Part shown: positions 1-64,000 of the stretch, piece by piece
Layout of the letters: each line of letters opens with the position of its first letter
Numbering within the stretch: position 1 is the first letter of the stretch
Source of the DNA: an uncultured Bacteroidales bacterium
GTDB lineage: Bacteria; Bacteroidota; Bacteroidia; Bacteroidales; Bacteroidaceae
Assembly (NCBI GenBank): GCA_902779085.1
Contig: CACYZY010000006.1
Coordinates: forward strand, 62,001-126,000
Length of the DNA stretch: 64,000 bases
Direction of reading: 5' to 3'
The notes under the pieces: model-generated
Databases searched by the model: none
What the model saw: the letters and a program-made list of their open reading frames with translations, nothing else
What the model was told of the DNA's origin: nothing
Made by a program: the position numbers and the translations under genes

Positions 1-1589
1 TCGAAATATTCGCTCATCTTGCGGAAACGCTTCATCCACCATGCATAGTTGTCTTTTTCCATTACATCCCAGTTGTAAGTAGGGAAGCCCCAGTTTTGGC
101 CATTTGCGGAGAAATCATCAGGTGGAGCACCTGCCTGACCGTTAAGGTTGAAGTAATAGGGCTCTGTCCACGCTTCCACACTGTTACGGCTGATGCCGAT
201 AGGAATATCTCCCTTGAGCACCACACCCTGTTTGTGCGCATGCTTACTTGCTGCTGCTAACTGACGGTCGAGGTGGTATTGTATGAAATAGTAGATGGCT
301 ATTTCTGGGAAAATCTTGCTGTCACTGCTGCAAAGATTAGCAATTTCCTGGGCATCGTATTTCTGGTACTTAGGCCATTCTCGGAAATTAGGCGTGCCAT
401 ATTTATCGCGAAGGTAACTGAATGCAGCGTATGGCACCAGCCAGTTCTGGTTATTTAGGAAGAAAGTACAGAAGTCTGTTGACTGCATGGTTGCTTCACC
501 ATCTTGCTTGAACAACAGCTTGTAATATTCCCACTTGGCATTGTTTACAGCCTCATAGTCAATCTGAGGCAACTTGTTCAGTTTCTCTCTCAGTTTATTG
601 AAACTGGCTTGTTTCTTTGCATCTTTCAATTCACCCATCTGGCGAAGGTCGGCATACATTGGATGAATAGCATAGATGGAAATACTATTGTATGGATAAG
701 AGTCTGTCCAAGTCTTAGTGATGGTAGTATCGTAGATAGGCAAGATCTGCACCATTTTCTGGCGAGTCTTGGCAGCCCAGTCAATCATGAGCGTCAAATC
801 ACCGAAATCGCCCACACCAAAACTTCCTTCTGATCGAAGAGAGAAGATAGGTACTGCTACGCCGGCACCTTTCCACGGTTGAAGATTGAACACAGCATAA
901 CGGTCGCCATAAACAATCGTTCCTTTCTCTTCCAACTCAGGTTCGGTCAGCAAACGGTTGGGGTTGTCTTCCCAGCCAAGGAACTCATTTGTCTTGACGT
1001 CTATCAGTACGAACTTATATTCAATGGGGAAATGTAGCTTATTGACATCCACCTCTACTTGCCATTCTGGGTAGTAGGTGTCGCTCATCACCATCGCTTT
1101 TTCTGGATTCCAGTTGCCGAAGACTTCCTGGTTACCACAGATAGCAAGGCGTACACTAGGCTTGGTCGGCATATATGCCTTGATTACGATGCCCTTTGCA
1201 GGGGTAGGCAAACCCAGATTGCGCTTGTTATGTGCTGTCCATGCTTCTGTAAAAGCCGACGAGTACATGTAGCTGTCCTCTGGCATGTCTTTCCAACTGT
1301 CCATCAGAGTATATACTTTACCCTTCAGATTATGTGCATGGAGTACTCTCGGAAAGGCGTGCCATTCCTCGCGTACGATTTCCTTGCCACGGCCAATCAG
1401 GTAGTGATACTTGATGAGTTTGGTTGAACTAACTTTTACTTCCAACTCGGCAGACCATTTGATGCCATCTGTTGTTGAGAGGGCAACGGCCTGCTCAATG
1501 TTTTCATTACCAAGTTCGGGCATGTTGCCCACAACTCTTACCTCTTCACCCCAATGGGTGCGGTATTCGATATTAAATTTAAGTATCAT
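1..1589 (-). CDS. malQ: 4-alpha-glucanotransferase with N-terminal starch-binding domains (C-terminus cut off by the window edge)
   Basis: Reading the minus strand from an ATG at 1589 gives an open frame of about 529 codons that runs off the left edge. Residues 1 to about 230 hold two CBM20-like starch-binding domains (starts MILKFNIEYRTHWGE; second one around PSVRLAICGNQEVFGNWNP). From about residue 265 the GH77 catalytic domain begins (VAVPIFSLRSEGSFGVGDF, then QILPIYDTT). The family transfers alpha-1,4-glucan chains in glycogen and maltodextrin metabolism, and Bacteroidota members typically carry this CBM20-CBM20-GH77 order. The catalytic aspartate and glutamate lie beyond the visible part. 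It lies 113 bp downstream of the ribonucleotide reductase gene on the same strand, but a dyad at 1597-1656 suggests separate control. Confidence 0.93.
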   Translation of the reverse strand, partial: MILKFNIEYRTHWGEEVRVVGNMPELGNENIEQAVALSTTDGIKWSAELEVKVSSTKLIKYHYLIGRGKEIVREEWHAFPRVLHAHNLKGKVYTLMDSWKDMPEDSYMYSSAFTEAWTAHNKRNLGLPTPAKGIVIKAYMPTKPSVRLAICGNQEVFGNWNPEKAMVMSDTYYPEWQVEVDVNKLHFPIEYKFVLIDVKTNEFLGWEDNPNRLLTEPELEEKGTIVYGDRYAVFNLQPWKGAGVAVPIFSLRSEGSFGVGDFGDLTLMIDWAAKTRQKMVQILPIYDTTITKTWTDSYPYNSISIYAIHPMYADLRQMGELKDAKKQASFNKLREKLNKLPQIDYEAVNNAKWEYYKLLFKQDGEATMQSTDFCTFFLNNQNWLVPYAAFSYLRDKYGTPNFREWPKYQKYDAQEIANLCSSDSKIFPEIAIYYFIQYHLDRQLAAASKHAHKQGVVLKGDIPIGISRNSVEAWTEPYYFNLNGQAGAPPDDFSANGQNWGFPTYNWDVMEKDNYAWWMKRFRKMSEYF

Positions 1590-1596
1590 AAAAACA

Positions 1597-1656
1597 CAAT
1601 AGCTACAATTGATTATGCAATTATATTAATTATTTTGCAAAATCTTGCAGCTATTG
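1597..1656 (-). promoter_or_regulatory. 12-bp inverted repeat just upstream of malQ
   Basis: CAATAGCTACAA at 1597-1608 is matched by the reverse complement at 1645-1656 with one mismatch, leaving a 36-nt AT-rich centre. It begins 8 bp upstream of the malQ start codon, so it could be a leader stem or an operator. No clear TAnnTTTG promoter is visible in the 113-bp gap. The function is inferred from position only. Confidence 0.4.
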
Positions 1657-1702
1657 CGAAGATATTTTACTGTGTGTGTAAAAAAAGTCGGAAAAACTGA
1701 GG

Positions 1703-4246
1703 TTAACCACACCTTGATGCGCCACAGGTGGTGCATATCAGGCAGCCTTCCTGGTAAACCAGTGTTTCGTTGCCACAGTTAGGACATTTCTGCCCTTTGG
1801 CAGCTGTGCCGTCAGCGATGTATTTCTTCAAGGCTCTTTCAACGCCGTTCTTCCAGGTATTGATGTTTTCGCTGTCAAGCTCCAACTGACCAACCAGACG
1901 GATAACACGGTCGATAGGCATTCTATAGCGCAGCACACTGGATATCAGTTTTGCATAATTCCAGTACTCCTTATTGAATTTCTCAGAGAGACCTTCTATC
2001 GTCACCTTGTAACCGCGCTTGTTCTCAAACTGGAAGTCATATCGCTTGTTGCCGTTCTCGTCTATGTTCTTGATGATATAACCACGTGAGATGGTCTTTG
2101 GCAACATGATACCTTCTTCATCATCTAGCACACCGGTGAAGATCTCATAAGGATAGCCATCGAGCAAGCCTACAAAAGCCACCCATTTCTCCTTGTTGTT
2201 CTGGAATTTCACCACATCGGCCTCCAGAATCTTAGGACGTACCTCCACTACGGCAGGTTGTACACAAGGCATTTCCTTCTTTTCTTCTTTCTCTTCCTTC
2301 TTGGTCGAGAGCAACACGCCTGCACGAGAACCATCACGGTAAACGGTGCATCCCTTGCATCCACAACGCCATGCCTCGACATACAGGTTGTTTACCAAAG
2401 CTTCATCTACGTTATTTGGTAAGTTGATGGTCACACTGATACTATGATCCACCCACTTTTGTATGCGTCCCTGCATCTTCACCTTCTGTACCCAGTCAAT
2501 GTCGTTAGAGGTGGCTTTATAATAAGGAGATTTCTCTACCAATGCATCCAACTCCTCTTGAGAATAACGCTTGTCAAGGCCGTAACCATTTACCTGCATC
2601 CAGGTCTTGAACTTAGGATGGAACACGATGTATTCTTCGAAAGCATCTCCCGTTTCATCTACAAAGTCAACATGTACGTTGGTGTCGTTAGGGTTCACCT
2701 TGCGGCGACGCTTGTATACTGGCATGAATACAGGTTCGATGCCTGAAGAGGTTTGTGTCATCAAACTGGTTGTGCCTGTTGGTGCGATGGTAAGGCAGGC
2801 AATGTTTCGTCGCCCGTATTTCTTCATGTCCTCATAGAGAACAGGGTCTGCCTCTGCCATGCGTTTAACGAATGGATTGTTCTCCTCACGCTTGTAATCG
2901 TAAATCTCGAATGCACCACGTTCCTTTGCCATCTCTACTGATGAACGGTATGCGCTAAGGGCCAATGTCTGGTGCACCTTTACTGAGAAGTCTATTGCTT
3001 CTTCTGTGCCATAACGGAGTCCCATAGCAGCAATCATATCACCCTCGGCTGTGATACCTACACCCGTGCGACGTCCCATGCCACTCTTCTTATATATCTT
3101 TTCCCACAACTCCAACTCAGTGTGCTTTACATCTTCATCCTCAGGGTCGCTCTTCACTTTTTGCAGAATTAGCTCAATCTTTTCCAACTCGAGGTCAATG
3201 ATGTCATCCATGATGCGTTGTGCTAACTGTACGTGTTGCTTGAACAGGTCGAAGTCAAAATAAGCATCTTTGGTAAATGGATTCACCACATAAGAGTACA
3301 GATTGATGGCCAACAGACGGCATGAGTCGTATGGACACAAAGGAATCTCGCCACAAGGATTGGTAGCCACCGTACGGAATCCTAAGTCAGCATAGCAATC
3401 AGGAATAGACTCGCGCAGGATAGTGTCCCAGAACAAGACACCAGGTTCAGCTGATTTCCATGCGTTGTGCACAATCTTTTTCCATAAGGTGCTTGCATCA
3501 ATCTCTTTCTTTACCTTAGGGTCATTGCTGTTGACAGGATATTGTTGTATGTAAGGCTTACCATCTATGGCTGCTTGCATGAACTCGTCGTCAATCTTAA
3601 CCGATACGTTTGCACCTGTGACTTTTCCTTCCGTCATCTTGGCATCGATGAATGCCTCTGCGTCAGGGTGCTTAATAGCCACCGTCAACATTAAAGCACC
3701 ACGACGTCCGTCTTGCGCTACTTCACGGGTAGAGTTGGAATAACGTTCCATGAAAGGCACGAGACCTGTAGAAGTCAGTGCAGAGTTCTTTACGGGAGAA
3801 CCCTTCGGACGGATGTGAGACAAGTCGTGACCTACACCACCACGTCGTTTCATCAACTGCACCTGTTCTTCGTCAATCTTGAAGATGGCACCATAGGAAT
3901 CGGCTTCTCCGTCAACGCCTACCACGAAACAGTTAGATAATGAAGCAATCTGGAAATCATTGCCAATGCCTGTCATCGGACTGCCTTGAGGGACGATATA
4001 TTTAAAATGGTCCATCAGATCATGCAACTCTTGAGCGCTGAGCGGATTAGGGTATTTCTTCTCAACTCGGGCTAATTCGTTGGCTATACGCCAATGCATG
4101 TCTTCAGGTGATTCTTCGTAGATATTGCCAAATGAGTCTTTCACGGCATACTTGTTTACCCACACACGGGCAGCAAGTTCATCTCCTTCGAAGTATTTTA
4201 ATGACGCTTCGAAAGCTTGATCGTAGGTATAAGTTTGTTTCTCCAC
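1703..4246 (-). CDS. nrdJ: Adenosylcobalamin-dependent (class II) ribonucleotide reductase
   Basis: This 847-residue protein converts ribonucleotides to deoxyribonucleotides using coenzyme B12 to generate the thiyl radical, and needs no separate radical subunit. Visible signatures are LSNCFVVGV (first redox cysteine), TNPCGEIPLCPYDSCRLLAI (radical cysteine and NxCxE active site) and APTGTTSLMTQTSSGIEPVF in the barrel. The C-terminus has a TSCPD-type segment followed by a zinc-ribbon-like CPNCG...CLICTTCG and a terminal SRCG redox pair. No N-terminal ATP-cone is seen. It starts 24 bp after dnaA ends, so the two are probably co-transcribed. Confidence in the family is high; exact nucleotide preference (NDP or NTP) cannot be read from sequence. 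Confidence 0.95.
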   Translation of the reverse strand: MEKQTYTYDQAFEASLKYFEGDELAARVWVNKYAVKDSFGNIYEESPEDMHWRIANELARVEKKYPNPLSAQELHDLMDHFKYIVPQGSPMTGIGNDFQIASLSNCFVVGVDGEADSYGAIFKIDEEQVQLMKRRGGVGHDLSHIRPKGSPVKNSALTSTGLVPFMERYSNSTREVAQDGRRGALMLTVAIKHPDAEAFIDAKMTEGKVTGANVSVKIDDEFMQAAIDGKPYIQQYPVNSNDPKVKKEIDASTLWKKIVHNAWKSAEPGVLFWDTILRESIPDCYADLGFRTVATNPCGEIPLCPYDSCRLLAINLYSYVVNPFTKDAYFDFDLFKQHVQLAQRIMDDIIDLELEKIELILQKVKSDPEDEDVKHTELELWEKIYKKSGMGRRTGVGITAEGDMIAAMGLRYGTEEAIDFSVKVHQTLALSAYRSSVEMAKERGAFEIYDYKREENNPFVKRMAEADPVLYEDMKKYGRRNIACLTIAPTGTTSLMTQTSSGIEPVFMPVYKRRRKVNPNDTNVHVDFVDETGDAFEEYIVFHPKFKTWMQVNGYGLDKRYSQEELDALVEKSPYYKATSNDIDWVQKVKMQGRIQKWVDHSISVTINLPNNVDEALVNNLYVEAWRCGCKGCTVYRDGSRAGVLLSTKKEEKEEKKEMPCVQPAVVEVRPKILEADVVKFQNNKEKWVAFVGLLDGYPYEIFTGVLDDEEGIMLPKTISRGYIIKNIDENGNKRYDFQFENKRGYKVTIEGLSEKFNKEYWNYAKLISSVLRYRMPIDRVIRLVGQLELDSENINTWKNGVERALKKYIADGTAAKGQKCPNCGNETLVYQEGCLICTTCGASRCG

Positions 4247-4270
4247 GGTATAAGCTTAGAATGATATATG

Positions 4271-5683
4271 TTATTTGTTCTTTAATGCGATGCGGATTTC
4301 TTCCAGTTCTTCGTGGAAGCTCTTGTCAACCTCTTCAAGTTCCTTGATGGTCTTGAAGGCATGCAAGACAGTAGCATGGTCTCTGTTGCCTATGAGTTTG
4401 CCGATGCGAGCAGTAGAGAAATCAGTATTGTCTTTAGCCAGGAACATGGCAATCTGCCTAGCCTGCACAACTTCGTGCTTGCGCGATTTGGTTTGTATAG
4501 AAGCTATATCCAGTCCATAATGCTTGCATACTGTCTCTAAGATGTCATCGATAGTAATCTCTTTCTCTTCTATGTATGACAGTTTCCTTACTGTTTGACG
4601 AGCCAGCTCCAAATCGATATCCTTATTAAATATGGCAGCTTGGGCCATCATAGAGATAGCGATACCTTCCAAATCTCTCACGCTGCCCGTTACATGCTCG
4701 GCTACGAAGTCAATCACGTTTTCTGGGAAAACCCAACCGTCACGTTGCACCTTGCTGCGAAGTATGTCTTTGCGGAGGTCGAGTGATGGCTTCTCCAGTT
4801 CTGCCACCATACCCCATTTGAAACGTGTAATCAGTCGGTCTTCCAGGCCTTGAAGCAACATGGGAGCCCTGTCGGCAGTCATCACCAGTTGCTTACCATT
4901 TTGGTGCAACTGGTTGAATATATAGAAAAATGTGTTCTGTGTTTTTGTGGTTCCGGCAAATTCCTGAATGTCATCAATAATCAGTACGTCAATGGTCTGA
5001 TAGAAATTGATAAAATCATTCAATGTATTGTTCCTCACCGAATCGGTGTACTGCACTTTAAAGAGATGTGCTGATACATATAGCACACGGGCAGAAGGGT
5101 TCAGCTCTTTCACCTTCAGACCAATGGCATTTGCGAGATGGGTCTTTCCCACGCCTGAAGTGCCATAAATGAAATAAGGGTTAAAGGTCTTTCCTGGGTC
5201 TTTAGCTACAGCCTCTGCAACACTGCGTGCCAGTTTATTACTCATGCCTTCGATAAAAGTATCAAAGTTGCAATCTGGATTGAGATGTGGATCCAGTTCG
5301 CTGACAATGCTCTGTGGTAATCCTTTATTAATAATAGGCTTTGCTGGCTGAGGTAAGATAGTACGCTGGGTAGACTTGTATTCAAGAGTAGTCTGGTTTT
5401 CTTGGTCTACCATTACTTGGTATTCCAAGTTTGTACCCTCACCGAAATACCTATACAACACCTTTCTCATCAGATCCAAGAACCGCTCTTCCAGAAATTC
5501 ATAATAATACTGGCTCGGTACGCTGATGTGCAGGGTGCTGTTTTCGTACTTTAATGGTACAATTGGAGCAAACCATGTCTGGAATATTCGTTCACTGACA
5601 TTATCCTTGATAGTTTGCAGGCATTTTGACCACAGAACGGTAAAATCTACACTTTGTATACTATGTTGACCTTGTTTCGTCAT
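4271..5683 (-). CDS. dnaA: Chromosomal replication initiator protein DnaA
   Basis: DnaA binds and melts the replication origin and is an AAA+ ATPase. The protein shows the N-terminal DnaB-interaction domain ([23 protein letters not shown]), a variable linker with poly-QT/PQP residues, Walker [16 protein letters not shown], Walker [11 protein letters not shown], sensor residues around TADRAPM, arginine finger region [12 protein letters not shown], and the C-terminal DNA-binding helix-turn-helix ending in the signature [14 protein letters not shown] chose the ATG at 5683 (470 residues) rather than one 14 codons upstream because homologs start close to the VLWSKCL motif; the longer start at 5725 is possible. 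nrdJ follows after 24 bp, which ties replication initiation to dNTP supply. Confidence 0.96.
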
Positions 5684-5761
5684 TTGCTTTTTTCCACGAG
5701 TACAAAGTTGAATATCTTTTTTCAAATAAACAAATGACTTTTTTTCTTGGAAAAATAATAC

Positions 5762-5798
5762 AAACTACAAAATATTAAGTTTCAGTAATTTGTAGTTT
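5762..5798. promoter_or_regulatory. Perfect 10-bp inverted repeat upstream of dnaA
   Basis: AAACTACAAA (5762-5771) and TTTGTAGTTT (5789-5798) are exact reverse complements 17 nt apart, about 80 bp upstream of the dnaA start. The 315-bp gap between dnaA and the MCE gene (5684-5998) holds no gene, no clear TAnnTTTG promoter for dnaA and no cluster of TTATNCACA boxes. The dyad is a candidate operator or leader structure. Confidence 0.45.
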
Positions 5799-5998
5799 AT
5801 GCGTTTCCGGATATAAGTTTATCCCTCTTGTTTTTTTATAGGAGCTTGAAATTCAGCTATTTTCTTCTTGATTTTTTCAAAATGGTTATCTTCCCGCAGC
5901 CTTTATGAAACAGTTTTGTATGTTCCCTTATATTATTAGTTTTGCAACCATTCAAACTATCCTTGATATGACAAATATCTATTTAGAGGAAATCTAAA

Positions 5999-6904
5999 TT
6001 ATGGCTTTTGGGGTTTATCTTTTTTGCCAAATACTGAGAAGTGGACATAACGTTTTGGATGATTTTGCAAATCGTTAAGCAGGCTAGCTGCATTGATGAC
6101 AGTTTGGTTTAGATTGTTATACAGTGAAGGGTCATTCAGGAGCAAACCAACGGTATTGTCCTGGCGCTCCAACTTAGCCGTTATCTGTTGTACATTGGCT
6201 AGGGTTTCGTCCACTTTATTCATTGTAGCTGCATAGTCAATCTGCTTGAGGTTACCACTGATGGTCGCGAAATTGTCACCTATCTCATTCAGCTTACCCG
6301 TCAACTGTGGAATGTCGTCACGCATCATGCGCTCCAGTTGACGACTATTGTTGTTAAGGCTGGCCGTCAGGCTCTCTATATTGTGCAGGGTAGCAGGTAT
6401 GGCTGGATCAGCTAACAACATATTAAGTGAAGCCATGATGGAATCAAGTTTTGGCAACATTTTCTCCAGTGTTGGTATCATGGCAGCTGCTTTACCTAAA
6501 GCACCTGCATTTACACTACCTATAATGGTATCGCCATAATTCATCTTCTCGCGAGGATTGTTTGCCAGCAATAGGTTCAGCTTGACATTCCCCAGTAGAT
6601 CACTTTGCAATTCAGCAGTCGAGCCTTTAGGAATGCGCAATGAAGGTTCAACATCAATTTGAACCACCACTTCGCCGGGATGTACATAGTCATATTTCAA
6701 GTCGCTTACGATACCCACTTTGAACCCGTCAGCAAATACCGGACTTGATTTGGCCAGTCCATTAATGTTCTCAAACTGCACATAGAAGTACTTGGTGGGC
6801 TCGAAGAGGCTTACACCTTTCAGGTAGTTGATACCATATATTAATAAGAACAAGGCTATGACGCCGGCAATTCCTATCTTAACTTCCTTATTGAATCCTT
6901 TCAT
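5999..6904 (-). CDS. MCE/MlaD-family lipid-transport protein
   Basis: The 301-residue protein has one N-terminal membrane helix (about residues 10-29, KIGIAGVIALFLLIYGINYL) and an MCE domain from about residue 38 to 115 (VQFENINGLAKSSPVFADGFKVGIV, typical of MlaD). The rest is an extended helical region with heptad-like spacing. MlaD proteins form hexameric rings that shuttle phospholipids between the inner and outer membranes with an ABC transporter, whose genes are not in this window. It lies 11 bp after the amidase gene on the same strand, and an LptD-like gene is nearby, so the neighbourhood is devoted to envelope building. Function beyond lipid handling is inferred. Confidence 0.9.
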   Translation of the reverse strand: MKGFNKEVKIGIAGVIALFLLIYGINYLKGVSLFEPTKYFYVQFENINGLAKSSPVFADGFKVGIVSDLKYDYVHPGEVVVQIDVEPSLRIPKGSTAELQSDLLGNVKLNLLLANNPREKMNYGDTIIGSVNAGALGKAAAMIPTLEKMLPKLDSIMASLNMLLADPAIPATLHNIESLTASLNNNSRQLERMMRDDIPQLTGKLNEIGDNFATISGNLKQIDYAATMNKVDETLANVQQITAKLERQDNTVGLLLNDPSLYNNLNQTVINAASLLNDLQNHPKRYVHFSVFGKKDKPQKP

Positions 6905-6915
6905 AATAGTTTCCT

Positions 6916-8169
6916 TTATTTTTTGTTTTGCATAAATTCTTTGATTGCCTCGTTTACATTCACTTTTTTGTCATTCTTGAAGGCAATGATGAAGGCATCT
7001 TTGAATTTGGCGGTTACTGTCTTTAGTTTGCTTCTAACAGCATTGTAATCTGTCGAAGCTCCATAAGTATATTTATATGTACCATTCTCCACATAATAAT
7101 CTACTGGTTGCAGCCCCTTCAAGCGTTTGTCGTTGTTGTTGAGTTTTGCAGAAGCTGTGAGGAACTGAATCTTGAACACAGGTGCATACCCTGTGGAAGT
7201 AGTTGTTTTTTTAGGTTGCTCCTTTGTTGTAGTAGCTTTCTTTGTGTCGTCCTTCTTGGTCTCAGACTTTACTGGTGCAGCCTTTGTAGCTGTAGATTTT
7301 GAAGGTTCAGCCTTAGGCGTAGGCTTTACATCAGCAATAGGTTTCACTTCCTCATCATCTGCAATAACCTTTGGAGCAGGTGAGTTGTTTACACTCGCTT
7401 CTCGAGCCTGTTGCTCAGTCTTGTATGCTAAGAAAGCATTGAAAATGCTATTGGCCATCGAACTGCTGCCTTCCTCGCTGATGAGGTATTTCTCTTCTGC
7501 CGGGGTTGAAATAAAACCGAGTTCCACCAACACGCTAGGCATCGAAGTGGCTCTCAAGACTAAGAATCCAGCTTGATGTACACCACTATCCACCCGTTTA
7601 CTGTTGCTCTTGAATTGTTGCTGGATCATTGATGCAAAGTGTACGCTCTGCGACATGAACTGGTCCTGCATGAACTCAAAAATAATATATGACTCTGAAG
7701 AATTAGGATCAAAACCTGCATAGCGGGTCTTATAATCGTCCTCGTACAAAATCACGGCATTCTCACGTTTTGCCACTTCTAAGTTGGCATCGCTACGAGC
7801 CAAACCTAATGTCCATGTGGAGGCTCCTCTTGCAGTATGATTATTGGCCAAAGCATTGGTATGAACAGAAATAAAGAGGTCAGCTTTTGCCTCGTTGGCT
7901 ATCTCTGCCCTTCGGTTCAAGTTTACAAATACATCCGTCTTGCGGGTATATATCACCTTCACATCATTGCACTTGCCCTCTATGAGTTTACCTAATTTCA
8001 GTGCTACTTTGAGGTTAATATTCTTCTCTTTGGCAGTTTTACCCACAGCTCCAGAGTCGTGTCCACCGTGCCCGGCATCGATTACTACCACAAAATCTTT
8101 GGCAGTTGCAGTTAGGAAGCAGCAACATAGCAACCAGACAATGCCTAATATGTGTTTATATGCAGTCAT
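6916..8169 (-). CDS. N-acetylmuramoyl-L-alanine amidase (Amidase_3) with SPOR-like C-terminus
   Basis: The enzyme cleaves the amide bond between MurNAc and the peptide stem in the periplasm, usually during daughter-cell separation. Residues 1-23 are a signal peptide (CCCFLTATAK). The zinc site is visible as DAGHGG (His), KEKNINL (Glu) and SVHTNA (His), and the catalytic glutamate sits in VELGFIS. A low-complexity linker rich in Lys, Thr, Pro and Ala (about residues 255-335) leads to a C-terminal SPOR-like or glycan-binding domain (PVFKIQFLTASAKL). It heads a two-gene unit with the MCE protein. At 417 residues it is normal for Bacteroidota. A promoter-like TAAATTTG lies on the minus strand at 8186-8193. 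Confidence 0.93.
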   Translation of the reverse strand: MTAYKHILGIVWLLCCCFLTATAKDFVVVIDAGHGGHDSGAVGKTAKEKNINLKVALKLGKLIEGKCNDVKVIYTRKTDVFVNLNRRAEIANEAKADLFISVHTNALANNHTARGASTWTLGLARSDANLEVAKRENAVILYEDDYKTRYAGFDPNSSESYIIFEFMQDQFMSQSVHFASMIQQQFKSNSKRVDSGVHQAGFLVLRATSMPSVLVELGFISTPAEEKYLISEEGSSSMANSIFNAFLAYKTEQQAREASVNNSPAPKVIADDEEVKPIADVKPTPKAEPSKSTATKAAPVKSETKKDDTKKATTTKEQPKKTTTSTGYAPVFKIQFLTASAKLNNNDKRLKGLQPVDYYVENGTYKYTYGASTDYNAVRSKLKTVTAKFKDAFIIAFKNDKKVNVNEAIKEFMQNKK

Positions 8170-8185
8170 ATTTTAAATTGCACTG

Positions 8186-8193
8186 CAAATTTA
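8186..8193 (-). promoter_or_regulatory. -7 promoter element of the amidase-MCE unit
   Basis: TAAATTTG on the minus strand fits TAnnTTTG and lies 17 bp upstream of the amidase start codon. No convincing -33 TTTG is seen. Confidence 0.45.
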
Positions 8194-8247
8194 ATTCAAA
8201 AATACTGAAATCTTGCTTTATTGCTTATGTTTTATCTCTAACATTTG

Positions 8248-8255
8248 TAATTTTG
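8248..8255 (+). promoter_or_regulatory. -7 promoter element of the HD-domain gene
   Basis: TAATTTTG fits TAnnTTTG and lies 18 bp before the ATG at 8274. The -33 box is not clear. Confidence 0.5.
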
Positions 8256-8273
8256 CACAAAAATTAAGAGAAA

Positions 8274-8822
8274 ATGGACACAAAATCGTTTCCTTACACT
8301 ATAATAGACAAGTATTATCCGGAGGAAAACCAGTTAAGGCATATCTTACTAACACATAGCGAGCAAGTGGCAAAAAAGGCCTTGCAAGTGGCAGATACTC
8401 ATCCTGAACTCCAACTTGATCGACAATTCTTGGAGGAGGCATCTTTGTTGCATGATATTGGCATTTTTCTTTGTGATGCACCAGGTATACAGTGTTTTGG
8501 CAGCTATCGGTACATCTGTCATGGTTATTTAGGTGCAGAATTGATGCGCCGTGAGGGATATGAACGCCACGCTTTGGTGTGCGAACGCCATACAGGAGCT
8601 GGGCTATCTCTTTCACAAATCGAAGTACAAGACCTGCCTGTACCCCATCGTGATATGTTACCTGTCAGTATGGAAGAGTTGGTAATTTGTTTTGCAGACA
8701 AGTTTTTCTCCAAGACCAAACTAAACGAAGAAAAGACAGTAGAACAGGCTCGCAGGAGCCTGCTCAAGTTTGGCGAAGAAGGGGTAGAACGCTTCGATCG
8801 TTGGTGCCAGATGTTCCTTTAA
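8274..8822 (+). CDS. HD-domain (HDIG) metal-dependent phosphohydrolase
   Basis: This 182-residue cytosolic protein carries the HD superfamily signature: an early histidine in LLTHSEQVAKKAL, the paired HD in ASLLHDIGIF, and later histidines in ICHGYLGAEL and CERHTGAG. HD proteins hydrolyse phosphoesters of nucleotides, often (p)ppGpp, cyclic nucleotides or dNTPs; the substrate here cannot be deduced. It is a single-domain HDIG protein without a synthetase or receiver domain. It sits alone between the divergent amidase gene and the LptD-like gene. The start codon is fixed by the promoter 18 bp upstream. Confidence 0.85.
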   Translation: MDTKSFPYTIIDKYYPEENQLRHILLTHSEQVAKKALQVADTHPELQLDRQFLEEASLLHDIGIFLCDAPGIQCFGSYRYICHGYLGAELMRREGYERHALVCERHTGAGLSLSQIEVQDLPVPHRDMLPVSMEELVICFADKFFSKTKLNEEKTVEQARRSLLKFGEEGVERFDRWCQMFL

Positions 8823-8867
8823 GAACTAAAAAACCGTTAAATGTGCGAGAATTATTCATTTAATTAC

Positions 8868-8875
8868 TATTTTTG
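8868..8875 (+). promoter_or_regulatory. -7 promoter element of the LptD-like gene
   Basis: TATTTTTG fits TAnnTTTG and predicts a transcript start near 8882. This rules out a TTG start at 8873, which would lie inside the promoter. Confidence 0.5.
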
Positions 8876-8920
8876 TACGTTTATGGGTTATTGTACTCAT
8901 GTGTTTTTTTAGATAAACGA

Positions 8921-11671
8921 TTGAGATTTAGAGTCATCATATTGTTTTTAACCCTTGTGACATTCGTCTTCTGCTCATTGGATGCGAATGCCCAGCGTCG
9001 ACGTAATACTCGTGTGTCACCTCTTTCTTCTGAGGCGACAACTCCTATTTTGCCCTCCGACTCATTAGCCCTCGATTCATTGGCTCTTGATTCTTTGACA
9101 ACCGACTCATTGGTTGTCGATAGTGTACCCCAACGTAAGGAATCCATTACTGCCCCCGTCGATTTTGAAGCCAGCGACTCAATTGTCTTTACACAAAATG
9201 GTTTTGCTCACCTCTACGGTGAGGGTAAGGTAACTTACGAACAGATAAATCTAGCTGCTGATGTTATCACTATGAACATTGACAGTACCACCGTCTTTGC
9301 CTATGGGCGTGAAGATTCCTTAGGTATGGTGAAAGGTAAACCTGTTTTTACTGAAGGTGAGACACCCTATGAAACTAATCAGATACGCTATAATTTTAAC
9401 AGCAAGAAAGGTATTATCAGTAACATTGTTACTCAACAAGGTGAGGGCTATGTCATAGGTAACAACGCCAAGAAAGGTGCAAACGACGAGATTTACCTTA
9501 AGCAGGGTATTTACACCACTTGCGAAAATCATGACCATCCACATTTCTATATGCAGATGACTTATGCCAAGGTGCGTCCTAAAAAAAATGTGGTGACGGG
9601 TCCTGCTTATTTGGTGGTAGAAGATGTGCCGCTGCCCATTGCAGTACCGTTCTTCTTCTTCCCGTTCAACAGCACTTATTCGTCAGGTATCCTGATGCCT
9701 ACCTATATGGATGACTCCAACCGAGGTTTCGGTTTAACCAATGGTGGCTATTATTTTGCCATCAGCGACAAGATGGACCTTGCCTTACGTGGTGATATCT
9801 TTACGAAGGGTTCATGGCGTGTTGATGCTACCACTAATTATGTGAAGCGTTATAAGTATTCGGGTAACTTTCAGGCCAACTATCAGGTGACTAAGATGGG
9901 TGACAAAGGTTTGCCAGACTATTCTGAGTCTAAGGACTTCAAGATTGTTTGGTCACACCGCCAGGATGCGAAGGCCAATCCAAACACGACATTCACGGCT
10001 AGCGTGAATTTTTCGACCAGTAGTTATGAAAAGACCAATGTTGGCAACCTGTATAATGCGCAGGCTATGGCGCAGAATACCAAGACATCAAGTGTGAGTT
10101 ACTCGCGCAATTTCCCTGATCAGAAACTCAACATCTCACTGACAACTAACATTGCTCAGACCACAAGAGATTCATCCGTTTCCATTACGTTGCCTGATGT
10201 AAATATCGCGCTTTCTACCATCTTCCCTTTCAAACGCAAGCATCCTGTGGGCAACGAACGTTGGTATGAGAAAATTTCCATGCGTTATAGTGGTCGCTTC
10301 TCTGCCAGCATCAATACCAAGGACGATCAAATTTTCAAGAAGAGCTATATCAAAGACTGGCGCAATGGTGCGAAGCACGAGATTCCTGTCAACGCCACCT
10401 TTACCTTGTTCAAGTATTTTAATGTAACACCTAACTTTAACTATACTGAGCGCTGGTACACTCAAAAAATCAAGAAAGATTGGGATCCTGTAGAACAGCA
10501 TGTGATAAACACCGATACCATATATGGTTTCCACCGTGTGTATAACTACACGGGTGGTATCAGTATCAACACTAAGGTATATGGTATGTACCAACCTATG
10601 TTTATGAAGAAAAAGCAGATTCAGATTCGTCATATCATAACTCCAGAACTGTCTTTTAGTGCTACTCCTGATTTCGGTTCTTCTCGATATGGCTACTACG
10701 ACAGTTATGTGCGTCGTGATCTGAATGGAACGCCTCGTGATACTGTAGTTTATTCTATGTATGAAGGAGCTTTATTTGGCGCTCCTGGTCGAGGTAAGAG
10801 TGGTATGGTGAATTTCCGCCTTAGCAACAACCTTGAGATGAAGTACCGTGACAAGAATGATAGCATCAGGAAAGTTAGTCTTATTGACGAACTGGGTTTT
10901 GGTATTTCATACAACTTTGCAGCAAAAGAAAAGCCTTGGAGTGACTTGTCGATGAACCTCCGCATGAAGATTACCAAGAACTATACCTTCAGCATGAGTA
11001 CCTCGTTTGCTACATATGCTTACGAATTTGATAAAAACGGTAATGTCATTGTGGGTAATCGTACAGAATGGTCATATGGTCGTTTTGGAAGATTCCAAGG
11101 GTATGGTACCTCGTTTAACTATACCCTCAACAACGATACTTTCAAGAAACTTTTTGGCAAGAAAGACAGAGATAATGACAGTAGGCGAGGTTCTGACAAT
11201 TCTCCTGATAATGATGATGGTTCCGACCTTGACGATGATGTACCGCAACCTAAGCGTAAGGTACAGGCGGCTACCGATGGAGATGGCTATCAGAAGGCTA
11301 ACATACAGTGGTCAGTTAACCTCAGTACGGGCTTCAACATACGTGAGGATCGCACCAAACCAATCAATAAACGTACCATGCGATATCCTTACAAAATTAG
11401 TCTGAATGCATTGAATATCAATGGAAACCTCAAGTTGACTAATAAGTGGATGATGAATTTCAATACGGGCTACGATTTTGAAACTAAGAAGATTGTGCAG
11501 ACCTCGTTCAACATCAGTCGTGACTTGCACTGCTTCACTATGACTGCTGCTATATCTCCGTTTGGACAGTACAGGTATTATAACTTCACCATCCGTGCTA
11601 CTGCCAGTATCCTGCAAGACCTCAAGTGGGATCAGCGCAGTAATACGACGAGCAACATCCGTTGGTATTAA
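8921..11671 (+). CDS. LptD/OstA-like outer-membrane LPS assembly protein
   Basis: The encoded protein has a signal peptide (MRFRVIILFLTLVTFVFCS, cleavage near ANAQ), a Ser/Leu/Asp-rich stretch (DSLALDSLALDSL), then an OstA-like beta-jellyroll (FAHLYGEGKVTYEQINLAADVITMNI) and a large C-terminal beta-barrel with alternating aromatic strands ending in RSNTTSNIRWY. LptD forms the outer-membrane pore that places lipopolysaccharide on the cell surface. No ATG precedes the signal peptide in frame; I chose TTG at 8921, because the frame upstream overlaps the promoter at 8868-8875. An earlier TTG at 8891 is possible. A strongly acidic insert (DNDSRRGSDNSPDNDDGSDL) interrupts the barrel near residue 755. 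Confidence 0.88.
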   Translation: MRFRVIILFLTLVTFVFCSLDANAQRRRNTRVSPLSSEATTPILPSDSLALDSLALDSLTTDSLVVDSVPQRKESITAPVDFEASDSIVFTQNGFAHLYGEGKVTYEQINLAADVITMNIDSTTVFAYGREDSLGMVKGKPVFTEGETPYETNQIRYNFNSKKGIISNIVTQQGEGYVIGNNAKKGANDEIYLKQGIYTTCENHDHPHFYMQMTYAKVRPKKNVVTGPAYLVVEDVPLPIAVPFFFFPFNSTYSSGILMPTYMDDSNRGFGLTNGGYYFAISDKMDLALRGDIFTKGSWRVDATTNYVKRYKYSGNFQANYQVTKMGDKGLPDYSESKDFKIVWSHRQDAKANPNTTFTASVNFSTSSYEKTNVGNLYNAQAMAQNTKTSSVSYSRNFPDQKLNISLTTNIAQTTRDSSVSITLPDVNIALSTIFPFKRKHPVGNERWYEKISMRYSGRFSASINTKDDQIFKKSYIKDWRNGAKHEIPVNATFTLFKYFNVTPNFNYTERWYTQKIKKDWDPVEQHVINTDTIYGFHRVYNYTGGISINTKVYGMYQPMFMKKKQIQIRHIITPELSFSATPDFGSSRYGYYDSYVRRDLNGTPRDTVVYSMYEGALFGAPGRGKSGMVNFRLSNNLEMKYRDKNDSIRKVSLIDELGFGISYNFAAKEKPWSDLSMNLRMKITKNYTFSMSTSFATYAYEFDKNGNVIVGNRTEWSYGRFGRFQGYGTSFNYTLNNDTFKKLFGKKDRDNDSRRGSDNSPDNDDGSDLDDDVPQPKRKVQAATDGDGYQKANIQWSVNLSTGFNIREDRTKPINKRTMRYPYKISLNALNINGNLKLTNKWMMNFNTGYDFETKKIVQTSFNISRDLHCFTMTAAISPFGQYRYYNFTIRATASILQDLKWDQRSNTTSNIRWY

Positions 11672-11678
11672 CAGTAGA

Positions 11679-11739
11679 GTTTAATACTAGTAAAAAAGGG
11701 GTTTAGTACTAGTAAACTATCCGTTTAGTACTAGTAAAC
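11679..11739. repeat. Three palindromic repeats with a 22-bp period between lptD-like and ung
   Basis: Copies start at 11679, 11701 and 11723, exactly 22 bp apart. Copies 2 and 3 share GTTTAGTACTAGTAAAC (GTTTA...TAAAC arms); copy 1 differs by a G-to-A change and lacks the last C. The array fills the whole gap between the two convergent stop codons and ends in the ung stop codon. Confidence 0.85.
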
Positions 11740-12401
11740 TACCAAACAATCGGATCAATACCTTTTTGTTGCAGGTAGTTGTTGGCATGACTGAAGTGAT
11801 GGTTGCCAAAGAAGCCCCGATAGGCAGACAAGGGAGAAGGGTGTGCTGAGGTGAGTACCAGATGCTTCTGACGGTTGATGAATGCACCTTTTTTCTGAGC
11901 ATAGCTGCCCCAAAGTATGAATACCACATGTTCTTTCTCTGCGTCAAGGGTGCGAATCACAGCATCCGTAAAAGTTTCCCACCCTTTGTTCTGGTGCGAA
12001 CCAGCCTGATGCTCCCTAACTGTCAGGGTGGCATTGAGCAACAGCACACCTTGTTGTGCCCAGCGAGTGAGGTTTCCGCTTGTAGGTACAGGCGCTCCTG
12101 TATCATCGTGTATTTCCTTGAAGATATTTACCAAAGACGGAGGAAATTCTATTCCGTCGTTAACAGAGAAACACAGCCCATGCGCTTGTCCTGGCTCGTG
12201 ATAAGGGTCTTGGCCAATGAGCACCACCTTCACTTTGTCAAAAGGACAAAGGTTGAAAGCGTTGAAAATGAGCTTTCCTGGGGGATAGATACGATAGTGT
12301 TGGTATTCCGAACGCACAAAATTAGTGAGCTGCTCGAAATAAGGCTTATCGAACTCGGGTTGCAGCCTCGCCTTCCAACTATCTTCTATTTGTACGTTCA
12401 T
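11739..12401 (-). CDS. ung: Uracil-DNA glycosylase, family 1
   Basis: Ung removes uracil from DNA as the first step of base-excision repair. The 220-residue protein is full length and contains the water-activating motif GQDPYH (residues 63-68, catalytic Asp65), the Pro-rich uracil pocket region LINATLTVREHQ equivalent at about 120-132, and the C-terminal minor-groove loop HPSPLSAYRGFFG. It is convergent with the LptD-like gene and its stop codon lies inside the third 22-bp repeat. A minus-strand TATTTTTG at 12445-12452 is the likely -7 element. Confidence 0.97.
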   Translation of the reverse strand: MNVQIEDSWKARLQPEFDKPYFEQLTNFVRSEYQHYRIYPPGKLIFNAFNLCPFDKVKVVLIGQDPYHEPGQAHGLCFSVNDGIEFPPSLVNIFKEIHDDTGAPVPTSGNLTRWAQQGVLLLNATLTVREHQAGSHQNKGWETFTDAVIRTLDAEKEHVVFILWGSYAQKKGAFINRQKHLVLTSAHPSPLSAYRGFFGNHHFSHANNYLQQKGIDPIVW

Positions 12402-12444
12402 ACCTTTATTTATGTCGATTATTAAACTAAACTTTTATTCACTA

Positions 12445-12452
12445 CAAAAATA
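12445..12452 (-). promoter_or_regulatory. -7 promoter element of ung
   Basis: TATTTTTG on the minus strand fits TAnnTTTG. A TTTG is present on the same strand at 12469-12472, but the 16-nt spacing is shorter than usual. Confidence 0.4.
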
Positions 12453-12565
12453 ATTCTTATTATTGGTACAAACTTGTTTACGAGTGGTGTTTAGTATATT
12501 TTAACATAAAGAAGGTGTTCGTGGTAATAGCAGAGTTTCTTTTGGTTAGTTTTTCTGCACGAAGA

Positions 12566-12596
12566 TTGGTTATCTAAAGAAAAGAAGCTATCTTTG
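12566..12596 (+). promoter_or_regulatory. Promoter of the kinase/peptidase-PqqD-nucleotidyltransferase-ABC operon
   Basis: TTG at 12566-12568 and TATCTTTG at 12589-12596 are 20 nt apart, matching the Bacteroidota housekeeping promoter. The predicted transcript start lies only a few bases before the ATG at 12608, so the mRNA would be almost leaderless. Confidence 0.7.
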
Positions 12597-12607
12597 CCTT
12601 ACTATTT

Positions 12608-13969
12608 ATGGAAAAAGTTTATCAGTCATATTACTATCAAGTGGCAGGACTTCGCTTTTGCCTACGGCTTCCTGCAGATGACCCACTCTGTAGCCATTTG
12701 CAGCATTATGAGCCATTCATAGCAGATGATGAAAGCAACGAGGGGTTACTGTTTAGTCTACAAGTGTTTCCAGAAGGCACTCAAATGCCTTCAACGGGAT
12801 TGCCTTTTTTGACTACTTTTGAAGAAGAAGACAAAACCATTTCATTATACCACAATCAAGAAACGCAGGAAGACGGTTGCCCATACGATATTATCTATTC
12901 TTTAAAAGCGAGTCCGGCATCAGTTTGTCATTTGGAGGCCAGAGGTGACTTCAGTGAGGGTTATTTATGGACAGAAGGCGATTCCCATACACGCTATTTT
13001 GGTATGGAAAATGCATTGATGACCATGTTTGCATTTTCTGCTTCTAAGCAAGGGATTGCTTTGCAACATGCATCTGTAGTAACTAATAATGGGTTGGCTT
13101 ATCTTTTCTTAGGGAAAAGCGGTACAGGGAAAAGTACGCATAGTCGTTTATGGCTCTCCTACATAGCGGGTACTAGTTTACTTAATGACGACAATCCTGC
13201 TATTGGTATCGATAAGCAAGGAATTCCTAGAGTTTGGGGTACACCGTGGAGTGGCAAAACGCCTTGTTACATCAATGAGTCTGCTCCTATTGGTGGCTTT
13301 GTAAAACTTACCCAAGCTCCTTACAACAAGATAAAGCGTTTGGACACTCTCAATGCCTATGTGGCTTTGTTACCCACGGTTTCAAACATGAAATGGGAAA
13401 AGTCTGTTGGTAATTGCGTGAGCCACATTATTGAAAGTATTGTAGGTAAAACACAAGTGTTTCATCTTGAAAACCTTCCTAATGAAGAAGCGGCTAAGAT
13501 GAGCTATGAAGCTTTGACTGGACAACTTTTAAAGCATAAGATAACTATGCCCAACTCTATTCTTTTAGGAGATGTGAAACAACTCATTCAAGAAGGAAGG
13601 AAGGTAACGTTAAAAGTTAAAGGCAACAGCATGAGACCCTTTATTGAGGGTGACCGAGACAGCGTGATACTAATAGGTTGTGATAACTATCAACCTGGAG
13701 ATATTGTATTAGCTGAGATATCCGAAGGAAACTTCGTACTTCATAGAATCGTTCAGATAAATGAAAAAGAAGTGATACTGATGGGAGATGGTAACTTGGC
13801 TAAGAAAGAGAGTTGTAACATACAAAATTTAATTGCAAAAGTTGAAACTATCATAAGGAAAGGCAAACAGATAAATCCAGATGCTTGTGGACAGAGAGCT
13901 TTAGCTAAGATTTGGAACTCATTGAGCCCTATTAGGAGATATCTGCTGGCCATTTATAGAAGAATATAA
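12608..13969 (+). CDS. HPr-kinase-like / signal-peptidase-like (S24/S26) fusion protein
   Basis: The 453-residue protein joins two domains. Residues about 130-310 resemble HPr kinase/PEP-carboxykinase-type kinases found beside peptide-tailoring genes: P-loop GKSGTGKST (169-177), LLNDDNP (191-197) and GTPWSGK (211-217). Residues about 315-420 resemble a Sec11/SipW-type serine peptidase: KGNSMRPFI with Ser341, PGDIVLAE, LHRIV with His379, and MGDGN. The Ser-His pair suggests an intact peptidase, but no transmembrane anchor is seen, only a basic amphipathic tail (IRRYLLAIYRRI). It is first in an operon with a PqqD-like protein (13 bp gap), a nucleotidyltransferase and an ABC exporter. Related kinases in lasso-peptide clusters phosphorylate the precursor; its substrate here is unknown. 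Confidence 0.8.
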   Translation: MEKVYQSYYYQVAGLRFCLRLPADDPLCSHLQHYEPFIADDESNEGLLFSLQVFPEGTQMPSTGLPFLTTFEEEDKTISLYHNQETQEDGCPYDIIYSLKASPASVCHLEARGDFSEGYLWTEGDSHTRYFGMENALMTMFAFSASKQGIALQHASVVTNNGLAYLFLGKSGTGKSTHSRLWLSYIAGTSLLNDDNPAIGIDKQGIPRVWGTPWSGKTPCYINESAPIGGFVKLTQAPYNKIKRLDTLNAYVALLPTVSNMKWEKSVGNCVSHIIESIVGKTQVFHLENLPNEEAAKMSYEALTGQLLKHKITMPNSILLGDVKQLIQEGRKVTLKVKGNSMRPFIEGDRDSVILIGCDNYQPGDIVLAEISEGNFVLHRIVQINEKEVILMGDGNLAKKESCNIQNLIAKVETIIRKGKQINPDACGQRALAKIWNSLSPIRRYLLAIYRRI

Positions 13970-13982
13970 AAATGAAGGAATT

Positions 13983-14252
13983 ATGAAGATAAAGAAAGGT
14001 TTTGTATTGCGAACAATCGGCAATGAACAAGTAATTATTGGTGAAGGCATTGAGCAAGTGGATTTCAACAAAATCATAAGATTAAACACTACGGGAGTTG
14101 ATTTGTGGAATGAGATGCAAAAAGGTGTTTTTACCACTGCCTCCATTGCGAACTATATTATGGAGAATTATCAAGGTGTAGATGAGAAGGCAGCTACGGC
14201 AGATGCTCAAACCTTTATAGACCGATTGTGCCAAGCTGGGTTATTGGAATAA
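13983..14252 (+). CDS. PqqD-family peptide-recognition protein (RRE-like)
   Basis: This 89-residue protein matches the PqqD fold: a beta-rich start (KKGFVLRTIGNEQVIIGEG), the conserved turn IIRLNTTGVDLWNEM, and helical segments ending FIDRLCQAGLLE. PqqD and its relatives bind the leader of ribosomally made peptides and present it to modifying enzymes, and stand-alone copies are typical of lasso and radical-SAM peptide clusters. It sits between the kinase/peptidase fusion and the nucleotidyltransferase with gaps of 13 and 3 bp, so all are translated from one mRNA. No PQQ genes are present, so cofactor synthesis is unlikely. Confidence 0.88.
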   Translation: MKIKKGFVLRTIGNEQVIIGEGIEQVDFNKIIRLNTTGVDLWNEMQKGVFTTASIANYIMENYQGVDEKAATADAQTFIDRLCQAGLLE

Positions 14253-14255
14253 ACC

Positions 14256-15359
14256 ATGAATAATACAGACATTAAATGGGCAATCCTCCGCATGGGATTA
14301 TGGCATAGGCATGAAGAGATTGATGCCACTGCCATTGATTGGAATCAGTTATTAGCATGGGCTAAGAAGCAGACTCTTTTGGGTATCCTGTTTGATGGTA
14401 TCATGATGCTACCAGCAGACCAACGGCCTGATGAAAGCACTATGATGAAACTGACCATGTGGATGGCCAAGAATCGACAAACCCACGTGCGGCTCAATCA
14501 TCAGGCGTCGAAGATGATGCGTATTTTAGCAGAGCACGATATACCAAGTATGCTTTTAAAAGGTCAGGGTATTGCTCAAGAGTATCTCTCTCCTGAAAGC
14601 AGACAGTGTGGTGACATAGACTTGTATATCGGACGAGAAAACTACAAAAAGGCCTGTGACTTAGCTATGGGAATGGAAATTACTAACCCAGATGAGAAAG
14701 TCAAGCATACAGACTTTATGTGGGAAGGGGTAGAAATTGAATTGCACCATAAAGCTGTCGATTTGCCTTCGAAAAAAGCGGAAAGATATTTTGAAGAGTG
14801 GGCATTAGAAATATTAAAGCACGACACACGTAGTTTTATTCCTCAAAACGAGACATTCCCTATTATATTACCATCTGTACAGTATAATTCTATTTATATC
14901 TTTATACATATGTTCCATCATCAATTAACTGAAGGAGTAGGGCTTCGTCAGATATGTGATTGGATGATGGTTTTGCACAATGGATATGGAACTATAGATT
15001 TGGATTTATTGGAGAAACAACTAAATATGGCCCATTTAATGGAAGTATGGCAAGTGATGGGGACTATTCTTGTCAATTATTTAGGTTTGCCTTCAGAAGA
15101 AATGCCTTTTTATAAACCTGAGATGCTGACCAAAGGAGAGAAATTATTAGGACTTGTTGATGAGGGAGGTAATTTCGGGCGAGGCATTAATAAACCACGC
15201 AAAGAATACAAGTTTGTTATTCAAAGGAAAATTGATAGCTTTATTAGGATGATAAAGAAGGATATGCCGATGCTTAGGATTTGTCCTTCATATACACTGT
15301 ACAACTTTTCTTACTACTTTATCCAGCACATAAAGTTATGGGTAATTGACCATAAGTAG
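14256..15359 (+). CDS. Nucleotidyltransferase-family protein (NTP_transf_5-like)
   Basis: The 367-residue protein has a nucleotidyltransferase core of the type found near peptide- and polysaccharide-tailoring genes: MLLKGQGIAQEYLSPESRQCGDIDLYIG (metal-binding Asp pair in GDIDLYI) and VEIELHHKAVD, followed by a helical C-terminal half (LLEKQLNMAHLMEVWQVMG). Such proteins are encoded beside HPr-kinase-like and PqqD-like genes in several phyla, and are thought to modify a peptide or sugar with a nucleotide or phosphate. The exact reaction is not known. It begins 3 bp after pqqD and ends 6 bp before the ABC transporter gene. Codons are rich in A and T compared with the flanking genes. Confidence 0.8.
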   Translation: MNNTDIKWAILRMGLWHRHEEIDATAIDWNQLLAWAKKQTLLGILFDGIMMLPADQRPDESTMMKLTMWMAKNRQTHVRLNHQASKMMRILAEHDIPSMLLKGQGIAQEYLSPESRQCGDIDLYIGRENYKKACDLAMGMEITNPDEKVKHTDFMWEGVEIELHHKAVDLPSKKAERYFEEWALEILKHDTRSFIPQNETFPIILPSVQYNSIYIFIHMFHHQLTEGVGLRQICDWMMVLHNGYGTIDLDLLEKQLNMAHLMEVWQVMGTILVNYLGLPSEEMPFYKPEMLTKGEKLLGLVDEGGNFGRGINKPRKEYKFVIQRKIDSFIRMIKKDMPMLRICPSYTLYNFSYYFIQHIKLWVIDHK

Positions 15360-15365
15360 AGAATA

Positions 15366-17006
15366 ATGAAGACAAGAAGTTTATTATGGCTTTGGAAATT
15401 GACTGCAGGAATCAGAGCAAAACTGTTTGTCAATTGCTTTTTAGGGATTATCAGAATATCCGCATCTTTGGCATTTATCTATACAAGTAAACTGCTGATT
15501 GATGCTGCTACATCTTCTGATATTCAACAAGCCCATAGTATTACTTCCCTCTCGATATTTCTAATTATCCTCTTTATAATTCAAATCTATTCTGGCTTAG
15601 CAACTTCGTGGTATAGTAATCAAAACGAGGTTAAAACCAAGAACATGATTCGCCAACGGCTTTTTGAACACTTGTTGAGAGCAAAGTGGAGTGGGATGGA
15701 GGTTTTTCATAGTGGCGATATTCTGAACAGACTGGAAGAAGATGTAAGATTAATTGCTGATACATTAAGTCGCACACTTCCTGAAATAGCTGTTGCTTGT
15801 TTCAATTTATTGGCAGCATTCATCTTCTTGTGGCAACTCAATCATTCTCTAGCATGGGCGATTATAGCTATTATGCCTGCTTTCTTATTAATCAGTAAGG
15901 TTTATATCTATAAGGTTAGAACTCTCACACATGATATTAGGGAAACAGACAGTCAAGTGCAGAGCGTCATCCAAGAGAGTATTCAGCATAGACTCTTAAT
16001 TCAGACCATGCAGCAATCCGACCTCATTGGTGACAAACTGAGTGGTTTGCAGGATATCCTTTATAATCAAACTTTGCGTAGAACGCGATTTACCGTTTTT
16101 TCTAGGGCAATGGTCACTTGCGGCATTGCTGCCGGTTACCTGTTCACCTTCCTTTGGAGCATACAGCAACTACACTTAGGTTTGATTACTTATGGTACAA
16201 TGGCCGCATTCCTGCAGTTGGTTACCCAAATACAGCGCCCAACAGTAGAACTGACCAGGCTGTTGCCTAGTATCATTCATGCAACTACCTCTGCTGATAG
16301 GCTCTTGCAGTTATCCGATATCCCCTTGGAGAATGATTTGGAGGGAGGAGTAATATTAGAAGGCCCAGTGGGAATCCAACTATCAAATGTTAGCTATAAG
16401 TACCCACAAGGAGAACGGGCCATCTTCCAACAATTTTCTTATCATTTCAATCCAGGAAGCAGGACTGCTATTGTAGGAGAGACAGGCGTTGGTAAAAGCA
16501 CATTATTCAGATTGATATTAGCTTTACTTACACCCGATCAGGGCGATATTATCTTACAGAGCAAAGATAAGGATTATCCTATGTCTCCAAGCTTAAGAGG
16601 GAACATCGCTTATGTCCCACAGGGGAACACCTTGTTGAGTGGTACTATCAGGCAAAACCTTCTATTAGCCAATCCTCTTGCAACAGAAGAGGAGTTGCGA
16701 CATGCTTTATATACTGCTTCAGCAGAATTCGTCTACAAACTCCCTAATGGTTTAGATACTATATGCGGTGAGAAAAGCGAAGGATTAAGTGAAGGACAGG
16801 CCCAGCGAATAGCGATAGCTAGAGGTTTGTTGAGACCTGGCAACATTATGCTTTTCGATGAATTTAGTGCTTCGTTGGATTTGGAAACGGAGAAGGTATT
16901 GATAACTCGTTTGTTAGAAAACTATCCCCAGAAAACCATGATTTTTATTACGCATCGCGACCATATACTGAAGTATTGCAGTGACGTAATCAGATTAAGC
17001 TTTTAA
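15366..17006 (+). CDS. ABC exporter, fused membrane and ATPase domains
   Basis: The 546-residue half-transporter has an N-terminal membrane domain with about six helices (for example ISASLAFIYTSKLLIDA and FLIILFIIQIYSGLA), and a C-terminal ATPase with Walker A GETGVGKST, a Q-loop near VPQGNTL, signature LSEGQAQRIAIARGLL, Walker B IMLFDEFSASLD and switch histidine ITHRD. The signature reads LSEGQ instead of LSGGQ. No N-terminal C39 peptidase domain is present, so any leader removal would have to come from another protein such as the peptidase-like domain of the first gene. It is last in the operon and likely exports its product. Confidence 0.9.
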   Translation: MKTRSLLWLWKLTAGIRAKLFVNCFLGIIRISASLAFIYTSKLLIDAATSSDIQQAHSITSLSIFLIILFIIQIYSGLATSWYSNQNEVKTKNMIRQRLFEHLLRAKWSGMEVFHSGDILNRLEEDVRLIADTLSRTLPEIAVACFNLLAAFIFLWQLNHSLAWAIIAIMPAFLLISKVYIYKVRTLTHDIRETDSQVQSVIQESIQHRLLIQTMQQSDLIGDKLSGLQDILYNQTLRRTRFTVFSRAMVTCGIAAGYLFTFLWSIQQLHLGLITYGTMAAFLQLVTQIQRPTVELTRLLPSIIHATTSADRLLQLSDIPLENDLEGGVILEGPVGIQLSNVSYKYPQGERAIFQQFSYHFNPGSRTAIVGETGVGKSTLFRLILALLTPDQGDIILQSKDKDYPMSPSLRGNIAYVPQGNTLLSGTIRQNLLLANPLATEEELRHALYTASAEFVYKLPNGLDTICGEKSEGLSEGQAQRIAIARGLLRPGNIMLFDEFSASLDLETEKVLITRLLENYPQKTMIFITHRDHILKYCSDVIRLSF

Positions 17007-17072
17007 AACTGTAGTAGTCTCTTTCGAAGGATAAGAATCCCCACAAGCAGATACTTATGGGGATTAATTGAG

Positions 17073-17146
17073 TGACCCGGGCGGGATTCAAACCCGCGAC
17101 CTTCAGAACCGGAATCTGACGCTCTATTCAGCTAAGCTACCAGGCC
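17073..17146 (-). tRNA. tRNA-Arg (anticodon CCG)
   Basis: The minus strand folds as a full cloverleaf: acceptor GGCCTGG with CCGGGTC, D arm GCTTAGCTGAATAGAGC, anticodon stem TCAGA/TCTGA with loop TTCCGGT (anticodon CCG at 17110-17112), T arm GCGGG TTTGAAT CCCGC and discriminator A. CCA is not encoded. It reads the Arg codon CGG. Confidence 0.95.
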
Positions 17147-17317
17147 TTTTATTGCACTGCAAAAGTAACCAAAATGTTTACATCTGCCAAATCTTTCTCC
17201 TAAATAAAGCCTGAATGTTTACTATTATGTTGTGTTATTTTGAATAGTCAGAAAGAAAAAATAGATGCATTTTGTCAAATAATTACCCAAAAGATGAGCA
17301 CCTATCAATATAATTTG

Positions 17318-17325
17318 TATCTTTG
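17318..17325 (+). promoter_or_regulatory. -7 promoter element of asnA
   Basis: TATCTTTG fits TAnnTTTG and lies 32 bp upstream of the asnA ATG. No clear -33 box is seen. Confidence 0.5.
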
Positions 17326-17357
17326 CCTCGCAATTATAATAATGATAAGGTAAGAAG

Positions 17358-18395
17358 ATGAGCTATTTTATAAAACCTGCCAACTATAAGCCTCTGCTTG
17401 ACATGAGGCAAACCGAACAGGGTATCAAGCAGATTAAGGATTTCTTTCAGGTAAATCTTTCTTCAGAGCTGCATCTGAGACGTGTAACGGCTCCGTTATT
17501 CGTGCTGAAAGGTATGGGTATCAACGACGACCTGAACGGTGTGGAGCATGCTGTATCGTTCCCCATCAAGGACTTGGGAGGAGCACAGGCAGAAGTGGTG
17601 CACTCATTAGCGAAATGGAAACGCCTCACGCTGGCGGAATATAATATAGAACCCGATTATGGTATCTATACCGACATGAACGCTATACGTGCCGACGAAG
17701 AGTTGGGTAACCTCCACTCACTTTATGTTGATCAGTGGGACTGGGAACGTGTGATTACGCCCGAAGAAAGGAATGTGGAGTTCCTCAAAGAGGTGGTGAT
17801 GCGCATCTATGCAGCTATGCGACGCACAGAGTATATGGTGTTTGAGAACTATCCTGAGATTACACCTTTGCTGCCCAAGAAGCTGCATTTCATCCATGCT
17901 GAGGAACTGCGCCAGCTCTATCCAAATATGACACCGAAAGAGCGTGAGAATGCTATTACTAAGAAGTTTGGTGCCGTCTTTATCATCGGTATAGGTTGTC
18001 CGTTGGGCGATGGTAAGCCTCACGACGGGCGTGCTCCTGACTATGATGACTACACCTCACCTGGTTTGAACGACCTGCCAGGATTGAATGGCGACTTGAT
18101 GCTGTGGAATTGTGTGCTGCAGTGCGCCTTCGAGATTTCGTCAATGGGTATCCGCGTCAACAAGGAGGTGATGCTCAAGCAACTGAAAGCTGCTGGCAAG
18201 GAAGAACGCAAGAACCTCTATTTCCACAAGAAACTGTTGGCCGACGAATTGCCTTTGTCAATTGGCGGTGGTATTGGTCAGTCGCGCCTTTGTATGTATT
18301 ACTTGCGTAAAGCTCATGTGGGTGAGATACAAGCTAGTATCTGGCCAGAGGAAATGCGGAAGGAATGTGCAGCTGAAGGTATTCACCTTATATAA
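17358..18395 (+). CDS. asnA: Aspartate-ammonia ligase (asparagine synthetase A)
   Basis: AsnA makes asparagine from aspartate, ammonia and ATP through an aspartyl-AMP intermediate; its fold is that of class II tRNA synthetases. The 345-residue protein is full length and shows conserved stretches TAPLFVLKGMGINDDLNGVE, DLGGAQAEVVHSLAKWKR, MNAIRADEELGNLHSLYVDQ WDWE and the C-terminal LPLSIGGGIGQSRLCMYYLRK. It stands alone with its own promoter and is followed by a strong hairpin terminator. The ammonia-dependent enzyme suits an anaerobe living with abundant ammonium. Confidence 0.97.
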   Translation: MSYFIKPANYKPLLDMRQTEQGIKQIKDFFQVNLSSELHLRRVTAPLFVLKGMGINDDLNGVEHAVSFPIKDLGGAQAEVVHSLAKWKRLTLAEYNIEPDYGIYTDMNAIRADEELGNLHSLYVDQWDWERVITPEERNVEFLKEVVMRIYAAMRRTEYMVFENYPEITPLLPKKLHFIHAEELRQLYPNMTPKERENAITKKFGAVFIIGIGCPLGDGKPHDGRAPDYDDYTSPGLNDLPGLNGDLMLWNCVLQCAFEISSMGIRVNKEVMLKQLKAAGKEERKNLYFHKKLLADELPLSIGGGIGQSRLCMYYLRKAHVGEIQASIWPEEMRKECAAEGIHLI

Positions 18396-18401
18396 TAGAA
18401 G

Positions 18402-18430
18402 GAGCTCCTCAATTGGGGAGCTCTTTTATT
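18402..18430 (+). terminator. Rho-independent terminator of asnA
   Basis: GAGCTCC (18402-18408) pairs with GGAGCTC (18417-18423), followed by TTTTATTT. It lies 7 bp after the asnA stop codon. Confidence 0.85.
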
Positions 18431-18478
18431 TAAGCTGTTCGAATAGCTCCTCCCAGTTATCTCAGAGAAACTACACAT

Positions 18479-18503
18479 ACTCCCCCAACGGGGAGTTTTT
18501 TAT
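18479..18503 (+). terminator. Second plus-strand terminator hairpin
   Basis: ACTCCCC (18479-18485) pairs with GGGGAGT (18490-18496), followed by TTTTTATTT. It is the duplicated counterpart of the asnA terminator and abuts the stop codon of the minus-strand HAD gene. Confidence 0.7.
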
Positions 18504-19381
18504 TTAAGTTGTACGAATAACTCCTCCCAGTTGTCGCAGAGAGCCTGCATAGAAGGGTAGAGCAGGTGGGCACCAGCATCGAGCAGGACACTGTCTTTCA
18601 GGGGGCCCGTATTGACAGCAATGGTGAAAACACCAGCCGCTACACCAGCCTGTACGCCGATAGGAGCGTTCTCAATCACAATCGCCTCATTGGCCTTGAC
18701 TCCCGCCTTCTTGAGCCCCATCAGATATGGTTCGGGATTGGGCTTGCCATATTTCACATCATAGGCCGTCACCATCTTGTCGCGTTCAAACATTCCTGGA
18801 TAGTCCCTGTCGAAGCGGGCAAAAAGCGTATGTTGCCCAGAACCAGTCACTAGCACAGGTGTGATGCCGTCACGCTTCAGTTTCTTCAACAAGTCCAGCG
18901 CCCCAGGCATACGGTCAGGGTCAGGATGCTTGGCAAACTCGTTGCACTTATCCAAATAGATTTCGTCAATCAGTTCCTTGCTGGCGTCTTTGCCATATAC
19001 CTCGTTGTATATTAGATTGATGGTGCTCATACCCGTGCGCCCTTCGTTCATGAAAGCTACCTCGCGTGTCATCGGCAAACCATATTTTGTCATTGAGGTC
19101 ACCCACGCATCAGCATGATAGGGCATCGAGTCAAACAGTACCCCATCCATATCGAAAAGTACAGCCTTGAGATGAATAGAAGATAGAGAGGGGACAGATT
19201 TGCCCCATAGAGGGTATTTAAGTAAAAGGTCCCCCTCTGAAGAAGAGGGGGTACCCTTTGGGATGGGGGAGCATGCTGTCTCAGCCTGATTCACATGCCC
19301 CTCCGTAAGTTTTGCATCCTCCCCTGCGTAAGGGGAGGAATTGTTCATACAAGTTCTGTTGTCTTTTCCTTCAACAGTCAT
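18500..19381 (-). CDS. HAD-superfamily phosphatase/phosphoglucomutase-like protein with odd N-terminal extension
   Basis: From about residue 70 this is a standard HAD subfamily IA enzyme like beta-phosphoglucomutases: LKAVLFDMDGVLFDSM (nucleophile Asp in DMDG), VLVTGSG (motif II), KPNPEPYLMGLKKAG (motif III Lys) and VIENAPIGVQAG (motif IV). The substrate is probably a sugar phosphate. The first 70 residues (SSPYAGEDAKLTEG..., CSPIPKGTPSSSEGD) match no HAD domain and are encoded by GC-rich palindromes resembling intergenic repeats. The start is nevertheless well supported, since its ATG overlaps the pgi stop codon as TAATG at 19381-19383. It is the last gene of the lysS-gpsA-pgi operon. Confidence 0.85.
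   Translation of the reverse strand: MTVEGKDNRTCMNNSSPYAGEDAKLTEGHVNQAETACSPIPKGTPSSSEGDLLLKYPLWGKSVPSLSSIHLKAVLFDMDGVLFDSMPYHADAWVTSMTKYGLPMTREVAFMNEGRTGMSTINLIYNEVYGKDASKELIDEIYLDKCNEFAKHPDPDRMPGALDLLKKLKRDGITPVLVTGSGQHTLFARFDRDYPGMFERDKMVTAYDVKYGKPNPEPYLMGLKKAGVKANEAIVIENAPIGVQAGVAAGVFTIAVNTGPLKDSVLLDAGAHLLYPSMQALCDNWEELFVQLK
19231..19338. repeat. GC-rich palindromes inside the 5' coding part of the HAD gene
   Basis: Two perfect hairpins are present: CCCCCTCT (19231-19238) with AGAGGGGG (19244-19251), and CCTCCCC (19318-19324) with GGGGAGG (19332-19338). They look like mobile intergenic repeats that have been absorbed in frame. Confidence 0.65.
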
Positions 19382-20724
19382 TATCCGTTCAGACGAGCTT
19401 GGATAGCCTTAGACTCAGCCTCATAGCCAGGCTTGTTCAGCAGGGCAAACATGTTCTTCTTGTAAGCCTCTACACCAGGCTGGTTGAATGGGTTCACATC
19501 CAGGATGTAACCGCTGATACCGCAAGCTACCTCGAAGAAGTACAGCAACTGACCGATGCACTCCTCACACAGACATGGGATGACGATGCGGATATTAGGT
19601 ACACCACCATCAACGTGAGCCAACTGAGTACCCAGTTCAGCCATCTTGTTCACCTCGTCAACACGCTTGCCAGCCAAGAAGTTCAGACCGTCCAGGTTCT
19701 CCTCGTCGAATGGGAACTCTACGGTGTGGTTCACCTTATCTACTGACAATACAGTTTCGAAGATAGAGCGTTCGCCCTCCTGGATCCACTGACCCATAGA
19801 GTGAAGGTCGGTAGTCAGGTCAACAGAAGCAGGATAGATACCCAGATTATCCTTACCCTCAGACTCACCGTATAGCTGCTTCCACCACTCACTTACATAG
19901 TGCAGTTTCGGGCAGAAGTTAGCCATAATCTCGATCTTCTTGCCGTGACGATACAGCTCGTTGCGAACGGCAGCATACTGCATAGCGATGTTCTGCTCGA
20001 AAGGAACGTCAACGCCAGTAGCCTTCTCCATCTCAACAGCACCAGCCACCAGTTTCTCAATATCGAAGCCAGCCACAGCGATAGGCAGCAAGCCTACAGG
20101 AGTGAGCACTGAGAAACGACCACCCACATTGTCAGGAATTACGTATGACTTGTATCCTTCCTTGTCAGCAGTTACGCGAGCAGCACCCTTCTTGGCGTCA
20201 GTAATAGCCACAATCACCTTCCTTGCCAGCACCTTGCCGCGCTCGTCTTCGCATTGCTTCTTCAGCAGACGGAATGCTAACGCTGTCTCAGTAGTAGTAC
20301 CAGACTTAGAGATGTTGATGACACCGAAGCGCTTGCCCTTTACATATTCGGTCAACTCATAGAGGTAGTCCTCGCTGATGTTGTTGCCTGCAAACAGAAT
20401 CACTGGGTTCTGCTTGTGATCCAGCAGCCACTCAAAGCTGTTTGACAAAGTCTCGATCACGGCGCGAGCGCCCAGATAGCTACCGCCGATACCAGCCACT
20501 ACCACTACATCGCAGTTCTCACGCAGCACCTTAGCTGTTTCCTTCAGGTCAGCCAGGTCTTCCTTGGTGATAGAAGAAGGCAGGTGCAACCAACCCAAGA
20601 AGTCGTTGCCTTTGCCTGTACCGTTCTCCAAAGCCTCGCGAGCAGCCTTAGCCTTAGCTGCATAGCCATACACATTCTCTTTGGATACAAATCCAAAAGT
20701 CTTTTCAATGTTTAAAGTAATCAT
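19381..20724 (-). CDS. pgi: Glucose-6-phosphate isomerase
   Basis: Pgi interconverts glucose-6-phosphate and fructose-6-phosphate. The 447-residue protein is the shorter bacterial form and shows [33 protein letters not shown] (phosphate-binding SKSGTT), [15 protein letters not shown] and the C-terminal [18 protein letters not shown] with catalytic lysine region. It lies 88 bp downstream of gpsA and is coupled to the HAD gene by a TAATG overlap. The C-terminal sequence is complete. The order lysS-gpsA-pgi is conserved in Bacteroidales. Confidence 0.97.
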
Positions 20725-20812
20725 ATTACAACAAAATATTAATTATAAATTTCCCAATCATTCTCCCTCAATGTCTGAGGGTTGCCCCACATAAGTGGAA
20801 GCGTATGTCTTT

Positions 20813-21802
20813 TCAGTTAAACTTCTTCGTCAGTTCCTTCAGTTCCCTGCGGGCGTTAGCCTTCTCATAGAGAATATGATACACCGCATTCAGGATGGGC
20901 ATTTCCACCTGGTAGCGGTCGTTGATTTCGTAAATGCACTTGGTGCCGTAGTAGCCCTCGACCACCATCTCCATCTCCACCTGTGCAGCTTTCACCGAGT
21001 AGCCCTTGCCAATCATCGTGCCAAACACACGGTTGCGGCTGAAGTTAGAGTAGCTCGTCACCAGCAGGTCACCCAGATAGGCCGAGTTCGACACACTGCG
21101 CTTGCCTGGAGAGATAGCGCTCAGGAAGCGTTTCATCTCACGAATGGCGTTGGATATCAGCACAGCGTGGAAGTTGTCGCCATATTTCTGCCCGTAGTAG
21201 ATACCCGCACAGATAGCGTAGATGTTCTTCAGTACGGCTGCGTACTCAATACCCACGATATCGCGGCTCACCGATGTCAGCACATAGTGGTTGGTCATCT
21301 TCTCCGCCACACAGTTGGCCATCTTCTGGTCCTTGCCCGCAACAGTGAGGTAGGTCAGGCGCTCTAGCGCAATCTCCTCAGCATGACTGGGTCCGCTCAT
21401 CACCAGTATATTCTCCTCGGGCATATCGTAATACTCGTGGAAATATTCCGAGATGGTCATGTTCTCATCTGGCACGATACCTTTGGTAGCACTTAGCAGC
21501 ACCTTGTCCTTCAGCGAGGCGGTCAGCTTCTGCAGGTGTTGCTTCAGGTAGGGCGACGGGATAGCCAGCACCAGTATGTCCGAGTTCTCCACCGTCAGGT
21601 TGATGTCCGACGAGAAATGGATGCGGCTCACGTCAAATGCCACATCTGTCAGGTAGGCAGGATTATGTCCCAGTTCGATGAAATCGGCTATTCGGTCATC
21701 ACGGCGCATGTACCAGTTTATCTCCGGCTCTTTCTCCAGAAATATCTTGGCAATGGCCGTAGCCCAACTGCCTCCACCGAATATGGCTATCCTCTTGCTC
21801 AT
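20813..21802 (-). CDS. gpsA: NAD(P)H-dependent glycerol-3-phosphate dehydrogenase
   Basis: GpsA reduces dihydroxyacetone phosphate to sn-glycerol-3-phosphate for phospholipid synthesis. The protein begins MSKRIAIFGGGSWATAIAK, a Rossmann dinucleotide-binding loop, followed by ATKGIVPDENMTISEYF, VMSGPSHAEEIA and the catalytic-lysine region VLKNIYAICAGIYYG. I chose the ATG at 21802 (329 residues) because it overlaps the lysS stop codon as ATGA; an in-frame ATG 7 codons upstream would lie inside lysS. It is in one operon with lysS and pgi. Confidence 0.95.
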   Translation of the reverse strand: MSKRIAIFGGGSWATAIAKIFLEKEPEINWYMRRDDRIADFIELGHNPAYLTDVAFDVSRIHFSSDINLTVENSDILVLAIPSPYLKQHLQKLTASLKDKVLLSATKGIVPDENMTISEYFHEYYDMPEENILVMSGPSHAEEIALERLTYLTVAGKDQKMANCVAEKMTNHYVLTSVSRDIVGIEYAAVLKNIYAICAGIYYGQKYGDNFHAVLISNAIREMKRFLSAISPGKRSVSNSAYLGDLLVTSYSNFSRNRVFGTMIGKGYSVKAAQVEMEMVVEGYYGTKCIYEINDRYQVEMPILNAVYHILYEKANARRELKELTKKFN

Positions 21803-23529
21803 CCCTCTATCTTGCTCTGCCATTCAGTTACCTCGGCCACCGTCGGGTTGGTCAGTTCCAGTTTGTATTTCTTGTTCACGCCACAAATGTCCATATGCAG
21901 TTTCTGCGGGTTCACATCTTTCATATCACTCACCAGGTTGTAGCCAGCTTTCTGGATTACAGGCACCCAGTCCTCGCTGATACCCAGTGCGGTATATTTC
22001 TCCACGCTGTCCTTAGGTGTCACCTTCTCGGGACGCATCTGTGGGAACAACAGTACCTCCTGTATGAAGGTCTTGCCCGTCATCAGCATCACCAGACGGT
22101 CGATACCGATACCGATGCCCGATGTAGGAGGCATACCATATTGCAATGCACGCAAGAAGTCCTGGTCAATGATCATCGCCTCGTCGTCACCCTTTGCTGC
22201 CAGTCGCATCTGCTCCTTGAAACGCTCCTCCTGGTCAATCGGGTCGTTCAGCTCAGAGTAGGCATTGGCCAGCTCCTTACCGTTCACCATCAGCTCAAAG
22301 CGTTCGGTCAGCTCGGGGTTGTTGCGGTGACGCTTGCACAGCGGTGACATCTCGATAGGATAGTCGGTGATGAAGGTAGGCTGAATGAAGGTACCCTCGC
22401 AGAACTCACCAAACAGCTCGTCAATCAGCTTGCCCTTGCCCATCGTCTCGTCCACTTCCATACCCTTGCTCAGGCAGAAAGCACGAATCTCCTCCTCCGT
22501 CTTGCCGTCGCAGTCGAAGCCCGTCTTCTCCTTGATGGCCTCCAGGATAGGCAAGCGGCGATAAGGCGCCTTGAAGCTCACGATGTTGCCGTCAATCTCA
22601 CGCTCCGTCGTGCCGTTCACAGCCACGCAGATGGTCTCGAGCAACTTCTCCGTGAAGCTCATCATCCAGTTATAGTCCTTGTACTGCACATACAGCTCCA
22701 TGCAGGTAAACTCAGGGTTGTGGTTACGGTCCATACCCTCGTTGCGGAAGTTCTTGCCAATCTCATACACACCCTCGAAGCCGCCCACGATGAGACGCTT
22801 CAGGTACAGCTCGGTGGCAATGCGCATATACATGTCCAGGTCGAGTGCGTTGAAGTGAGTGGTGAATGGTCTTGCCGATGCACCGCCCGGGATAGACTGC
22901 AGGGTAGGTGTCTCCACCTCGGTATAGCCCGCATCGTCCAAGTATTTGCGCATCGTCTTCAGCACGGTGGCACGCTTCAGGAAAGTGTCCTTCACGCCCT
23001 CGTTCACCACGAGGTCCACATAACGCTGACGGTAGCGCAGCTCAGGGTCGTCAAACTTGTCGTATGCCACACCGTCCTTGTACTTCACGATAGGCAGTGG
23101 CTTGAGGCTCTTGCTGAGCAAAGTCAGTTTCTGGGCGTGCACCGAAATCTCACCCATCTGGGTGCGGAACACGAAGCCCTCGATGCCCACGAAGTCGCCG
23201 ATGTCCAGCAACTTCTTGAATACTACGTTATACAGGTCTTTATTTTCGTCGGGACAGATATCATCACGAGTAACATATACCTGGATGCGTCCCTTTGAGT
23301 CTTGCAGTTCCATGAAAGAAGCCTTGCCCATGATACGCTGGCTCATCATTCGTCCGGCAATCGATACCTGGCGAGGTTCATCCTCATCCTTGAACTGCTC
23401 GCGTATGTCGGTCGAGAAGGCGTTAGTCACATATTCTGCTGCGGGATATGGGTTGATACCCATTTTGCGAAGCTCTTCCAAGCTATTGCGACGGATTATC
23501 TCCTGCTCGCTCAATTCCAATACATTCAT
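21799..23529 (-). CDS. lysS: Lysyl-tRNA synthetase, class II
   Basis: LysS charges tRNA-Lys. The 576-residue protein has the N-terminal OB-fold anticodon-binding domain (VSIAGRMMSQRIMGKASFMELQD), class II motif 1 (RYRQRYVDLVVN), motif 2 (FRNEGMDRNHNPEFTCMELY) and motif 3 (GIGIGIDRLVMLMTG). The C-terminus extends about 60 residues beyond motif 3 (KDSVEKYTALGISEDWVPV...), a feature shared by Bacteroidota LysS. It is first in the operon with gpsA, pgi and the HAD gene. A minus-strand TAAATTTG at 23564-23571 is the likely -7 element. This stretch is richer in G and C than its surroundings. Confidence 0.97.
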   Translation of the reverse strand: MNVLELSEQEIIRRNSLEELRKMGINPYPAAEYVTNAFSTDIREQFKDEDEPRQVSIAGRMMSQRIMGKASFMELQDSKGRIQVYVTRDDICPDENKDLYNVVFKKLLDIGDFVGIEGFVFRTQMGEISVHAQKLTLLSKSLKPLPIVKYKDGVAYDKFDDPELRYRQRYVDLVVNEGVKDTFLKRATVLKTMRKYLDDAGYTEVETPTLQSIPGGASARPFTTHFNALDLDMYMRIATELYLKRLIVGGFEGVYEIGKNFRNEGMDRNHNPEFTCMELYVQYKDYNWMMSFTEKLLETICVAVNGTTEREIDGNIVSFKAPYRRLPILEAIKEKTGFDCDGKTEEEIRAFCLSKGMEVDETMGKGKLIDELFGEFCEGTFIQPTFITDYPIEMSPLCKRHRNNPELTERFELMVNGKELANAYSELNDPIDQEERFKEQMRLAAKGDDEAMIIDQDFLRALQYGMPPTSGIGIGIDRLVMLMTGKTFIQEVLLFPQMRPEKVTPKDSVEKYTALGISEDWVPVIQKAGYNLVSDMKDVNPQKLHMDICGVNKKYKLELTNPTVAEVTEWQSKIEG

Positions 23530-23563
23530 AAAATGTCAGTCTTTCATCTTTATAATTGGACTG

Positions 23564-23571
23564 CAAATTTA
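23564..23571 (-). promoter_or_regulatory. -7 promoter element of the lysS operon
   Basis: TAAATTTG on the minus strand fits TAnnTTTG and lies 35 bp before the lysS start codon. The -33 element is not evident. Confidence 0.45.
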
Positions 23572-23613
23572 CAACTTTTTTTCGAGACCACCTTATTTTC
23601 GGAAGAAAATACG

Positions 23614-23695
23614 TAACTTTGCGCAGTAAACTGCGCGAAGATACTCACGCTCGGCAAAATAGCAAGCTCTATAGCCCTCGCAAACTGTATTTTTG
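23614..23695 (+). promoter_or_regulatory. Two candidate -7 elements and a hairpin upstream of the MATE gene
   Basis: TAACTTTG (23614-23621) and TATTTTTG (23688-23695) both fit TAnnTTTG; the second lies 23 bp before the ATG at 23718. Between them is a perfect GCGCAG/CTGCGC hairpin (23621-23636) and the segment CTCGGCAAAATAGCAAGC, which resembles, inverted, a segment at 55933-55953. Confidence 0.4.
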
Positions 23696-23717
23696 TCGCT
23701 GTAATTGATATAACAAT

Positions 23718-25076
23718 ATGTTGCAACAGAAAGTTCCTACCGCTTTAGGTACCGAGAAAGTAAGCAAACTGCTGATGCAGTACGCCATACCGTCCATCAT
23801 AGCGATGACGGCCTCGTCACTCTACAATATGGTCGACAGCATCTTCATCGGACAAGGTGTGGGCGCAATGGCCATCTCAGGCATCGCCATCACCTTCCCC
23901 CTGATGAATATCACCGCCGCTTTCGGCTCGCTGGTAGGTGTGGGTGCCGCCACCCTTACCTCCGTCAAGCTGGGACAGAAAGACTATGACACCGCCCGTC
24001 GCATCTTGGGTAACGTGTTCGTGCTCAACATCCTGCTGGGTGCCCTGCTTACGCTGGTGGCCCTGCCGCTGCTCACCCCCATCCTCTATTTCTTCGGGGC
24101 GAGCGACAACACCTTGCCCTATGCGCGCGACTATATGCAGATCATCCTGATAGGCAATATCATCACCCACCTTTATTTCGGTTTGAACGCCCTGCTGCGC
24201 TCGTCGGGCCATCCTGAGAAGGCCATGTATGCCACCATCGCTACGGTGCTGGTGAACACCATCCTCGACCCCATCTTCATCTTCGGCTTGGACATGGGCA
24301 TTCGGGGAGCCGCCATCGCCACCGTCATCGCCCAGACGATGTCGCTCATGTGGCAGATCAAGCTGTTCAGCAACAAGAACGAACTGCTGCATTTCCAGCC
24401 AGGCATCTTCAAGCTGAAGAAACGCATCGTGATGGACTCGCTGGCCATCGGCCTGTCGCCCTTCCTCATGAACCTCGCTTCGTGTGTGGTGGTCATCCTC
24501 ATCAACAATGCGCTGGTTACCCACGGAGGCGACTATGCCATTGGCGCTTACGGCCTTGTCAACCGCCTGGTGTTCGTAGCCGTCATGGTGGTCATGGGCT
24601 TCAATCAAGGCATGCAGCCTATTGCGGGCTATAACTTCGGTGCGCGGCAATACGACCGAGTGACTCAAGTCTTTAAGCTCACTGTCATGTGGGCAACCGC
24701 AGTCACCACCATAGCCACCCTGCTCTGCATGACCATTCCCGAACTGCTGGTGCGCATCTTCACCACAGACGAAGAGCTCATACGCATCTCCGTCAAGGCC
24801 ATGCGCATCATCCTGCTGGTGTTCCCAGTGGTAGGTTTCCAGATGGTGACAGGCAATTTCTTCCAGAGCATCGGAATGGCCAGCAAGGCCATCTTCCTGT
24901 CGCTCACGCGCCAGCTCATCTTCCTGCTGCCCTGCATCCTCATTCTGCCCCATTATTTTGGCGAGGACGGTGTGTGGTACAGCATGCCCATCTCCGATGC
25001 CGTAGCCACCATTGTGGCAGGCGTCATGCTTTGGCATCAGTTCCAGCTATTCAAGAAACAAGTAAAGACAGCATAA
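23718..25076 (+). CDS. MATE-family multidrug/cation efflux protein
   Basis: The 452-residue protein is a MATE exporter with twelve predicted membrane helices in two repeats; the start KVSKLLMQYAIPSIIAMTASSLYNMVDSIFIG and the middle MGFNQGMQPIAGYNFGAR are hallmark motifs. MATE pumps expel drugs and metabolites using sodium or proton gradients; the substrate is not predictable. A cytidylate-kinase-like gene begins 1 bp after its stop codon, so the two form an operon. The gene is clearly GC-richer than its neighbours with many C-ending codons. Confidence 0.93.
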   Translation: MLQQKVPTALGTEKVSKLLMQYAIPSIIAMTASSLYNMVDSIFIGQGVGAMAISGIAITFPLMNITAAFGSLVGVGAATLTSVKLGQKDYDTARRILGNVFVLNILLGALLTLVALPLLTPILYFFGASDNTLPYARDYMQIILIGNIITHLYFGLNALLRSSGHPEKAMYATIATVLVNTILDPIFIFGLDMGIRGAAIATVIAQTMSLMWQIKLFSNKNELLHFQPGIFKLKKRIVMDSLAIGLSPFLMNLASCVVVILINNALVTHGGDYAIGAYGLVNRLVFVAVMVVMGFNQGMQPIAGYNFGARQYDRVTQVFKLTVMWATAVTTIATLLCMTIPELLVRIFTTDEELIRISVKAMRIILLVFPVVGFQMVTGNFFQSIGMASKAIFLSLTRQLIFLLPCILILPHYFGEDGVWYSMPISDAVATIVAGVMLWHQFQLFKKQVKTA

Positions 25077-25077
25077 T

Positions 25078-25704
25078 ATGGAAAAGTTTGTAATCAATGT
25101 AGGCCGTCAGTTAGGCAGTGGCGGACGCGAGATATCCGCCGAGTTGGCCCGTCGCCTCGACATCTCCTATTTCGACAAGGAGTTGCTCAGCGTAGCAGCC
25201 GAGGAAAGCGGCATGAGTAAGGAGTTTTTCGAGAAAGCCGACGAGCAGACTTCCCGTCCCATCTCAGGTGGTTTGTTCGGCATCCGTTTCCCCTTCAGCG
25301 GACTGTCCACCTCCAGCACCATGAACTACCTCAGCAACGATGCTCTGTTTCAGTTGCAGAGCGATGCCATCCGTAAGCTGGCCGACGAGAAGTCCTGTCT
25401 GTTCATCGGCCGTTGTGCCGACTATGTGTTACGCGACAACCCCCGTTGTGTCAACATCTTCATCTCCGCCTCTTTGCCTTTCCGCGTCGAGCGCATCTCC
25501 CGTCTGGAAGGCATCAGCACCAACAAGGCCGAAGAGATGATCAATCATGTTGAGAAGCGTCGTGCCGAGTACTACAACTACTACAGCAACAAGCGTTGGG
25601 GCGCAGCCGAGAGCTACCACCTCTGCATCGATGCCTCCGTACTGGGCATCGCCAAGACCACCGATTTCATCGAGCAGTTTGTCAGGGCGAAGCTGGGATT
25701 ATGA
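25078..25704 (+). CDS. Cytidylate-kinase-like protein
   Basis: The 208-residue protein matches the cytidylate kinase-like P-loop family (Cytidylate_kin2). The glycine-rich loop GRQLGSGGREI follows the first strand (FVINV), and SCLFIGRCADYVLRDNPRCVNIFI and RISRLEGISTNKAEEMI correspond to the lid and nucleoside regions. Classical Cmk phosphorylates CMP; the activity of this subfamily has rarely been tested, so the substrate is uncertain. It is encoded immediately after the MATE exporter, a pairing that is common in Bacteroidales and may reflect only shared transcription. Confidence 0.85.
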   Translation: MEKFVINVGRQLGSGGREISAELARRLDISYFDKELLSVAAEESGMSKEFFEKADEQTSRPISGGLFGIRFPFSGLSTSSTMNYLSNDALFQLQSDAIRKLADEKSCLFIGRCADYVLRDNPRCVNIFISASLPFRVERISRLEGISTNKAEEMINHVEKRRAEYYNYYSNKRWGAAESYHLCIDASVLGIAKTTDFIEQFVRAKLGL

Positions 25705-25779
25705 TTTTTTAACAATTTTATTCTGCAAGGTTTCCGTTTTTGGTAGTTTTTAGGGTAGAAACTATAAAATAGACGAGCT

Positions 25780-26271
25780 ATGAAAAAGACATTTTATTTG
25801 TTAGGTTTTCTGCTCCTGACTCTTTGTCTGGGTGGATGTTCAAAAGACGAGAAAGAGCCTTATGACGATGCTTTGCAGATGCTTGTAGGCAAGTGGCATA
25901 GTTATGGTCCTATGGATGAAATTGATGGAGGTAATCATGGTTTCACCCGTTCCGAGACCATTGAAGGCAATACTGTTACCCAAGAGATTACCATTACTTC
26001 CGACAGCCGTTTCCACTGGCAGCTAATCTATTTCTTTCCTCAGGTATGGCGTGGCGGCGAGTTTGGCGATTATACCGACACACATGATATAGATGGTAAG
26101 GTAGAGCTTGACGGCACCAAGTTGTCTTTTGTGTTCGACGAGTGGTATGGTGGCGTTCCTGGTCGAGTCTTTACTTATCAGTTTGCCTCAGATGGCAAAG
26201 AGTTGATACTTACCGGTCTGTCATCAGGTTTCCAGCCCCGTTCTTATAGCTTGGTATTCCAAAGGAAATAA
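25780..26271 (+). CDS. Lipocalin-like lipoprotein of unknown function
   Basis: The 163-residue product starts with a lipoprotein signal ending in LCLGGC (lipidated Cys20), then DEKEP, so it is probably anchored in the outer membrane. The mature part has a lipocalin-like beginning (ALQMLVGKWHSYGPMDE) and alternating beta-strands with many aromatic residues (FHWQLIYFFPQVWRGGEF). Such small beta-barrel lipoproteins are abundant in Bacteroidota and bind unidentified ligands. It stands alone and is closed by a hairpin terminator at 26301-26328. Confidence 0.75.
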   Translation: MKKTFYLLGFLLLTLCLGGCSKDEKEPYDDALQMLVGKWHSYGPMDEIDGGNHGFTRSETIEGNTVTQEITITSDSRFHWQLIYFFPQVWRGGEFGDYTDTHDIDGKVELDGTKLSFVFDEWYGGVPGRVFTYQFASDGKELILTGLSSGFQPRSYSLVFQRK

Positions 26272-26300
26272 AAACTTATTCATATTGTTGTTTAGAAAGA

Positions 26301-26328
26301 GGAGTAGTCATTCGACTGCTCCTTTTTT
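26301..26328 (+). terminator. Rho-independent terminator of the lipoprotein gene
   Basis: GGAGTAGTC (26301-26309) pairs with GACTGCTCC (26314-26322) with one G-U pair, followed by six T. Confidence 0.85.
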
Positions 26329-26357
26329 ATGTCAATTGATATGCTATCTGTTATTAT

Positions 26358-26534
26358 TTGACGCAGTATTTCCTATGGGGTGATTCTAATGCTTTCTATA
26401 GGTCGTCGCAAGGCTTGCCACGGGTGATGGGAAAGCCTCCCATGAGTCATCGCAGTATCTCCTTTACCCCCATAGCAGATACTGCGACGGGTGATGGCAG
26501 ATATTGCAGCGACCCATAGCCATCATTGCGGCCA
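26358..26534. repeat. Eight-unit array with 22-bp period, five forward and three inverted
   Basis: Five units run forward from 26358 to 26468 with the core TCGCARTRTCT followed by YATGGG; three units in opposite orientation follow at once (26469-26490, 26491-26512, 26513-26534). All are 22 bp except the first, which is 23. It occupies most of the gap between the convergent lipoprotein and histidine kinase genes. Confidence 0.85.
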
Positions 26535-26558
26535 GATACAGCAGGGCTCGAAACCAGT

Positions 26559-27863
26559 TTAAGAGAACTCCAACTGGAAAGTGACGGGCCAGTTGTTGGT
26601 TCCAGTCTTTAATAAGGTAATGGTGCCACCAGACAGTTTCATGATTTGGCGTGCTAAAGAGAGACCTATGCCACTACCATCTTGTTTGGTGGTGAAGAAC
26701 GGCACGAATATCTGGCGAGCCAGTTCGGAAGAAATAGCGGGACCATTGTTGCTGACATTAATAAACACATGCTCGTTTTTATCAGCATAGGCATGCACCA
26801 ATATGCGACCTTGATGGTCGCCTATAGCCTGCACAGCATTTTTTAGCAGATTGATTAGCAATTGACGTATCAGATTAGAATCTGCATACAGCATCAGGTC
26901 ATCAGGCTCTACCTGAATATTCAGATTGATATGTTCAGGTACGAGGTTCAAGCTGCTTACTTGCTTCATGATTTCCTGTATGAAGAATGGTTCCGGTTGA
27001 GGCTGCTGCAGTGCAGAGAACTTACGATAACTGTCAACAAACGAAATAAGTCCTGTAGATGTTTCATGTATGGCACGTATGCCATCGTAGATTTCGCTGT
27101 CTTTCACATCTTCTCGCTGCATGAATGTGTCGCTGATGGATGATATAGGGGCCATGCTGTTCATGATTTCATGGGTAAGCACACGTGTGAGCTTGATCCA
27201 CGAGTCAAGTTCCTTCTCGTCCAACTCGTTGTGGATATCATTCATGATGAGTATTCTCACTGCCTTACGGTCAAGTTCTGTCCGTACGCATGCAATTGAC
27301 AAATCCACCTCTCCCTTGTCCGTTTGCAAGTGCAGCTGCCTTCGTTCTTTTGCTTGAATGAGCCTGAACAGGTCTGCCACATCATTACCGTATCTTTCCA
27401 ACTGACGCAGATTACTCAGTATGGGCAGTCCCAGCAACTTGGCGGCAGCAGGGTTGGCCTGCATGATATTGTCATGTTCATCAATGACAATGATGCCTGT
27501 ACTGACAGCAGACATAATGTGCTCATAGAACTTCTCTTGCTGTACCATCTGCTGCTTTTGTTCGTTCATCAGACTGCCGAACTGATTGATAGTGTCTTGC
27601 AGCACTTGTTCACTGGCAGAGTGATAGGTAGTAGGTAAGCGGAAGCTGTAGTCGTTGTTGCGTATAGCTTCCAGCATCAGGTAGCATTTTTCCTTTAGTT
27701 TCTTAACCCCATGTATATAGTTTACTATGGCAAAAAGAAGTACTACAAGTCCGATTCCTGCCAATAGATACTGTCCTTTGGCAAAGCCCCAGGTTAGCAA
27801 CGCCGTGCCTGCCACAAGCAATATGGCACGTATAGCAGTAGTATTTCCCCATTTAGATGCCAT
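26559..27863 (-). CDS. NtrB-like sensor histidine kinase
   Basis: The 434-residue membrane kinase has two N-terminal helices (IRAILLVAGTALLTWGFA and LLAGIGLVVLLFAIVNYI) with almost no periplasmic loop, a PAS domain (MSAVSTGIIVIDEHDNIMQANPAAAKLLG), an H-box (LTRVLTHEIMNSMAPI with the phospho-accepting His) and a full ATPase domain: N-box LLINLLKNAVQAIGD, G1 VSNNGPAIS, F-box FVPFFTTK, G2 GSGIGLSLARQI. The lack of a sensor loop suggests it senses an intramembrane or cytosolic signal. Its start overlaps the response regulator gene by 11 bp. Together they probably control the divergent efflux operon. Confidence 0.93.
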   Translation of the reverse strand: MASKWGNTTAIRAILLVAGTALLTWGFAKGQYLLAGIGLVVLLFAIVNYIHGVKKLKEKCYLMLEAIRNNDYSFRLPTTYHSASEQVLQDTINQFGSLMNEQKQQMVQQEKFYEHIMSAVSTGIIVIDEHDNIMQANPAAAKLLGLPILSNLRQLERYGNDVADLFRLIQAKERRQLHLQTDKGEVDLSIACVRTELDRKAVRILIMNDIHNELDEKELDSWIKLTRVLTHEIMNSMAPISSISDTFMQREDVKDSEIYDGIRAIHETSTGLISFVDSYRKFSALQQPQPEPFFIQEIMKQVSSLNLVPEHINLNIQVEPDDLMLYADSNLIRQLLINLLKNAVQAIGDHQGRILVHAYADKNEHVFINVSNNGPAISSELARQIFVPFFTTKQDGSGIGLSLARQIMKLSGGTITLLKTGTNNWPVTFQLEFS

Positions 27864-29220
27864 ATCGTTTCAGTTTGCTGTAAAGGGTTTGACGGGTGAT
27901 GCCCAACGCATTTGCCACTTGCGATACATTACCATCAAATTGCTGCATGGCACGGCGTATTGCCTCACACTCAGTAGCCTCCAAAGTCTGGGTAGGCATT
28001 TCCTGTTTGTTGTTGTCCCCTGTCGAGGGTTGCATCAAGGCATTTAGTTCTATATGTTCAGGTTTCAGTACATCACCATCCGCCATAATCACCGCTTTCT
28101 CAATGGTATGTTGAAGCTCTCGGATATTGCCGTACCACGGATGTGTTTGCAACTTTTTCACTGCCTCTTGAGAAATGCTTTCCAGTTGTCGCCCATATTG
28201 TAAATTATATTGTTTCAAGAATCGTTCAGCCAAAGGAACGATGTCTTCCTTGCGTTCACGCAGGGCAGGCAGGTGCAGGTGGATGGTGTTGATACGGTAG
28301 AGTAGGTCTTCACGGAAACTGCCTTGCTGCACCATCAGAGCCAAGTCGCGGTTGGTGGCGCAAATCAGGCGTATGTCGGTAGATTGAGGCATATTGCTGC
28401 CCACCTTTACAAACGAACGCTTCTGAATGGCCGTCAGCAGTTTAGGTTGCATGTGAAGGGGCAGGTTAGCAATTTCATCTAAGAATAGTGTGCCTCCATT
28501 GGCAGCCTCAAAACGTCCGATTCTATCAGCATGGGCATCAGTAAATGAGCCTTTTACATGACCAAACAACTCGCTTTCAAACAATGTTTCCGTAATGGCA
28601 CCCATATCTACCGAAACGAAAGGCCCTTCGTGGCGATTGCTTAATCGGTGAATCTCATGCGCCAGCATGTCTTTACCCGTGCCGTTTTCACCAGTAATCA
28701 AGATGCTGGCATCCGTAGCGCTGATGCGTTCCACCATCAATTTCAGCTGACTGATTACCTCAGAGGTCCCCCAAAACATTTCGCCTTCCTGCTGATTAAT
28801 AGCTGTTGTTTTCTTCTGTTTGGGTTTTTCTTGCCGCGCTTTTTCCAGTGCGTCCAAGAGAGTTTGCACCAGTTTGGCATTGTCCCAGGGCTTTACCACA
28901 AAGTCGGTGGCACCTTCTTTTAATCCTGTCACTGCCAAGTTAATGTCGGCATATGCCGTAAAAAGAACCACTTGTGTTTGTGGACGCAGTCGCTTTATCT
29001 CCCGTAGCCAGTAAAGTCCTTCGTTACCAGTGTTAAGCCCAGAGGAGAAGTTCATATCCAATAGTATCACGTCAGGGCGTTTCTGTTGGATGGTGGTAGG
29101 CAACGCCACCGGACTGCTGAGCGTTACTATTTGTTCGAAATAGCTATCCAGCAGGTAATGAAGTGACGTCAATATGTTTTTATTGTCATCAACTACCACC
29201 AATGATCCATGTCTATTCAT
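27853..29220 (-). CDS. Sigma-54-dependent response regulator (NtrC-like)
   Basis: The 455-residue regulator has an N-terminal receiver (VVVDDNKNILTSL; phospho-acceptor Asp in VILLDMNF; Lys in VKPWDNA), an AAA+ domain with Walker A GENGTGKDMLA and Walker B GGTLFLDEIANLP, and a C-terminal helix-turn-helix (VSQVANALGITRQTLYSKLKRYGI) of the Fis type. The sigma-54 contact loop reads GSFTDA instead of the classical GAFTGA, a change often seen in Bacteroidota. It activates RNA polymerase holding sigma-54. The only good sigma-54 promoter in view is the one at 29415-29431 of the divergent operon, which makes that operon its prime target. Confidence 0.95.
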   Translation of the reverse strand: MNRHGSLVVVDDNKNILTSLHYLLDSYFEQIVTLSSPVALPTTIQQKRPDVILLDMNFSSGLNTGNEGLYWLREIKRLRPQTQVVLFTAYADINLAVTGLKEGATDFVVKPWDNAKLVQTLLDALEKARQEKPKQKKTTAINQQEGEMFWGTSEVISQLKLMVERISATDASILITGENGTGKDMLAHEIHRLSNRHEGPFVSVDMGAITETLFESELFGHVKGSFTDAHADRIGRFEAANGGTLFLDEIANLPLHMQPKLLTAIQKRSFVKVGSNMPQSTDIRLICATNRDLALMVQQGSFREDLLYRINTIHLHLPALRERKEDIVPLAERFLKQYNLQYGRQLESISQEAVKKLQTHPWYGNIRELQHTIEKAVIMADGDVLKPEHIELNALMQPSTGDNNKQEMPTQTLEATECEAIRRAMQQFDGNVSQVANALGITRQTLYSKLKRYGI

Positions 29221-29323
29221 ATTAACCTGTTTGCTTAGTGTAGCAAAGGTAATTAAAAGTTTTGAGAATGGATAAGACTTGTGTCACAAACTATCCGTTA
29301 TTCTCGTATTATAAAAGAAAGCA

Positions 29324-29362
29324 TGTCTAATATTTAGACAGCCACTGTCTAATAATTAGACA
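29324..29362. promoter_or_regulatory. Twin palindromic activator sites upstream of the sigma-54 promoter
   Basis: TGTCTAATATTTAGACA (29324-29340, one mismatch) and TGTCTAATAATTAGACA (29346-29362, perfect 8+1+8 dyad) are 22 bp apart, about two helix turns, and end about 53 bp upstream of the -24 box. Position and symmetry fit enhancer-like binding sites for the NtrC-like regulator. Confidence 0.75.
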
Positions 29363-29414
29363 CATTCGTTATGTAGTGAAAGTATCTGTTGCTGATAATC
29401 AGTAAGATATGAGT

Positions 29415-29431
29415 TTGGCACGGCGTTTGCT
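29415..29431 (+). promoter_or_regulatory. Sigma-54 (-24/-12) promoter of the efflux operon
   Basis: TTGGCACG-GCGT-TTGCT matches the sigma-54 consensus YTGGCACG-N4-TTGCW at every defined position. The invariant GG is at 29417-29418 and the GC at 29429-29430. The TolC gene starts 36 bp later. Confidence 0.92.
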
Positions 29432-29467
29432 TTGAGAAAGATGTAAGAAAAATTAAAATTATCAAAG

Positions 29468-30910
29468 ATGAATAGAACCCATAAATCGATAGTACTGGCT
29501 GCTATGATAATTGTCAATTCTCAATTGTCACTTTCTGGAGCAGTGGGCGCCAAAGATGCTTGCATCGATTTGGACGAGTCGCGACAGAATAGTACGCAGT
29601 CAATAGTCAACGGCCAAAGTTCAACTTATAACGGTTCATGGACCGTTGACCAGTGTATGGCATATGCCGTTACCCATAACCATCAGGTGCACCAAAAAGA
29701 GCTGGAGGTAAAGAACAACCAGATGGACAAACTCAGTGCCATAGGCAACTTCATACCTTCTGTTGATGGAGGCGTCAGTGCACGCTACAGCTTTGGTCGA
29801 GGCATTGACCCCGAAACCAACGTATATGACCACATCTCTACCTTTCATAATAACTATTTCATTGAAGCCAACATGCTAATCTTCCGTGGTGGAAGCCTGG
29901 TGAGCCAAGTTCGCAAAGCCCAGGCCAATGTGAAGATGGGTAAGGCGGCCTTGCAGGAAGCGCAGGATAATACGGCACTGGACACTTTCCAGGCGTATAT
30001 CCAGGCGCTTTACTGCATGGGTACCGTCAGGATGGCGAAGCAGAAGTTGGCAGAAAGCGACTCCTTATTATACAAGGCTCGCTTGCAGGAAGAGATTGGC
30101 ATGAAGGGTATGGCGGATGTGGCGCAGATGGAGGCTCAGCAGGCTACCGATGCCTATAATTATACGCATCAGCAACATCTTTTTGAAACTGCCATGTTAA
30201 CGCTGAAGCAAAAGATGAACTATCCGATGGAGGATGAACTCCTGCTCGATTCTACCTTATTGGATAGCCCCGTAATGGAACAAGCTAATTTGGACTTGGT
30301 AGATAAGGAACAGGTGGTGAACCTCGCTTTGGCAGGCAACCCCACCTTACAGAAAAGTCTGTTCAAAGCTCAAGCCCAGAAGATGGAGAGTCGAGGAGCA
30401 TGGAGCGAAGTATTGCCCAGCATCAGTTTGTATGCAGGCCTCAACACCTCTTACTACAAGCAGTTGCATGTGGATACCTACCCATCCTTTAAGAACCAGT
30501 TTAAGGACAACTATGGTTCCTACATCGGCATCTCACTCAGCGTCCCCATTTTCTCTCAGTTTAAGGGAGTGAGTAGTGTACGCAAGGCTCGCAATAGCTA
30601 TCGGATTGCACAGGAGCAGTATGAGGAGCAGAAGCTGGAGTTGCGTAAGTTAGTGGAGCAGGCAGTAATGGACCGAGAGGGCTATCTGAGAGAAAGCATC
30701 CAGATGGAGAAGAAAGTTGCTTCTGATCAGTTGGCATATCAGGTGACGAAGCGCAAGTACGAGGAGGGTTTGATGACCTCGTTGGATGTGCAGCATAATG
30801 CCGCTACGTGGCTGGAGTCGCAAGCCAGTCTCTTGCAAAGCAAACTCACCTACTTCCTCAAGTGCAGGTTAGTGGAATATTACAAAGGAAATGACATTAT
30901 TCAGCAATAA
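29468..30910 (+). CDS. TolC-family outer-membrane efflux protein
   Basis: The 480-residue protein is an outer-membrane factor that forms the exit duct of tripartite pumps. It has an N-terminal signal peptide, then the typical TolC start (TVDQCMAYAVTHNHQVHQKELEVKNNQ), long coiled-coil helices and a repeat in the second half (LVDKEQVVNLALAGNPTLQKSLFKAQ). Residues about 16-60 are odd: the DNA at 29503-29528 is a repeat of AATTGTCAATTCTCAATTGTC type and 29600-29660 contains AGTCAACGG-like repeats, giving low-complexity residues (NGQSSTYNGSW). It is the first gene of the sigma-54 operon and is followed by the adaptor gene after 11 bp. Confidence 0.92.
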   Translation: MNRTHKSIVLAAMIIVNSQLSLSGAVGAKDACIDLDESRQNSTQSIVNGQSSTYNGSWTVDQCMAYAVTHNHQVHQKELEVKNNQMDKLSAIGNFIPSVDGGVSARYSFGRGIDPETNVYDHISTFHNNYFIEANMLIFRGGSLVSQVRKAQANVKMGKAALQEAQDNTALDTFQAYIQALYCMGTVRMAKQKLAESDSLLYKARLQEEIGMKGMADVAQMEAQQATDAYNYTHQQHLFETAMLTLKQKMNYPMEDELLLDSTLLDSPVMEQANLDLVDKEQVVNLALAGNPTLQKSLFKAQAQKMESRGAWSEVLPSISLYAGLNTSYYKQLHVDTYPSFKNQFKDNYGSYIGISLSVPIFSQFKGVSSVRKARNSYRIAQEQYEEQKLELRKLVEQAVMDREGYLRESIQMEKKVASDQLAYQVTKRKYEEGLMTSLDVQHNAATWLESQASLLQSKLTYFLKCRLVEYYKGNDIIQQ

Positions 30911-30921
30911 AAGAAAATACT

Positions 30922-32172
30922 ATGGATATACAGTTAGAAAAAAAGAAAGGCATTCAGAAGAAGCACCTGCCATATATTGCAGGAGGAAGCGTAATCATCC
31001 TGTTGCTGGCATGGATTATCTTCGGCAACCACGCTTCTACTATGCGTGTAGATAGCAAATCAGTCAACATTGCAGATGTAACCTACGGAGAGTTCAACGA
31101 CTATATTCGTCTGAACGGACGGGTACAACCCATCAGCATCGTGCAGATAAGCCCAGAGGAAGGCGGTATAGTCATGGAGAAGGTGGTAGAGGAAGGTGCC
31201 CAGGTGAAGAAGGGTGATGTTATTTTACGTCTCGCCAACTCCAACCTCGACCTCTCCATCCTCAACGCTGAGAGTGAACTGGCAGAAAAGCAGAACCTCT
31301 TGCGCAATACGCAGGTGGCGATGCAGCAAGACAAGCTGACCAACGAGACGGAGAAGGCTACCCTCGATATTGACACCCAGCGCAAGCAGCGTACCTACAA
31401 GCAGATGGAACGTCTGTATAACGAGAAGCTGGTAAGCAAGGAAGAGTTTATGCAGGCGAAAGAGGATTTCGAGTTGGCACAACGTAAACACAACCTGGTG
31501 GCACAGCGTCTGGAGCAAGACAGTATCTATCGCACCGTGCAGATGGACCAGATGGAGGACAACCTGCAGAATATGCGCCAGAACGTGGCGATGATTCGTG
31601 AGCGCAAGAACAAGTTGGAGGTAAGGGCTACCATCAGTGGCGAGTTGGGCTTGTTGGATGCTGAATTAGGACAGAACATCAGTGCCGGACAGATGGTGGG
31701 ACAAATCAACGATCTGAGCGACTTCAAGGTGGAGGCACAGGTGGATGAGCATTATATTGATAGAGTAATAAATGGTTTGCCTGCAACTTTTCAGCGTCAA
31801 AATACGTCTTTTGGATTAAAGGTGCGTAAGGTATATCCCGAAGTGCGCGAGGGCAGGTTCCGTACCGACTTTGTGTTCACCGGTGAGCGTCCCGACAATA
31901 TCCGAAGCGGACAGACCTACTACATCGACCTGCAATTAGGAGAACCATCCGAGAGTGTGCTGATTCCTAAGGGCACCTTCTTCCAGGTCACTGGCGGCAA
32001 CTGGATCTTCGTAGTAGATAAGGATGGCAAGAAGGCTTATCGCCGCACCATCCGTATCGGACGCCAGAACCCGCAGTACTACGAGGTGCTGGAAGGCCTG
32101 GAGCAGGGTGAGCGTGTCATCGTGAGTGGCTATGAAGGCTTTAAGGATAATGAAGTGTTAGTATTGAATTAA
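30922..32172 (+). CDS. MacA/HlyD-type periplasmic adaptor subunit
   Basis: The 416-residue protein anchors by one N-terminal helix (YIAGGSVIILLLAWIIFG) and joins the ABC permeases to the TolC channel. It has the barrel-sandwich (lipoyl-like) half motifs ISPEEGGIVMEKVVEEGAQVKKGDVILRL and EVRATISGELGLLDAELGQNISAG, a central coiled coil (about residues 105-225), and the membrane-proximal domain ending GLEQGERVIVSGYEGF. It is in the operon between the TolC gene and a small membrane protein gene, as in MacAB-TolC-type systems. Confidence 0.93.
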   Translation: MDIQLEKKKGIQKKHLPYIAGGSVIILLLAWIIFGNHASTMRVDSKSVNIADVTYGEFNDYIRLNGRVQPISIVQISPEEGGIVMEKVVEEGAQVKKGDVILRLANSNLDLSILNAESELAEKQNLLRNTQVAMQQDKLTNETEKATLDIDTQRKQRTYKQMERLYNEKLVSKEEFMQAKEDFELAQRKHNLVAQRLEQDSIYRTVQMDQMEDNLQNMRQNVAMIRERKNKLEVRATISGELGLLDAELGQNISAGQMVGQINDLSDFKVEAQVDEHYIDRVINGLPATFQRQNTSFGLKVRKVYPEVREGRFRTDFVFTGERPDNIRSGQTYYIDLQLGEPSESVLIPKGTFFQVTGGNWIFVVDKDGKKAYRRTIRIGRQNPQYYEVLEGLEQGERVIVSGYEGFKDNEVLVLN

Positions 32173-32191
32173 GAATTAAAAAATAAGTATT

Positions 32192-32536
32192 ATGGAAAAG
32201 AATAAGATTATCAAGGCTATAGGCATTATCGTAGTGGTATTGCTGTTGTTATATGCACAAGCTGGACACATCAACTTGCCAGGACATGGCAACAGAGAGC
32301 AAAAGAACTTGCAGGAAGCAGTGGTGAACTATGTCGCTTCTCAGCTGACTAATGGCGAAACGGTGGAGTTTGGCACCAAGTATAATAGCAATGACTACAA
32401 AGAGAATGGTGAAGTGCGTTACTCTGCTACCGTTGAATACTATGTGGTGGCAAAGGATGGTACCAAGGTGAAGCATACCGCACAGGTAGTTACCAACGAG
32501 GACAAGGATAAGATTATCGAATGGAGAGACCAATAA
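32192..32536 (+). CDS. Small single-helix membrane protein of unknown function
   Basis: I do not recognise this 114-residue protein. It has one N-terminal membrane helix (IIKAIGIIVVVLLLLYA) followed by a periplasmic part with beta-rich pattern (ETVEFGTKYNSNDY, EVRYSATVEYYVVAKDGTKVKHTAQVVT). It lies 19 bp after the adaptor gene and 3 bp before the first permease gene, in the same operon, so it may be an accessory part of the efflux pump. The predicted reading frame is well maintained and its codon use matches its neighbours, so it is a real gene. Confidence 0.7.
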   Translation: MEKNKIIKAIGIIVVVLLLLYAQAGHINLPGHGNREQKNLQEAVVNYVASQLTNGETVEFGTKYNSNDYKENGEVRYSATVEYYVVAKDGTKVKHTAQVVTNEDKDKIIEWRDQ

Positions 32537-32539
32537 ACG

Positions 32540-34909
32540 ATGAAAACAATAGTTAGGAACTTTACATCTATTTTCAAGAAGTTTGTTACGGCAAACCTGC
32601 TGAATATGTTAGGACTGAGCTTGGCATTCGCCTCGTTCTTCGTCATCATGACTCAGGTGAGCTACGACCTGAGCTACAACAAGAGTTTTACGGAACATGA
32701 GAACCTGTTCAGGATGACTTGGTCTCTCGGTGATGATGAAGAAGGCTATGGCAGCACCTTGCCTCGTCCCGCAATAGAACGCTTGGCGGTGACTTCGCCC
32801 CATATCATCAGTTATGGCAGCTATCAGGGTTGGGTGAATTTTGACCAATATTGCATAGGCGAGAAAGAATTTAGTTTGAATGAACGATTTGGCAACAATG
32901 ATTTCCTCAGTGTTTTCAAGCCTACTGTTATAGCTGGCAATCTGGAAGGGCTGAAACAGCGTTATAACATCGTACTGCCCCGTTCAGAGGCGATGCGTCT
33001 GTTCGGCACGACAGATGTGGTGGGGCAGACATTGAAATACAAGTGGGAAGATAATCTGTACTACAATGTGTGTGCCGTGATAGAAGATTATCCGGCAAAT
33101 AACTTCTTGCATGGCAATTGCTTTATCGGTACCGATTATAACAAGGACAGCTACAACAACTGGAATTATGATGCCTATATCCGGGTGGATGATGCCAAGA
33201 ACCTGCCGACTGTGCAGGAAACCTTGCGCAAGATGTTAATAGACATCTGTAAAGAAAAGTACAACATGACCACCCAGGAAGAGGAAGATGCTTTGCAGAT
33301 CATCTTTACCAATGTGGCTGATGCTCACTTCTCCAAAGACCTGAATAAGGCTGCTCCTGGCAGAAGCTCCGTCTATTTGCTGATTTGTTTCTCTTTGCTG
33401 ATAGTGGTGATTGCAGCGGTGAACTTTATGAACTTCACTTTGGCTGAGACTCCGATGCGCATCCGCAGTATCAACACCCAGAAAGTGTTGGGCGCTACAG
33501 CAGCGAAACTGAGAGCCAGCTTGTTGGTAGAGGCAGTAATCATCAGTCTGATAGCTTTTGTGGTGGCATTGCTGATTGTGTATCTGGCGCACGACTTCGG
33601 CTTGCAGGAACTGGTACAGGCAAGCATCTTGTTGCAAGATCATCCACAGCTGATAGCCATCACGTTAGCTTTGAGTATCGGCGTAGGTCTGTTGGCTGGT
33701 GCCTATCCCTCCTATTACGTTACCTCCTTCCCTCCGGCGTTGGTGCTGAAAGGCTCGTTTGGCTTGTCGCCTAAGGGCAGGGTGTTACGAACTGTGCTTA
33801 TCTGCCTGCAGTTTGTGGTTTCCTTTATGTTAGTGATTGGCGTGGGCATCATGTATCTGCAGAGTTATCTCATTTACCATACCGATTACGGTTTCGATAA
33901 AGACGAAGTGTTGACACTCCCAGCCACCCCAGCCACACGCCAACAGCTTGATGCGGTAGATGCGGAACTGAGATCCATCTCTGGCATTGAGGGTGCCAGT
34001 ATAACACAGGGTATTCTTGGCAGTAGTGACAGTTATCAAACGTGGGGCAGGGGCAGTGGCGACAAATATTTGAACTTTACTTGCCTCTTTGTGGATTGGC
34101 GATTCTTGGATGTGATGGGTATTGATATTGTAGAAGGTCGTAACTTTAGAGAATCAGATGGCGATGTGTATATCCTCAATGAGTCAGCCAAAAAACGATA
34201 CGACTGGCTGAGGGTGAATGAACCCATTACTGATGGCGATCTCCCTGTTATAGGTTTCTGTAAGGATATCAAGTATTCCACTTTGCGAGTAGATGACGCT
34301 GAATTGCCTATTGCCTTCTTCGTACCGAAACCAGGAGGGGAATATGCTCAATGGTCTTGGCAGAACAATGTATTGGTGCGTGTATCTAAAGGTGTGGACA
34401 AACGTCAAATCAAGCAGAAGGTATTAGATGTAGTCAATAGGATTGAGAAGGAATATACCTTAGATCTTAGCGAGTTGAATTACATTGACGAGGTGTTGGA
34501 GAGATCTTATCAGCAAGAATCCCTCTTCACCAAGCAGATATTGCTCTTCTCATTGTTGGCTATCCTCATCAGCATCATCGGTGTGTTTGGCTTGACCATG
34601 TTTGAGAGTGAGTATCGCCGCAAGGAGATAGGCATCCGCAAGGTGTTCGGCAGTTCCACCCGTGAGATTCTCCAGATGTTCAACAAGCGATACCTGTATA
34701 TCCTGTTGGGTTGCTTCGTGGTGGCTGCACCAGTGGGCTATCTCTTGGGGCAGCATTGGCTCGAAGGCTTTGCCGTTCGCACAACCATCAATCCTCTGCT
34801 GTTCTTGGTGTCCTTCCTGTTAGTAACCCTCATTACTATGCTGACGGTAACCTACCAGAGCTGGAAGAACGCTAGTGAGAACCCCGTAAACTCTATAAAG
34901 ACAGAATAA
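32540..34909 (+). CDS. ABC transporter permease 1, MacB/FtsX type
   Basis: The 789-residue protein has the double FtsX architecture common in Bacteroidota. The N-terminal membrane helix (LLNMLGLSLAFASFFVIMT) is followed by a periplasmic MacB-type domain, then three helices (YLLICFSLLIVVIAAVNFM onward), a second half with a further helix and periplasmic domain, and the C-terminal FtsX block with the conserved cytosolic segment RRKEIGIRKVFGSSTREIL. It forms the membrane part of an ABC efflux pump that uses the single ATPase at 37313. The next permease gene begins 2 bp after it. Confidence 0.93.
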   Translation: MKTIVRNFTSIFKKFVTANLLNMLGLSLAFASFFVIMTQVSYDLSYNKSFTEHENLFRMTWSLGDDEEGYGSTLPRPAIERLAVTSPHIISYGSYQGWVNFDQYCIGEKEFSLNERFGNNDFLSVFKPTVIAGNLEGLKQRYNIVLPRSEAMRLFGTTDVVGQTLKYKWEDNLYYNVCAVIEDYPANNFLHGNCFIGTDYNKDSYNNWNYDAYIRVDDAKNLPTVQETLRKMLIDICKEKYNMTTQEEEDALQIIFTNVADAHFSKDLNKAAPGRSSVYLLICFSLLIVVIAAVNFMNFTLAETPMRIRSINTQKVLGATAAKLRASLLVEAVIISLIAFVVALLIVYLAHDFGLQELVQASILLQDHPQLIAITLALSIGVGLLAGAYPSYYVTSFPPALVLKGSFGLSPKGRVLRTVLICLQFVVSFMLVIGVGIMYLQSYLIYHTDYGFDKDEVLTLPATPATRQQLDAVDAELRSISGIEGASITQGILGSSDSYQTWGRGSGDKYLNFTCLFVDWRFLDVMGIDIVEGRNFRESDGDVYILNESAKKRYDWLRVNEPITDGDLPVIGFCKDIKYSTLRVDDAELPIAFFVPKPGGEYAQWSWQNNVLVRVSKGVDKRQIKQKVLDVVNRIEKEYTLDLSELNYIDEVLERSYQQESLFTKQILLFSLLAILISIIGVFGLTMFESEYRRKEIGIRKVFGSSTREILQMFNKRYLYILLGCFVVAAPVGYLLGQHWLEGFAVRTTINPLLFLVSFLLVTLITMLTVTYQSWKNASENPVNSIKTE

Positions 34910-34911
34910 CG

Positions 34912-37290
34912 ATGAAGACATATTTGACTTTTTTGAACAGAAACAAACTCTTTACTTTGGTGAATGTGGCAGGACTGAGCATCAGTCTGATGTTCGTCCT
35001 GCTCATCAGCAACATGGTGACGCGTCAGCTCACCGTAGATAGCAACGTGCCTGATGCCGACCGTATCAGCGTGTTTGCCAACGAACGCTGGGCTGGGGCA
35101 CACTACAACCTGGGTAACCACTTGCAGAGCCGCTATCCGGAGATAGAGGACTGGACTTCCGTCAGCTCAGTAGGTAGTAGAGAGTTGTTGTCTGCCCGCA
35201 TAAACGAACATAATATAAACTTTAAAGCTTTCATTGCCAAAAAGAACTTCCTTGATTTCTTCGGATATCAGGTGTCAGACGGGGCGCAGGATGCCATGAA
35301 GGCAGCTACCGATGTGGTGCTGACCAAATATGGTGCCAAGAGGCTGTTTGGAACGGAACAGGCTGTGGGTAAGACTTTCCAGATACCTGCTTTCGATAAT
35401 CAGACTTATACCGTAACAGCGGTGATGGATGATTTCAACAATTCTATCTTCCCCCATGATATGGATGTGATCATCCCCTTTGAGAACATGAAGTATTATA
35501 ACGAGTCGTGTGCCGAAGAGGAGTCCTATATGAACAATGCCGCAGGTACCGAACTGTTCCTCAAGACTCCGCAAGGCGTTGACCTGAATGGCAAGGCTCA
35601 GGAAATCAAGGAATACCTGAAGACGTTCTTCTGGATATACGAACAAAACGTGATGCAGGAAGTGAGGTTTATCCCGATGCGTGACTTCTATTTCAGTGAG
35701 ACTCTCGGTACCCAGAACCTGAACCAGTACAGCATGACCCAGGTGATTGTCTATATTGTGGTGGGTATCCTCATACTCCTCATGGCGGTATTCAATTATA
35801 TCAGCATGGCGGTAGCGCAAACCAGTTATCGTGCCAAGGAAATGGCGACGCGTCGTCTGTTGGGCAGCAACAAACGGGATGTCTTCTGGCGCATGATAGG
35901 CGAGTCGTTTTTTATGACGCTGATAGCTTTCCTGTTGGGATTCTTGCTGGCAAAGGCGCTGGAACCATATGCTTCCGACTTATTCCAAACATCTTTCGAC
36001 TTGATAGGCGACCTCAATGTCTACACCGTACTGATATATCTGGCTGGTGTATGTGCCTTAGCATACGTGGCTGGCTTCTTCCCCGCCACCATCCTGAGCC
36101 AGTATAACCCGATGGATGTGGTGAAGGGTACCTTCCGCCGCAAGACCAAGGCTCTATGGCTAAGATTGCTCAACATCTTCCAGAGTGGTATGACGATAGG
36201 TTTGCTTACCTGTGCCCTGACTATGATGATGCTGTTGCATTATGCCGTTAACAAGTCGTTGGGGTATAATCAGCAGGACATCCTGGTGCTGGATGCCGTA
36301 CTGGATGAGGGTGGATATAGTACGTTGCGTAACGAACTGAAGCAGTTGCCATACGTGATGGAGGTGAGTTGCTCGTTGGGTACTCCCGGTAGTGGCGGCA
36401 ATAACAATACCATGAGTGTGCAGAACCTGAAGACAGGCGAAGAGGAGATTTTCAGCTTCCAGGTGTTTATGGTGGACAGCGCTTTCCTCAAGGTATATGA
36501 CATTGATATCTTGGAAGACCGCCATCTTTCAAAGTCAGAAGATCCTAATTTTCTGGTGAGCGACAGTACCATGCTGATGCTGCGTAATGCCGGCTACGAG
36601 GATAAAGTACTCAGTCCTAAGACTTATAATTTCAATATTGCTGGACAGTTCCGTCATTTCCGTCCTTTCTCAATGATGAATCCTGGGGGAACAAGACCTA
36701 TATTGATGCAAATACTTCCAGTTGAAAGGATGACGGGCATTTTTGAACCTTGGAATGTGAGTGTGCGCTTCTATCCCGGAGGCGATAAGGCTTCGCAACG
36801 AGAAGAGGTGGAACGTATTTACAGGAGACTGGCGGGTGAAACACCATTTGGTTCCGACTGGTATGAGGATCAGATGGAACAGGAATACGAACCGATTTCG
36901 CAGACCCGCAATCTGATTGTTGTGTTCACCTTCGCTGCCTTGGTGATTTCTATCCTAGGTCTGACTGCCATGAGCATCTATTTTATTGCCCAGCGAAAGC
37001 GTGACATAGCCATCCGTAAGGTGTTCGGCTCTACCAGCCGTAATGAGATGCTGCACCTGATACGTTTCTCTGGGCAGAGCCTGCTGGCAAGCTTGGTGAT
37101 TGCCATTCCGCTGATATGGATTGGGGTAAAGAAGATACAGGACATCCTGCCCATCGAGGGCTTCTCCATGCCTTGGTGGACTCCATTAGCAGGCTTTGCC
37201 ATTGTGGCATTGGTTTCCCTCCTCTCTGTGTTTGTAATCAGCAAGCAAGCTACGGAGGAAAACCCTGTGAATAACCTGAAAACTGAATAA
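34912..37290 (+). CDS. ABC transporter permease 2, MacB/FtsX type
   Basis: The 792-residue protein is a paralog of the preceding permease with the same layout: N-terminal helix (LFTLVNVAGLSISLMFVLLIS), periplasmic domain, first FtsX block (MTQVIVYIVVGILILLMAVFNYI and MATRRLLGSNKRDVF), second periplasmic domain, and C-terminal FtsX block with KRDIAIRKVFGSTSRNEML. Both end in the same type of tail (NPVNNLKTE here and NPVNSIKTE in permease 1). It is in the middle of the operon, with 22 bp before the ATPase gene. Substrates of the pump are unknown. Confidence 0.93.
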   Translation: MKTYLTFLNRNKLFTLVNVAGLSISLMFVLLISNMVTRQLTVDSNVPDADRISVFANERWAGAHYNLGNHLQSRYPEIEDWTSVSSVGSRELLSARINEHNINFKAFIAKKNFLDFFGYQVSDGAQDAMKAATDVVLTKYGAKRLFGTEQAVGKTFQIPAFDNQTYTVTAVMDDFNNSIFPHDMDVIIPFENMKYYNESCAEEESYMNNAAGTELFLKTPQGVDLNGKAQEIKEYLKTFFWIYEQNVMQEVRFIPMRDFYFSETLGTQNLNQYSMTQVIVYIVVGILILLMAVFNYISMAVAQTSYRAKEMATRRLLGSNKRDVFWRMIGESFFMTLIAFLLGFLLAKALEPYASDLFQTSFDLIGDLNVYTVLIYLAGVCALAYVAGFFPATILSQYNPMDVVKGTFRRKTKALWLRLLNIFQSGMTIGLLTCALTMMMLLHYAVNKSLGYNQQDILVLDAVLDEGGYSTLRNELKQLPYVMEVSCSLGTPGSGGNNNTMSVQNLKTGEEEIFSFQVFMVDSAFLKVYDIDILEDRHLSKSEDPNFLVSDSTMLMLRNAGYEDKVLSPKTYNFNIAGQFRHFRPFSMMNPGGTRPILMQILPVERMTGIFEPWNVSVRFYPGGDKASQREEVERIYRRLAGETPFGSDWYEDQMEQEYEPISQTRNLIVVFTFAALVISILGLTAMSIYFIAQRKRDIAIRKVFGSTSRNEMLHLIRFSGQSLLASLVIAIPLIWIGVKKIQDILPIEGFSMPWWTPLAGFAIVALVSLLSVFVISKQATEENPVNNLKTE

Positions 37291-37312
37291 TAACAAATAA
37301 AACAATACGATT

Positions 37313-37990
37313 ATGATTAAGATTGAAAACTTAGTGAAGAAGTTCACTACTACTGAAGTAGAGACCATAGCATTGAACAATGTAAGTCTGGAAGTGGCCG
37401 ACAAGGAGTTTGTGGCTATCATGGGCCCGTCAGGTTGCGGCAAGTCCACCTTGCTGAACATCATGGGCTTGCTGGACAACCCTACATCAGGCGACTACTA
37501 TTTAGGAGAACAGGAAGTGGGACACCTGAAGGAGAAAGACCGCACAAAGGTACGCAAGGGCAACATCGGCTTCGTGTTCCAGAGCTTCAACCTGATTGAC
37601 GAGCTGAACGTGTATGAGAATGTGGAACTTCCCTTGACTTACTTAGGTGTTCCTGCCGATGAACGCAAACGCAAGGTAAATGAGATATTGAAACGTATGG
37701 CTATCAGTCATCGTGCCAAACACTATCCTCAGCAACTCAGTGGAGGACAGCAGCAGCGTGTCGCCATTGCCCGTGCGGTGGTGTGTGAACCTAAGATTAT
37801 CCTTGCCGATGAGCCAACGGGTAACCTCGACTCCAAGAACGGCTTGGAGGTGATGCAGTTGCTTACCGAACTGAACAAGGAGGGCACTACCATCGTGATG
37901 GTGACACACAGTCAGCGTGACGCAGGTTTTGCTACACGTGTTATTAACTTATTTGACGGACAGGTGGTTAGTACTGCTGAAGGATTATGA
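37313..37990 (+). CDS. ABC transporter ATPase, MacB/LolD type
   Basis: The 225-residue ATPase has Walker [11 protein letters not shown]-loop VFQSFNLI, signature [15 protein letters not shown], Walker [14 protein letters not shown] and switch His VTHSQRD. It belongs to the MacB/LolD/FtsE group that works with FtsX-type permeases in mechanotransmission rather than classic transport. It is the only ATPase encoded in the operon, so it presumably energises all three permeases. Its stop codon overlaps the start of permease 3 as ATGA (37987-37990). Confidence 0.96.
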
Positions 37991-40377
37991 AACAAGCAAT
38001 CAACTCTTTGTTCCGAAAGGGACAAGCCAATATAGTAAAGATCATCTGTCTGAGCATTGGTTTGGCTTTGGGTTTGCTGATGATAGCCGAAGTCATCTTT
38101 GAGCGTAGCTACGACAACTACATCCCTCGCCTGGATGATACCTATCGCGTGACGGCCACCTATCAGATGCAAGAAGGAGATCCCAAAGATTACAACCAGA
38201 CAGCAGGTGCCATTGCCCCGGGCATCAAGAATGTATGCCCCGAAGTCGAGGCTGCCACCCGTTTTACCTATCTTGATGGTGATGCCACATTCCTTACTGA
38301 GGAAATGCTGGCCATCAAGGGTGACTTATACCTGGCTGACTCGTCGTTTTTCGATGTGTTCCCTCGCAGAATTCTCTTTGGTGAAGATCCGCACACGGGT
38401 CTCAACAAAGTGTATCAGGCTTATATCTCCGACAAACTATTGGAAACCGTGGGTACAGACATCATCGGCAAGACGGTGAAGTATAAGAACAACCAAGCCC
38501 TCCAAATCCAGGTAGTGGGTGCTTTCGAGGCTTTCCCCGAGAATACCCATTTGCCGCAGATGGACATCCTGCTGTCACTGCCTACCTACAAGCTGTTGCA
38601 GGGCGGTAACTTTGACAGTGCCAACAACTGGCTGGGCAACGACCGTTACAGAAGTTATGTCCGTCTGGCACCAGGTGTAAAGCCAGAGGCTTTGCAGACA
38701 CGGATTGACCAGATGGTGGAAGACCGCATGGGCGAGCAGTTGAAACAGGCAGGCGTCGGATACGCGTTGAGCCTGAAGCCCGTCAGGAACCTGATTCTCA
38801 CGGAATCCGACTATAACCGTGTGATGAACTATGTGTTCTTGGCATTTGGCATCATCATGCTGGCAGTGTCTATCCTGAACTATATCCTGTTGGTGGTATC
38901 ATCCATGGTGAACCGAGCCAAGAGCATTGCCACCTATCGTTGCTATGGCGCTTCAGGCAAGGATATCTACAAGATGATTCTCAGCGAGTCGTTCCTCCAT
39001 GTGGTATGTATCAGTCTGCCGATAGCCATCCTGATTATGCTAGGCTTGCAAGACTTCATCCAAGAGAACATCGCCCACTCGCTGCAGAGCCTTTTCCCGA
39101 CATCCACCATCATTATCTGTGCAGTGATCACCTTGGCGGTAACGCTGATTTGCGGCATGATGCCCGGCTATCTCTATACCAAGATACCTGTGACGTATGC
39201 TTATCGTCGCTATAGCGAGAACAAACGCCATTGGAAGTTGGGTTTGCTGTTTGCACAGTTCCTGTTGGCAGCATTCTTTGTGAATATGCTGGTAGTGTTA
39301 GGATTGCAATATAGCAAGATGACCAACTACAACTTGGGCTTTGACTACCAGAACACGCTTGCGATTTCTCTTCGCGGCATACCCGACAACGAGGCTGAGC
39401 GTGCAGTGCAGGAGTTGAAGCGAGACCCACGGGTAGCTGGTGTTTCTTGGGCTTATCAGTCATTGGAAAACGGTGCCAGTGGCGACAATGTAATCAACGA
39501 GGAAACGTATGAGCACTACATGAACATTGCCAATTTGTTTGAGGTAGGTGATAACTTCTGTGAGGTGATGGGCATACCCATTATAGAAGGCAAGGCGTTT
39601 ACCCCTGGCTTGAACGACAGCATACAAACCGAGATCATGGTGAGCCGCAGTTTTGTGGAACGAATGCGTGAGATAGCCGGTTGGGAAGGTTCCGGCATCG
39701 GTAAAGAGGTGTTCATCACTTCGCATGATAAGGCACCCACCACCATTGTGGGAGTATATGAAGACCTGAAGTTAGGTTCGTTTGTGGATGGTACCGATCA
39801 TCGCCCGTCGGTGATGTACTATGGCTCTGTAGGCCATCCTTTTATCCAGCGCCTCTATGTACGATTGCACGACTTCAATGAAGAGGCTGTGAATCAGGTG
39901 CAGCAGATTGTGAACCAGACGCTGACCTCAGAGCAGGTGACGGTGATGCCAATGCGTATGTTAGTAGGCAACAACTACGAAGGTTTCAAGCATGTGCGCA
40001 ATGCTGTGCTGCTGGCAGGTTTGAGTATCTTCATCATCGCCATGATAGGACTGATTGCGTATTTGATGGATGAGGTGAACAGGCGCAGAAGTGAGATAGC
40101 CATCCGTAAGATTGTGGGAGCAACCGTGATGGATGTGCAACGCATCTTCCAGCGCGACTTGCTGTTCATTGCCATTCCTGGCATGCTGATAGGTTTGTTG
40201 GTGGCTTGGTTGGTGGCTCGTCAGGTGCTGCAGCTCTTTGAGGTGAAGATTGCCCTTACCGTATGGCTCTTTGGTGGATGCACCATCGCCATCCTCTGCC
40301 TGGTATTGCTGGTATCTGCCTACTTGGTGTGGCAGGCCTCTCGTGCCAATCCAACAGAGAATCTAAGGACAGAGTGA
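37987..40377 (+). CDS. ABC transporter permease 3, MacB/FtsX type
   Basis: The 796-residue permease follows the ATPase with a 4-bp overlap. It shows the same double-FtsX plan: first helix (IVKIICLSIGLALGLLMIAEV), MacB-type periplasmic domain, central helices (VMNYVFLAFGIIMLAVSILNYI), second periplasmic domain and a C-terminal block with RRRSEIAIRKIVGATVMDVQR. The tail NPTENLRTE matches the tails of permeases 1 and 2, which points to descent from gene duplication. It closes the operon; the next gene has its own promoter. Confidence 0.93.
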   Translation: MKQAINSLFRKGQANIVKIICLSIGLALGLLMIAEVIFERSYDNYIPRLDDTYRVTATYQMQEGDPKDYNQTAGAIAPGIKNVCPEVEAATRFTYLDGDATFLTEEMLAIKGDLYLADSSFFDVFPRRILFGEDPHTGLNKVYQAYISDKLLETVGTDIIGKTVKYKNNQALQIQVVGAFEAFPENTHLPQMDILLSLPTYKLLQGGNFDSANNWLGNDRYRSYVRLAPGVKPEALQTRIDQMVEDRMGEQLKQAGVGYALSLKPVRNLILTESDYNRVMNYVFLAFGIIMLAVSILNYILLVVSSMVNRAKSIATYRCYGASGKDIYKMILSESFLHVVCISLPIAILIMLGLQDFIQENIAHSLQSLFPTSTIIICAVITLAVTLICGMMPGYLYTKIPVTYAYRRYSENKRHWKLGLLFAQFLLAAFFVNMLVVLGLQYSKMTNYNLGFDYQNTLAISLRGIPDNEAERAVQELKRDPRVAGVSWAYQSLENGASGDNVINEETYEHYMNIANLFEVGDNFCEVMGIPIIEGKAFTPGLNDSIQTEIMVSRSFVERMREIAGWEGSGIGKEVFITSHDKAPTTIVGVYEDLKLGSFVDGTDHRPSVMYYGSVGHPFIQRLYVRLHDFNEEAVNQVQQIVNQTLTSEQVTVMPMRMLVGNNYEGFKHVRNAVLLAGLSIFIIAMIGLIAYLMDEVNRRRSEIAIRKIVGATVMDVQRIFQRDLLFIAIPGMLIGLLVAWLVARQVLQLFEVKIALTVWLFGGCTIAILCLVLLVSAYLVWQASRANPTENLRTE

Positions 40378-40411
40378 TATCCTCGTCACATCAGCAATGC
40401 ACGCACGGTTG

Positions 40412-40442
40412 TTTGTTTTTCAGAATAAAAGCAGTAACTTTG
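40412..40442 (+). promoter_or_regulatory. Promoter of the A1S_2505-type gene
   Basis: TTTG (40412-40415) and TAACTTTG (40435-40442) are 19 nt apart, a full match to the Bacteroidota promoter. The gene starts 27 bp later. Confidence 0.75.
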
Positions 40443-40469
40443 CGAGAGGGACATTAAAGATTGACAAGT

Positions 40470-40865
40470 ATGAAAGACAGGTTTACACCCGAGAATATCA
40501 GTAAGCTGGCACCCAACGAGGTGTTCGTGTTTGGCAGTAACCTCATGGGACAGCATGGAGGCGGAGCGGCGCTCTATGCGATGAGGCATTTCGGCGCTAT
40601 ATGGGGACAGGGCGTCGGCCTGCAAGGACAGAGCTACGGAATACCTACCATGCAGGGGGGAGTGGAGACAATCGTGCCTTATGTGGAGGAGTTCATCGAC
40701 TTCGCGGCTGAACATCCTGAAATGACGTTCCTGGTGACGCGCATAGGATGCGGCATAGCGGGATTCAGGGACGAAGAAATAGCGCCTCTGTTCAAAGAGG
40801 CGCTGGAGGCGGAGAATATAGTGCTGCCAAAAAGCTTCGTTACCTTACTACTTTCCAAATGTTGA
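40470..40865 (+). CDS. A1S_2505-family (phage-associated) small protein
   Basis: The 131-residue protein strongly resembles the family known as A1S_2505 phage non-structural proteins: FTPENISKLAPNEVFVFGSNLMGQHGGGAA near the start, then WGQGVGLQGQSYGIPTMQGG and FLVTRIGCGIAGFRDEEIAPLF. The glycine-rich pattern and alternating strands recall macrodomain-like folds, but ligand binding is not established. I use the ATG at 40470; a TTG three codons earlier is less likely. Its last 26 bp overlap, tail to tail, the DUF3237 gene on the other strand. It stands alone behind a strong promoter. The family occurs in phages and in bacterial chromosomes. Confidence 0.8.
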   Translation: MKDRFTPENISKLAPNEVFVFGSNLMGQHGGGAALYAMRHFGAIWGQGVGLQGQSYGIPTMQGGVETIVPYVEEFIDFAAEHPEMTFLVTRIGCGIAGFRDEEIAPLFKEALEAENIVLPKSFVTLLLSKC

Positions 40866-41355
40866 GCCGTACGGTGTTGGGCTCTGATGGGGCAGGACCG
40901 CAGACGAAAATGGCGTTGTTGAGCCAGGCGTAACGACTGTCTTCGGGGGCCTCGAACTTGGGGGCGGTGAGGAAATAGAAACCTTGTTCGCCGGCACTGA
41001 AGATGCCGCAGTTGCGCACGTGGATATATACGCCGTCATCGGTCTTGATGCTGTAGATGGCTTCCAGCTCGGTGCGCAGGTTCTTGCCGTCGGTCTTTTG
41101 GTACTGGTAGTCGGCGCCGCCGGGAATGATGGTGCCCTTGAGCTGGGGACCTTCGAAGATGCCACCCGTGATGGGGATGACCACGCGCTTGCCGTGGGGC
41201 ACTTCGCCTACCACATATTCGGGCTCAAGGGTGACATAGAGCTGCATGACATACTCCAGACGGGGTGTGTCGCTGGCTGTGGGGGGCACTATCTGCTGTG
41301 CCTTGATGCTCAGGCTGGCCAACAGGGCCATGAAGAGAAAGAGCTGCTTTTTCAT
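40840..41355 (-). CDS. Secreted DUF3237-family protein
   Basis: The product has a signal peptide (MKKQLFLFMALLASLSIKAQ) and a DUF3237 domain: MQLYVTLEPEYVVGEVPHGKRVVIPITGG, GPQLKGTIIPGGADYQ and LEAIYSIKTDDGVYIHVRNCGIF. The family folds as a lipocalin-like barrel; its function is not known. I prefer the ATG at 41355 (171 residues), two codons inside the longer frame, because it gives a typical Lys-rich signal start. The 3' end overlaps the A1S_2505-type gene by 26 bp. A strong alpha/beta hydrolase gene follows upstream on the same strand, 54 bp away. Confidence 0.82.
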   Translation of the reverse strand: MKKQLFLFMALLASLSIKAQQIVPPTASDTPRLEYVMQLYVTLEPEYVVGEVPHGKRVVIPITGGIFEGPQLKGTIIPGGADYQYQKTDGKNLRTELEAIYSIKTDDGVYIHVRNCGIFSAGEQGFYFLTAPKFEAPEDSRYAWLNNAIFVCGPAPSEPNTVRLNIWKVVR

Positions 41356-41409
41356 AATCACATTGTAGTTGGATATAAACTCCCCGCCATAACGACGGGG
41401 AGGCTGTTT

Positions 41410-42252
41410 TTATTTGAGGTTTCTGGTGAGGAACTCTACAGCTATGTCGGTGGCACGCTGCTGGTCTTTCATGAAGCCGTGATCTTCGCCTGGCAGGATG
41501 TAGAGCTCGGCATTGTTGCTCTGCTCGGTATAACGCTCGCCGTAGGTGTAGGGCACTACCTTGTCGCCTGTGCCGTGAATGACACAGAGGGCGCCTTTGT
41601 AGTTGGCTGCGGTCTTGTAGATGGGCAGGCTGAAGGCGGTGCGGATGTACTCGGTACCGAGTTTCTGACGGCCTCCAAACATCTCGATATAGTCGCCTTG
41701 CAGGTTCAGTGGGTCGTAGGTGGCACCCATCGTGCTGCCGCGAATGGCATCGTCTCTCAACACGGCTGCAGGTGCCATCAATACGGCGGCCTTGATCTCG
41801 GCGCCGAGCTTGCCGGCTACCATGCTGGCTACTACGCCGCCTTGTGAGTGGCCCAGTACGGAAACGGTGCTGACATAGCGCAGGTCGCGCACGTACTCAT
41901 ATACCTTCAGGGCGTCTTCAATCTCGTTGGGTACGGTGTGCTGCCAGAACTCTCCCTCGCTCTCACCGTGACCGTTGAAGTCGAAGCGGATAGAGGCAAT
42001 GCCCTGTGCCTCGAGCTTGTCGGCGATGATCTCCAGCATGCCTTTCTGTCCACCGCGGCCGTCCTTGCTGCCTCCGAAGCCGTGCATCAGGATGACCATC
42101 GGGATTTGCTGTCCCTGGGCGGTCTGTGGTTTCTGGATAACGGCAGACAGCTTGCCCTTGCTGCCGTCGATGGTTAGTTTGGTGGTCTCTGCCTGTGCAG
42201 AAACACTTGTCAGCAACATGACTGACATAAATAGTGCAAAAAATGTTCTCAT
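41410..42252 (-). CDS. Secreted alpha/beta hydrolase
   Basis: This 280-residue enzyme has a signal peptide (MRTFFALFMSVMLLTSVSAQA) and an alpha/beta-hydrolase fold: oxyanion strand ILMHGFGGSKDGRG, IRFDFNGHGESEG, nucleophile elbow GHSQGGVVA, acid in GTGDKVV and catalytic His in GEDHGFM. It most resembles carboxylesterases/acyl peptidase-like hydrolases of periplasmic type. The 92 residues upstream in the open frame (LHRLSHRLVH...) are not part of it, since the promoter at 42290-42321 lies inside them. It is divergent from the hydrolase at 42343. Confidence 0.9.
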   Translation of the reverse strand: MRTFFALFMSVMLLTSVSAQAETTKLTIDGSKGKLSAVIQKPQTAQGQQIPMVILMHGFGGSKDGRGGQKGMLEIIADKLEAQGIASIRFDFNGHGESEGEFWQHTVPNEIEDALKVYEYVRDLRYVSTVSVLGHSQGGVVASMVAGKLGAEIKAAVLMAPAAVLRDDAIRGSTMGATYDPLNLQGDYIEMFGGRQKLGTEYIRTAFSLPIYKTAANYKGALCVIHGTGDKVVPYTYGERYTEQSNNAELYILPGEDHGFMKDQQRATDIAVEFLTRNLK

Positions 42253-42286
42253 GGTTACTTTTTCGTTTATTGTTAGTTCGTTGATA

Positions 42287-42317
42287 TTGCAAAGATAGTT
42301 TATTTTCCTTATGTTTG
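42287..42317 (+). promoter_or_regulatory. Promoter of the 704-residue hydrolase gene
   Basis: TTG (42287-42289) and TATGTTTG (42310-42317) are 20 nt apart. The element overlaps the promoter of the divergent gene, so the two cannot be occupied at once. Confidence 0.6.
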
Positions 42318-42321
42318 CAAA
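42290..42321 (-). promoter_or_regulatory. Promoter of the 280-residue alpha/beta hydrolase gene
   Basis: On the minus strand TTTG (42318-42321) and TATCTTTG (42290-42297) are 20 nt apart, a full match. The ATG follows at 42252. Confidence 0.7.
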
Positions 42322-42342
42322 ACAATAAAATAATTTGACGTA

Positions 42343-44457
42343 ATGAAGACAATCAGATTTGTGATGTTGCTGATGACAGCGCTGCTGGTGGGTACGGTGA
42401 GTGCTGCAGGTGTGAAGAACCTCAAGGGTAAGAAACTGGATTTCGTATGTGCCGACGCACAGTTCAAGAACCCGTTTATCGATGTGGACAAGACGATGAC
42501 TGAGCCGGTGAAGTGTCGCTATATTCACGGTGGCTTCGATGACGGTACGCGTTTCTCGTTCTACTTCCCACTGAACAAGGAGGACTTTACGGGCAGGTTC
42601 TTCCAGTATATCACCCCGATGCCTGACAGCGAGACCTCAGCGCAGCACTACTATGCGGCAAGTCCCATTGGCTTCAGTATCTCGCATGGCGCTTATTTCA
42701 TTGAGACCAACGAGGGTGGGGCGATGGATGTGAACGACCCCTCTACCCGCAGGGAGGCTACGATAGGTGCCTATCGTGCCAACGCTGCCTGTGCCGAGCT
42801 GTCACGCTATATCGCCAAACTGCTGTACGACTGTGACCGTCCTTACGGCTATTGCTTCGGAGGCAGTGGAGGTGCCTATCGCACTACGGGCAGCATGGAG
42901 GCTACCGAGGGTGTGTGGGACGGAGCTGTGCCTTTCGTGCTGGGCTCTCCGCAGGCTATCCCCAACGTGTTTGGCGTGCGCATGAATGCCTTGCGTGTGT
43001 TGCGTGACAATATGGAGGACATTGTGGATGCGATGCGTCCGGGTGGCAGCGGTGACCCATACGCTACGCTGAATGCTGAGCAGCGTCAGGTACTGAAGGA
43101 GGCCACCAGCATGGGATTTCCCATCAAGTCGTGGTATGGTTGGAAATATATGGATGCGCACGGGTTTACGGTGCTCTACAGAAGCATAGTAGGAATGGAT
43201 ACGAAGTATTTCCGTGAGGACTTCTGGAACAAGCCGGGTTACTTGGGCTACGACAATCCACTCTCATTGCAGCGTGATCATGTGCAGACCAAGGCGGTGG
43301 TGAAGCGAGCCATCGGGCAGTTGGAGGCCGAGCAACTGGGTATCGTGGCGCCTATGTCGGAAACCGACCGAGGCAGTGCCGACCGTGCGTGGGCAAGTCT
43401 GGGTACCGAGGTGAAGGAAAAGCCTGTGGCGTTTGAGATAGACAAAGAGGTAGAGATGCACACCTTGGGTGGCGAACTGATGCTGCTCTCGGGCGAGGGC
43501 AAGGGCGACCAGCTGCAGATTGTCAGTACGAAAGGAAAGTTTGTGATACTGGCTTCCATCAATAATCCGCAACTGCTGGCAAAGGTGCGTGAGGGCGACC
43601 AGGTGCAGGTGGACAACAGCGACTGGCTGGCTTCGGAGACTTATTACCGTCACCAGATGCCTACCAAGGACTATTATGCGTGGAATCAGTTCCGCAGCTT
43701 TAACGACCTGCCTATCTATCCGCAGCGTCCGATGCTGCTGGGCCCGATTATCACACAATCGGCTTCGGGCATATTGCCTACGGGCAAGATTCACGGTAAG
43801 ATGATTCTCTGTTGCTCTGTGTGGGACAGGGAGGCTTATCCTTGGCAGGGCGACTGGTACCGCCAGCATGTGGCTGAATACTTGGGCAACGCTACAGATG
43901 ACAACTTCCGTCTGTGGTACACCGACCGCAGTACGCATGGTGGCGAGGATGATCCTACCGAGGTGGTGGATTATACAACTGTGCTTTATCAGGCCTTGCT
44001 GGATGTGAGTGACTGGGTGGAACGTGGCATTGCTCCTTCGAAGACCTCCGACTACAGGATAGAAGATGCGCAGGTATTGCTCACTGCCGACGGTGTGCAG
44101 CGTGGTGGCATACAACCTGTGCCAACGGTGACCGTTGGCGGCAAAGAGCGTGCAGACGTGAAGCCTGGCGAGCAGGTGACGATGCATGTATCTATCGATG
44201 TGCCCAAAGGAACGGGCAAGTTGGTGAGTGCTGCCTGGTGTATGGATGGCTCTGGTGAGTTTACACAACCTGTAGATTTGTCGAAGGCTCAGTATAGTGC
44301 CAACGGCGAGCATGTGGAGTTTGACACCACCGTGAGCTACAACCAACCTGGTACCTATTTCCCAACGGTGAAGGTATTCTCGGAACGCAAGGGTGACGCT
44401 CAGACGCCATATACTTGCATCCCGAATTTGGGTAAAGTCAGAGTTGTGGTAGAATAA
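42343..44457 (+). CDS. Large secreted alpha/beta-hydrolase-like protein (family uncertain)
   Basis: The 704-residue product has a signal peptide (TIRFVMLLMTALLVGTVSAAG). The first 300 residues include a serine-hydrolase-like elbow, PYGYCFGGSGGAYRTTGS (GGSGG), and a later RSTHGGEDD could supply a histidine. The C-terminal 100 residues look like an immunoglobulin-like domain (VTVGGKERADVKPGEQVTMHVSI). I cannot assign it to a named family; tannase- or feruloyl-esterase-like proteins share the elbow, but the match is loose. It has its own promoter overlapping that of the divergent esterase. Tail to tail with the YidE-type gene. Confidence 0.6.
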   Translation: MKTIRFVMLLMTALLVGTVSAAGVKNLKGKKLDFVCADAQFKNPFIDVDKTMTEPVKCRYIHGGFDDGTRFSFYFPLNKEDFTGRFFQYITPMPDSETSAQHYYAASPIGFSISHGAYFIETNEGGAMDVNDPSTRREATIGAYRANAACAELSRYIAKLLYDCDRPYGYCFGGSGGAYRTTGSMEATEGVWDGAVPFVLGSPQAIPNVFGVRMNALRVLRDNMEDIVDAMRPGGSGDPYATLNAEQRQVLKEATSMGFPIKSWYGWKYMDAHGFTVLYRSIVGMDTKYFREDFWNKPGYLGYDNPLSLQRDHVQTKAVVKRAIGQLEAEQLGIVAPMSETDRGSADRAWASLGTEVKEKPVAFEIDKEVEMHTLGGELMLLSGEGKGDQLQIVSTKGKFVILASINNPQLLAKVREGDQVQVDNSDWLASETYYRHQMPTKDYYAWNQFRSFNDLPIYPQRPMLLGPIITQSASGILPTGKIHGKMILCCSVWDREAYPWQGDWYRQHVAEYLGNATDDNFRLWYTDRSTHGGEDDPTEVVDYTTVLYQALLDVSDWVERGIAPSKTSDYRIEDAQVLLTADGVQRGGIQPVPTVTVGGKERADVKPGEQVTMHVSIDVPKGTGKLVSAAWCMDGSGEFTQPVDLSKAQYSANGEHVEFDTTVSYNQPGTYFPTVKVFSERKGDAQTPYTCIPNLGKVRVVVE

Positions 44458-44476
44458 CTCGGGATGTTGTTTTATC

Positions 44477-46138
44477 CTACATCATCGCCAGTAATATCAC
44501 TTGGCCGACGATGATTCTCAAGAACATACTCAAAGGATAAACCGTAGAGTAGCCCACAGAAGGAGCATCGGTGTCAGTCTGCTGGTTGGCGTAAGCCAAT
44601 GCCGCAGGCTGCGTATAGCTACCACTGATGAGACCCATCAGCGTGAGGTAATTCAGCTTGTATTTCCAACGGGCAAAGATGCCCACGATGAGCAACGGGA
44701 TAATGGTGATAAGGAAACCGTAAAGCACATACATCATACCTCCGCCATCAACCACCGTGCGGACAAAACTTTCGCCTGCCTCGATGCCCACGCTGGCGAG
44801 GAAGAGCACAATACCCAACTCTCGCACCATCAGGTTGGCACTCATGGTGGTATAGGTAACCAACTTGAACTTATATCCGAAGCGACCAATCAGAATGGCC
44901 ACCACCAATGGTCCACCAGCCAAACCTAACTTCACTGGGGTAGGGATGCCTGGGAACATGATAGGAATGCTGCCAATCAAGATACCCATGAAGATACCCA
45001 CAAAGATGGTGATGATGTTAGGCGCATCGAGCTTCTTCATCTCATTGCCCAGCACGCGAGCCACACGCTCAACCGCATCTTGAGGACCTACCGCCATCAC
45101 TCGGTCGCCCACTTGCAGCTTAAGGTTGGGAGCAGCAAACAGGTCCATACCGGAACGGTTGACACGCGTCACATTCACCCCGTGCATGCTGCGGAAATGC
45201 AAGTCACCCAGTTTCTTGCCGTTTATTTCAGACTTAGTGACCAAAATGCGGCGAGACACCAAGGGGAAATGCTTGTCTTCCCACTTCACACCTTCTACCT
45301 CGCGACCAATGAAAGCAGTAATGCCAGGAGCATCGTCCTCAGCGCAGACAATACGCAGCTGGTCGCCTATATTGAAGATGGTATCTTGGTTAGGACTGTC
45401 GAGAACACCGTTATGCTTGATGCGAGACACCACGAAGTTGCGGCCCGAAAGACTCTTGACTTCCAACAACTGCTTGCCGTCGATGGCCTCGTTGCGCACC
45501 TCCAGATAGAGTGTGTGCGGCTGTTTGCTGGTATCTTCCAATCCTTCAAGGTCTTTCTCCTCATCTTTGGTATGTATCTTGAACAGCTGCTTGATGAGCA
45601 AGATGGCACCTATGATGCCGATAACACCCAAAGGATAGGCGCAGGCATAACCCAAAGCAATAGGGTCGCCCGTATAGCCCAACTGGTTCAAGGCTTCTTG
45701 CGCGGCACCCAAACCAGGAGTATTAGTAACAGCACCGTAGAGCACACCAATCATCATAGGCAGTTCGACGGAACCATCCATATAGAAGATGGCTAAGGTA
45801 ACAATGATGTCTAACGCTATGATGGCAGTAGCCAGCAGGTTGAGCCGGATACCCCCTTGCTGGAAGGTGGTGAAGAACGACGGACCTACCTGCAGACCTA
45901 TGCAGAATACGAAGAGTATCAATCCAAAATCACGGATGAAATGCAGGATGTCTGTGTTGCCCGTAAAGCCGAAATGGCCCATGAGGATGCCCATGAACAG
46001 CACGAAGGTGACGCCCAATGATACGCCGTAAACCTTCTGCTTACCCAAAAAGACGCCAGCCGCTATGACAAATGAATAGAGCAGCACGATGTGTGCCACT
46101 GATGAAGTATCCCATAATAAACTCTGAATCCAATCCAT
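44477..46138 (-). CDS. YidE/AspT-type transporter with two RCK_C domains
   Basis: The 553-residue protein matches the AspT/YidE/YbjL family: two membrane halves of about five helices ([39 protein letters not shown]) each with the conserved GLxxFxxxIGxxxGxxF-like segment ([28 protein letters not shown]), separated by two TrkA-C/RCK_C domains (about residues 200-370). AspT exchanges aspartate and alanine; most YidE-type members have unknown substrates. A full promoter at 46189-46219 and an array of promoter-like repeats lie upstream. No partner gene is nearby. Confidence 0.9.
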
Positions 46139-46188
46139 AACAACTAAAATCTGTAAGTTAAAACTAATTCTCTATTAAAAACTGAGTG

Positions 46189-46219
46189 CAAAGTTAGTGC
46201 AAACCGAAAACAGAACAAA
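46189..46219 (-). promoter_or_regulatory. Promoter of the YidE-type transporter gene
   Basis: On the minus strand TTTG (46216-46219) and TAACTTTG (46189-46196) are 19 nt apart. The TTTGCACTAACTTTG stretch belongs to the repeat family of 46189-46356. Confidence 0.7.
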
Positions 46220-46356
46220 ATAAACTCGTTTATTTTTTATGTTGAGGTGCAGCCTAACTTATCTAAAGTTAGTGCAAACTGTTGCTCTCCTCCGATAGCG
46301 GGGGAGTTAGGTCGTTTTGTTGAGGTGCACCTGACTTATCTATAGTTGGTGCAAAT
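46189..46356. repeat. Promoter-like direct repeats in the 467-bp gap 46139-46605
   Basis: GTTGAGGTGCA followed by CTTATCTA, AGTT and GTGCAAA occurs at 46241-46279 and again at 46319-46356 (78 bp apart); a shorter copy (CAAAGTTAGTGCAAAC) at 46189-46204 forms the -7 box of the transporter promoter. The remainder of the gap contains the small transcript described separately and poly-T tracts. Confidence 0.75.
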
Positions 46357-46455
46357 GAGTGGAGAACGGCTGGTGCTAAAAAATCCTTGAAAGAGAGGAA
46401 CAAAAAAGAAGGCTGCCTTCACAGGCAACCTTCTCCTAACAATTAATTCATTCAT
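46336..46455 (-). CDS. Candidate 39-residue peptide within a small transcript
   Basis: A minus-strand ATG at 46455 opens a 39-codon frame starting MNELIVRRRLPVKAAFF and ending at TAA 46336-46338. It is 27 bp downstream of the predicted transcript start of a perfect promoter (46489-46519), but a terminator hairpin (46408-46435) falls inside the frame after about 17 codons. It may therefore be a leader peptide whose translation affects read-through, or the frame may be meaningless. I know of no function. A real coding role is inference. Confidence 0.35.
   Translation of the reverse strand: MNELIVRRRLPVKAAFFFVPLFQGFFSTSRSPLICTNYR
46401..46436 (-). terminator. Terminator of the small minus-strand transcript
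   Basis: On the minus strand GAAGG...TGCCT pairs with AGGCA...CCTTC (46408-46435, one mismatch), followed by TTTTTTG (46401-46407). Confidence 0.75.
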
Positions 46456-46484
46456 AACAATGCTCCAACTATGAAATTTGGAAC
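46405..46484 (-). ncRNA. Candidate small RNA of about 80 nt
   Basis: The minus strand from the promoter at 46489-46519 would start near 46482 and end at a hairpin with T-run at 46401-46436, giving a short transcript with no other gene on that strand. It lies between the YidE-type gene and the GH20 gene. Confidence 0.5.
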
Positions 46485-46488
46485 AGTG

Positions 46489-46519
46489 CAAAGGTACGTA
46501 CTTTTTTTATATCTGCAAA
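46489..46519 (-). promoter_or_regulatory. Promoter of the small minus-strand transcript
   Basis: TTTG (46516-46519) and TACCTTTG (46489-46496) on the minus strand are 19 nt apart, a full consensus match with no annotated gene behind it. Confidence 0.7.
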
Positions 46520-46559
46520 TATTTCAGTGTTTTTTTTCGTTTTTTTTAGGTGAGATGTG

Positions 46560-46567
46560 TATTTTTG
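46560..46567 (+). promoter_or_regulatory. -7 promoter element of the GH20 gene
   Basis: TATTTTTG fits TAnnTTTG and lies 38 bp upstream of the ATG at 46606. Poly-T runs precede it; the -33 box is not clear. Confidence 0.45.
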
Positions 46568-46605
46568 CATAATAGATGAGTGATTATTATAAAATCAACA
46601 ATACT

Positions 46606-48252
46606 ATGAAAAACTTTTTTTCTTTGCTGTGCATGTTTTGCATGCTGTCAATAGGCACCAGCAAGGCCCAAGTGGCTAATTATGAGGTGGTGCCTCTGCC
46701 TAAATCAATCAACCAAGTATCAGCAGCAGGTTTCGTGCTTACCGAGTCGGCTGCAGTAGTCTTTCCAGAAGGTAATGTAGATATGGAGCGCAACGCCCGT
46801 TTCCTGAGCGACTATGTGAACGAGATGACGCAAATGCGTTTGGGCACACAGTCTATGCCTGCAAAGGCTAAGGCTGCCAAAGTGGGCGAAGGTAACATAC
46901 TGCTCACGCTCGATGACAAGATACAGAATGACGAAGGCTACACCATCAGCGTGACTGCTAAGGGTGTGGTGATTAGCGGCAAAACGCCAGCTGCGGTGTT
47001 TTTGGGTATTCAGACTCTGCGCAAGTCGTTGCCTGTGATGCAGGAAAAGGCACAGGGAGTTACCTTGCCTGCTGTCAATATTGTTGACGAACCTCGGTTC
47101 GCTTATCGTGGTATGATGCTCGACTGTGGCCGTCATTTCTTCTCGCTCGACTTTGTGAAGGAGTACATCGACCTCATTGCTTTGCACGGGATGAACCGTT
47201 TCCACTGGCATCTCACGGAGGACCAAGGGTGGCGCGTCGAAATCAAGAAATATCCTCGTTTGACAGAAGTGGGTGCTTGGCGTTCGAGCACAACCATTGG
47301 TCGTAACTCAGGCGTCGAAGACGGTGTGAGACACGGGGGATTCTACACACAGGAAGAATGTCGTGAGATTGTGAAATATGCTGCCGACCGATATATTACT
47401 GTCATCCCTGAAATTGATATGCCTGGTCACATGATGTCTGCGTTGGCATCTTATCCAGAACTGGGCTGCACAGGCGGTCCGTATGAGGTGGCACACACCT
47501 GGGGCATTTTCCCTGATGTGCTTTGTCCGGGCAAGGAGGTAACGTTCCAGTTTGTCGAGGATGTGCTGGCCGAGCTGGTCACCATCTTCCCTTCTGAGTA
47601 TATCCATATTGGTGGCGACGAAAGTCCACGTACCCGCTGGGCTGACTGTCCGCTTTGTCAGCAACGCATCAAGAGCGAAGGACTGGTAGCAAAGGAAGGT
47701 CAAAAGAACGAGGATCTATTGCAGGGCTATTTCACCCGTCGTATAGAGAAATTCCTGCACGAAAAGGGTAAAAAGCTGATAGGTTGGGATGAATTGCTGA
47801 ATTGTGGTGTTGACCAGACTTCTACTATCATGTCTTGGCGTGGGGCTGAACCAGGAGCACAGGCTGCCAAGTTGGGCCACGATGTGATTATGACACCCTA
47901 CACGTATATGTATCTTGACTATTATCAGACAGAAGATACCCGCCATGAACCGTTGTCAATAGGTGGTAACTTGCCAGTGGAAACTGTGTATTCTTTTGAG
48001 CCAATTGCCGGAGAACTGACAAATAATGAGGCCAAGCACATCTTGGGCGTGCAGGCAAATCTGTGGACGGAGTATATTGCATATCCTCATCATGCTGAAT
48101 ATATGGTACTTCCTCGTATGGCGGCATTGGCTGAAGTTCAATGGTTGCAACCCGATAAGAAGAATTATGACGCCTTTATTAATAGGCTGAAAAGGCTGAA
48201 AGAAATTTATGACTTGCATCATTGGACTGTGGCGCAGCATGTGTTTCGATAA
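46606..48252 (+). CDS. Beta-N-acetylhexosaminidase, GH20
   Basis: The secreted enzyme removes terminal N-acetylglucosamine or N-acetylgalactosamine from glycans. It has a signal peptide (MKNFFSLLCMFCMLSIGTSKAQ), an N-terminal GH20b domain (NYEVVPLPKSINQVS), and a catalytic barrel with LMLDCGRHFF-like strand, HWHLTEDQGWR, and the catalytic Asp-Glu pair in YIHIGGDESPRTRW. The CPLC near it (ADCPLCQQRI) is common in the Bacteroidota group. I use the ATG at 46606, ten codons inside the frame, since it gives the signal peptide. NagA at 52499 is a plausible downstream partner. Confidence 0.93.
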   Translation: MKNFFSLLCMFCMLSIGTSKAQVANYEVVPLPKSINQVSAAGFVLTESAAVVFPEGNVDMERNARFLSDYVNEMTQMRLGTQSMPAKAKAAKVGEGNILLTLDDKIQNDEGYTISVTAKGVVISGKTPAAVFLGIQTLRKSLPVMQEKAQGVTLPAVNIVDEPRFAYRGMMLDCGRHFFSLDFVKEYIDLIALHGMNRFHWHLTEDQGWRVEIKKYPRLTEVGAWRSSTTIGRNSGVEDGVRHGGFYTQEECREIVKYAADRYITVIPEIDMPGHMMSALASYPELGCTGGPYEVAHTWGIFPDVLCPGKEVTFQFVEDVLAELVTIFPSEYIHIGGDESPRTRWADCPLCQQRIKSEGLVAKEGQKNEDLLQGYFTRRIEKFLHEKGKKLIGWDELLNCGVDQTSTIMSWRGAEPGAQAAKLGHDVIMTPYTYMYLDYYQTEDTRHEPLSIGGNLPVETVYSFEPIAGELTNNEAKHILGVQANLWTEYIAYPHHAEYMVLPRMAALAEVQWLQPDKKNYDAFINRLKRLKEIYDLHHWTVAQHVFR

Positions 48253-48314
48253 ATATACACAAATTATTACCATTCTTTAACTATTGAAGAACCCTTTGTC
48301 TGTGTATTTTTTTG

Positions 48315-48322
48315 TAACTTTG
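48315..48322 (+). promoter_or_regulatory. -7 promoter element of the mutA-mutB unit
   Basis: TAACTTTG fits TAnnTTTG. A TTTG at 48295-48298 is 16 nt away, shorter than usual. The leader before the mutA ATG is about 50 nt, without a cobalamin riboswitch-like structure visible. Confidence 0.5.
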
Positions 48323-48376
48323 CACCGCTTTTATAAAAAGGAAAACTTATTTTAAACTTAACTAACTGATATTACA

Positions 48377-50227
48377 ATGGCAGAAATGAAAGAAAAGCTT
48401 TTCGAGGAGTTCTCTCCGACCACTACCGAACAGTGGGTTGAGAAGATTACTACCGACTTGAAGGGCGCTCCATTTGACAAGAAGCTTGTCTGGAGAACAA
48501 ACGAAGGATTCAATGTGTATCCTTTCTACCGTCTGGAGAATGTGAAGGATTTGAAGACCATCAACTCTCTTCCAGGCGAGTTTCCTTACCTGAGAGGTAA
48601 CAAGAAGAAAGACAACACCTGGTTTGTGCGTCAGGACATCAAGGTGTCTGACCCTGCTGAGGCTAACAAGAAGGCGCTCGACGTGCTGAATCGCGGCGTT
48701 GACTCTCTGATGTTCAGCCTCGGACACGCTGAGGTGGATGAGCAGTACATCGAAACATTATTGGCTGGTATCCTCCCACAATATGTTGAGTTGAACTTTG
48801 CTTGCTGCATGAAGAAAGCTGAGAACCTGGCTAAGTTGCTGGTGGCTTACTTCAAGAAGAACAATTATCCTTTGGCTGACCTGAAGGGATCAATCGATTA
48901 TGACTTCATGGGCAAGATGATGACTCGTGGTCACGAGCGTCAGGATGCTGTAGCAACAATGAAGGCGCTGATCGAGGCAACTGCTGAGCTGCCACAGTAT
49001 CAGGTAATCGGCGTAGGTGCTTTCAACCTGCAGAATGCTGGTTCATTCATCTATCAGGAGCTGGGCTATGCTTTGGCTTGGGGTGCTGAATACCTGAACC
49101 TGCTGACCGATGCTGGTGTTGCTGCTGAGACAGTGAACCAGAAGATGCGCTTTAACCTGGGTGTAAGTCCTAACTACTTCATGGAAATCGCCAAGTTCCG
49201 CGCTGCTCGTCTGTTGTGGGCTAACATCATGGCTACCTATACTGACAACAAGGAGGCTTGCAAGATTCACATGCATGCTGTTACTTCTACCTATAATCTT
49301 AGCGTATTCGACGCTCACATGAACCTGCTGCGTACACAGACAGAGGCTATGAGTGCTGCTCTGGGTGGTGTGGATTCAATGACCGTTACTCCGTTTGACG
49401 TTACTTATGAAGAACCTAATGACTTCTCTGAGCGTCTGGCACGCAACCAGCAGTTGCTGCTGAAGGAAGAGAGCCACATGGGCCGTATCGTTGACGTAGC
49501 TGGTGGTTCTTATTATATCGAGAACCTGACAGTAGCTATTGCTGAGCAGGCTTGGAAGCTGTTCCTCGCTGTTGAGGAAGACGGTGGCTTCTATGCTCAG
49601 GTGAAGGCTGGTAAGGTGCAGGCTGCTGTGGCAGAAAGCACTAAGACTCGTCATGCTAACGTAGCTAAGCGTAAGGAGATTCTCGTTGGTACTAACCAGT
49701 ATCCTAACTTTACTGAGGTAAGCAACGGCAAGAAGCCTGTTACTTGCTGCTGCGGTTGCGGTGAGGGTGAGAAAGAGATTGCTACTTTGAACTTCGACCG
49801 TGCTGCTTCTGAATTCGAGGCTCTGCGTCTGGAAACCGAGGCTGCTGCTAAGCGTCCTATTGCTTTCATGCTGACTATCGGTAACTTGGCTATGCGTCAG
49901 GCTCGCGCTCAGTTCTCTTGCAACTTCCTGGCTACAGCTGGTTACAAGGTGATTGACAACCTGGGCTTCCCAACTGTTGAGGAAGGTGTTGACGCTGCTC
50001 TGGCAGCTGACGCTGACATCGTGGTGCTCTGCTCAAGCGATGATGAATATGCAGAATATGCTGTTCCAGCATTCAAATACCTGAATGGCCGTGCTATGTT
50101 TATCGTGGCTGGTGCTCCTGCTTGCATGGAGGACCTGAAGGCTGAGGGTATCGAGAACTTTATCCATGTTCGTTGCAACGTGCTGGAAACAATGAAGGAA
50201 TATAATGCTAAATTATTGAAGAAGTAA
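48377..50227 (+). CDS. mutA: Methylmalonyl-CoA mutase, small subunit
   Basis: The 616-residue subunit pairs with MutB to interconvert succinyl-CoA and methylmalonyl-CoA in the propionate branch. It has the barrel-fold region (LAGILPQYVELNFACCMKKA; GVGAFNLQNAGSFIYQELGYALAWGAEYLNLL) and a degenerate cobalamin-binding-like domain without DxHxxG, as expected of the small subunit. An unusual cysteine cluster CCCGC lies at residues 457-461 in the linker between them. Codons are dominated by GCT, GGT and CGT, typical of a highly expressed gene. MutB begins 6 bp later. Confidence 0.95.
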   Translation: MAEMKEKLFEEFSPTTTEQWVEKITTDLKGAPFDKKLVWRTNEGFNVYPFYRLENVKDLKTINSLPGEFPYLRGNKKKDNTWFVRQDIKVSDPAEANKKALDVLNRGVDSLMFSLGHAEVDEQYIETLLAGILPQYVELNFACCMKKAENLAKLLVAYFKKNNYPLADLKGSIDYDFMGKMMTRGHERQDAVATMKALIEATAELPQYQVIGVGAFNLQNAGSFIYQELGYALAWGAEYLNLLTDAGVAAETVNQKMRFNLGVSPNYFMEIAKFRAARLLWANIMATYTDNKEACKIHMHAVTSTYNLSVFDAHMNLLRTQTEAMSAALGGVDSMTVTPFDVTYEEPNDFSERLARNQQLLLKEESHMGRIVDVAGGSYYIENLTVAIAEQAWKLFLAVEEDGGFYAQVKAGKVQAAVAESTKTRHANVAKRKEILVGTNQYPNFTEVSNGKKPVTCCCGCGEGEKEIATLNFDRAASEFEALRLETEAAAKRPIAFMLTIGNLAMRQARAQFSCNFLATAGYKVIDNLGFPTVEEGVDAALAADADIVVLCSSDDEYAEYAVPAFKYLNGRAMFIVAGAPACMEDLKAEGIENFIHVRCNVLETMKEYNAKLLKK

Positions 50228-50233
50228 GACATC

Positions 50234-52399
50234 ATGAGAAAAGATTTTAAAAACTTAGATATATATGCAGCACTCGGTCAGGCTACCGATGGAGCTGCTT
50301 GGCAGAAGGCTAACGCTGTTACTGCCGACTGGGAAACCCCAGAACATATCCATGTAAAGCCCGCATATACCAAGGAGGATTTGGAGGGTATGGAACATCT
50401 GGACTTTGTGTCTGGTATTCCTCCATTCCTGCGTGGCCCGTATTCAGCTATGTATCCTCTGCGTCCTTGGACCATCCGTCAGTACGCTGGTTTCTCAACT
50501 GCTGAGGAGTCAAACGCATTCTATCGTCGTAACCTTGCATCTGGTCAGAAAGGTTTGTCTGTAGCATTTGACCTTCCTACCCATCGCGGTTATGACCCAG
50601 ATAACGCACGTGTGGTAGGTGATGTTGGTAAGGCTGGTGTGTCTATCTGCTCATTGGAGAACATGAAAGTGCTGTTCAATGGTATTCCATTGAATAAGAT
50701 GTCTGTGTCTATGACAATGAATGGTGCTGTATTGCCAATTATGGCATTCTACATCAACGCAGGTCTGGAACAGGGCGCTAAGTTGGAAGAAATGGCTGGA
50801 ACTATTCAGAATGATATCTTGAAGGAGTTCATGGTGCGTAACACCTATATCTATCCACCAGCATTCTCTATGAAGATTATTGCTGATATCTTTGAATATA
50901 CTTCACAAAACATGCCTAAGTTCAACTCTATTTCTATCTCTGGCTACCACATGCAGGAAGCAGGTGCTACCGCTGATATCGAGTTGGCTTACACGCTGGC
51001 CGATGGTATGGATTACCTCCGTACTGGTGTGAACGCAGGTATCCCTGTAGATGCTTTCGCTCCACGTCTGTCATTCTTCTGGGCTATCGGTATGAACCAC
51101 TTCATGGAGATTGCCAAGATGCGTGCTGGTCGTCTGTTGTGGGCTAAGATCGTGAAGAGTTTCGGCGCTACTAATCCTAAGTCTTTGGCATTGCGTACTC
51201 ACTCACAGACTTCTGGTTGGTCACTGACCGAGCAGGATCCGTTCAACAACGTAGGCCGTACTTGTATCGAGGCTATGGCTGCTGCATTGGGTCATACCCA
51301 GTCACTGCACACCAACGCTTTGGACGAGGCTATCGCATTGCCTACCGATTTCTCTGCTCGTATCGCTCGTAATACCCAGATTTATATTCAGGAAGAGACC
51401 AATGTCTGCAAGCAGATCGACCCATGGGGCGGTTCTTACTATGTAGAGTCTCTGACCAATGAGCTGGTACACAAGGCTTGGGAGCACATTCAGGAAATCG
51501 AGAAATTGGGCGGTATGGCGAAGGCTATCGAGACTGGTCTGCCAAAGATGCGTATCGAAGAGGCAGCTGCCCGTACTCAGGCTCGTATTGACTCAGGCGT
51601 TCAGACTATCGTTGGTACCAATAAGTATCGTCTGGATCATGAAGAACCGATCGACATTCTGGAAATTGACAACACTGCTGTTCGCTTAGAGCAGGTTGAG
51701 AACCTGAAAAAGTTGCGTGCTAACCGTGATGAGGCTGCTTGTCAGGCAGCTTTGGCTGAGATTACTGAATGCGTTCGTGACTTCGCAGAAGGTCGCAAGA
51801 GCAAGAACAACCTGCTGGCTTTGGCAGTAAAGGCTGCTGGCTTGCGTTGTACATTGGGTGAGATTTCAGACGCTTGCGAGACGATCGTAGGCCGTTATAA
51901 AGCAGTAATTAGAACTATTTCAGGCGTGTATTCATCAGAATCTAAGAATGATAGCGACTTCGAGAAAGCTTGTCGCTTAGCTCAGGAGTTCGCAAAGAAG
52001 GAAGGCCGTCAGCCACGTATCATGGTGGCTAAGATGGGTCAGGACGGTCACGACCGTGGTGCTAAGGTCGTTGCAACTGGTTATGCTGACTGCGGTTTCG
52101 ACGTGGATATGGGACCATTGTTCCAGACTCCTGCAGAAGCTGCTCGTGAGGCTGTTGAGAACGACGTTCACGTAGTGGGCGCATCTTCTTTGGCTGCTGG
52201 TCACAAGACCTTGATTCCTCAGTTGATTGAAGAGCTGAAGAAGCTGGGCCGCGAGGATATCATCGTCATCGCTGGTGGTGTTATTCCTGCACAGGACTAT
52301 GACTTCCTCTACAAGGCTGGCGTAAGCGCTATCTTCGGTCCTGGTACTTCTGTAGCTAAGGCTGCATGCACCATTCTGGAGATTCTGCTGGAAGATTGA
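50234..52399 (+). CDS. mutB: Methylmalonyl-CoA mutase, large catalytic subunit
   Basis: The 721-residue catalytic subunit rearranges the carbon skeleton with adenosylcobalamin. It shows the substrate-binding barrel ([34 protein letters not shown], conserved Tyr and Arg), [20 protein letters not shown] and the C-terminal B12 domain with [23 protein letters not shown] (DxHxxG) and [17 protein letters not shown]. It lies 6 bp downstream of mutA. The pair supports succinate and propionate formation in fermenting Bacteroidales. The strong codon bias suggests high expression. A stable hairpin at 52433-52466 follows. Confidence 0.98.
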
Positions 52400-52432
52400 T
52401 TCAACTATTATGGTTGAAATATGCTAGATTGG

Positions 52433-52470
52433 TGGCTGCTCTCTCTGTTTTAGATGGGAGCAGCCATCTT
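52433..52470 (+). terminator. Terminator-like hairpin after mutB
   Basis: TGGCTGCTC (52433-52441) and GAGCAGCCA (52458-52466) pair perfectly with a 16-nt loop, followed by TCTTTACTTT. It lies 28 bp before nagA, so read-through could still feed nagA. Confidence 0.6.
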
Positions 52471-52498
52471 TACTTTAAACAAATAGTTGCAAGAGAAA

Positions 52499-53641
52499 AT
52501 GAGCAGGTTGGCATTGGTAAATGCGAAATTCTATGGCCGGAAGTCTGATGACAGCTTTCCCCACATTGGAGTTATCGTTGAGGGTAACCGCATTGTAGGT
52601 GTGTGTAATGAATCGGAGATTCCCGAGAGCACCCAACGTATCGATATGCAAGGATGCAATGTGGCACCAGGCTTTATCGACCTGTTGGCAAATGGCGCAG
52701 GTGGGGGTTCTTTCGGTGTGACTGCAGAGTTCGCAGATTTGAAGTGCATGGGTGAGACAATGATGCAGGAAGGGACAACGGGTTTTCTGGCTGCAGCTCC
52801 AAGCAATACCTTGCCGATGTACCTGAAGATGCAGGAAGCATTGCAGAATCATTCTTCAGAGTTACCTTCCAATTTCATAGGCATGCATTTAGAAGGTCCC
52901 TTTTTCAGTATGGAATATCGAGGGGCACATCGAGAAGACTGCGTGAGGGATTGCTCTGATGAAGAATTGAATGCATTATTTGGTCACCCAAACCATTATA
53001 CCAGTATGATGTCTGTTTCCCCTGAAAGGATTACAAACAAGCAAGTGGAATATCTGGAGGCTAAAGGTATCAGGGTGTCATTTGCGCATAGTGCTGCAGG
53101 CTATGAGGAAACTTTGCAATTTTTGAGTAATCCTCGTCATTCAGTGACTCATTTATATAATGGTATGCCTCCCATGCATCACCGAAGACCTGGTCATATA
53201 CCAGCTATTTTCCGTGCGAAGCCTATGACAGGCATTATCGTCGATGGAGTTCATGTATCATACGAAATGGTCAGGATGGCCTATGAGTTCATGCCAGAGT
53301 CCTTATATCTCTTTACCGACAGGTTTACCGATTGCGCTGCTATGAATGTAAGCTACGATAGTGCGCAAGATTGCTTTGTGCGTACGGCTGTTGATGGAAG
53401 AAAAATTATCTGTGGCTCAGCGTTGAGTATGATGAAGGCTGTGAGAAACTGTGTAGAGCATGTGGGTATTTCTCTGAAAAAAGCTGTGCAGATGGCTTCC
53501 TATTACCCAGCTAAGGTGTTGGGTATTGATAAGAACGTAGGTTTGCTGGAGCCTGGCTATATGGCTAACCTTGTGGTATTTGACAACAACTGGCAGGTGC
53601 AACGTGTGATGCTGAATGGCACTTGGACATACGAAAGATAA
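52499..53641 (+). CDS. nagA: N-acetylglucosamine-6-phosphate deacetylase
   Basis: NagA removes the acetyl group from GlcNAc-6-phosphate, the entry to amino sugar catabolism. The 380-residue protein shows the amidohydrolase motifs GFIDLLANGAGG, HLEGPFFSMEYRGAH (metal Glu), SFAHSAAGY and THLYNGMPPMHH, then GIIVDGVHV and the catalytic Asp in LFTDRFTD. The Arg after this aspartate is unusual, since Ala is common there. ATG at 52499 is preferred to a TTG four codons upstream. It follows mutB by 99 bp with a hairpin between. Confidence 0.93.
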   Translation: MSRLALVNAKFYGRKSDDSFPHIGVIVEGNRIVGVCNESEIPESTQRIDMQGCNVAPGFIDLLANGAGGGSFGVTAEFADLKCMGETMMQEGTTGFLAAAPSNTLPMYLKMQEALQNHSSELPSNFIGMHLEGPFFSMEYRGAHREDCVRDCSDEELNALFGHPNHYTSMMSVSPERITNKQVEYLEAKGIRVSFAHSAAGYEETLQFLSNPRHSVTHLYNGMPPMHHRRPGHIPAIFRAKPMTGIIVDGVHVSYEMVRMAYEFMPESLYLFTDRFTDCAAMNVSYDSAQDCFVRTAVDGRKIICGSALSMMKAVRNCVEHVGISLKKAVQMASYYPAKVLGIDKNVGLLEPGYMANLVVFDNNWQVQRVMLNGTWTYER

Positions 53642-53662
53642 CAACTAAATAAGAAATAATAT

Positions 53663-55891
53663 ATGAAACGATCCTCGAGAAGCATGATGCTGACTTTGTT
53701 GGTGCTGATTGTAAGCATCACAGCAGGATGGTCGCAAAATGTGCAACCTTATTTGAAAGCCAGTGACCTACCTGATATCCTTTCGTTCCTGCCCCCTCCT
53801 CCTGCAGAGAATTCTCCTCTGTTTGAGGCTGACAAGGCAATACACGATTGGGCAAGAGCACTCCAACCAAGTGAACGTACCCGCAGGGCGATGTTTGATG
53901 GAACGACCAGCGTAAAAAAAATGGCAAAGGCTTTCAGTGGTGCTTTCGGCAAGGAGTTGTCAAAGGAAGCCACTCCAAAGACGATGCATCTGCTGGAACG
54001 CAGTATTGTCACTTTTCGTTTAGCGGCAGAGAAGCCTAAGAATGAGTATATGCGTCTGCGTCCTTATGTATATTTCAATGAGGGAACCTTGATTCCAGAG
54101 GATGAGGAGGAAGAGCGCAATACTGGCTCTTATCCATCTGGGCATACTTCTCGTGGATGGGGAATGGCGCTGGTGTTGGCACAATTGAACCCAGAGCGAC
54201 AAGACACACTGATGTCGTATGGTTATGAATGGGGACAGAGTCGCGTTATTGCCAACTACCACTGGCAGAGCGATGTGGATGCTGCTCGGCTGATGACTTC
54301 TGCCACCTTTGCCCGCCTGCAGGCGTGTGAAGAATATCGAAAGGATTTAGCGGCTGCCTTAGATGAACTTGCTTCATCAGACAAACCTGCTCGATTAGCT
54401 GACGAGCAACTGCTAAGGCAGTGGATCAAGACCATCGCTTCTGATGAATTGGGAGGCCGCAAGCCGATGACTCCCTATGAGGATAAGACAATAAAATATT
54501 TGGCTGAGCAGTTGGAGAAATTGGGCTTAGAACCTGCGTTCAACGGAAGTTGGTATCAACCTTTTGAGATGATTGCTGTTACTGCTAAACCACAAGGTAA
54601 CAAGCTGGCTGTAAGAGGTATGAAGAAAACCGAGTTGCGTTATCCTGATGATGTAGTGGTGTGGACAGCTCGTGCTACAGATAAGGTGGAAATCCCCAAG
54701 GCAGAGTATGTGTTTGTAGGCTTCGGCATCCACGCTCCTGAATATGGTTGGGATGATTATGCTGATATAGATGTGAAAGGCAAGATTGTAATTGCTATGG
54801 TGAACGATCCTGGCTATTATGACAATAAACTTTTCCGTGGCCGCAATATGACCTACTACGGCCGATGGTTGTATAAGTTTGAGGAAGCTCGTCGCCAAGG
54901 GGCAGCAGGGTGTCTTGTGCTGCATAATACCGAAGCGGCAAGTTATGGGTGGCATGTATGTGTGAATGGTCACATGGAGGATAACCTGGCACTCTATAAT
55001 CCTGAAACCCGCAATGCTGATGAACTGGCCATCAAGGGATGGCTCCATGAAGATGGTGCCCGAAAACTCTTTGTTGCTGCGGGTATGAATATGGATGACG
55101 CTCTGGCTGCCGCAAAAAGACCTGGTTTTAAGAGTTTCTCCCTCAAGGCAAAAGGTGACGTAAAGATGGCTGTTACTTATGATATACAGCAGACGCGCAA
55201 TGTGGGTGGTATTTTACGTGGCACAGACAAACCTGATGAGGTGGTGGTAATGAATGCTCATTGGGATCACTTAGGAATAGGCACTCCAGATGAGCGGGGT
55301 GACTCTATCTATAATGGTGCGGCTGATAATGCTTCGGGTGTGGCAGGCGCTTTACTCACAGCTAAGAAATTCAAGGAGTTGCCAGAGGCACCCCGCCGCA
55401 GTGTGCTTTTCCTTTTTCCTTCATCTGAAGAGAGTGGACTCTTTGGCTCGGAGTATTATTGTAACTATCCTGCTATCCCGATGGAAAAGACATCGGCATG
55501 TTTGAATTTCGAAAGTATCGGCCCTGCCGAGCTGACCAGTGACGTGGTGATTTTAGGAGGAGGTGAGACCGACCTTGACCAGTATTATGTAGCGGCAGCA
55601 GCTGCACAGGGGAGAACTATCTTCTTTGATGATGACAATTCAGATGGCTGGTTTTTCCGTTCTGATCATTATAATTTTGTCAAGAAAGGCGTTCCTGCTG
55701 TAGTAGTGGAAAATGGACTCCATCCAGTTGATCCTGGTCGTCCAAATAAATACCCTATGCCTGTCTGGTATCACAAACCATCTGATGAGTATCGCAATGA
55801 CTGGGACCTGAGTGGTACGCTATCGAATGTCAATATGATTTTCAGCGTTGGGCTCTCTCTTTCCAATGCAGAGGAGTTACTGGATAGATAG
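53663..55891 (+). CDS. Secreted acid phosphatase (PAP2, class A) fused to M28 metallopeptidase
   Basis: The 742-residue protein combines two enzymes behind one signal peptide (MLTLLVLIVSITAGWS). Residues about 60-240 have the complete class A acid phosphatase signature: KX6RP in KNEYMRLRP, PSGH in GSYPSGHTSRGW and SRX5HX3D in SRVIANYHWQSD. Residues about 260-735 are an M28 aminopeptidase with a PA-like insert: metal ligands in NAHWDHLG, GAADNASGVAG, SSEESGLFGSEY and the later His in PVWYHKPSDEY. Bacteroidota encode both families singly, but the fusion is unusual. It follows nagA by 21 bp and might be co-transcribed. The target substrates are unknown. Confidence 0.88.
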   Translation: MKRSSRSMMLTLLVLIVSITAGWSQNVQPYLKASDLPDILSFLPPPPAENSPLFEADKAIHDWARALQPSERTRRAMFDGTTSVKKMAKAFSGAFGKELSKEATPKTMHLLERSIVTFRLAAEKPKNEYMRLRPYVYFNEGTLIPEDEEEERNTGSYPSGHTSRGWGMALVLAQLNPERQDTLMSYGYEWGQSRVIANYHWQSDVDAARLMTSATFARLQACEEYRKDLAAALDELASSDKPARLADEQLLRQWIKTIASDELGGRKPMTPYEDKTIKYLAEQLEKLGLEPAFNGSWYQPFEMIAVTAKPQGNKLAVRGMKKTELRYPDDVVVWTARATDKVEIPKAEYVFVGFGIHAPEYGWDDYADIDVKGKIVIAMVNDPGYYDNKLFRGRNMTYYGRWLYKFEEARRQGAAGCLVLHNTEAASYGWHVCVNGHMEDNLALYNPETRNADELAIKGWLHEDGARKLFVAAGMNMDDALAAAKRPGFKSFSLKAKGDVKMAVTYDIQQTRNVGGILRGTDKPDEVVVMNAHWDHLGIGTPDERGDSIYNGAADNASGVAGALLTAKKFKELPEAPRRSVLFLFPSSEESGLFGSEYYCNYPAIPMEKTSACLNFESIGPAELTSDVVILGGGETDLDQYYVAAAAAQGRTIFFDDDNSDGWFFRSDHYNFVKKGVPAVVVENGLHPVDPGRPNKYPMPVWYHKPSDEYRNDWDLSGTLSNVNMIFSVGLSLSNAEELLDR

Positions 55892-55915
55892 AACCTTCGC
55901 GCTAGACTTTTCAAA

Positions 55916-55958
55916 AAGCAAGTGCAGAGTCAAGCTTGCTTGAACTATGCCGAGTCGC
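55916..55958. repeat. Short inverted repeat and GCTTGCT...TGCCGAG segment
   Basis: AAGCAAG (55916-55922) pairs with CTTGCTT (55935-55941). The segment GCTTGCTTGAACTATGCCGAG resembles the inverse of 23650-23668 upstream of the MATE gene, which suggests a dispersed intergenic repeat. Confidence 0.35.
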
Positions 55959-55974
55959 GACGAAATATTGCCGC

Positions 55975-56000
55975 AAAAAAGGCAGGATATAATCCTGCCT
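55975..56000 (-). terminator. Terminator downstream of the tRNA pair
   Basis: AGGCAGGAT and ATCCTGCCT (55980-56000) pair around ATA, with runs of T on both strands, so it can work in both directions; on the minus strand it closes the tRNA-Phe/tRNA-Pro transcript. Confidence 0.85.
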
Positions 56001-56005
56001 TTTTG

Positions 56006-56078
56006 TCGGAAAGAGGCGACTCGAACGCCCGACCCCTACGTCCCGAACGTAGTGCGCTACCAACTGCGCTACTTTCCG
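56006..56078 (-). tRNA. tRNA-Pro (anticodon CGG)
   Basis: The minus strand folds to a cloverleaf: acceptor CGGAAAG/CTTTCCG, D arm GCGCAGTTGGTAGCGC, anticodon stem CTACG/CGTAG with loop TTCGGGA (CGG at 56043-56045), T arm GGGCG TTCGAGT CGCCT, discriminator A. CCA is not encoded. Confidence 0.95.
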
Positions 56079-56095
56079 AAACTCATTTATGGAAG

Positions 56096-56168
56096 TGGTG
56101 TCACCAGGAATCGAACCGGGGACACAAGGATTTTCAGTCCTTTGCTCTACCAACTGAGCTATGACACC
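56096..56168 (-). tRNA. tRNA-Phe (anticodon GAA)
   Basis: The minus strand folds to a cloverleaf: acceptor GGTGTCA/TGACACC, D arm GCTCAGTTGGTAGAGC, anticodon stem AAGGA/TCCTT with loop CTGAAAA (GAA at 56133-56135), T arm CCCGG TTCGATT CCTGG, discriminator A. It is 17 bp upstream of tRNA-Pro on the same strand. Confidence 0.96.
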
Positions 56169-56234
56169 ATTGTCTAAAAAGCGAGTGCAAAGTTAAAGAG
56201 TTTTTTCGATACGGCAAACGAGATAGACAAAAAA

Positions 56235-56266
56235 TTTGCTTTTAATCAAACTTTACTGTATCTTCG
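56235..56266 (+). promoter_or_regulatory. Promoter of the CvfB-like gene
   Basis: TTTG (56235-56238) and TATCTTCG (56259-56266, one mismatch to TAnnTTTG) are 20 nt apart. The gene starts 16 bp later. Confidence 0.55.
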
Positions 56267-56282
56267 TAAAAAATTAATACTT

Positions 56283-57119
56283 ATGGCTATTGAACTTGGA
56301 AAATTCAACCAACTGGAGATTGTGAAAGAGGTTGATTTCGGACTATATCTGGATGGCGGTGAGGAAGGAGAAATCCTGCTCCCTGCACGTTATGTGCCCT
56401 ATAACTATGAGATAGGGCAGAAGATTGACGTGTTCATCTACCTAGATAATGAAGAACGATTGGTGGCAACCACCCTAAAGCCCTATGTACAGGTGGGTGA
56501 GTTTGCTTATTTGCAAGTTTCGTGGGTAAACCAATATGGTGCTTTTCTGGATTGGGGACTGATGAAAGATTTATTTTGTCCTTTCCGTGAACAAAAACGT
56601 AAAATGGAGGTAGGACGCAGTTATGTCATACATACACATGTTGACCCCGATAGCTTCCGCATCATGGCATCATCGAGGGTAGAGAAGTATCTCTCTACTG
56701 AACGACCTCCATATGCTCCTGATGATGAGGTTGAACTACTGGTGTGGCAACATACCAACATGGGCTACAAGGTCATTATTGATAACAAATACCAAGGACT
56801 TGTTTTTGAAAACCAAGTGTTCAGGGAATTGGAGATTGGTGATCGTCTGAAAGGCTTTATTACACAGGTACGTGAAGATGGTAAAGTGGATGTTGCATTG
56901 CAGCGCTCTGGTCGCCAACAGACACTTGATTTTGCTGATACCTTATTAAAATATATGGAGCGCAATGGTGGACGTTGCTATCTGCACGACAAAAGTCCAG
57001 CTGAAGAAATATACGATCGTTTCAAAGTGAGCAAGAAAGTATTCAAAAAAGCTGTGGGGGATTTGTATAAGAGACGCCTTATTGAAATTACAGATCACGG
57101 CTTAGAGTTGATCAACTAA
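56283..57119 (+). CDS. CvfB/YitL-like S1 RNA-binding protein
   Basis: The 278-residue protein has tandem S1-type RNA-binding domains: one at residues 1-70 (FNQLEIVKEVDFGLYLDGGEEGEILLPARYV), a second at 70-140 (LQVSWVNQYGAFLDWGLMKDLFCPFREQ) and a third near 150-215 (YKVIIDNKYQGLVFENQVF), then a C-terminal winged-helix region (SPAEEIYDRFKVSKKVFKKAVGDLYKR). CvfB of Gram-positive bacteria is an RNA-binding regulator; the function in Bacteroidota is uncharacterised. It lies alone between tRNA-Phe and the glucokinase gene with separate promoters on each side. Confidence 0.88.
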   Translation: MAIELGKFNQLEIVKEVDFGLYLDGGEEGEILLPARYVPYNYEIGQKIDVFIYLDNEERLVATTLKPYVQVGEFAYLQVSWVNQYGAFLDWGLMKDLFCPFREQKRKMEVGRSYVIHTHVDPDSFRIMASSRVEKYLSTERPPYAPDDEVELLVWQHTNMGYKVIIDNKYQGLVFENQVFRELEIGDRLKGFITQVREDGKVDVALQRSGRQQTLDFADTLLKYMERNGGRCYLHDKSPAEEIYDRFKVSKKVFKKAVGDLYKRRLIEITDHGLELIN

Positions 57120-57152
57120 TTCAGAGATATAGTTGTTTTTTTAGCTCAATAT

Positions 57153-57183
57153 TTTGCAGTGTTTTCAAACTTTGCTAAATTTG
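57153..57183 (+). promoter_or_regulatory. Promoter of the ROK glucokinase gene
   Basis: TTTG (57153-57156) and TAAATTTG (57176-57183) are 19 nt apart, a full match. Confidence 0.75.
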
Positions 57184-57223
57184 TGAGCAGAATACTAATT
57201 TTTAACTTTAAAATAATAATATC

Positions 57224-58210
57224 ATGAATTCATCTTTAAAAGTAGAGAAACCCTATGTAGTGGGTATTGATATCGGTGGTACCAACACCGTATTTGGTTT
57301 GGTTGACGCACGTGGTACTGTAGTTGACGTTGACAAGATCAAGACTGGCAAGTACGAGAAGGCTGAAGATTATGTAGATGCTGTTTGCACTGGTCTGGAG
57401 AAATTGATTGAGAAGAACGGTGGTAAAGACAAAGTGAAAGGTATCGGTATCGGTGCTCCTAACGGTAACTATTATACAGGTACTATTGAGTTTGCTCCTA
57501 ACCTTCCTTGGAAGGGTATCATTCCTTTGGCTCGTTTGTTCGAAGAGAGAATTGGCATTCCTACTGCTTTGACTAACGATGCTAACGCTGCAGCTATTGG
57601 TGAAATGACCTATGGTGCAGCTCGTGGTATGAAGAATTTCATCATGATTACTTTGGGTACTGGTGTAGGTAGCGGTATTGTTATCAATGGCCAGATGGTA
57701 TATGGTTGCGATGGTTTCGCTGGCGAGTTGGGTCACGTAACTATCCGTCGTGATGGTCGTCTTTGCGGTTGCGGTCGCAAGGGCTGTCTGGAGGCTTACT
57801 GCTCAGCTACAGGTGTGGCTCGTTCTGCACGTGAAAAATTGGCTCAGAGCACTGAACCAAGTTTGCTGCGCGAGATACCTGTTGATGACATCACTTCTAA
57901 GGATGTATTCGATGCTGCTAAGAAGGGCGATAAGATTGCTAAGGAAATCTTCGAGTTTACTGGCCAGTTACTCGGTGAAGCTTTTGTTGATTTCATTGCA
58001 TTCTGCAGTCCCGAGGCTATTATCCTGTTCGGTGGTTTGGCTCATGCAGGCGATCTGCTCTTCAAACCTATCCAGAAAACAGTTGACGCTAACGTAATGC
58101 CTATCTTCAAGGGCAAGTGCAAACTGTTGATGAGCGAACTGAAGGATGCTGATGCTGCTGTGCTGGGTGCAAGTGCACTGGGCTGGGAGCTGAAGGAACT
58201 CGAAGCTTAA
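57224..58210 (+). CDS. ROK-family glucokinase
   Basis: The 328-residue kinase phosphorylates glucose (or a related sugar) with ATP. Visible features are the phosphate loop VGIDIGGTNTVFGLVD, NDANAAAIGE, LGTGVGSGIVING, the ROK signature with AGELGHVTIRRDGRLCGCGRKGCLE (zinc-binding CxCGxxGC), and FGGLAHAGDLL in the C-terminal adenosine site. Codons are strongly biased to GCT, GGT and CGT as in highly expressed genes. It may feed glucose-6-phosphate to Pgi. A strong terminator at 58235-58262 follows. Confidence 0.93.
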   Translation: MNSSLKVEKPYVVGIDIGGTNTVFGLVDARGTVVDVDKIKTGKYEKAEDYVDAVCTGLEKLIEKNGGKDKVKGIGIGAPNGNYYTGTIEFAPNLPWKGIIPLARLFEERIGIPTALTNDANAAAIGEMTYGAARGMKNFIMITLGTGVGSGIVINGQMVYGCDGFAGELGHVTIRRDGRLCGCGRKGCLEAYCSATGVARSAREKLAQSTEPSLLREIPVDDITSKDVFDAAKKGDKIAKEIFEFTGQLLGEAFVDFIAFCSPEAIILFGGLAHAGDLLFKPIQKTVDANVMPIFKGKCKLLMSELKDADAAVLGASALGWELKELEA

Positions 58211-58234
58211 CTCATATTTCTATAATAGAAAAGA

Positions 58235-58262
58235 GGCGCTACGATTGTAGCGCCCTTTTTTG
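58235..58262 (+). terminator. Rho-independent terminator of the glucokinase gene
   Basis: GGCGCTAC (58235-58242) and GTAGCGCC (58247-58254) pair perfectly with a GATT loop, followed by C and seven T. Confidence 0.92.
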
Positions 58263-58279
58263 TCCAATATATGAGATTT

Positions 58280-58347
58280 ACTCTACTACGGGTAGAGTGG
58301 CTGTCCTCCCGTAGTAGAGCGCCTTTCTTCCCGTAGTAGATTGTTTG
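58280..58347. repeat. Three repeats with a 22-bp period between glucokinase and pepD
   Basis: CCCGTAGTAGA occurs at 58308 and 58330 (22 bp apart), and a more divergent copy at 58286 shares GTAGAG and the GGCTGTC-like tail; ACTCTAC/GTAGAGT at 58280-58298 forms a dyad. The array ends at the pepD stop codon. Confidence 0.75.
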
Positions 58348-59805
58348 TCATTTTTCAGGTACTTGGGCCAATGTAGCCACAAGGAAATCCCAGAACTTAG
58401 GAACACTTGGGATATAGGCACGTTCACCTGGAGTATGAGGGGATTCTAATGTCGGACCAAAAGAAATCATGTCCATCTTTGGATAGATGGCACCAATGAT
58501 TCCACACTCTAATCCAGCATGGATAACCTTCACCAAAGGTTCCTTATCAAATTGTTCTTTGTAGCTCTTACGCATAGCTGCCAAAATAGGAGAATCAACA
58601 TTGGGCTGCCAACCTGAGTAACCTCCACTAGTTTCAGTCTTCAGACCCGCCATGTTGAAACAAGACTCTAAACAGTCAGCCAAGTAATCTTTCATGCTGT
58701 CATTAGAACTACGAGCCAAAATCTTTATAGCCACATTGCCGCCACCGATGTTTACGATAGCCAAGTTAGATGAAGTTTCTACAGTGTCTGGTACAGTAGG
58801 AATCATACGCATGGTCCCATTCTGACAAGCCATGATGACAGCAATAATATTGTCTTGAATCTCTTCTGGTACTTTAGTGGTAGGCGTTTCTGTATCTTCC
58901 ATCTTCAGATAAATATCTTTCTCTATTGGATAGAATTCGGCATTCAGCTGTGCCTCATATTCTTGGATATAGGTATCGAGACCTTCCAAATCGTCTGGGT
59001 TGAATAGCAGTACGGCCTGTGCCTCGCGTGGAATAGCATTACGCATATTGCCTCCACCGAATGAAGCCAATTCGCAGTCGAACTCAATCAGTAGGTCATG
59101 CACTACACGTGCCATTTGTTTGATAGCATTGGCTCGTCCTTCGTTAATTTCCATACCTGAGTGTCCGCCACGCAACCCTTTCAGTATAATTTTCTTGGCA
59201 ATGAAACCAGGAGTGGGGGGGACCTCTTGGTATTGCATTGAGGAAGTAATATCAAGTCCACCAGCACAGCCGATGTAGAGCTCGCCTTCTGACTCAGAGT
59301 CGAGGTTAAGCAGGATGTCACCCTTCAAAGTATCAGGACTGAGTGCGAAAGCACCAAACATGCCAGTCTCCTCGTCCTTGGTAATCAGGGCTTCCAGTGG
59401 ACCGTGTTTAATGTCTTTTGACTCCAATACAGCCATAATAGCTGCAACACCCAAACCATCGTCGGCACCCAAGGTAGTCCCTTTTGCGCGAACCCAGTCA
59501 CCGTCTATCCAAGTCTGAATAGGGTCTTTGGTAAAGTTGTGCTCCACATCAGCCACCTTTTGTGGCACCATATCCATATGGGCTTGCAGCACTACTCCCT
59601 TACGGTTTCCCATACCAGGTGTGGCCGGCTTGCGTATAACTACATTGCCTGCATTGTCGATAAAAGATTCAAGGCCCAGGTTTTTCCCAAAGTTAATTAA
59701 AAATTCACTTACTTGCTCACAGTGTCCTGAAGGACGTGGAATCTGTGTGAGCGCATGGAAGTTTTTCCACACCCCTTGAGGGGCTAAATCCAAGATCGTA
59801 CTCAT
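58348..59805 (-). CDS. pepD: Aminoacyl-histidine dipeptidase (PepD, M20 family)
   Basis: PepD splits dipeptides such as carnosine-type Xaa-His and other small peptides. The 485-residue protein has the M20 metal site: QAHMDMVPQ (His, Asp), GADDGLGVA (bridging Asp), KDEETGMFG (catalytic Glu and metal Glu) and a C-terminal His in ESPHTPGE. The dimerisation domain insertion (about residues 210-390) starts at RGGHSGMEI. Length and motifs match cytosolic Bacteroidales PepD. It is convergent with the glucokinase gene. Upstream DNA (59806-59997) is AT-rich with no clear promoter. Confidence 0.95.
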   Translation of the reverse strand: MSTILDLAPQGVWKNFHALTQIPRPSGHCEQVSEFLINFGKNLGLESFIDNAGNVVIRKPATPGMGNRKGVVLQAHMDMVPQKVADVEHNFTKDPIQTWIDGDWVRAKGTTLGADDGLGVAAIMAVLESKDIKHGPLEALITKDEETGMFGAFALSPDTLKGDILLNLDSESEGELYIGCAGGLDITSSMQYQEVPPTPGFIAKKIILKGLRGGHSGMEINEGRANAIKQMARVVHDLLIEFDCELASFGGGNMRNAIPREAQAVLLFNPDDLEGLDTYIQEYEAQLNAEFYPIEKDIYLKMEDTETPTTKVPEEIQDNIIAVIMACQNGTMRMIPTVPDTVETSSNLAIVNIGGGNVAIKILARSSNDSMKDYLADCLESCFNMAGLKTETSGGYSGWQPNVDSPILAAMRKSYKEQFDKEPLVKVIHAGLECGIIGAIYPKMDMISFGPTLESPHTPGERAYIPSVPKFWDFLVATLAQVPEK

Positions 59806-59997
59806 AGATTAATTGATTATTTTTTTTAAATGATATTCTATTAGTGCGAATTTACTATTTTTATTTATGATTAGTTCACCTTTATCACTTTTTTTTAATA
59901 AAAAGTCAATATCAAAAACAACAAATTCATTTTTTTACTATATTTACGCCAAATTATGTGTTTATTAATCATGTGTTTTATTTAATAGTTAACAACC

Positions 59998-61497
59998 ATG
60001 AATTTCACGAGAAGAAATTTTATGAAAACAGGAGCAGCCGCCGTAGCAGGTTTTACAATTGCTCCTAATGTGATTCTGGGTAAGACCAATGGTCATGTGC
60101 CCCCTAGTGATCAAATTAACATTGCAGGTATCGGTTTCGGTAGCCAAGGTGGTGGTGACTTGCAGAATATTGCAGATCCGGATGCTCCTGTAAAGCGTTC
60201 TGGCGCTGGTAGCATGGCGTATGTACCTCGTCAGCCATACGCAGGTATTCAACCTCAACGTCAGCAGCGTCGTGCTTCTGACAGCATTGTTCAGATGGGT
60301 GATGCAGGTCGTGAGCCTATTCACCACGCAAATATCTATGCGTTGTGCGATGTTGATACTGAGTATGCAGCTCATATCTTCAATGCTTACTACAAGGCTA
60401 AGAGATATACTGATTTCCGTGAAATGATTGAGAAGGAGAAGGATATAGACGGTGTATTGATTGGAACTCCTGACCACACACACGCTATTATTGCTGCAAC
60501 AGCTATGAAAGCGGGTAAGGCTGTGTTCGTTGAGAAGCCGATGGCAAAGACTATCAAAGAAGTTCGCTACTTGGCTGAATTGGCTAAGAAGACCGGTGTT
60601 GTTACTCAGATGGGTAACCAGGGGCACAACATTGAAGGTACCTACCAGACAGTTGAGTGGATCCGTAGTGGTGTTATCGGTAACGTTTCAGAGGTTCACA
60701 TGTGGTCAAACCGTCCTATGTGGAGACAAGGTTACTTTGAGCGCCCTGCAGGACAGGCTATTCCTCAAAATCTGGATTATGACTTGTGGTTAGGCCCAGC
60801 TCCTGAGAAGCCTTATAACCCAGCTGTGCTGCACTTCTCTTGGCGTGGTCTGTGGGACTATGGTACGGGTGCTATGGGTGATATGGGTGCACACACCTTC
60901 GATGCTCCTATCTGGGCATTAGGACTGGGAATGCCTGATAAAATCATGGCTACTACCACTCCTTATAATAATGAGTTTTTACCACAGGCAGAGGCTGTGA
61001 AGTATCACTTCCCAGCTCGTGAGGTTGATTCATTGGATGGCAAGAAGAAGATCAAGATGCCTGAATGTGTTGTTACTTGGACCGACGGTGGTATCAAGCC
61101 ATATCGTCCATTTGAACTGGAGAATGGTCGTGCTCTACGCGAGTGCCTCTATGTGGGTGACAAGGGTATGATGATGCATGGTACTCACGGTGCAAGTCCT
61201 GAGCTTGTCCCTAATCGTCCTAATTTCAAGGAACCAGCTAAAGTGCTCACTCGTCCGAAGAACATTTACGTTGATTGGGTTGAGGCTATCAAGGAAGGTC
61301 GCAAGGCTGCCAACGACTTCGAGATCTCTGCTAAGTTGACTGAAATCATGTTGCTGACCAATATTGCTGTTGCTGCTCAAAATACCAACATTACCTTGGA
61401 ATATGATGCTGCTAACATGCGTATCACCAACCTTGAGGAAGCTAACAACTACTTCCACTACGAATATCGTAAAGGTTGGGAACTTCCAGCAATCTAA
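59998..61497 (+). CDS. Gfo/Idh/MocA-family oxidoreductase with Tat signal (copy 1)
   Basis: The 499-residue protein has a twin-arginine signal (MNFTRRNFMKTGAAAVAGFTI), then a Rossmann domain (INIAGIGFGSQGG), the catalytic EKPMAKT motif and GNQGHNIEGTYQTVEWIRSG typical of glycoside-processing dehydrogenases. Such secreted Bacteroidales proteins often act on oligosaccharides by an oxidation-elimination route (GH109-like). It is a close paralog of the gene at 61725: most of the mature sequence, including PHTFDAPIWALGLGMPDKI-type stretches, is shared. The DNA between carries a terminator at 61518-61551. Codons are biased like highly expressed genes. Confidence 0.9.
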   Translation: MNFTRRNFMKTGAAAVAGFTIAPNVILGKTNGHVPPSDQINIAGIGFGSQGGGDLQNIADPDAPVKRSGAGSMAYVPRQPYAGIQPQRQQRRASDSIVQMGDAGREPIHHANIYALCDVDTEYAAHIFNAYYKAKRYTDFREMIEKEKDIDGVLIGTPDHTHAIIAATAMKAGKAVFVEKPMAKTIKEVRYLAELAKKTGVVTQMGNQGHNIEGTYQTVEWIRSGVIGNVSEVHMWSNRPMWRQGYFERPAGQAIPQNLDYDLWLGPAPEKPYNPAVLHFSWRGLWDYGTGAMGDMGAHTFDAPIWALGLGMPDKIMATTTPYNNEFLPQAEAVKYHFPAREVDSLDGKKKIKMPECVVTWTDGGIKPYRPFELENGRALRECLYVGDKGMMMHGTHGASPELVPNRPNFKEPAKVLTRPKNIYVDWVEAIKEGRKAANDFEISAKLTEIMLLTNIAVAAQNTNITLEYDAANMRITNLEEANNYFHYEYRKGWELPAI

Positions 61498-61517
61498 ATC
61501 ATTGATTTTTAATCGTT

Positions 61518-61551
61518 ACTGCCTCTCTTTTGAAAGGGAGGCAGTTTTTTT
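61518..61551 (+). terminator. Rho-independent terminator of oxidoreductase copy 1
   Basis: ACTGCCTC (61518-61525) pairs with GAGGCAGT (61538-61545), extended by CTTT/AAAG, followed by a run of seven T. Confidence 0.9.
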
Positions 61552-61724
61552 ATATAATAATGGATTATTCAACATGCTTTAAGGCAGTAAAGGCTTTTTA
61601 CTTTTTTGAGGATCTTTTTTAGTTAAATATCGAAGAAAAAGCATAACGTATTAAAATAATTCTTATATTTACACGGAATTTTACCTTTAAAGAATCATTG
61701 TTTCATTTAATATATAGAATTATT

Positions 61725-63206
61725 ATGAACGTTACTCGTAGAAACTTTTTGAAGACTGGAGCAGCTGCTGTTGCAGGTTTTACAATTGCTCCAAACATCA
61801 TCTTGGGTAAGTCTCATGGTCACATGGCTCCAAGTGATCTTCCTAACATCGCAGCTGTAGGTGTTGGTAGTCAGGGTGGTGGTGATATCCAGAATATCGC
61901 TGACCCAGATGAGAAGATTGGCAGAAGACCTAATCCAGATCGTAAGTACGGTGGTTGGGTGTCTCCTAACTTCGCTGGTTTGCGTCCTGAAAGAAGAATG
62001 GTAGATCAGGGTGTGCAGATGGGTGATGCAGGCAAGCAGCCTATCCATCATGCAAACATGTATGCACTTTGCGACGTTGACCTTGACTATGCTGGCCACA
62101 TCATGGCTGGTTATCCAAAGGCTAAGAAGTATCAGGACTTCCGCAAGATGCTGGATGACTGTGGTAAGGAAATTGATGGTGTATTGATCGGTACTCCTGA
62201 CCATACCCACGCTATTATCGCTGCTTATGCTATGTTGCAAGGCAAGGCTGTGTTCGTAGAGAAGCCTATGGCAAAGACTATCGAGGAGGTACGTTACCTA
62301 CGCGACTTGGCAAAGAAGACTGGCGTTGTTACTCAGATGGGTAACCAGGGTCACAACATTGAAGGTACTTATCAGACTGTTGAGTGGATCCGTAGCGGCG
62401 CCATTGGCGATGTAACTGAGGTTCACATGTGGTCTGACCGTCCTGTATGGCGCCAGGGTGATTATCAGCGTCCTGAGGGTGAGGCTATTCCTAAGAACTT
62501 AGATTATGATTTGTGGTTAGGTCCGGCTCCTCTGAAACCTTATAACCACCAGACTACTCACTTCGCATGGCGTGGTATGTGGGATTATGGTACAGGTGCT
62601 ATGGGTGATATGGGTGCTCACACCTTCGATGCTCCTATTTGGGCATTAGGTCTGGGTATGCCTGATAAGATCCAGGCTACTACTACTCCGTTCAACGATG
62701 AATATCTGCCTATCACTGAGCTTTGCCAATATCACTTCCCAGCTCGTACTGTTGATGGAAAGAAGATGCCTGAGGTTAATGTTTACTGGACTGATGGTGG
62801 TATCAAGCTGTCTCGTCCAAAGGAATTGGAAGCTAACCGTCAGTTGAAGGAGTGCTTGTACATTGGTACTAAGGGCATGTTAATGCATGGTACTCACGGT
62901 GCATCTCCAGAGTTTATCCCAGCTCGTCCAGGATGGAAGGAACCGGAAAAGACCTTGAAGCGTCCAAAGAATATCTATGTTGACTGGGTCGAGGCAATAA
63001 AGGAGAAGCGTCAGGCTGCTAACAATTTCGATGTAGCTGCTAAACTAACCGAGATTATGTTGCTGACCAACATCGCTGTATTGTCACAGCAGCGTCACAT
63101 CACGCTGGAGTACGATGCCAACAAGATGCAGATTACTAACCTGCCTGAGGCTAACCAATTCTTCCGTCGTGAATATCGCCATGGATGGGAACTGCCTAAG
63201 TTCTAA
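61725..63206 (+). CDS. Gfo/Idh/MocA-family oxidoreductase with Tat signal (copy 2)
   Basis: The 493-residue product starts MNVTRRNFLKTGAAAVAGFTI, a Tat signal nearly identical to copy 1, and shares its domain plan: Rossmann domain (NIAAVGVGSQGGGDI), EKPMAKTIEEVRYL, GNQGHNIEGTYQTVEWIRSGA and the C-terminal FRREYRHGWELP. It differs mainly in the region after the Rossmann domain (RPNPDRKYGGWVSPNFAG). The ATG at 61725 is chosen over a TTG nine codons upstream. A perfect terminator follows. The pair arose by tandem duplication and probably handles related sugars. Confidence 0.9.
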   Translation: MNVTRRNFLKTGAAAVAGFTIAPNIILGKSHGHMAPSDLPNIAAVGVGSQGGGDIQNIADPDEKIGRRPNPDRKYGGWVSPNFAGLRPERRMVDQGVQMGDAGKQPIHHANMYALCDVDLDYAGHIMAGYPKAKKYQDFRKMLDDCGKEIDGVLIGTPDHTHAIIAAYAMLQGKAVFVEKPMAKTIEEVRYLRDLAKKTGVVTQMGNQGHNIEGTYQTVEWIRSGAIGDVTEVHMWSDRPVWRQGDYQRPEGEAIPKNLDYDLWLGPAPLKPYNHQTTHFAWRGMWDYGTGAMGDMGAHTFDAPIWALGLGMPDKIQATTTPFNDEYLPITELCQYHFPARTVDGKKMPEVNVYWTDGGIKLSRPKELEANRQLKECLYIGTKGMLMHGTHGASPEFIPARPGWKEPEKTLKRPKNIYVDWVEAIKEKRQAANNFDVAAKLTEIMLLTNIAVLSQQRHITLEYDANKMQITNLPEANQFFRREYRHGWELPKF

Positions 63207-63228
63207 TCTTAGATATAGATGTAATAAA

Positions 63229-63261
63229 GAAGGTAGCCCACTCGGGCTACCTTCTCTTTTT
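63229..63261 (+). terminator. Terminator between copy 2 and the VOC gene
   Basis: GAAGGTAGCCC (63229-63239) pairs perfectly with GGGCTACCTTC (63244-63254) around ACTC, followed by TCTTTTT. It may also end the minus-strand VOC transcript. Confidence 0.9.
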
Positions 63262-63649
63262 ATAGTTTCTCGCAAAATTCTATGGTTTCTTTATTCGGAC
63301 CTTCAATTTTGAAGTACTTGATACCTCGCTCCCAGTAGGGCAGTTTATGAATAGGCGAGTCGCATATATGGAAACCTTTTGATTTTACCAATTCATACAA
63401 TCCCTCAATATTTTTCACATCAATGGCTATATGCTCAAACGAGCCTGCGTGCATGGCTGCTGGCTCTTTGTCATAAGTTTCTATCTGCAAATTGCCAAAT
63501 TGCATGAATGCTACCTGTTGCCCGTTGTCGTTGGTACGCTGATAAACCATTTCAAAACCCAAGGATTGATAAAAATTGATGGTCTTGTTTATGTCCAGCG
63601 TAGGAATCCCAATATGCTGAAGTCCCGTGCAGAAATCCTTAACGTCCAT
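63260..63649 (-). CDS. VOC-superfamily (glyoxalase-like) protein
   Basis: The 129-residue protein has two VOC beta-alpha-beta-beta-beta halves: LQHIGIPTLDINKTINFYQSLGFEMVYQ with metal His in QHIGI, and FEHIAIDVKNIEGLYELVKSKGFH with His in EHIAI, ending in a Glu-containing ETIEFCEKL. Members include lyases, dioxygenases and resistance proteins; the function is unknown here. Its start codon overlaps the stop of the TerB-like gene as TAATG, so the two are translationally coupled. Confidence 0.85.
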   Translation of the reverse strand: MDVKDFCTGLQHIGIPTLDINKTINFYQSLGFEMVYQRTNDNGQQVAFMQFGNLQIETYDKEPAAMHAGSFEHIAIDVKNIEGLYELVKSKGFHICDSPIHKLPYWERGIKYFKIEGPNKETIEFCEKL

Positions 63650-64000
63650 TACTCAAGTGCTTTTTTCCAGTCCTCGAAGAGGGCGCTTTCTTTTTTATTT
63701 TCTACGCAGTCAGCATTGATGACATTGGTTACAAACTGACTAAGCGTTACTTTTATAACGCCTTGCTCTGCAGGGTTGAAGTAGCTTAGTAAATCTTTTG
63801 TCTCATTTACGATATCTTCCAGCTTGTATTGTTTTTGCAGTGAACTTTCCAATTCAGCCTTAACATCGTCAACAGGACCTATGGCAGCCAGTTTGTCAAT
63901 AAAACCCTCTATGAAATTCTTCTCACGCACATCATATTTCCCATCGGCGTGTGCAAAAAACAGACCTGTCTTGGCTACAAGCCAAATAACTTTCTCAATA
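63649..64000 (-). CDS. TerB-like protein (start lies beyond the window)
   Basis: The frame continues to the right edge without a start: the visible part reads IEKVIWLVAKTGLFFAHADGKYD, then REKNFIEGFIDKL. AHADGKYDVREKNFI is the typical TerB-domain metal-binding helix pattern (cf. ADGKVDERE). TerB-type domains occur in tellurite-resistance and stress proteins; the role here is unknown. The N-terminus is missing, so additional domains cannot be excluded. It is coupled to the VOC gene. Confidence 0.7.
   Translation of the reverse strand, partial: IEKVIWLVAKTGLFFAHADGKYDVREKNFIEGFIDKLAAIGPVDDVKAELESSLQKQYKLEDIVNETKDLLSYFNPAEQGVIKVTLSQFVTNVINADCVENKKESALFEDWKKALE

Follow-up and report, generated by a model that had tools for sequence, protein, structure and literature searches.

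Background

The HPr-rel-A system, composed of HprK-related kinase A and PqqD_rel_X, is linked to polysaccharide loci, and we know of no substrate for it. In the SynChlorMet cassette, the neighboring components are ScmD and ScmC, the latter of which we take to be a kinase-like protein. In lasso-peptide biosynthesis, PsmN reportedly decorates the phosphate of pseudomycoidin. Lasso kinases contain a His-Lys-Asp-Asp residue set, as described in PMC9266682, and the leaders of lasso precursors carry a YxxPxL motif, as described in PMC10368454. In the lasso system treated in PMC10368454, single changes of Tyr(-17) or Leu(-12) left phosphorylation possible, and cleavage was still allowed after single and double leader changes.

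PqqD-bearing operons without an adjacent precursor are difficult to interpret. PMC13289728 counts 153 orphan "RRE-containing" clusters in Hungate1000, and in a survey of Bacteroidales RiPPs "PqqD" occurs once, in the reference list (PMC10352776). A search of the open-access literature found no title on the present cassette in Bacteroidales. Here, we describe an operon within a 64,000-nucleotide stretch of DNA from an uncultured Bacteroidales bacterium (the window). The products of this gut-bacterial operon probably form a RiPP-like machine for tailoring and export, acting in trans on dispersed precursors, a biochemistry that we infer from its genes and their distribution.

Organization and insertion site of the operon

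The operon and its surroundings comprise the following features:

11739..12401, minus strand: ung (uracil-DNA glycosylase), presumed from its sequence; left insertion border
12411..17066, no strand assigned: inserted segment of ~4.66 kb with the entire operon, between ung and tRNA-Arg, from comparison with relatives
12566..12596, plus strand: promoter-like TTG (12566) and TAnnTTTG (12589-12596), read from the sequence and presumably of Bacteroides type
12608-13969, 13983-14252, 14256-15359 and 15366-17006, plus strand: ORFs of the four-gene operon, in the order kinase-peptidase, PqqD-like, nucleotidyltransferase, ABC exporter
12608..13522, plus strand: HprK/PEPCK-like kinase domain, residues 1-305 (weak family matches, invariant residues)
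13523..13969, plus strand: S24/S26 signal-peptidase-like domain, residues 306-453 (conserved Ser341 and His379)
13983..14252, plus strand: PqqD-like leader-recognition protein, 89 aa (Pfam PF05402, 4.9e-12)
14256..15359, plus strand: NTP_transf_5 (PF14907) nucleotidyltransferase, 367 aa, GDxD at 119-122 (match 1e-41)
15366..17006, plus strand: ABC exporter, permease and ATPase fused (Pfam ABC_membrane and ABC_tran)
17036..17065, no strand assigned: terminator-like hairpin 3′ of the operon, called on the minus strand
17072..17146, minus strand: tRNA-Arg (ccg), right insertion border

All four frames are open, and the intergenic gaps of 13, 3 and 6 bp bear out the tightly packed operon of the first-pass annotation. 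The start that it gave, 12566, is that of the promoter-like pattern; the first gene begins at 12608. The pattern lies so near this ATG that a leader gene has no room between the two. The hairpin is one of two terminator-like sites in the region, no excess over the shuffle mean of 3.1.

The operon arrived as an insertion of ~4.66 kb between ung and tRNA-Arg. In the related locus L238, window position 12410 abuts 17067 without a gap, and ung also adjoins tRNA-Arg in L235, L236, L237 and L239. The sister locus L198 gives a 90.9% alignment across window 11707-12600. Three relatives retain only parts of the cassette at this site, and cassettes of like composition are found repeatedly across many genomes. 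A culturable relative, Caecibacteroides pullorum, has the cassette at locus L148.

The tailoring and export proteins

The N-terminal domain of the first protein matches PEPCK_ATP at residues 128-195, with a score under the cut-off of that family, and ScmC, HprK_rel_A and HprK_rel_B match weakly as well. In an alignment of the kinase family alone, H154, K175, D194 and D195 are invariant; this is the same His-Lys-Asp-Asp set as in the lasso kinases. Among solved structures, the kinase profile matches ABC-transporter P-loops best (E 0.007), with HPr kinase at 0.96. The C-terminal domain matches Peptidase_S24 at residues 311-404 (7e-6), which passes the cut-off, and the peptidase profile has no match among solved structures. 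The kinase-like/peptidase-like fusion proposed from the first reading is thus upheld, by a peptidase match above and kinase matches below their cut-offs together with the invariant residues. The fusion is an unusual state, since nearly all relatives encode kinase and peptidase as two separate adjoining genes, and it suggests that both domains have a common substrate.

The best match of the PqqD family profile among solved structures is TfuB1 (PDB 6jx3, 4.7e-6), and the PqqD-like protein fits the role of a predicted RiPP leader-recognition protein. For the nucleotidyltransferase, the profile yields only chance-like matches to solved structures; its dN/dS is ~0.12 (NG86) in a single pair with L198. 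The C-terminal half of the exporter, compared in one pair with L234, has a dN of 0.013 and a dS of 1.26 (NG86; dN/dS ~0.01). The Pfam matches of the exporter contain no C39 peptidase.

Search for a linked precursor

No precursor ORF is seen in the operon or in the window as a whole. With the ends of the large neighboring ORFs left out, the ORFs of at least 20 aa lying in or reaching into 12402-12607 encode 20, 42 and 36 aa, and those at 17007-17072 encode 33 and 48 aa; all are chance-like. The window ORFs gave zero matches at E 0.1 to the short-ORF family described below, so that the earlier statement that no small precursor ORF is visible holds. The GG-type precursor family TIGR04149 is without a match in the genome of the window, as it is in the controls, and a linked precursor is missing from all 40 type A loci.

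When 1513 small ORFs taken from 116 loci were clustered by blastp, no recurrent family emerged near exporter cassettes. With phmmer, the 706 small ORFs located no more than 2 kb from a cassette (108 loci) yielded one, and its absence from the blastp result is therefore ascribed to the method. Present within 2 kb of cassettes in 13 loci, this short-ORF family is the most widespread besides PqqD, the next families being found in three.

A secreted protein, C2, was rejected as substrate or obligate partner. In 40 loci its gene precedes that of the kinase, sometimes with a clostripain gene in between, and in the genome of the window it is found away from the operon; all 21 genus genomes tested have the protein, including 16 without a kinase match. 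In a scan of upstream genes for peptidases, five of ten were M6, C10 or C1 peptidases, and ten further neighboring genes included no secreted peptidase.

A dispersed family of candidate precursors

The genome of the window contains six unlinked short ORFs of 36-43 aa with one common leader, Y-[EA]-A-P-[EQ]-[VC]-[QE]-V-I-E-[ML]-E-[VL]-Q-G-M-I-A-A-S. Over the 15 pairs, mean identity is 0.86 in the leader versus 0.10 in the tail. Judged by sequence, the six thus combine the conserved leader and variable core that define RiPP precursors, and are treated here as candidates. YxxP, the motif of the leaders bound by lasso PqqD/B1 proteins, is present in all six; the Leu position of YxxPxL is occupied by Val in two and by Cys in four. 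A Ser is conserved 19-20 residues after the leader Tyr, also in L092 and L223 (19 or 20, counted by eye).

The family comprises 42 members in 159 loci versus none in the reversed set, counts to be read with the profile having been built up from ORFs near cassettes and 34 of the 42 members being its own rows. No match to NCBIfam was found for any of 34 candidate precursors at E 0.01, nor to a Pfam family for three of them at E 0.1. A large same-strand ORF lies directly downstream of 36 of the 42 members versus 1161 of 3405 other intergenic small ORFs, and a downstream ORF with a lipobox-like start follows 29 of 42 versus 227 of 3405. All six ORFs in the genome of the window sit just upstream of a lipoprotein-like gene.

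The short-ORF family is associated with the nucleotidyltransferase in the genus. Both are present in 60 genomes, the family only in 5, the nucleotidyltransferase only in 17 and neither in 75 (Fisher p 1e-21, with precursors called at E 0.01 and genomes treated as independent regardless of relatedness). When the 17 genomes that feed the profile are removed, the corresponding counts are 43, 5, 17 and 75 (p 1e-16). Of the two substrates put forward in the first-pass annotation, the unlinked peptide gains indirect support from the six YxxP-leader ORFs and this association, and the non-peptide substrate is weakened.

Alternative explanations

The operon might instead encode a surface polysaccharide machine: an activated sugar-phosphate would be produced or passed on by the kinase and nucleotidyltransferase, with the ABC protein serving as the flippase for lipid-linked or capsular material. 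At least two polysaccharide genes are found at 14 of 38 genus loci (window included) and 4 of 14 others, all with the nucleotidyltransferase, versus none of 40 type A loci, none of 47 exporter loci without the nucleotidyltransferase and 1 of 12 in the rest; 17 distinct related loci are located among polysaccharide genes. In L220, the entire cassette is flanked by glycosyltransferases and Wza/Wzc-like genes. The polysaccharide neighborhoods that had been named as counting against a peptide substrate thus do occur, at part of the loci, and the short-ORF family is likewise found, within the stretch examined, at 8 of the 14 such genus loci. We nevertheless consider a polysaccharide machine unlikely: it has no evident sugar task for the PqqD-like protein or the protease, a family with PqqD-type leaders accompanies the cassette, a radical SAM gene in L226 stands where the peptidase gene normally does, and none of the genes adjoining the window operon is polysaccharide-related.

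The pairing with lipoprotein-like genes described above would also fit a machine that modifies the paired lipoproteins, or attaches the short peptide either to these or to a polymer of the cell surface, with the short ORF as an adaptor or tag never secreted alone. A constant leader followed by a variable tail is, however, the usual sign of a leader/core precursor, and the cassette carries its own exporter, which makes such a role quite improbable. A degraded lasso-peptide locus with leftover tailoring genes and no working product, as the lasso-like tailoring set and the partial cassettes of the three relatives could suggest, is very hard to reconcile with four open frames, the low dN/dS values and the recurrence of such cassettes in many genomes.

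Proposed mechanism and significance

For a machine acting in trans, the reading that we favor, the PqqD-like protein would bind the YxxP leader of every precursor. The HprK-like kinase would then phosphorylate a hydroxyl residue; the best candidate is the conserved Ser located 19-20 residues past the Tyr, which would be core Ser3 if lasso leader spacing applies. By analogy with PsmN, the nucleotidyltransferase may decorate that phosphate. The fused S24/S26-type peptidase is predicted to cut off the leader near the small-residue-Ser junction, and the ABC protein to export the core. The secreted lipoprotein whose gene is paired with each precursor is probably a partner of its own peptide, as receptor, carrier or immunity protein.

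More tentatively, the system may represent a new RiPP-like class, in which a mobile cassette serves in trans linear peptides encoded chromosome-wide. These peptides would have lasso-type leaders, would each bear a phosphate or a nucleotide or sugar phosphate on a conserved Ser near the N terminus, and would be matched to their own surface lipoproteins as secreted ligand-receptor or peptide-immunity pairs.

The operon's own genome now offers a candidate substrate family with known sequences. If the reading is correct, RiPP machinery in Bacteroidales can work in trans on numerous scattered precursors, every one of them coupled to a surface lipoprotein, and searches limited to enzyme neighborhoods would miss such precursors.

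Comparison with known systems

Similar to the lasso clusters of paeninodin (PadeK), ThcoK, BsfK and pseudomycoidin (PsmK/PsmN), the window operon contains an HprK-like His-Lys-Asp-Asp kinase, a nucleotidyltransferase, a PqqD/B1-like protein and an ABC exporter, and the candidate precursors share with lasso leaders YxxP and a conserved Ser at similar spacing. The main differences are that the operon lacks the asparagine-synthetase-like lasso cyclase, that its peptidase is S24/S26-like, that there is more than one candidate precursor, each encoded away from the operon beside a lipoprotein-like gene, and that the leader Leu is replaced by Val or Cys. Transglut_core3 (PF13471, the B2 leader protease) had no match at E 0.01 in the genome of the window, which is 90% complete, and matches in 3 of 14 control genomes. 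The PqqD-like protein scores below both lasso B1/PqqD NCBIfam models (25.8 versus a cut-off of 70 bits, 22.4 versus 80).

The adjoining HprK-like and PqqD-like proteins also resemble ScmC and ScmD of the SynChlorMet cassette, whose models score far below their cut-offs here (23.4 versus 125 bits and 16.1 versus 100, respectively). A radical SAM protein is shared by SynChlorMet and the relative L226, and is not encoded in the window operon. The HPr-rel-A system likewise joins an HprK-like kinase to a PqqD-like protein; its kinase model, TIGR04352, gives 12.3 bits versus the 200 needed. Finally, the operon has the PqqD/RRE protein that marks the orphan "RRE-containing" clusters, and differs from them in that a dispersed precursor family is proposed for it.

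Architecture of the Operon

The first-pass annotation had described a four-gene operon with gaps of 13, 3, and 6 bp, and both its spacing and its parts are borne out by the ORFs of the window and their family matches:

12608-13969, + strand, kinase-peptidase fusion ORF: HprK/PEPCK-like kinase and S24/S26-type peptidase
13983-14252, + strand, PqqD-like protein ORF (family searches)
14256-15359, + strand, PF14907 nucleotidyltransferase ORF (family searches)
15366-17006, + strand, fused ABC exporter ORF (family searches)

The kinase label is based on weak family matches together with conserved residues. PEPCK_ATP matches at 18.6 bits (cut-off of 26.5), ScmC, HprK_rel_A, and HprK_rel_B lie far under their cut-offs, and, among solved structures compared with the kinase profile, the P-loops of ABC transporters rank highest, with HPr kinase found only at an E value of 0.96. 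The P-loop and residues H154, K175, D194, and D195 are invariant (29, then 54 aligned rows); a review (PMC9266682) describes a His-Lys-Asp-Asp set in lasso-peptide kinases that is required in mutants. The peptidase part conserves Ser341 and His379, and its top NCBIfam match, under cut-off, is an archaeal-type signal peptidase. The nucleotidyltransferase retains GDxD, and the best solved match of the PqqD profile is TfuB1 (4.7e-6).

Relatives of the Cassette

A search with the fused protein gave matches in 242 of 301 sampled family genomes; the kinase profile matches 11 of 395 genomes of a phylum sample, and of these 11, six belong to other families and match weakly. The relatives nearly always have separate, adjacent kinase and peptidase genes. 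The kinase tree (114 loci) comprises 40 type A loci, ordered sigma factor, secreted protein C2, sometimes clostripain, kinase, peptidase, and PqqD; 47 loci with an exporter; 11 with exporter and nucleotidyltransferase; 4 with nucleotidyltransferase alone; and 12 with none of the C2-type A set, exporter, or nucleotidyltransferase. The window kinase groups (99/81) with that of L072, likewise a nucleotidyltransferase-exporter locus.

C2 is a secreted protein of ~150 residues with the motif VYxFGxxxxFxDSxxYxTxIQ, encoded beside a sigma-70 gene (type A, e.g., L054:7746-8177) and present in the genome of the window (L190:5947-6360); two examples scanned gave no Pfam family above cut-off. It was rejected as an obligate partner: all 21 genus genomes tested have it, and for 16 of these the fused-protein search gave no kinase match.

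Several loci vary the arrangement. A radical SAM gene (L226:7253-8347) takes the usual place of the peptidase between kinase and PqqD, adjoined by Wza/Wzc-like genes. The peptidase gene is divergent, on the opposite strand from the kinase, in four loci with the same parts (L077, L078, L095, and L118). In L086, L091, L126, L150, and L090, the gene directly upstream of the exporter cassette encodes a secreted peptidase; three unrelated types are represented (M6, C10 with Spi inhibitor, and C1). Two exporter cassettes on Fibrobacter-labelled contigs of MAGs (L116 and L149) fall inside the Prevotella-like part of the kinase tree, reflecting either gene transfer or a binning error. A second, weak PqqD-like ORF of the window's genome (L264:8517-8855, C13; 20.7 bits, under cut-off) adjoins a transporter-like gene, with no kinase or peptidase nearby.

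Insertion Site

The genome of the window (2.6 Mb, 39 contigs, 90% complete) holds a single kinase copy. Among nine relatives compared at the ung/tRNA-Arg site (L233 to L241), ung directly adjoins tRNA-Arg in five (L235 to L239), with window position 12410 joined to 17067 without a gap in L238; L233 and L234 have operon parts at the site, and L240 and L241 have no operon sequence within the stretch compared, at a rearranged site. The empty site indicates that the operon arrived as a segment of ~4.66 kb, in which the four genes leave no space for an integrase gene.

A partial operon remains at this site in three relatives: L198, L233, and L234 (genomes G749, G774, and G731, respectively). The kinase-peptidase gene and most of PqqD are missing in both L198 and L233; the nucleotidyltransferase is intact in L198 and truncated by the contig end in L233. 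The L198 exporter is present only as fragments, and L234 keeps solely the C-terminal half of the exporter. By NG86 estimates from one pair each, dN/dS values are 0.032/0.274 for the nucleotidyltransferase (window vs L198) and 0.013/1.26 for the exporter C-terminal half (window vs L234). As judged from these sequence comparisons, the surviving frames have been under purifying selection, which, with the losses in relatives, indicates an operon that has been under selection yet is dispensable.

A Family of Candidate Precursors

A first search of small ORFs around related loci gave no candidate precursor family. In a second, more sensitive search (706 small ORFs within 2 kb of cassettes at 108 loci), PqqD served as positive control and was recovered (89 members, 88 loci); next came a family at 13 loci, from which one spurious-looking member (L217|148) was left out, and a related group of three. 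These ORFs, mostly 34-72 residues from the likely start, have a Tyr-x-x-Pro leader, a conserved Ser, and a variable tail. Among 28,862 small ORFs of all loci compared, 42 are members (the 34 rows of the profile itself, six ORFs of the window's genome, one in L308, and one weak match in L221); the reversed ORFs gave no member.

Within the stretches compared, members occur around 17/38 genus loci, 8/47 exporter loci without nucleotidyltransferase, and 0/40 type A loci. The window has no profile match at E 0.1; the first-pass annotation had likewise seen no small precursor ORF at 12402-12607, between the genes, or at 17007-17072.

The genome of the window encodes six members elsewhere, MKQTYEAPEVQVIEMEVQGMIAAS-TDGLTLPGYAPGTVPEP and five more, with a common leader and tails of 9-17 residues. 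They are 36-43 residues long when counted from the Met nearest the leader; counting from the earliest possible start lengthens three of them. The Tyr-to-Ser stretch averages 0.86 pairwise identity (minimum of 0.70), the tails 0.10. A gene of 321-673 residues with a lipobox-like start follows each after 9-42 bp, and three of these pairs are in tandem. The first pair is retained in G731 (L308) with its tail almost unchanged, so this tail belongs to its locus. Across the family, a large same-strand ORF lies just downstream of 36/42 members vs 1161/3405 other intergenic small ORFs, and the start of such a downstream ORF fits a simple lipobox-like pattern in 29/42 vs 227/3405.

In the genus, the candidate precursors tend to occur together with the nucleotidyltransferase. 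The profile matches 65 of 157 genus genomes (E 0.01); precursor and nucleotidyltransferase are both present in 60, precursor only in 5, nucleotidyltransferase only in 17, and neither in 75 (Fisher p 1e-21, relatedness uncorrected), counts that may be off by one because the two samples comprise 157 and 158 genomes. Without the 17 genomes feeding the profile, the counts are 43/5/17/75 (p 1e-16, likewise uncorrected). Among the 22 genus genomes of the fused-protein search, precursors occur in 5/6 with the kinase and 0/16 without. In G731, where little of the operon survives, a single precursor copy is retained, which places this genome among the five with precursor only. No precursor match was obtained in G774 (74% complete); G749 (59% complete) is absent from the 65 positives and may be the genome outside the 157-genome sample.

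Substrate and Proposed Mechanism

Alternatively, the machinery could serve a polysaccharide, a reading for which the main evidence is the polysaccharide genes around related loci. Such genes were called with profiles iterated from nine seeds that were either annotated or recognised, and a locus was counted as positive when it had at least two. Of 38 genus loci, a set that takes in the window, L198 with its deletion, and L221, which lacks a nucleotidyltransferase match, 14 are positive, as are 4/14 other nucleotidyltransferase loci. Three loci are counted in both groups, L072/L191 (positive), L128/L192, and L134/L199 (both negative), so 17 distinct loci are positive. In L220, glycosyltransferases lie on one side of the cassette and Wza/Wzc-like genes on the other. 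The window is negative in this count, as are all 40 type A loci and all 47 exporter loci without nucleotidyltransferase; 1/12 of the rest is positive. The outcome named beforehand as adverse to a peptide substrate, homologs in polysaccharide loci lacking small peptide genes, is seen in part: 8 of the 14 positive genus loci also carry the short ORFs within the stretch compared (L221 weakly).

For a peptide substrate, the lasso leader offers an analogy. Ser/Thr follows the Tyr by 19 or 20 residues in 40/42 members, a spacing that the profile itself favors (the count missed the site in the other two). Were the lasso spacing to apply, with Tyr at -17, the cut would fall after Ile of GMI-AAS and make the conserved Ser residue 3; cleavage immediately in front of Ser would fit an enzyme resembling signal peptidases. 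The Leu position of the lasso leader motif is Val in two and Cys in four of the window genome's precursors. PMC10368454 reports that single Tyr and Leu changes in a lasso leader left phosphorylation going and that only a triple change hampered cleavage; PsmN is reported (PMC9266682 and PMC7533575) to attach hexoses to the phosphoserine of pseudomycoidin. The fusion suggests that kinase and peptidase meet the same substrate. From the leader spacing, PsmN, the TfuB1 match, and the fusion, we propose a model, the parts and their linkage alone being observed, in which the precursor leader may be bound and the precursor phosphorylated, decorated, and then cleaved before the product is exported.

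Comparison with Known Systems

In its proposed action the operon resembles the tailoring part of a lasso cluster. The operon itself lies outside such clusters: as first proposed, it has no lasso cyclase, no transglutaminase-like (Transglut_core3) protease was found in the 90% complete genome, and the PqqD-like protein is under the lasso B1/PqqD cut-offs. The operon is also under the cut-offs for HPr-rel-A and SynChlorMet, and no description of such a Bacteroidales cassette was found in the open-access literature searched. It is classed here as a variant of the RiPP kind, with machinery that would act in trans on dispersed, lipoprotein-paired candidate precursors.
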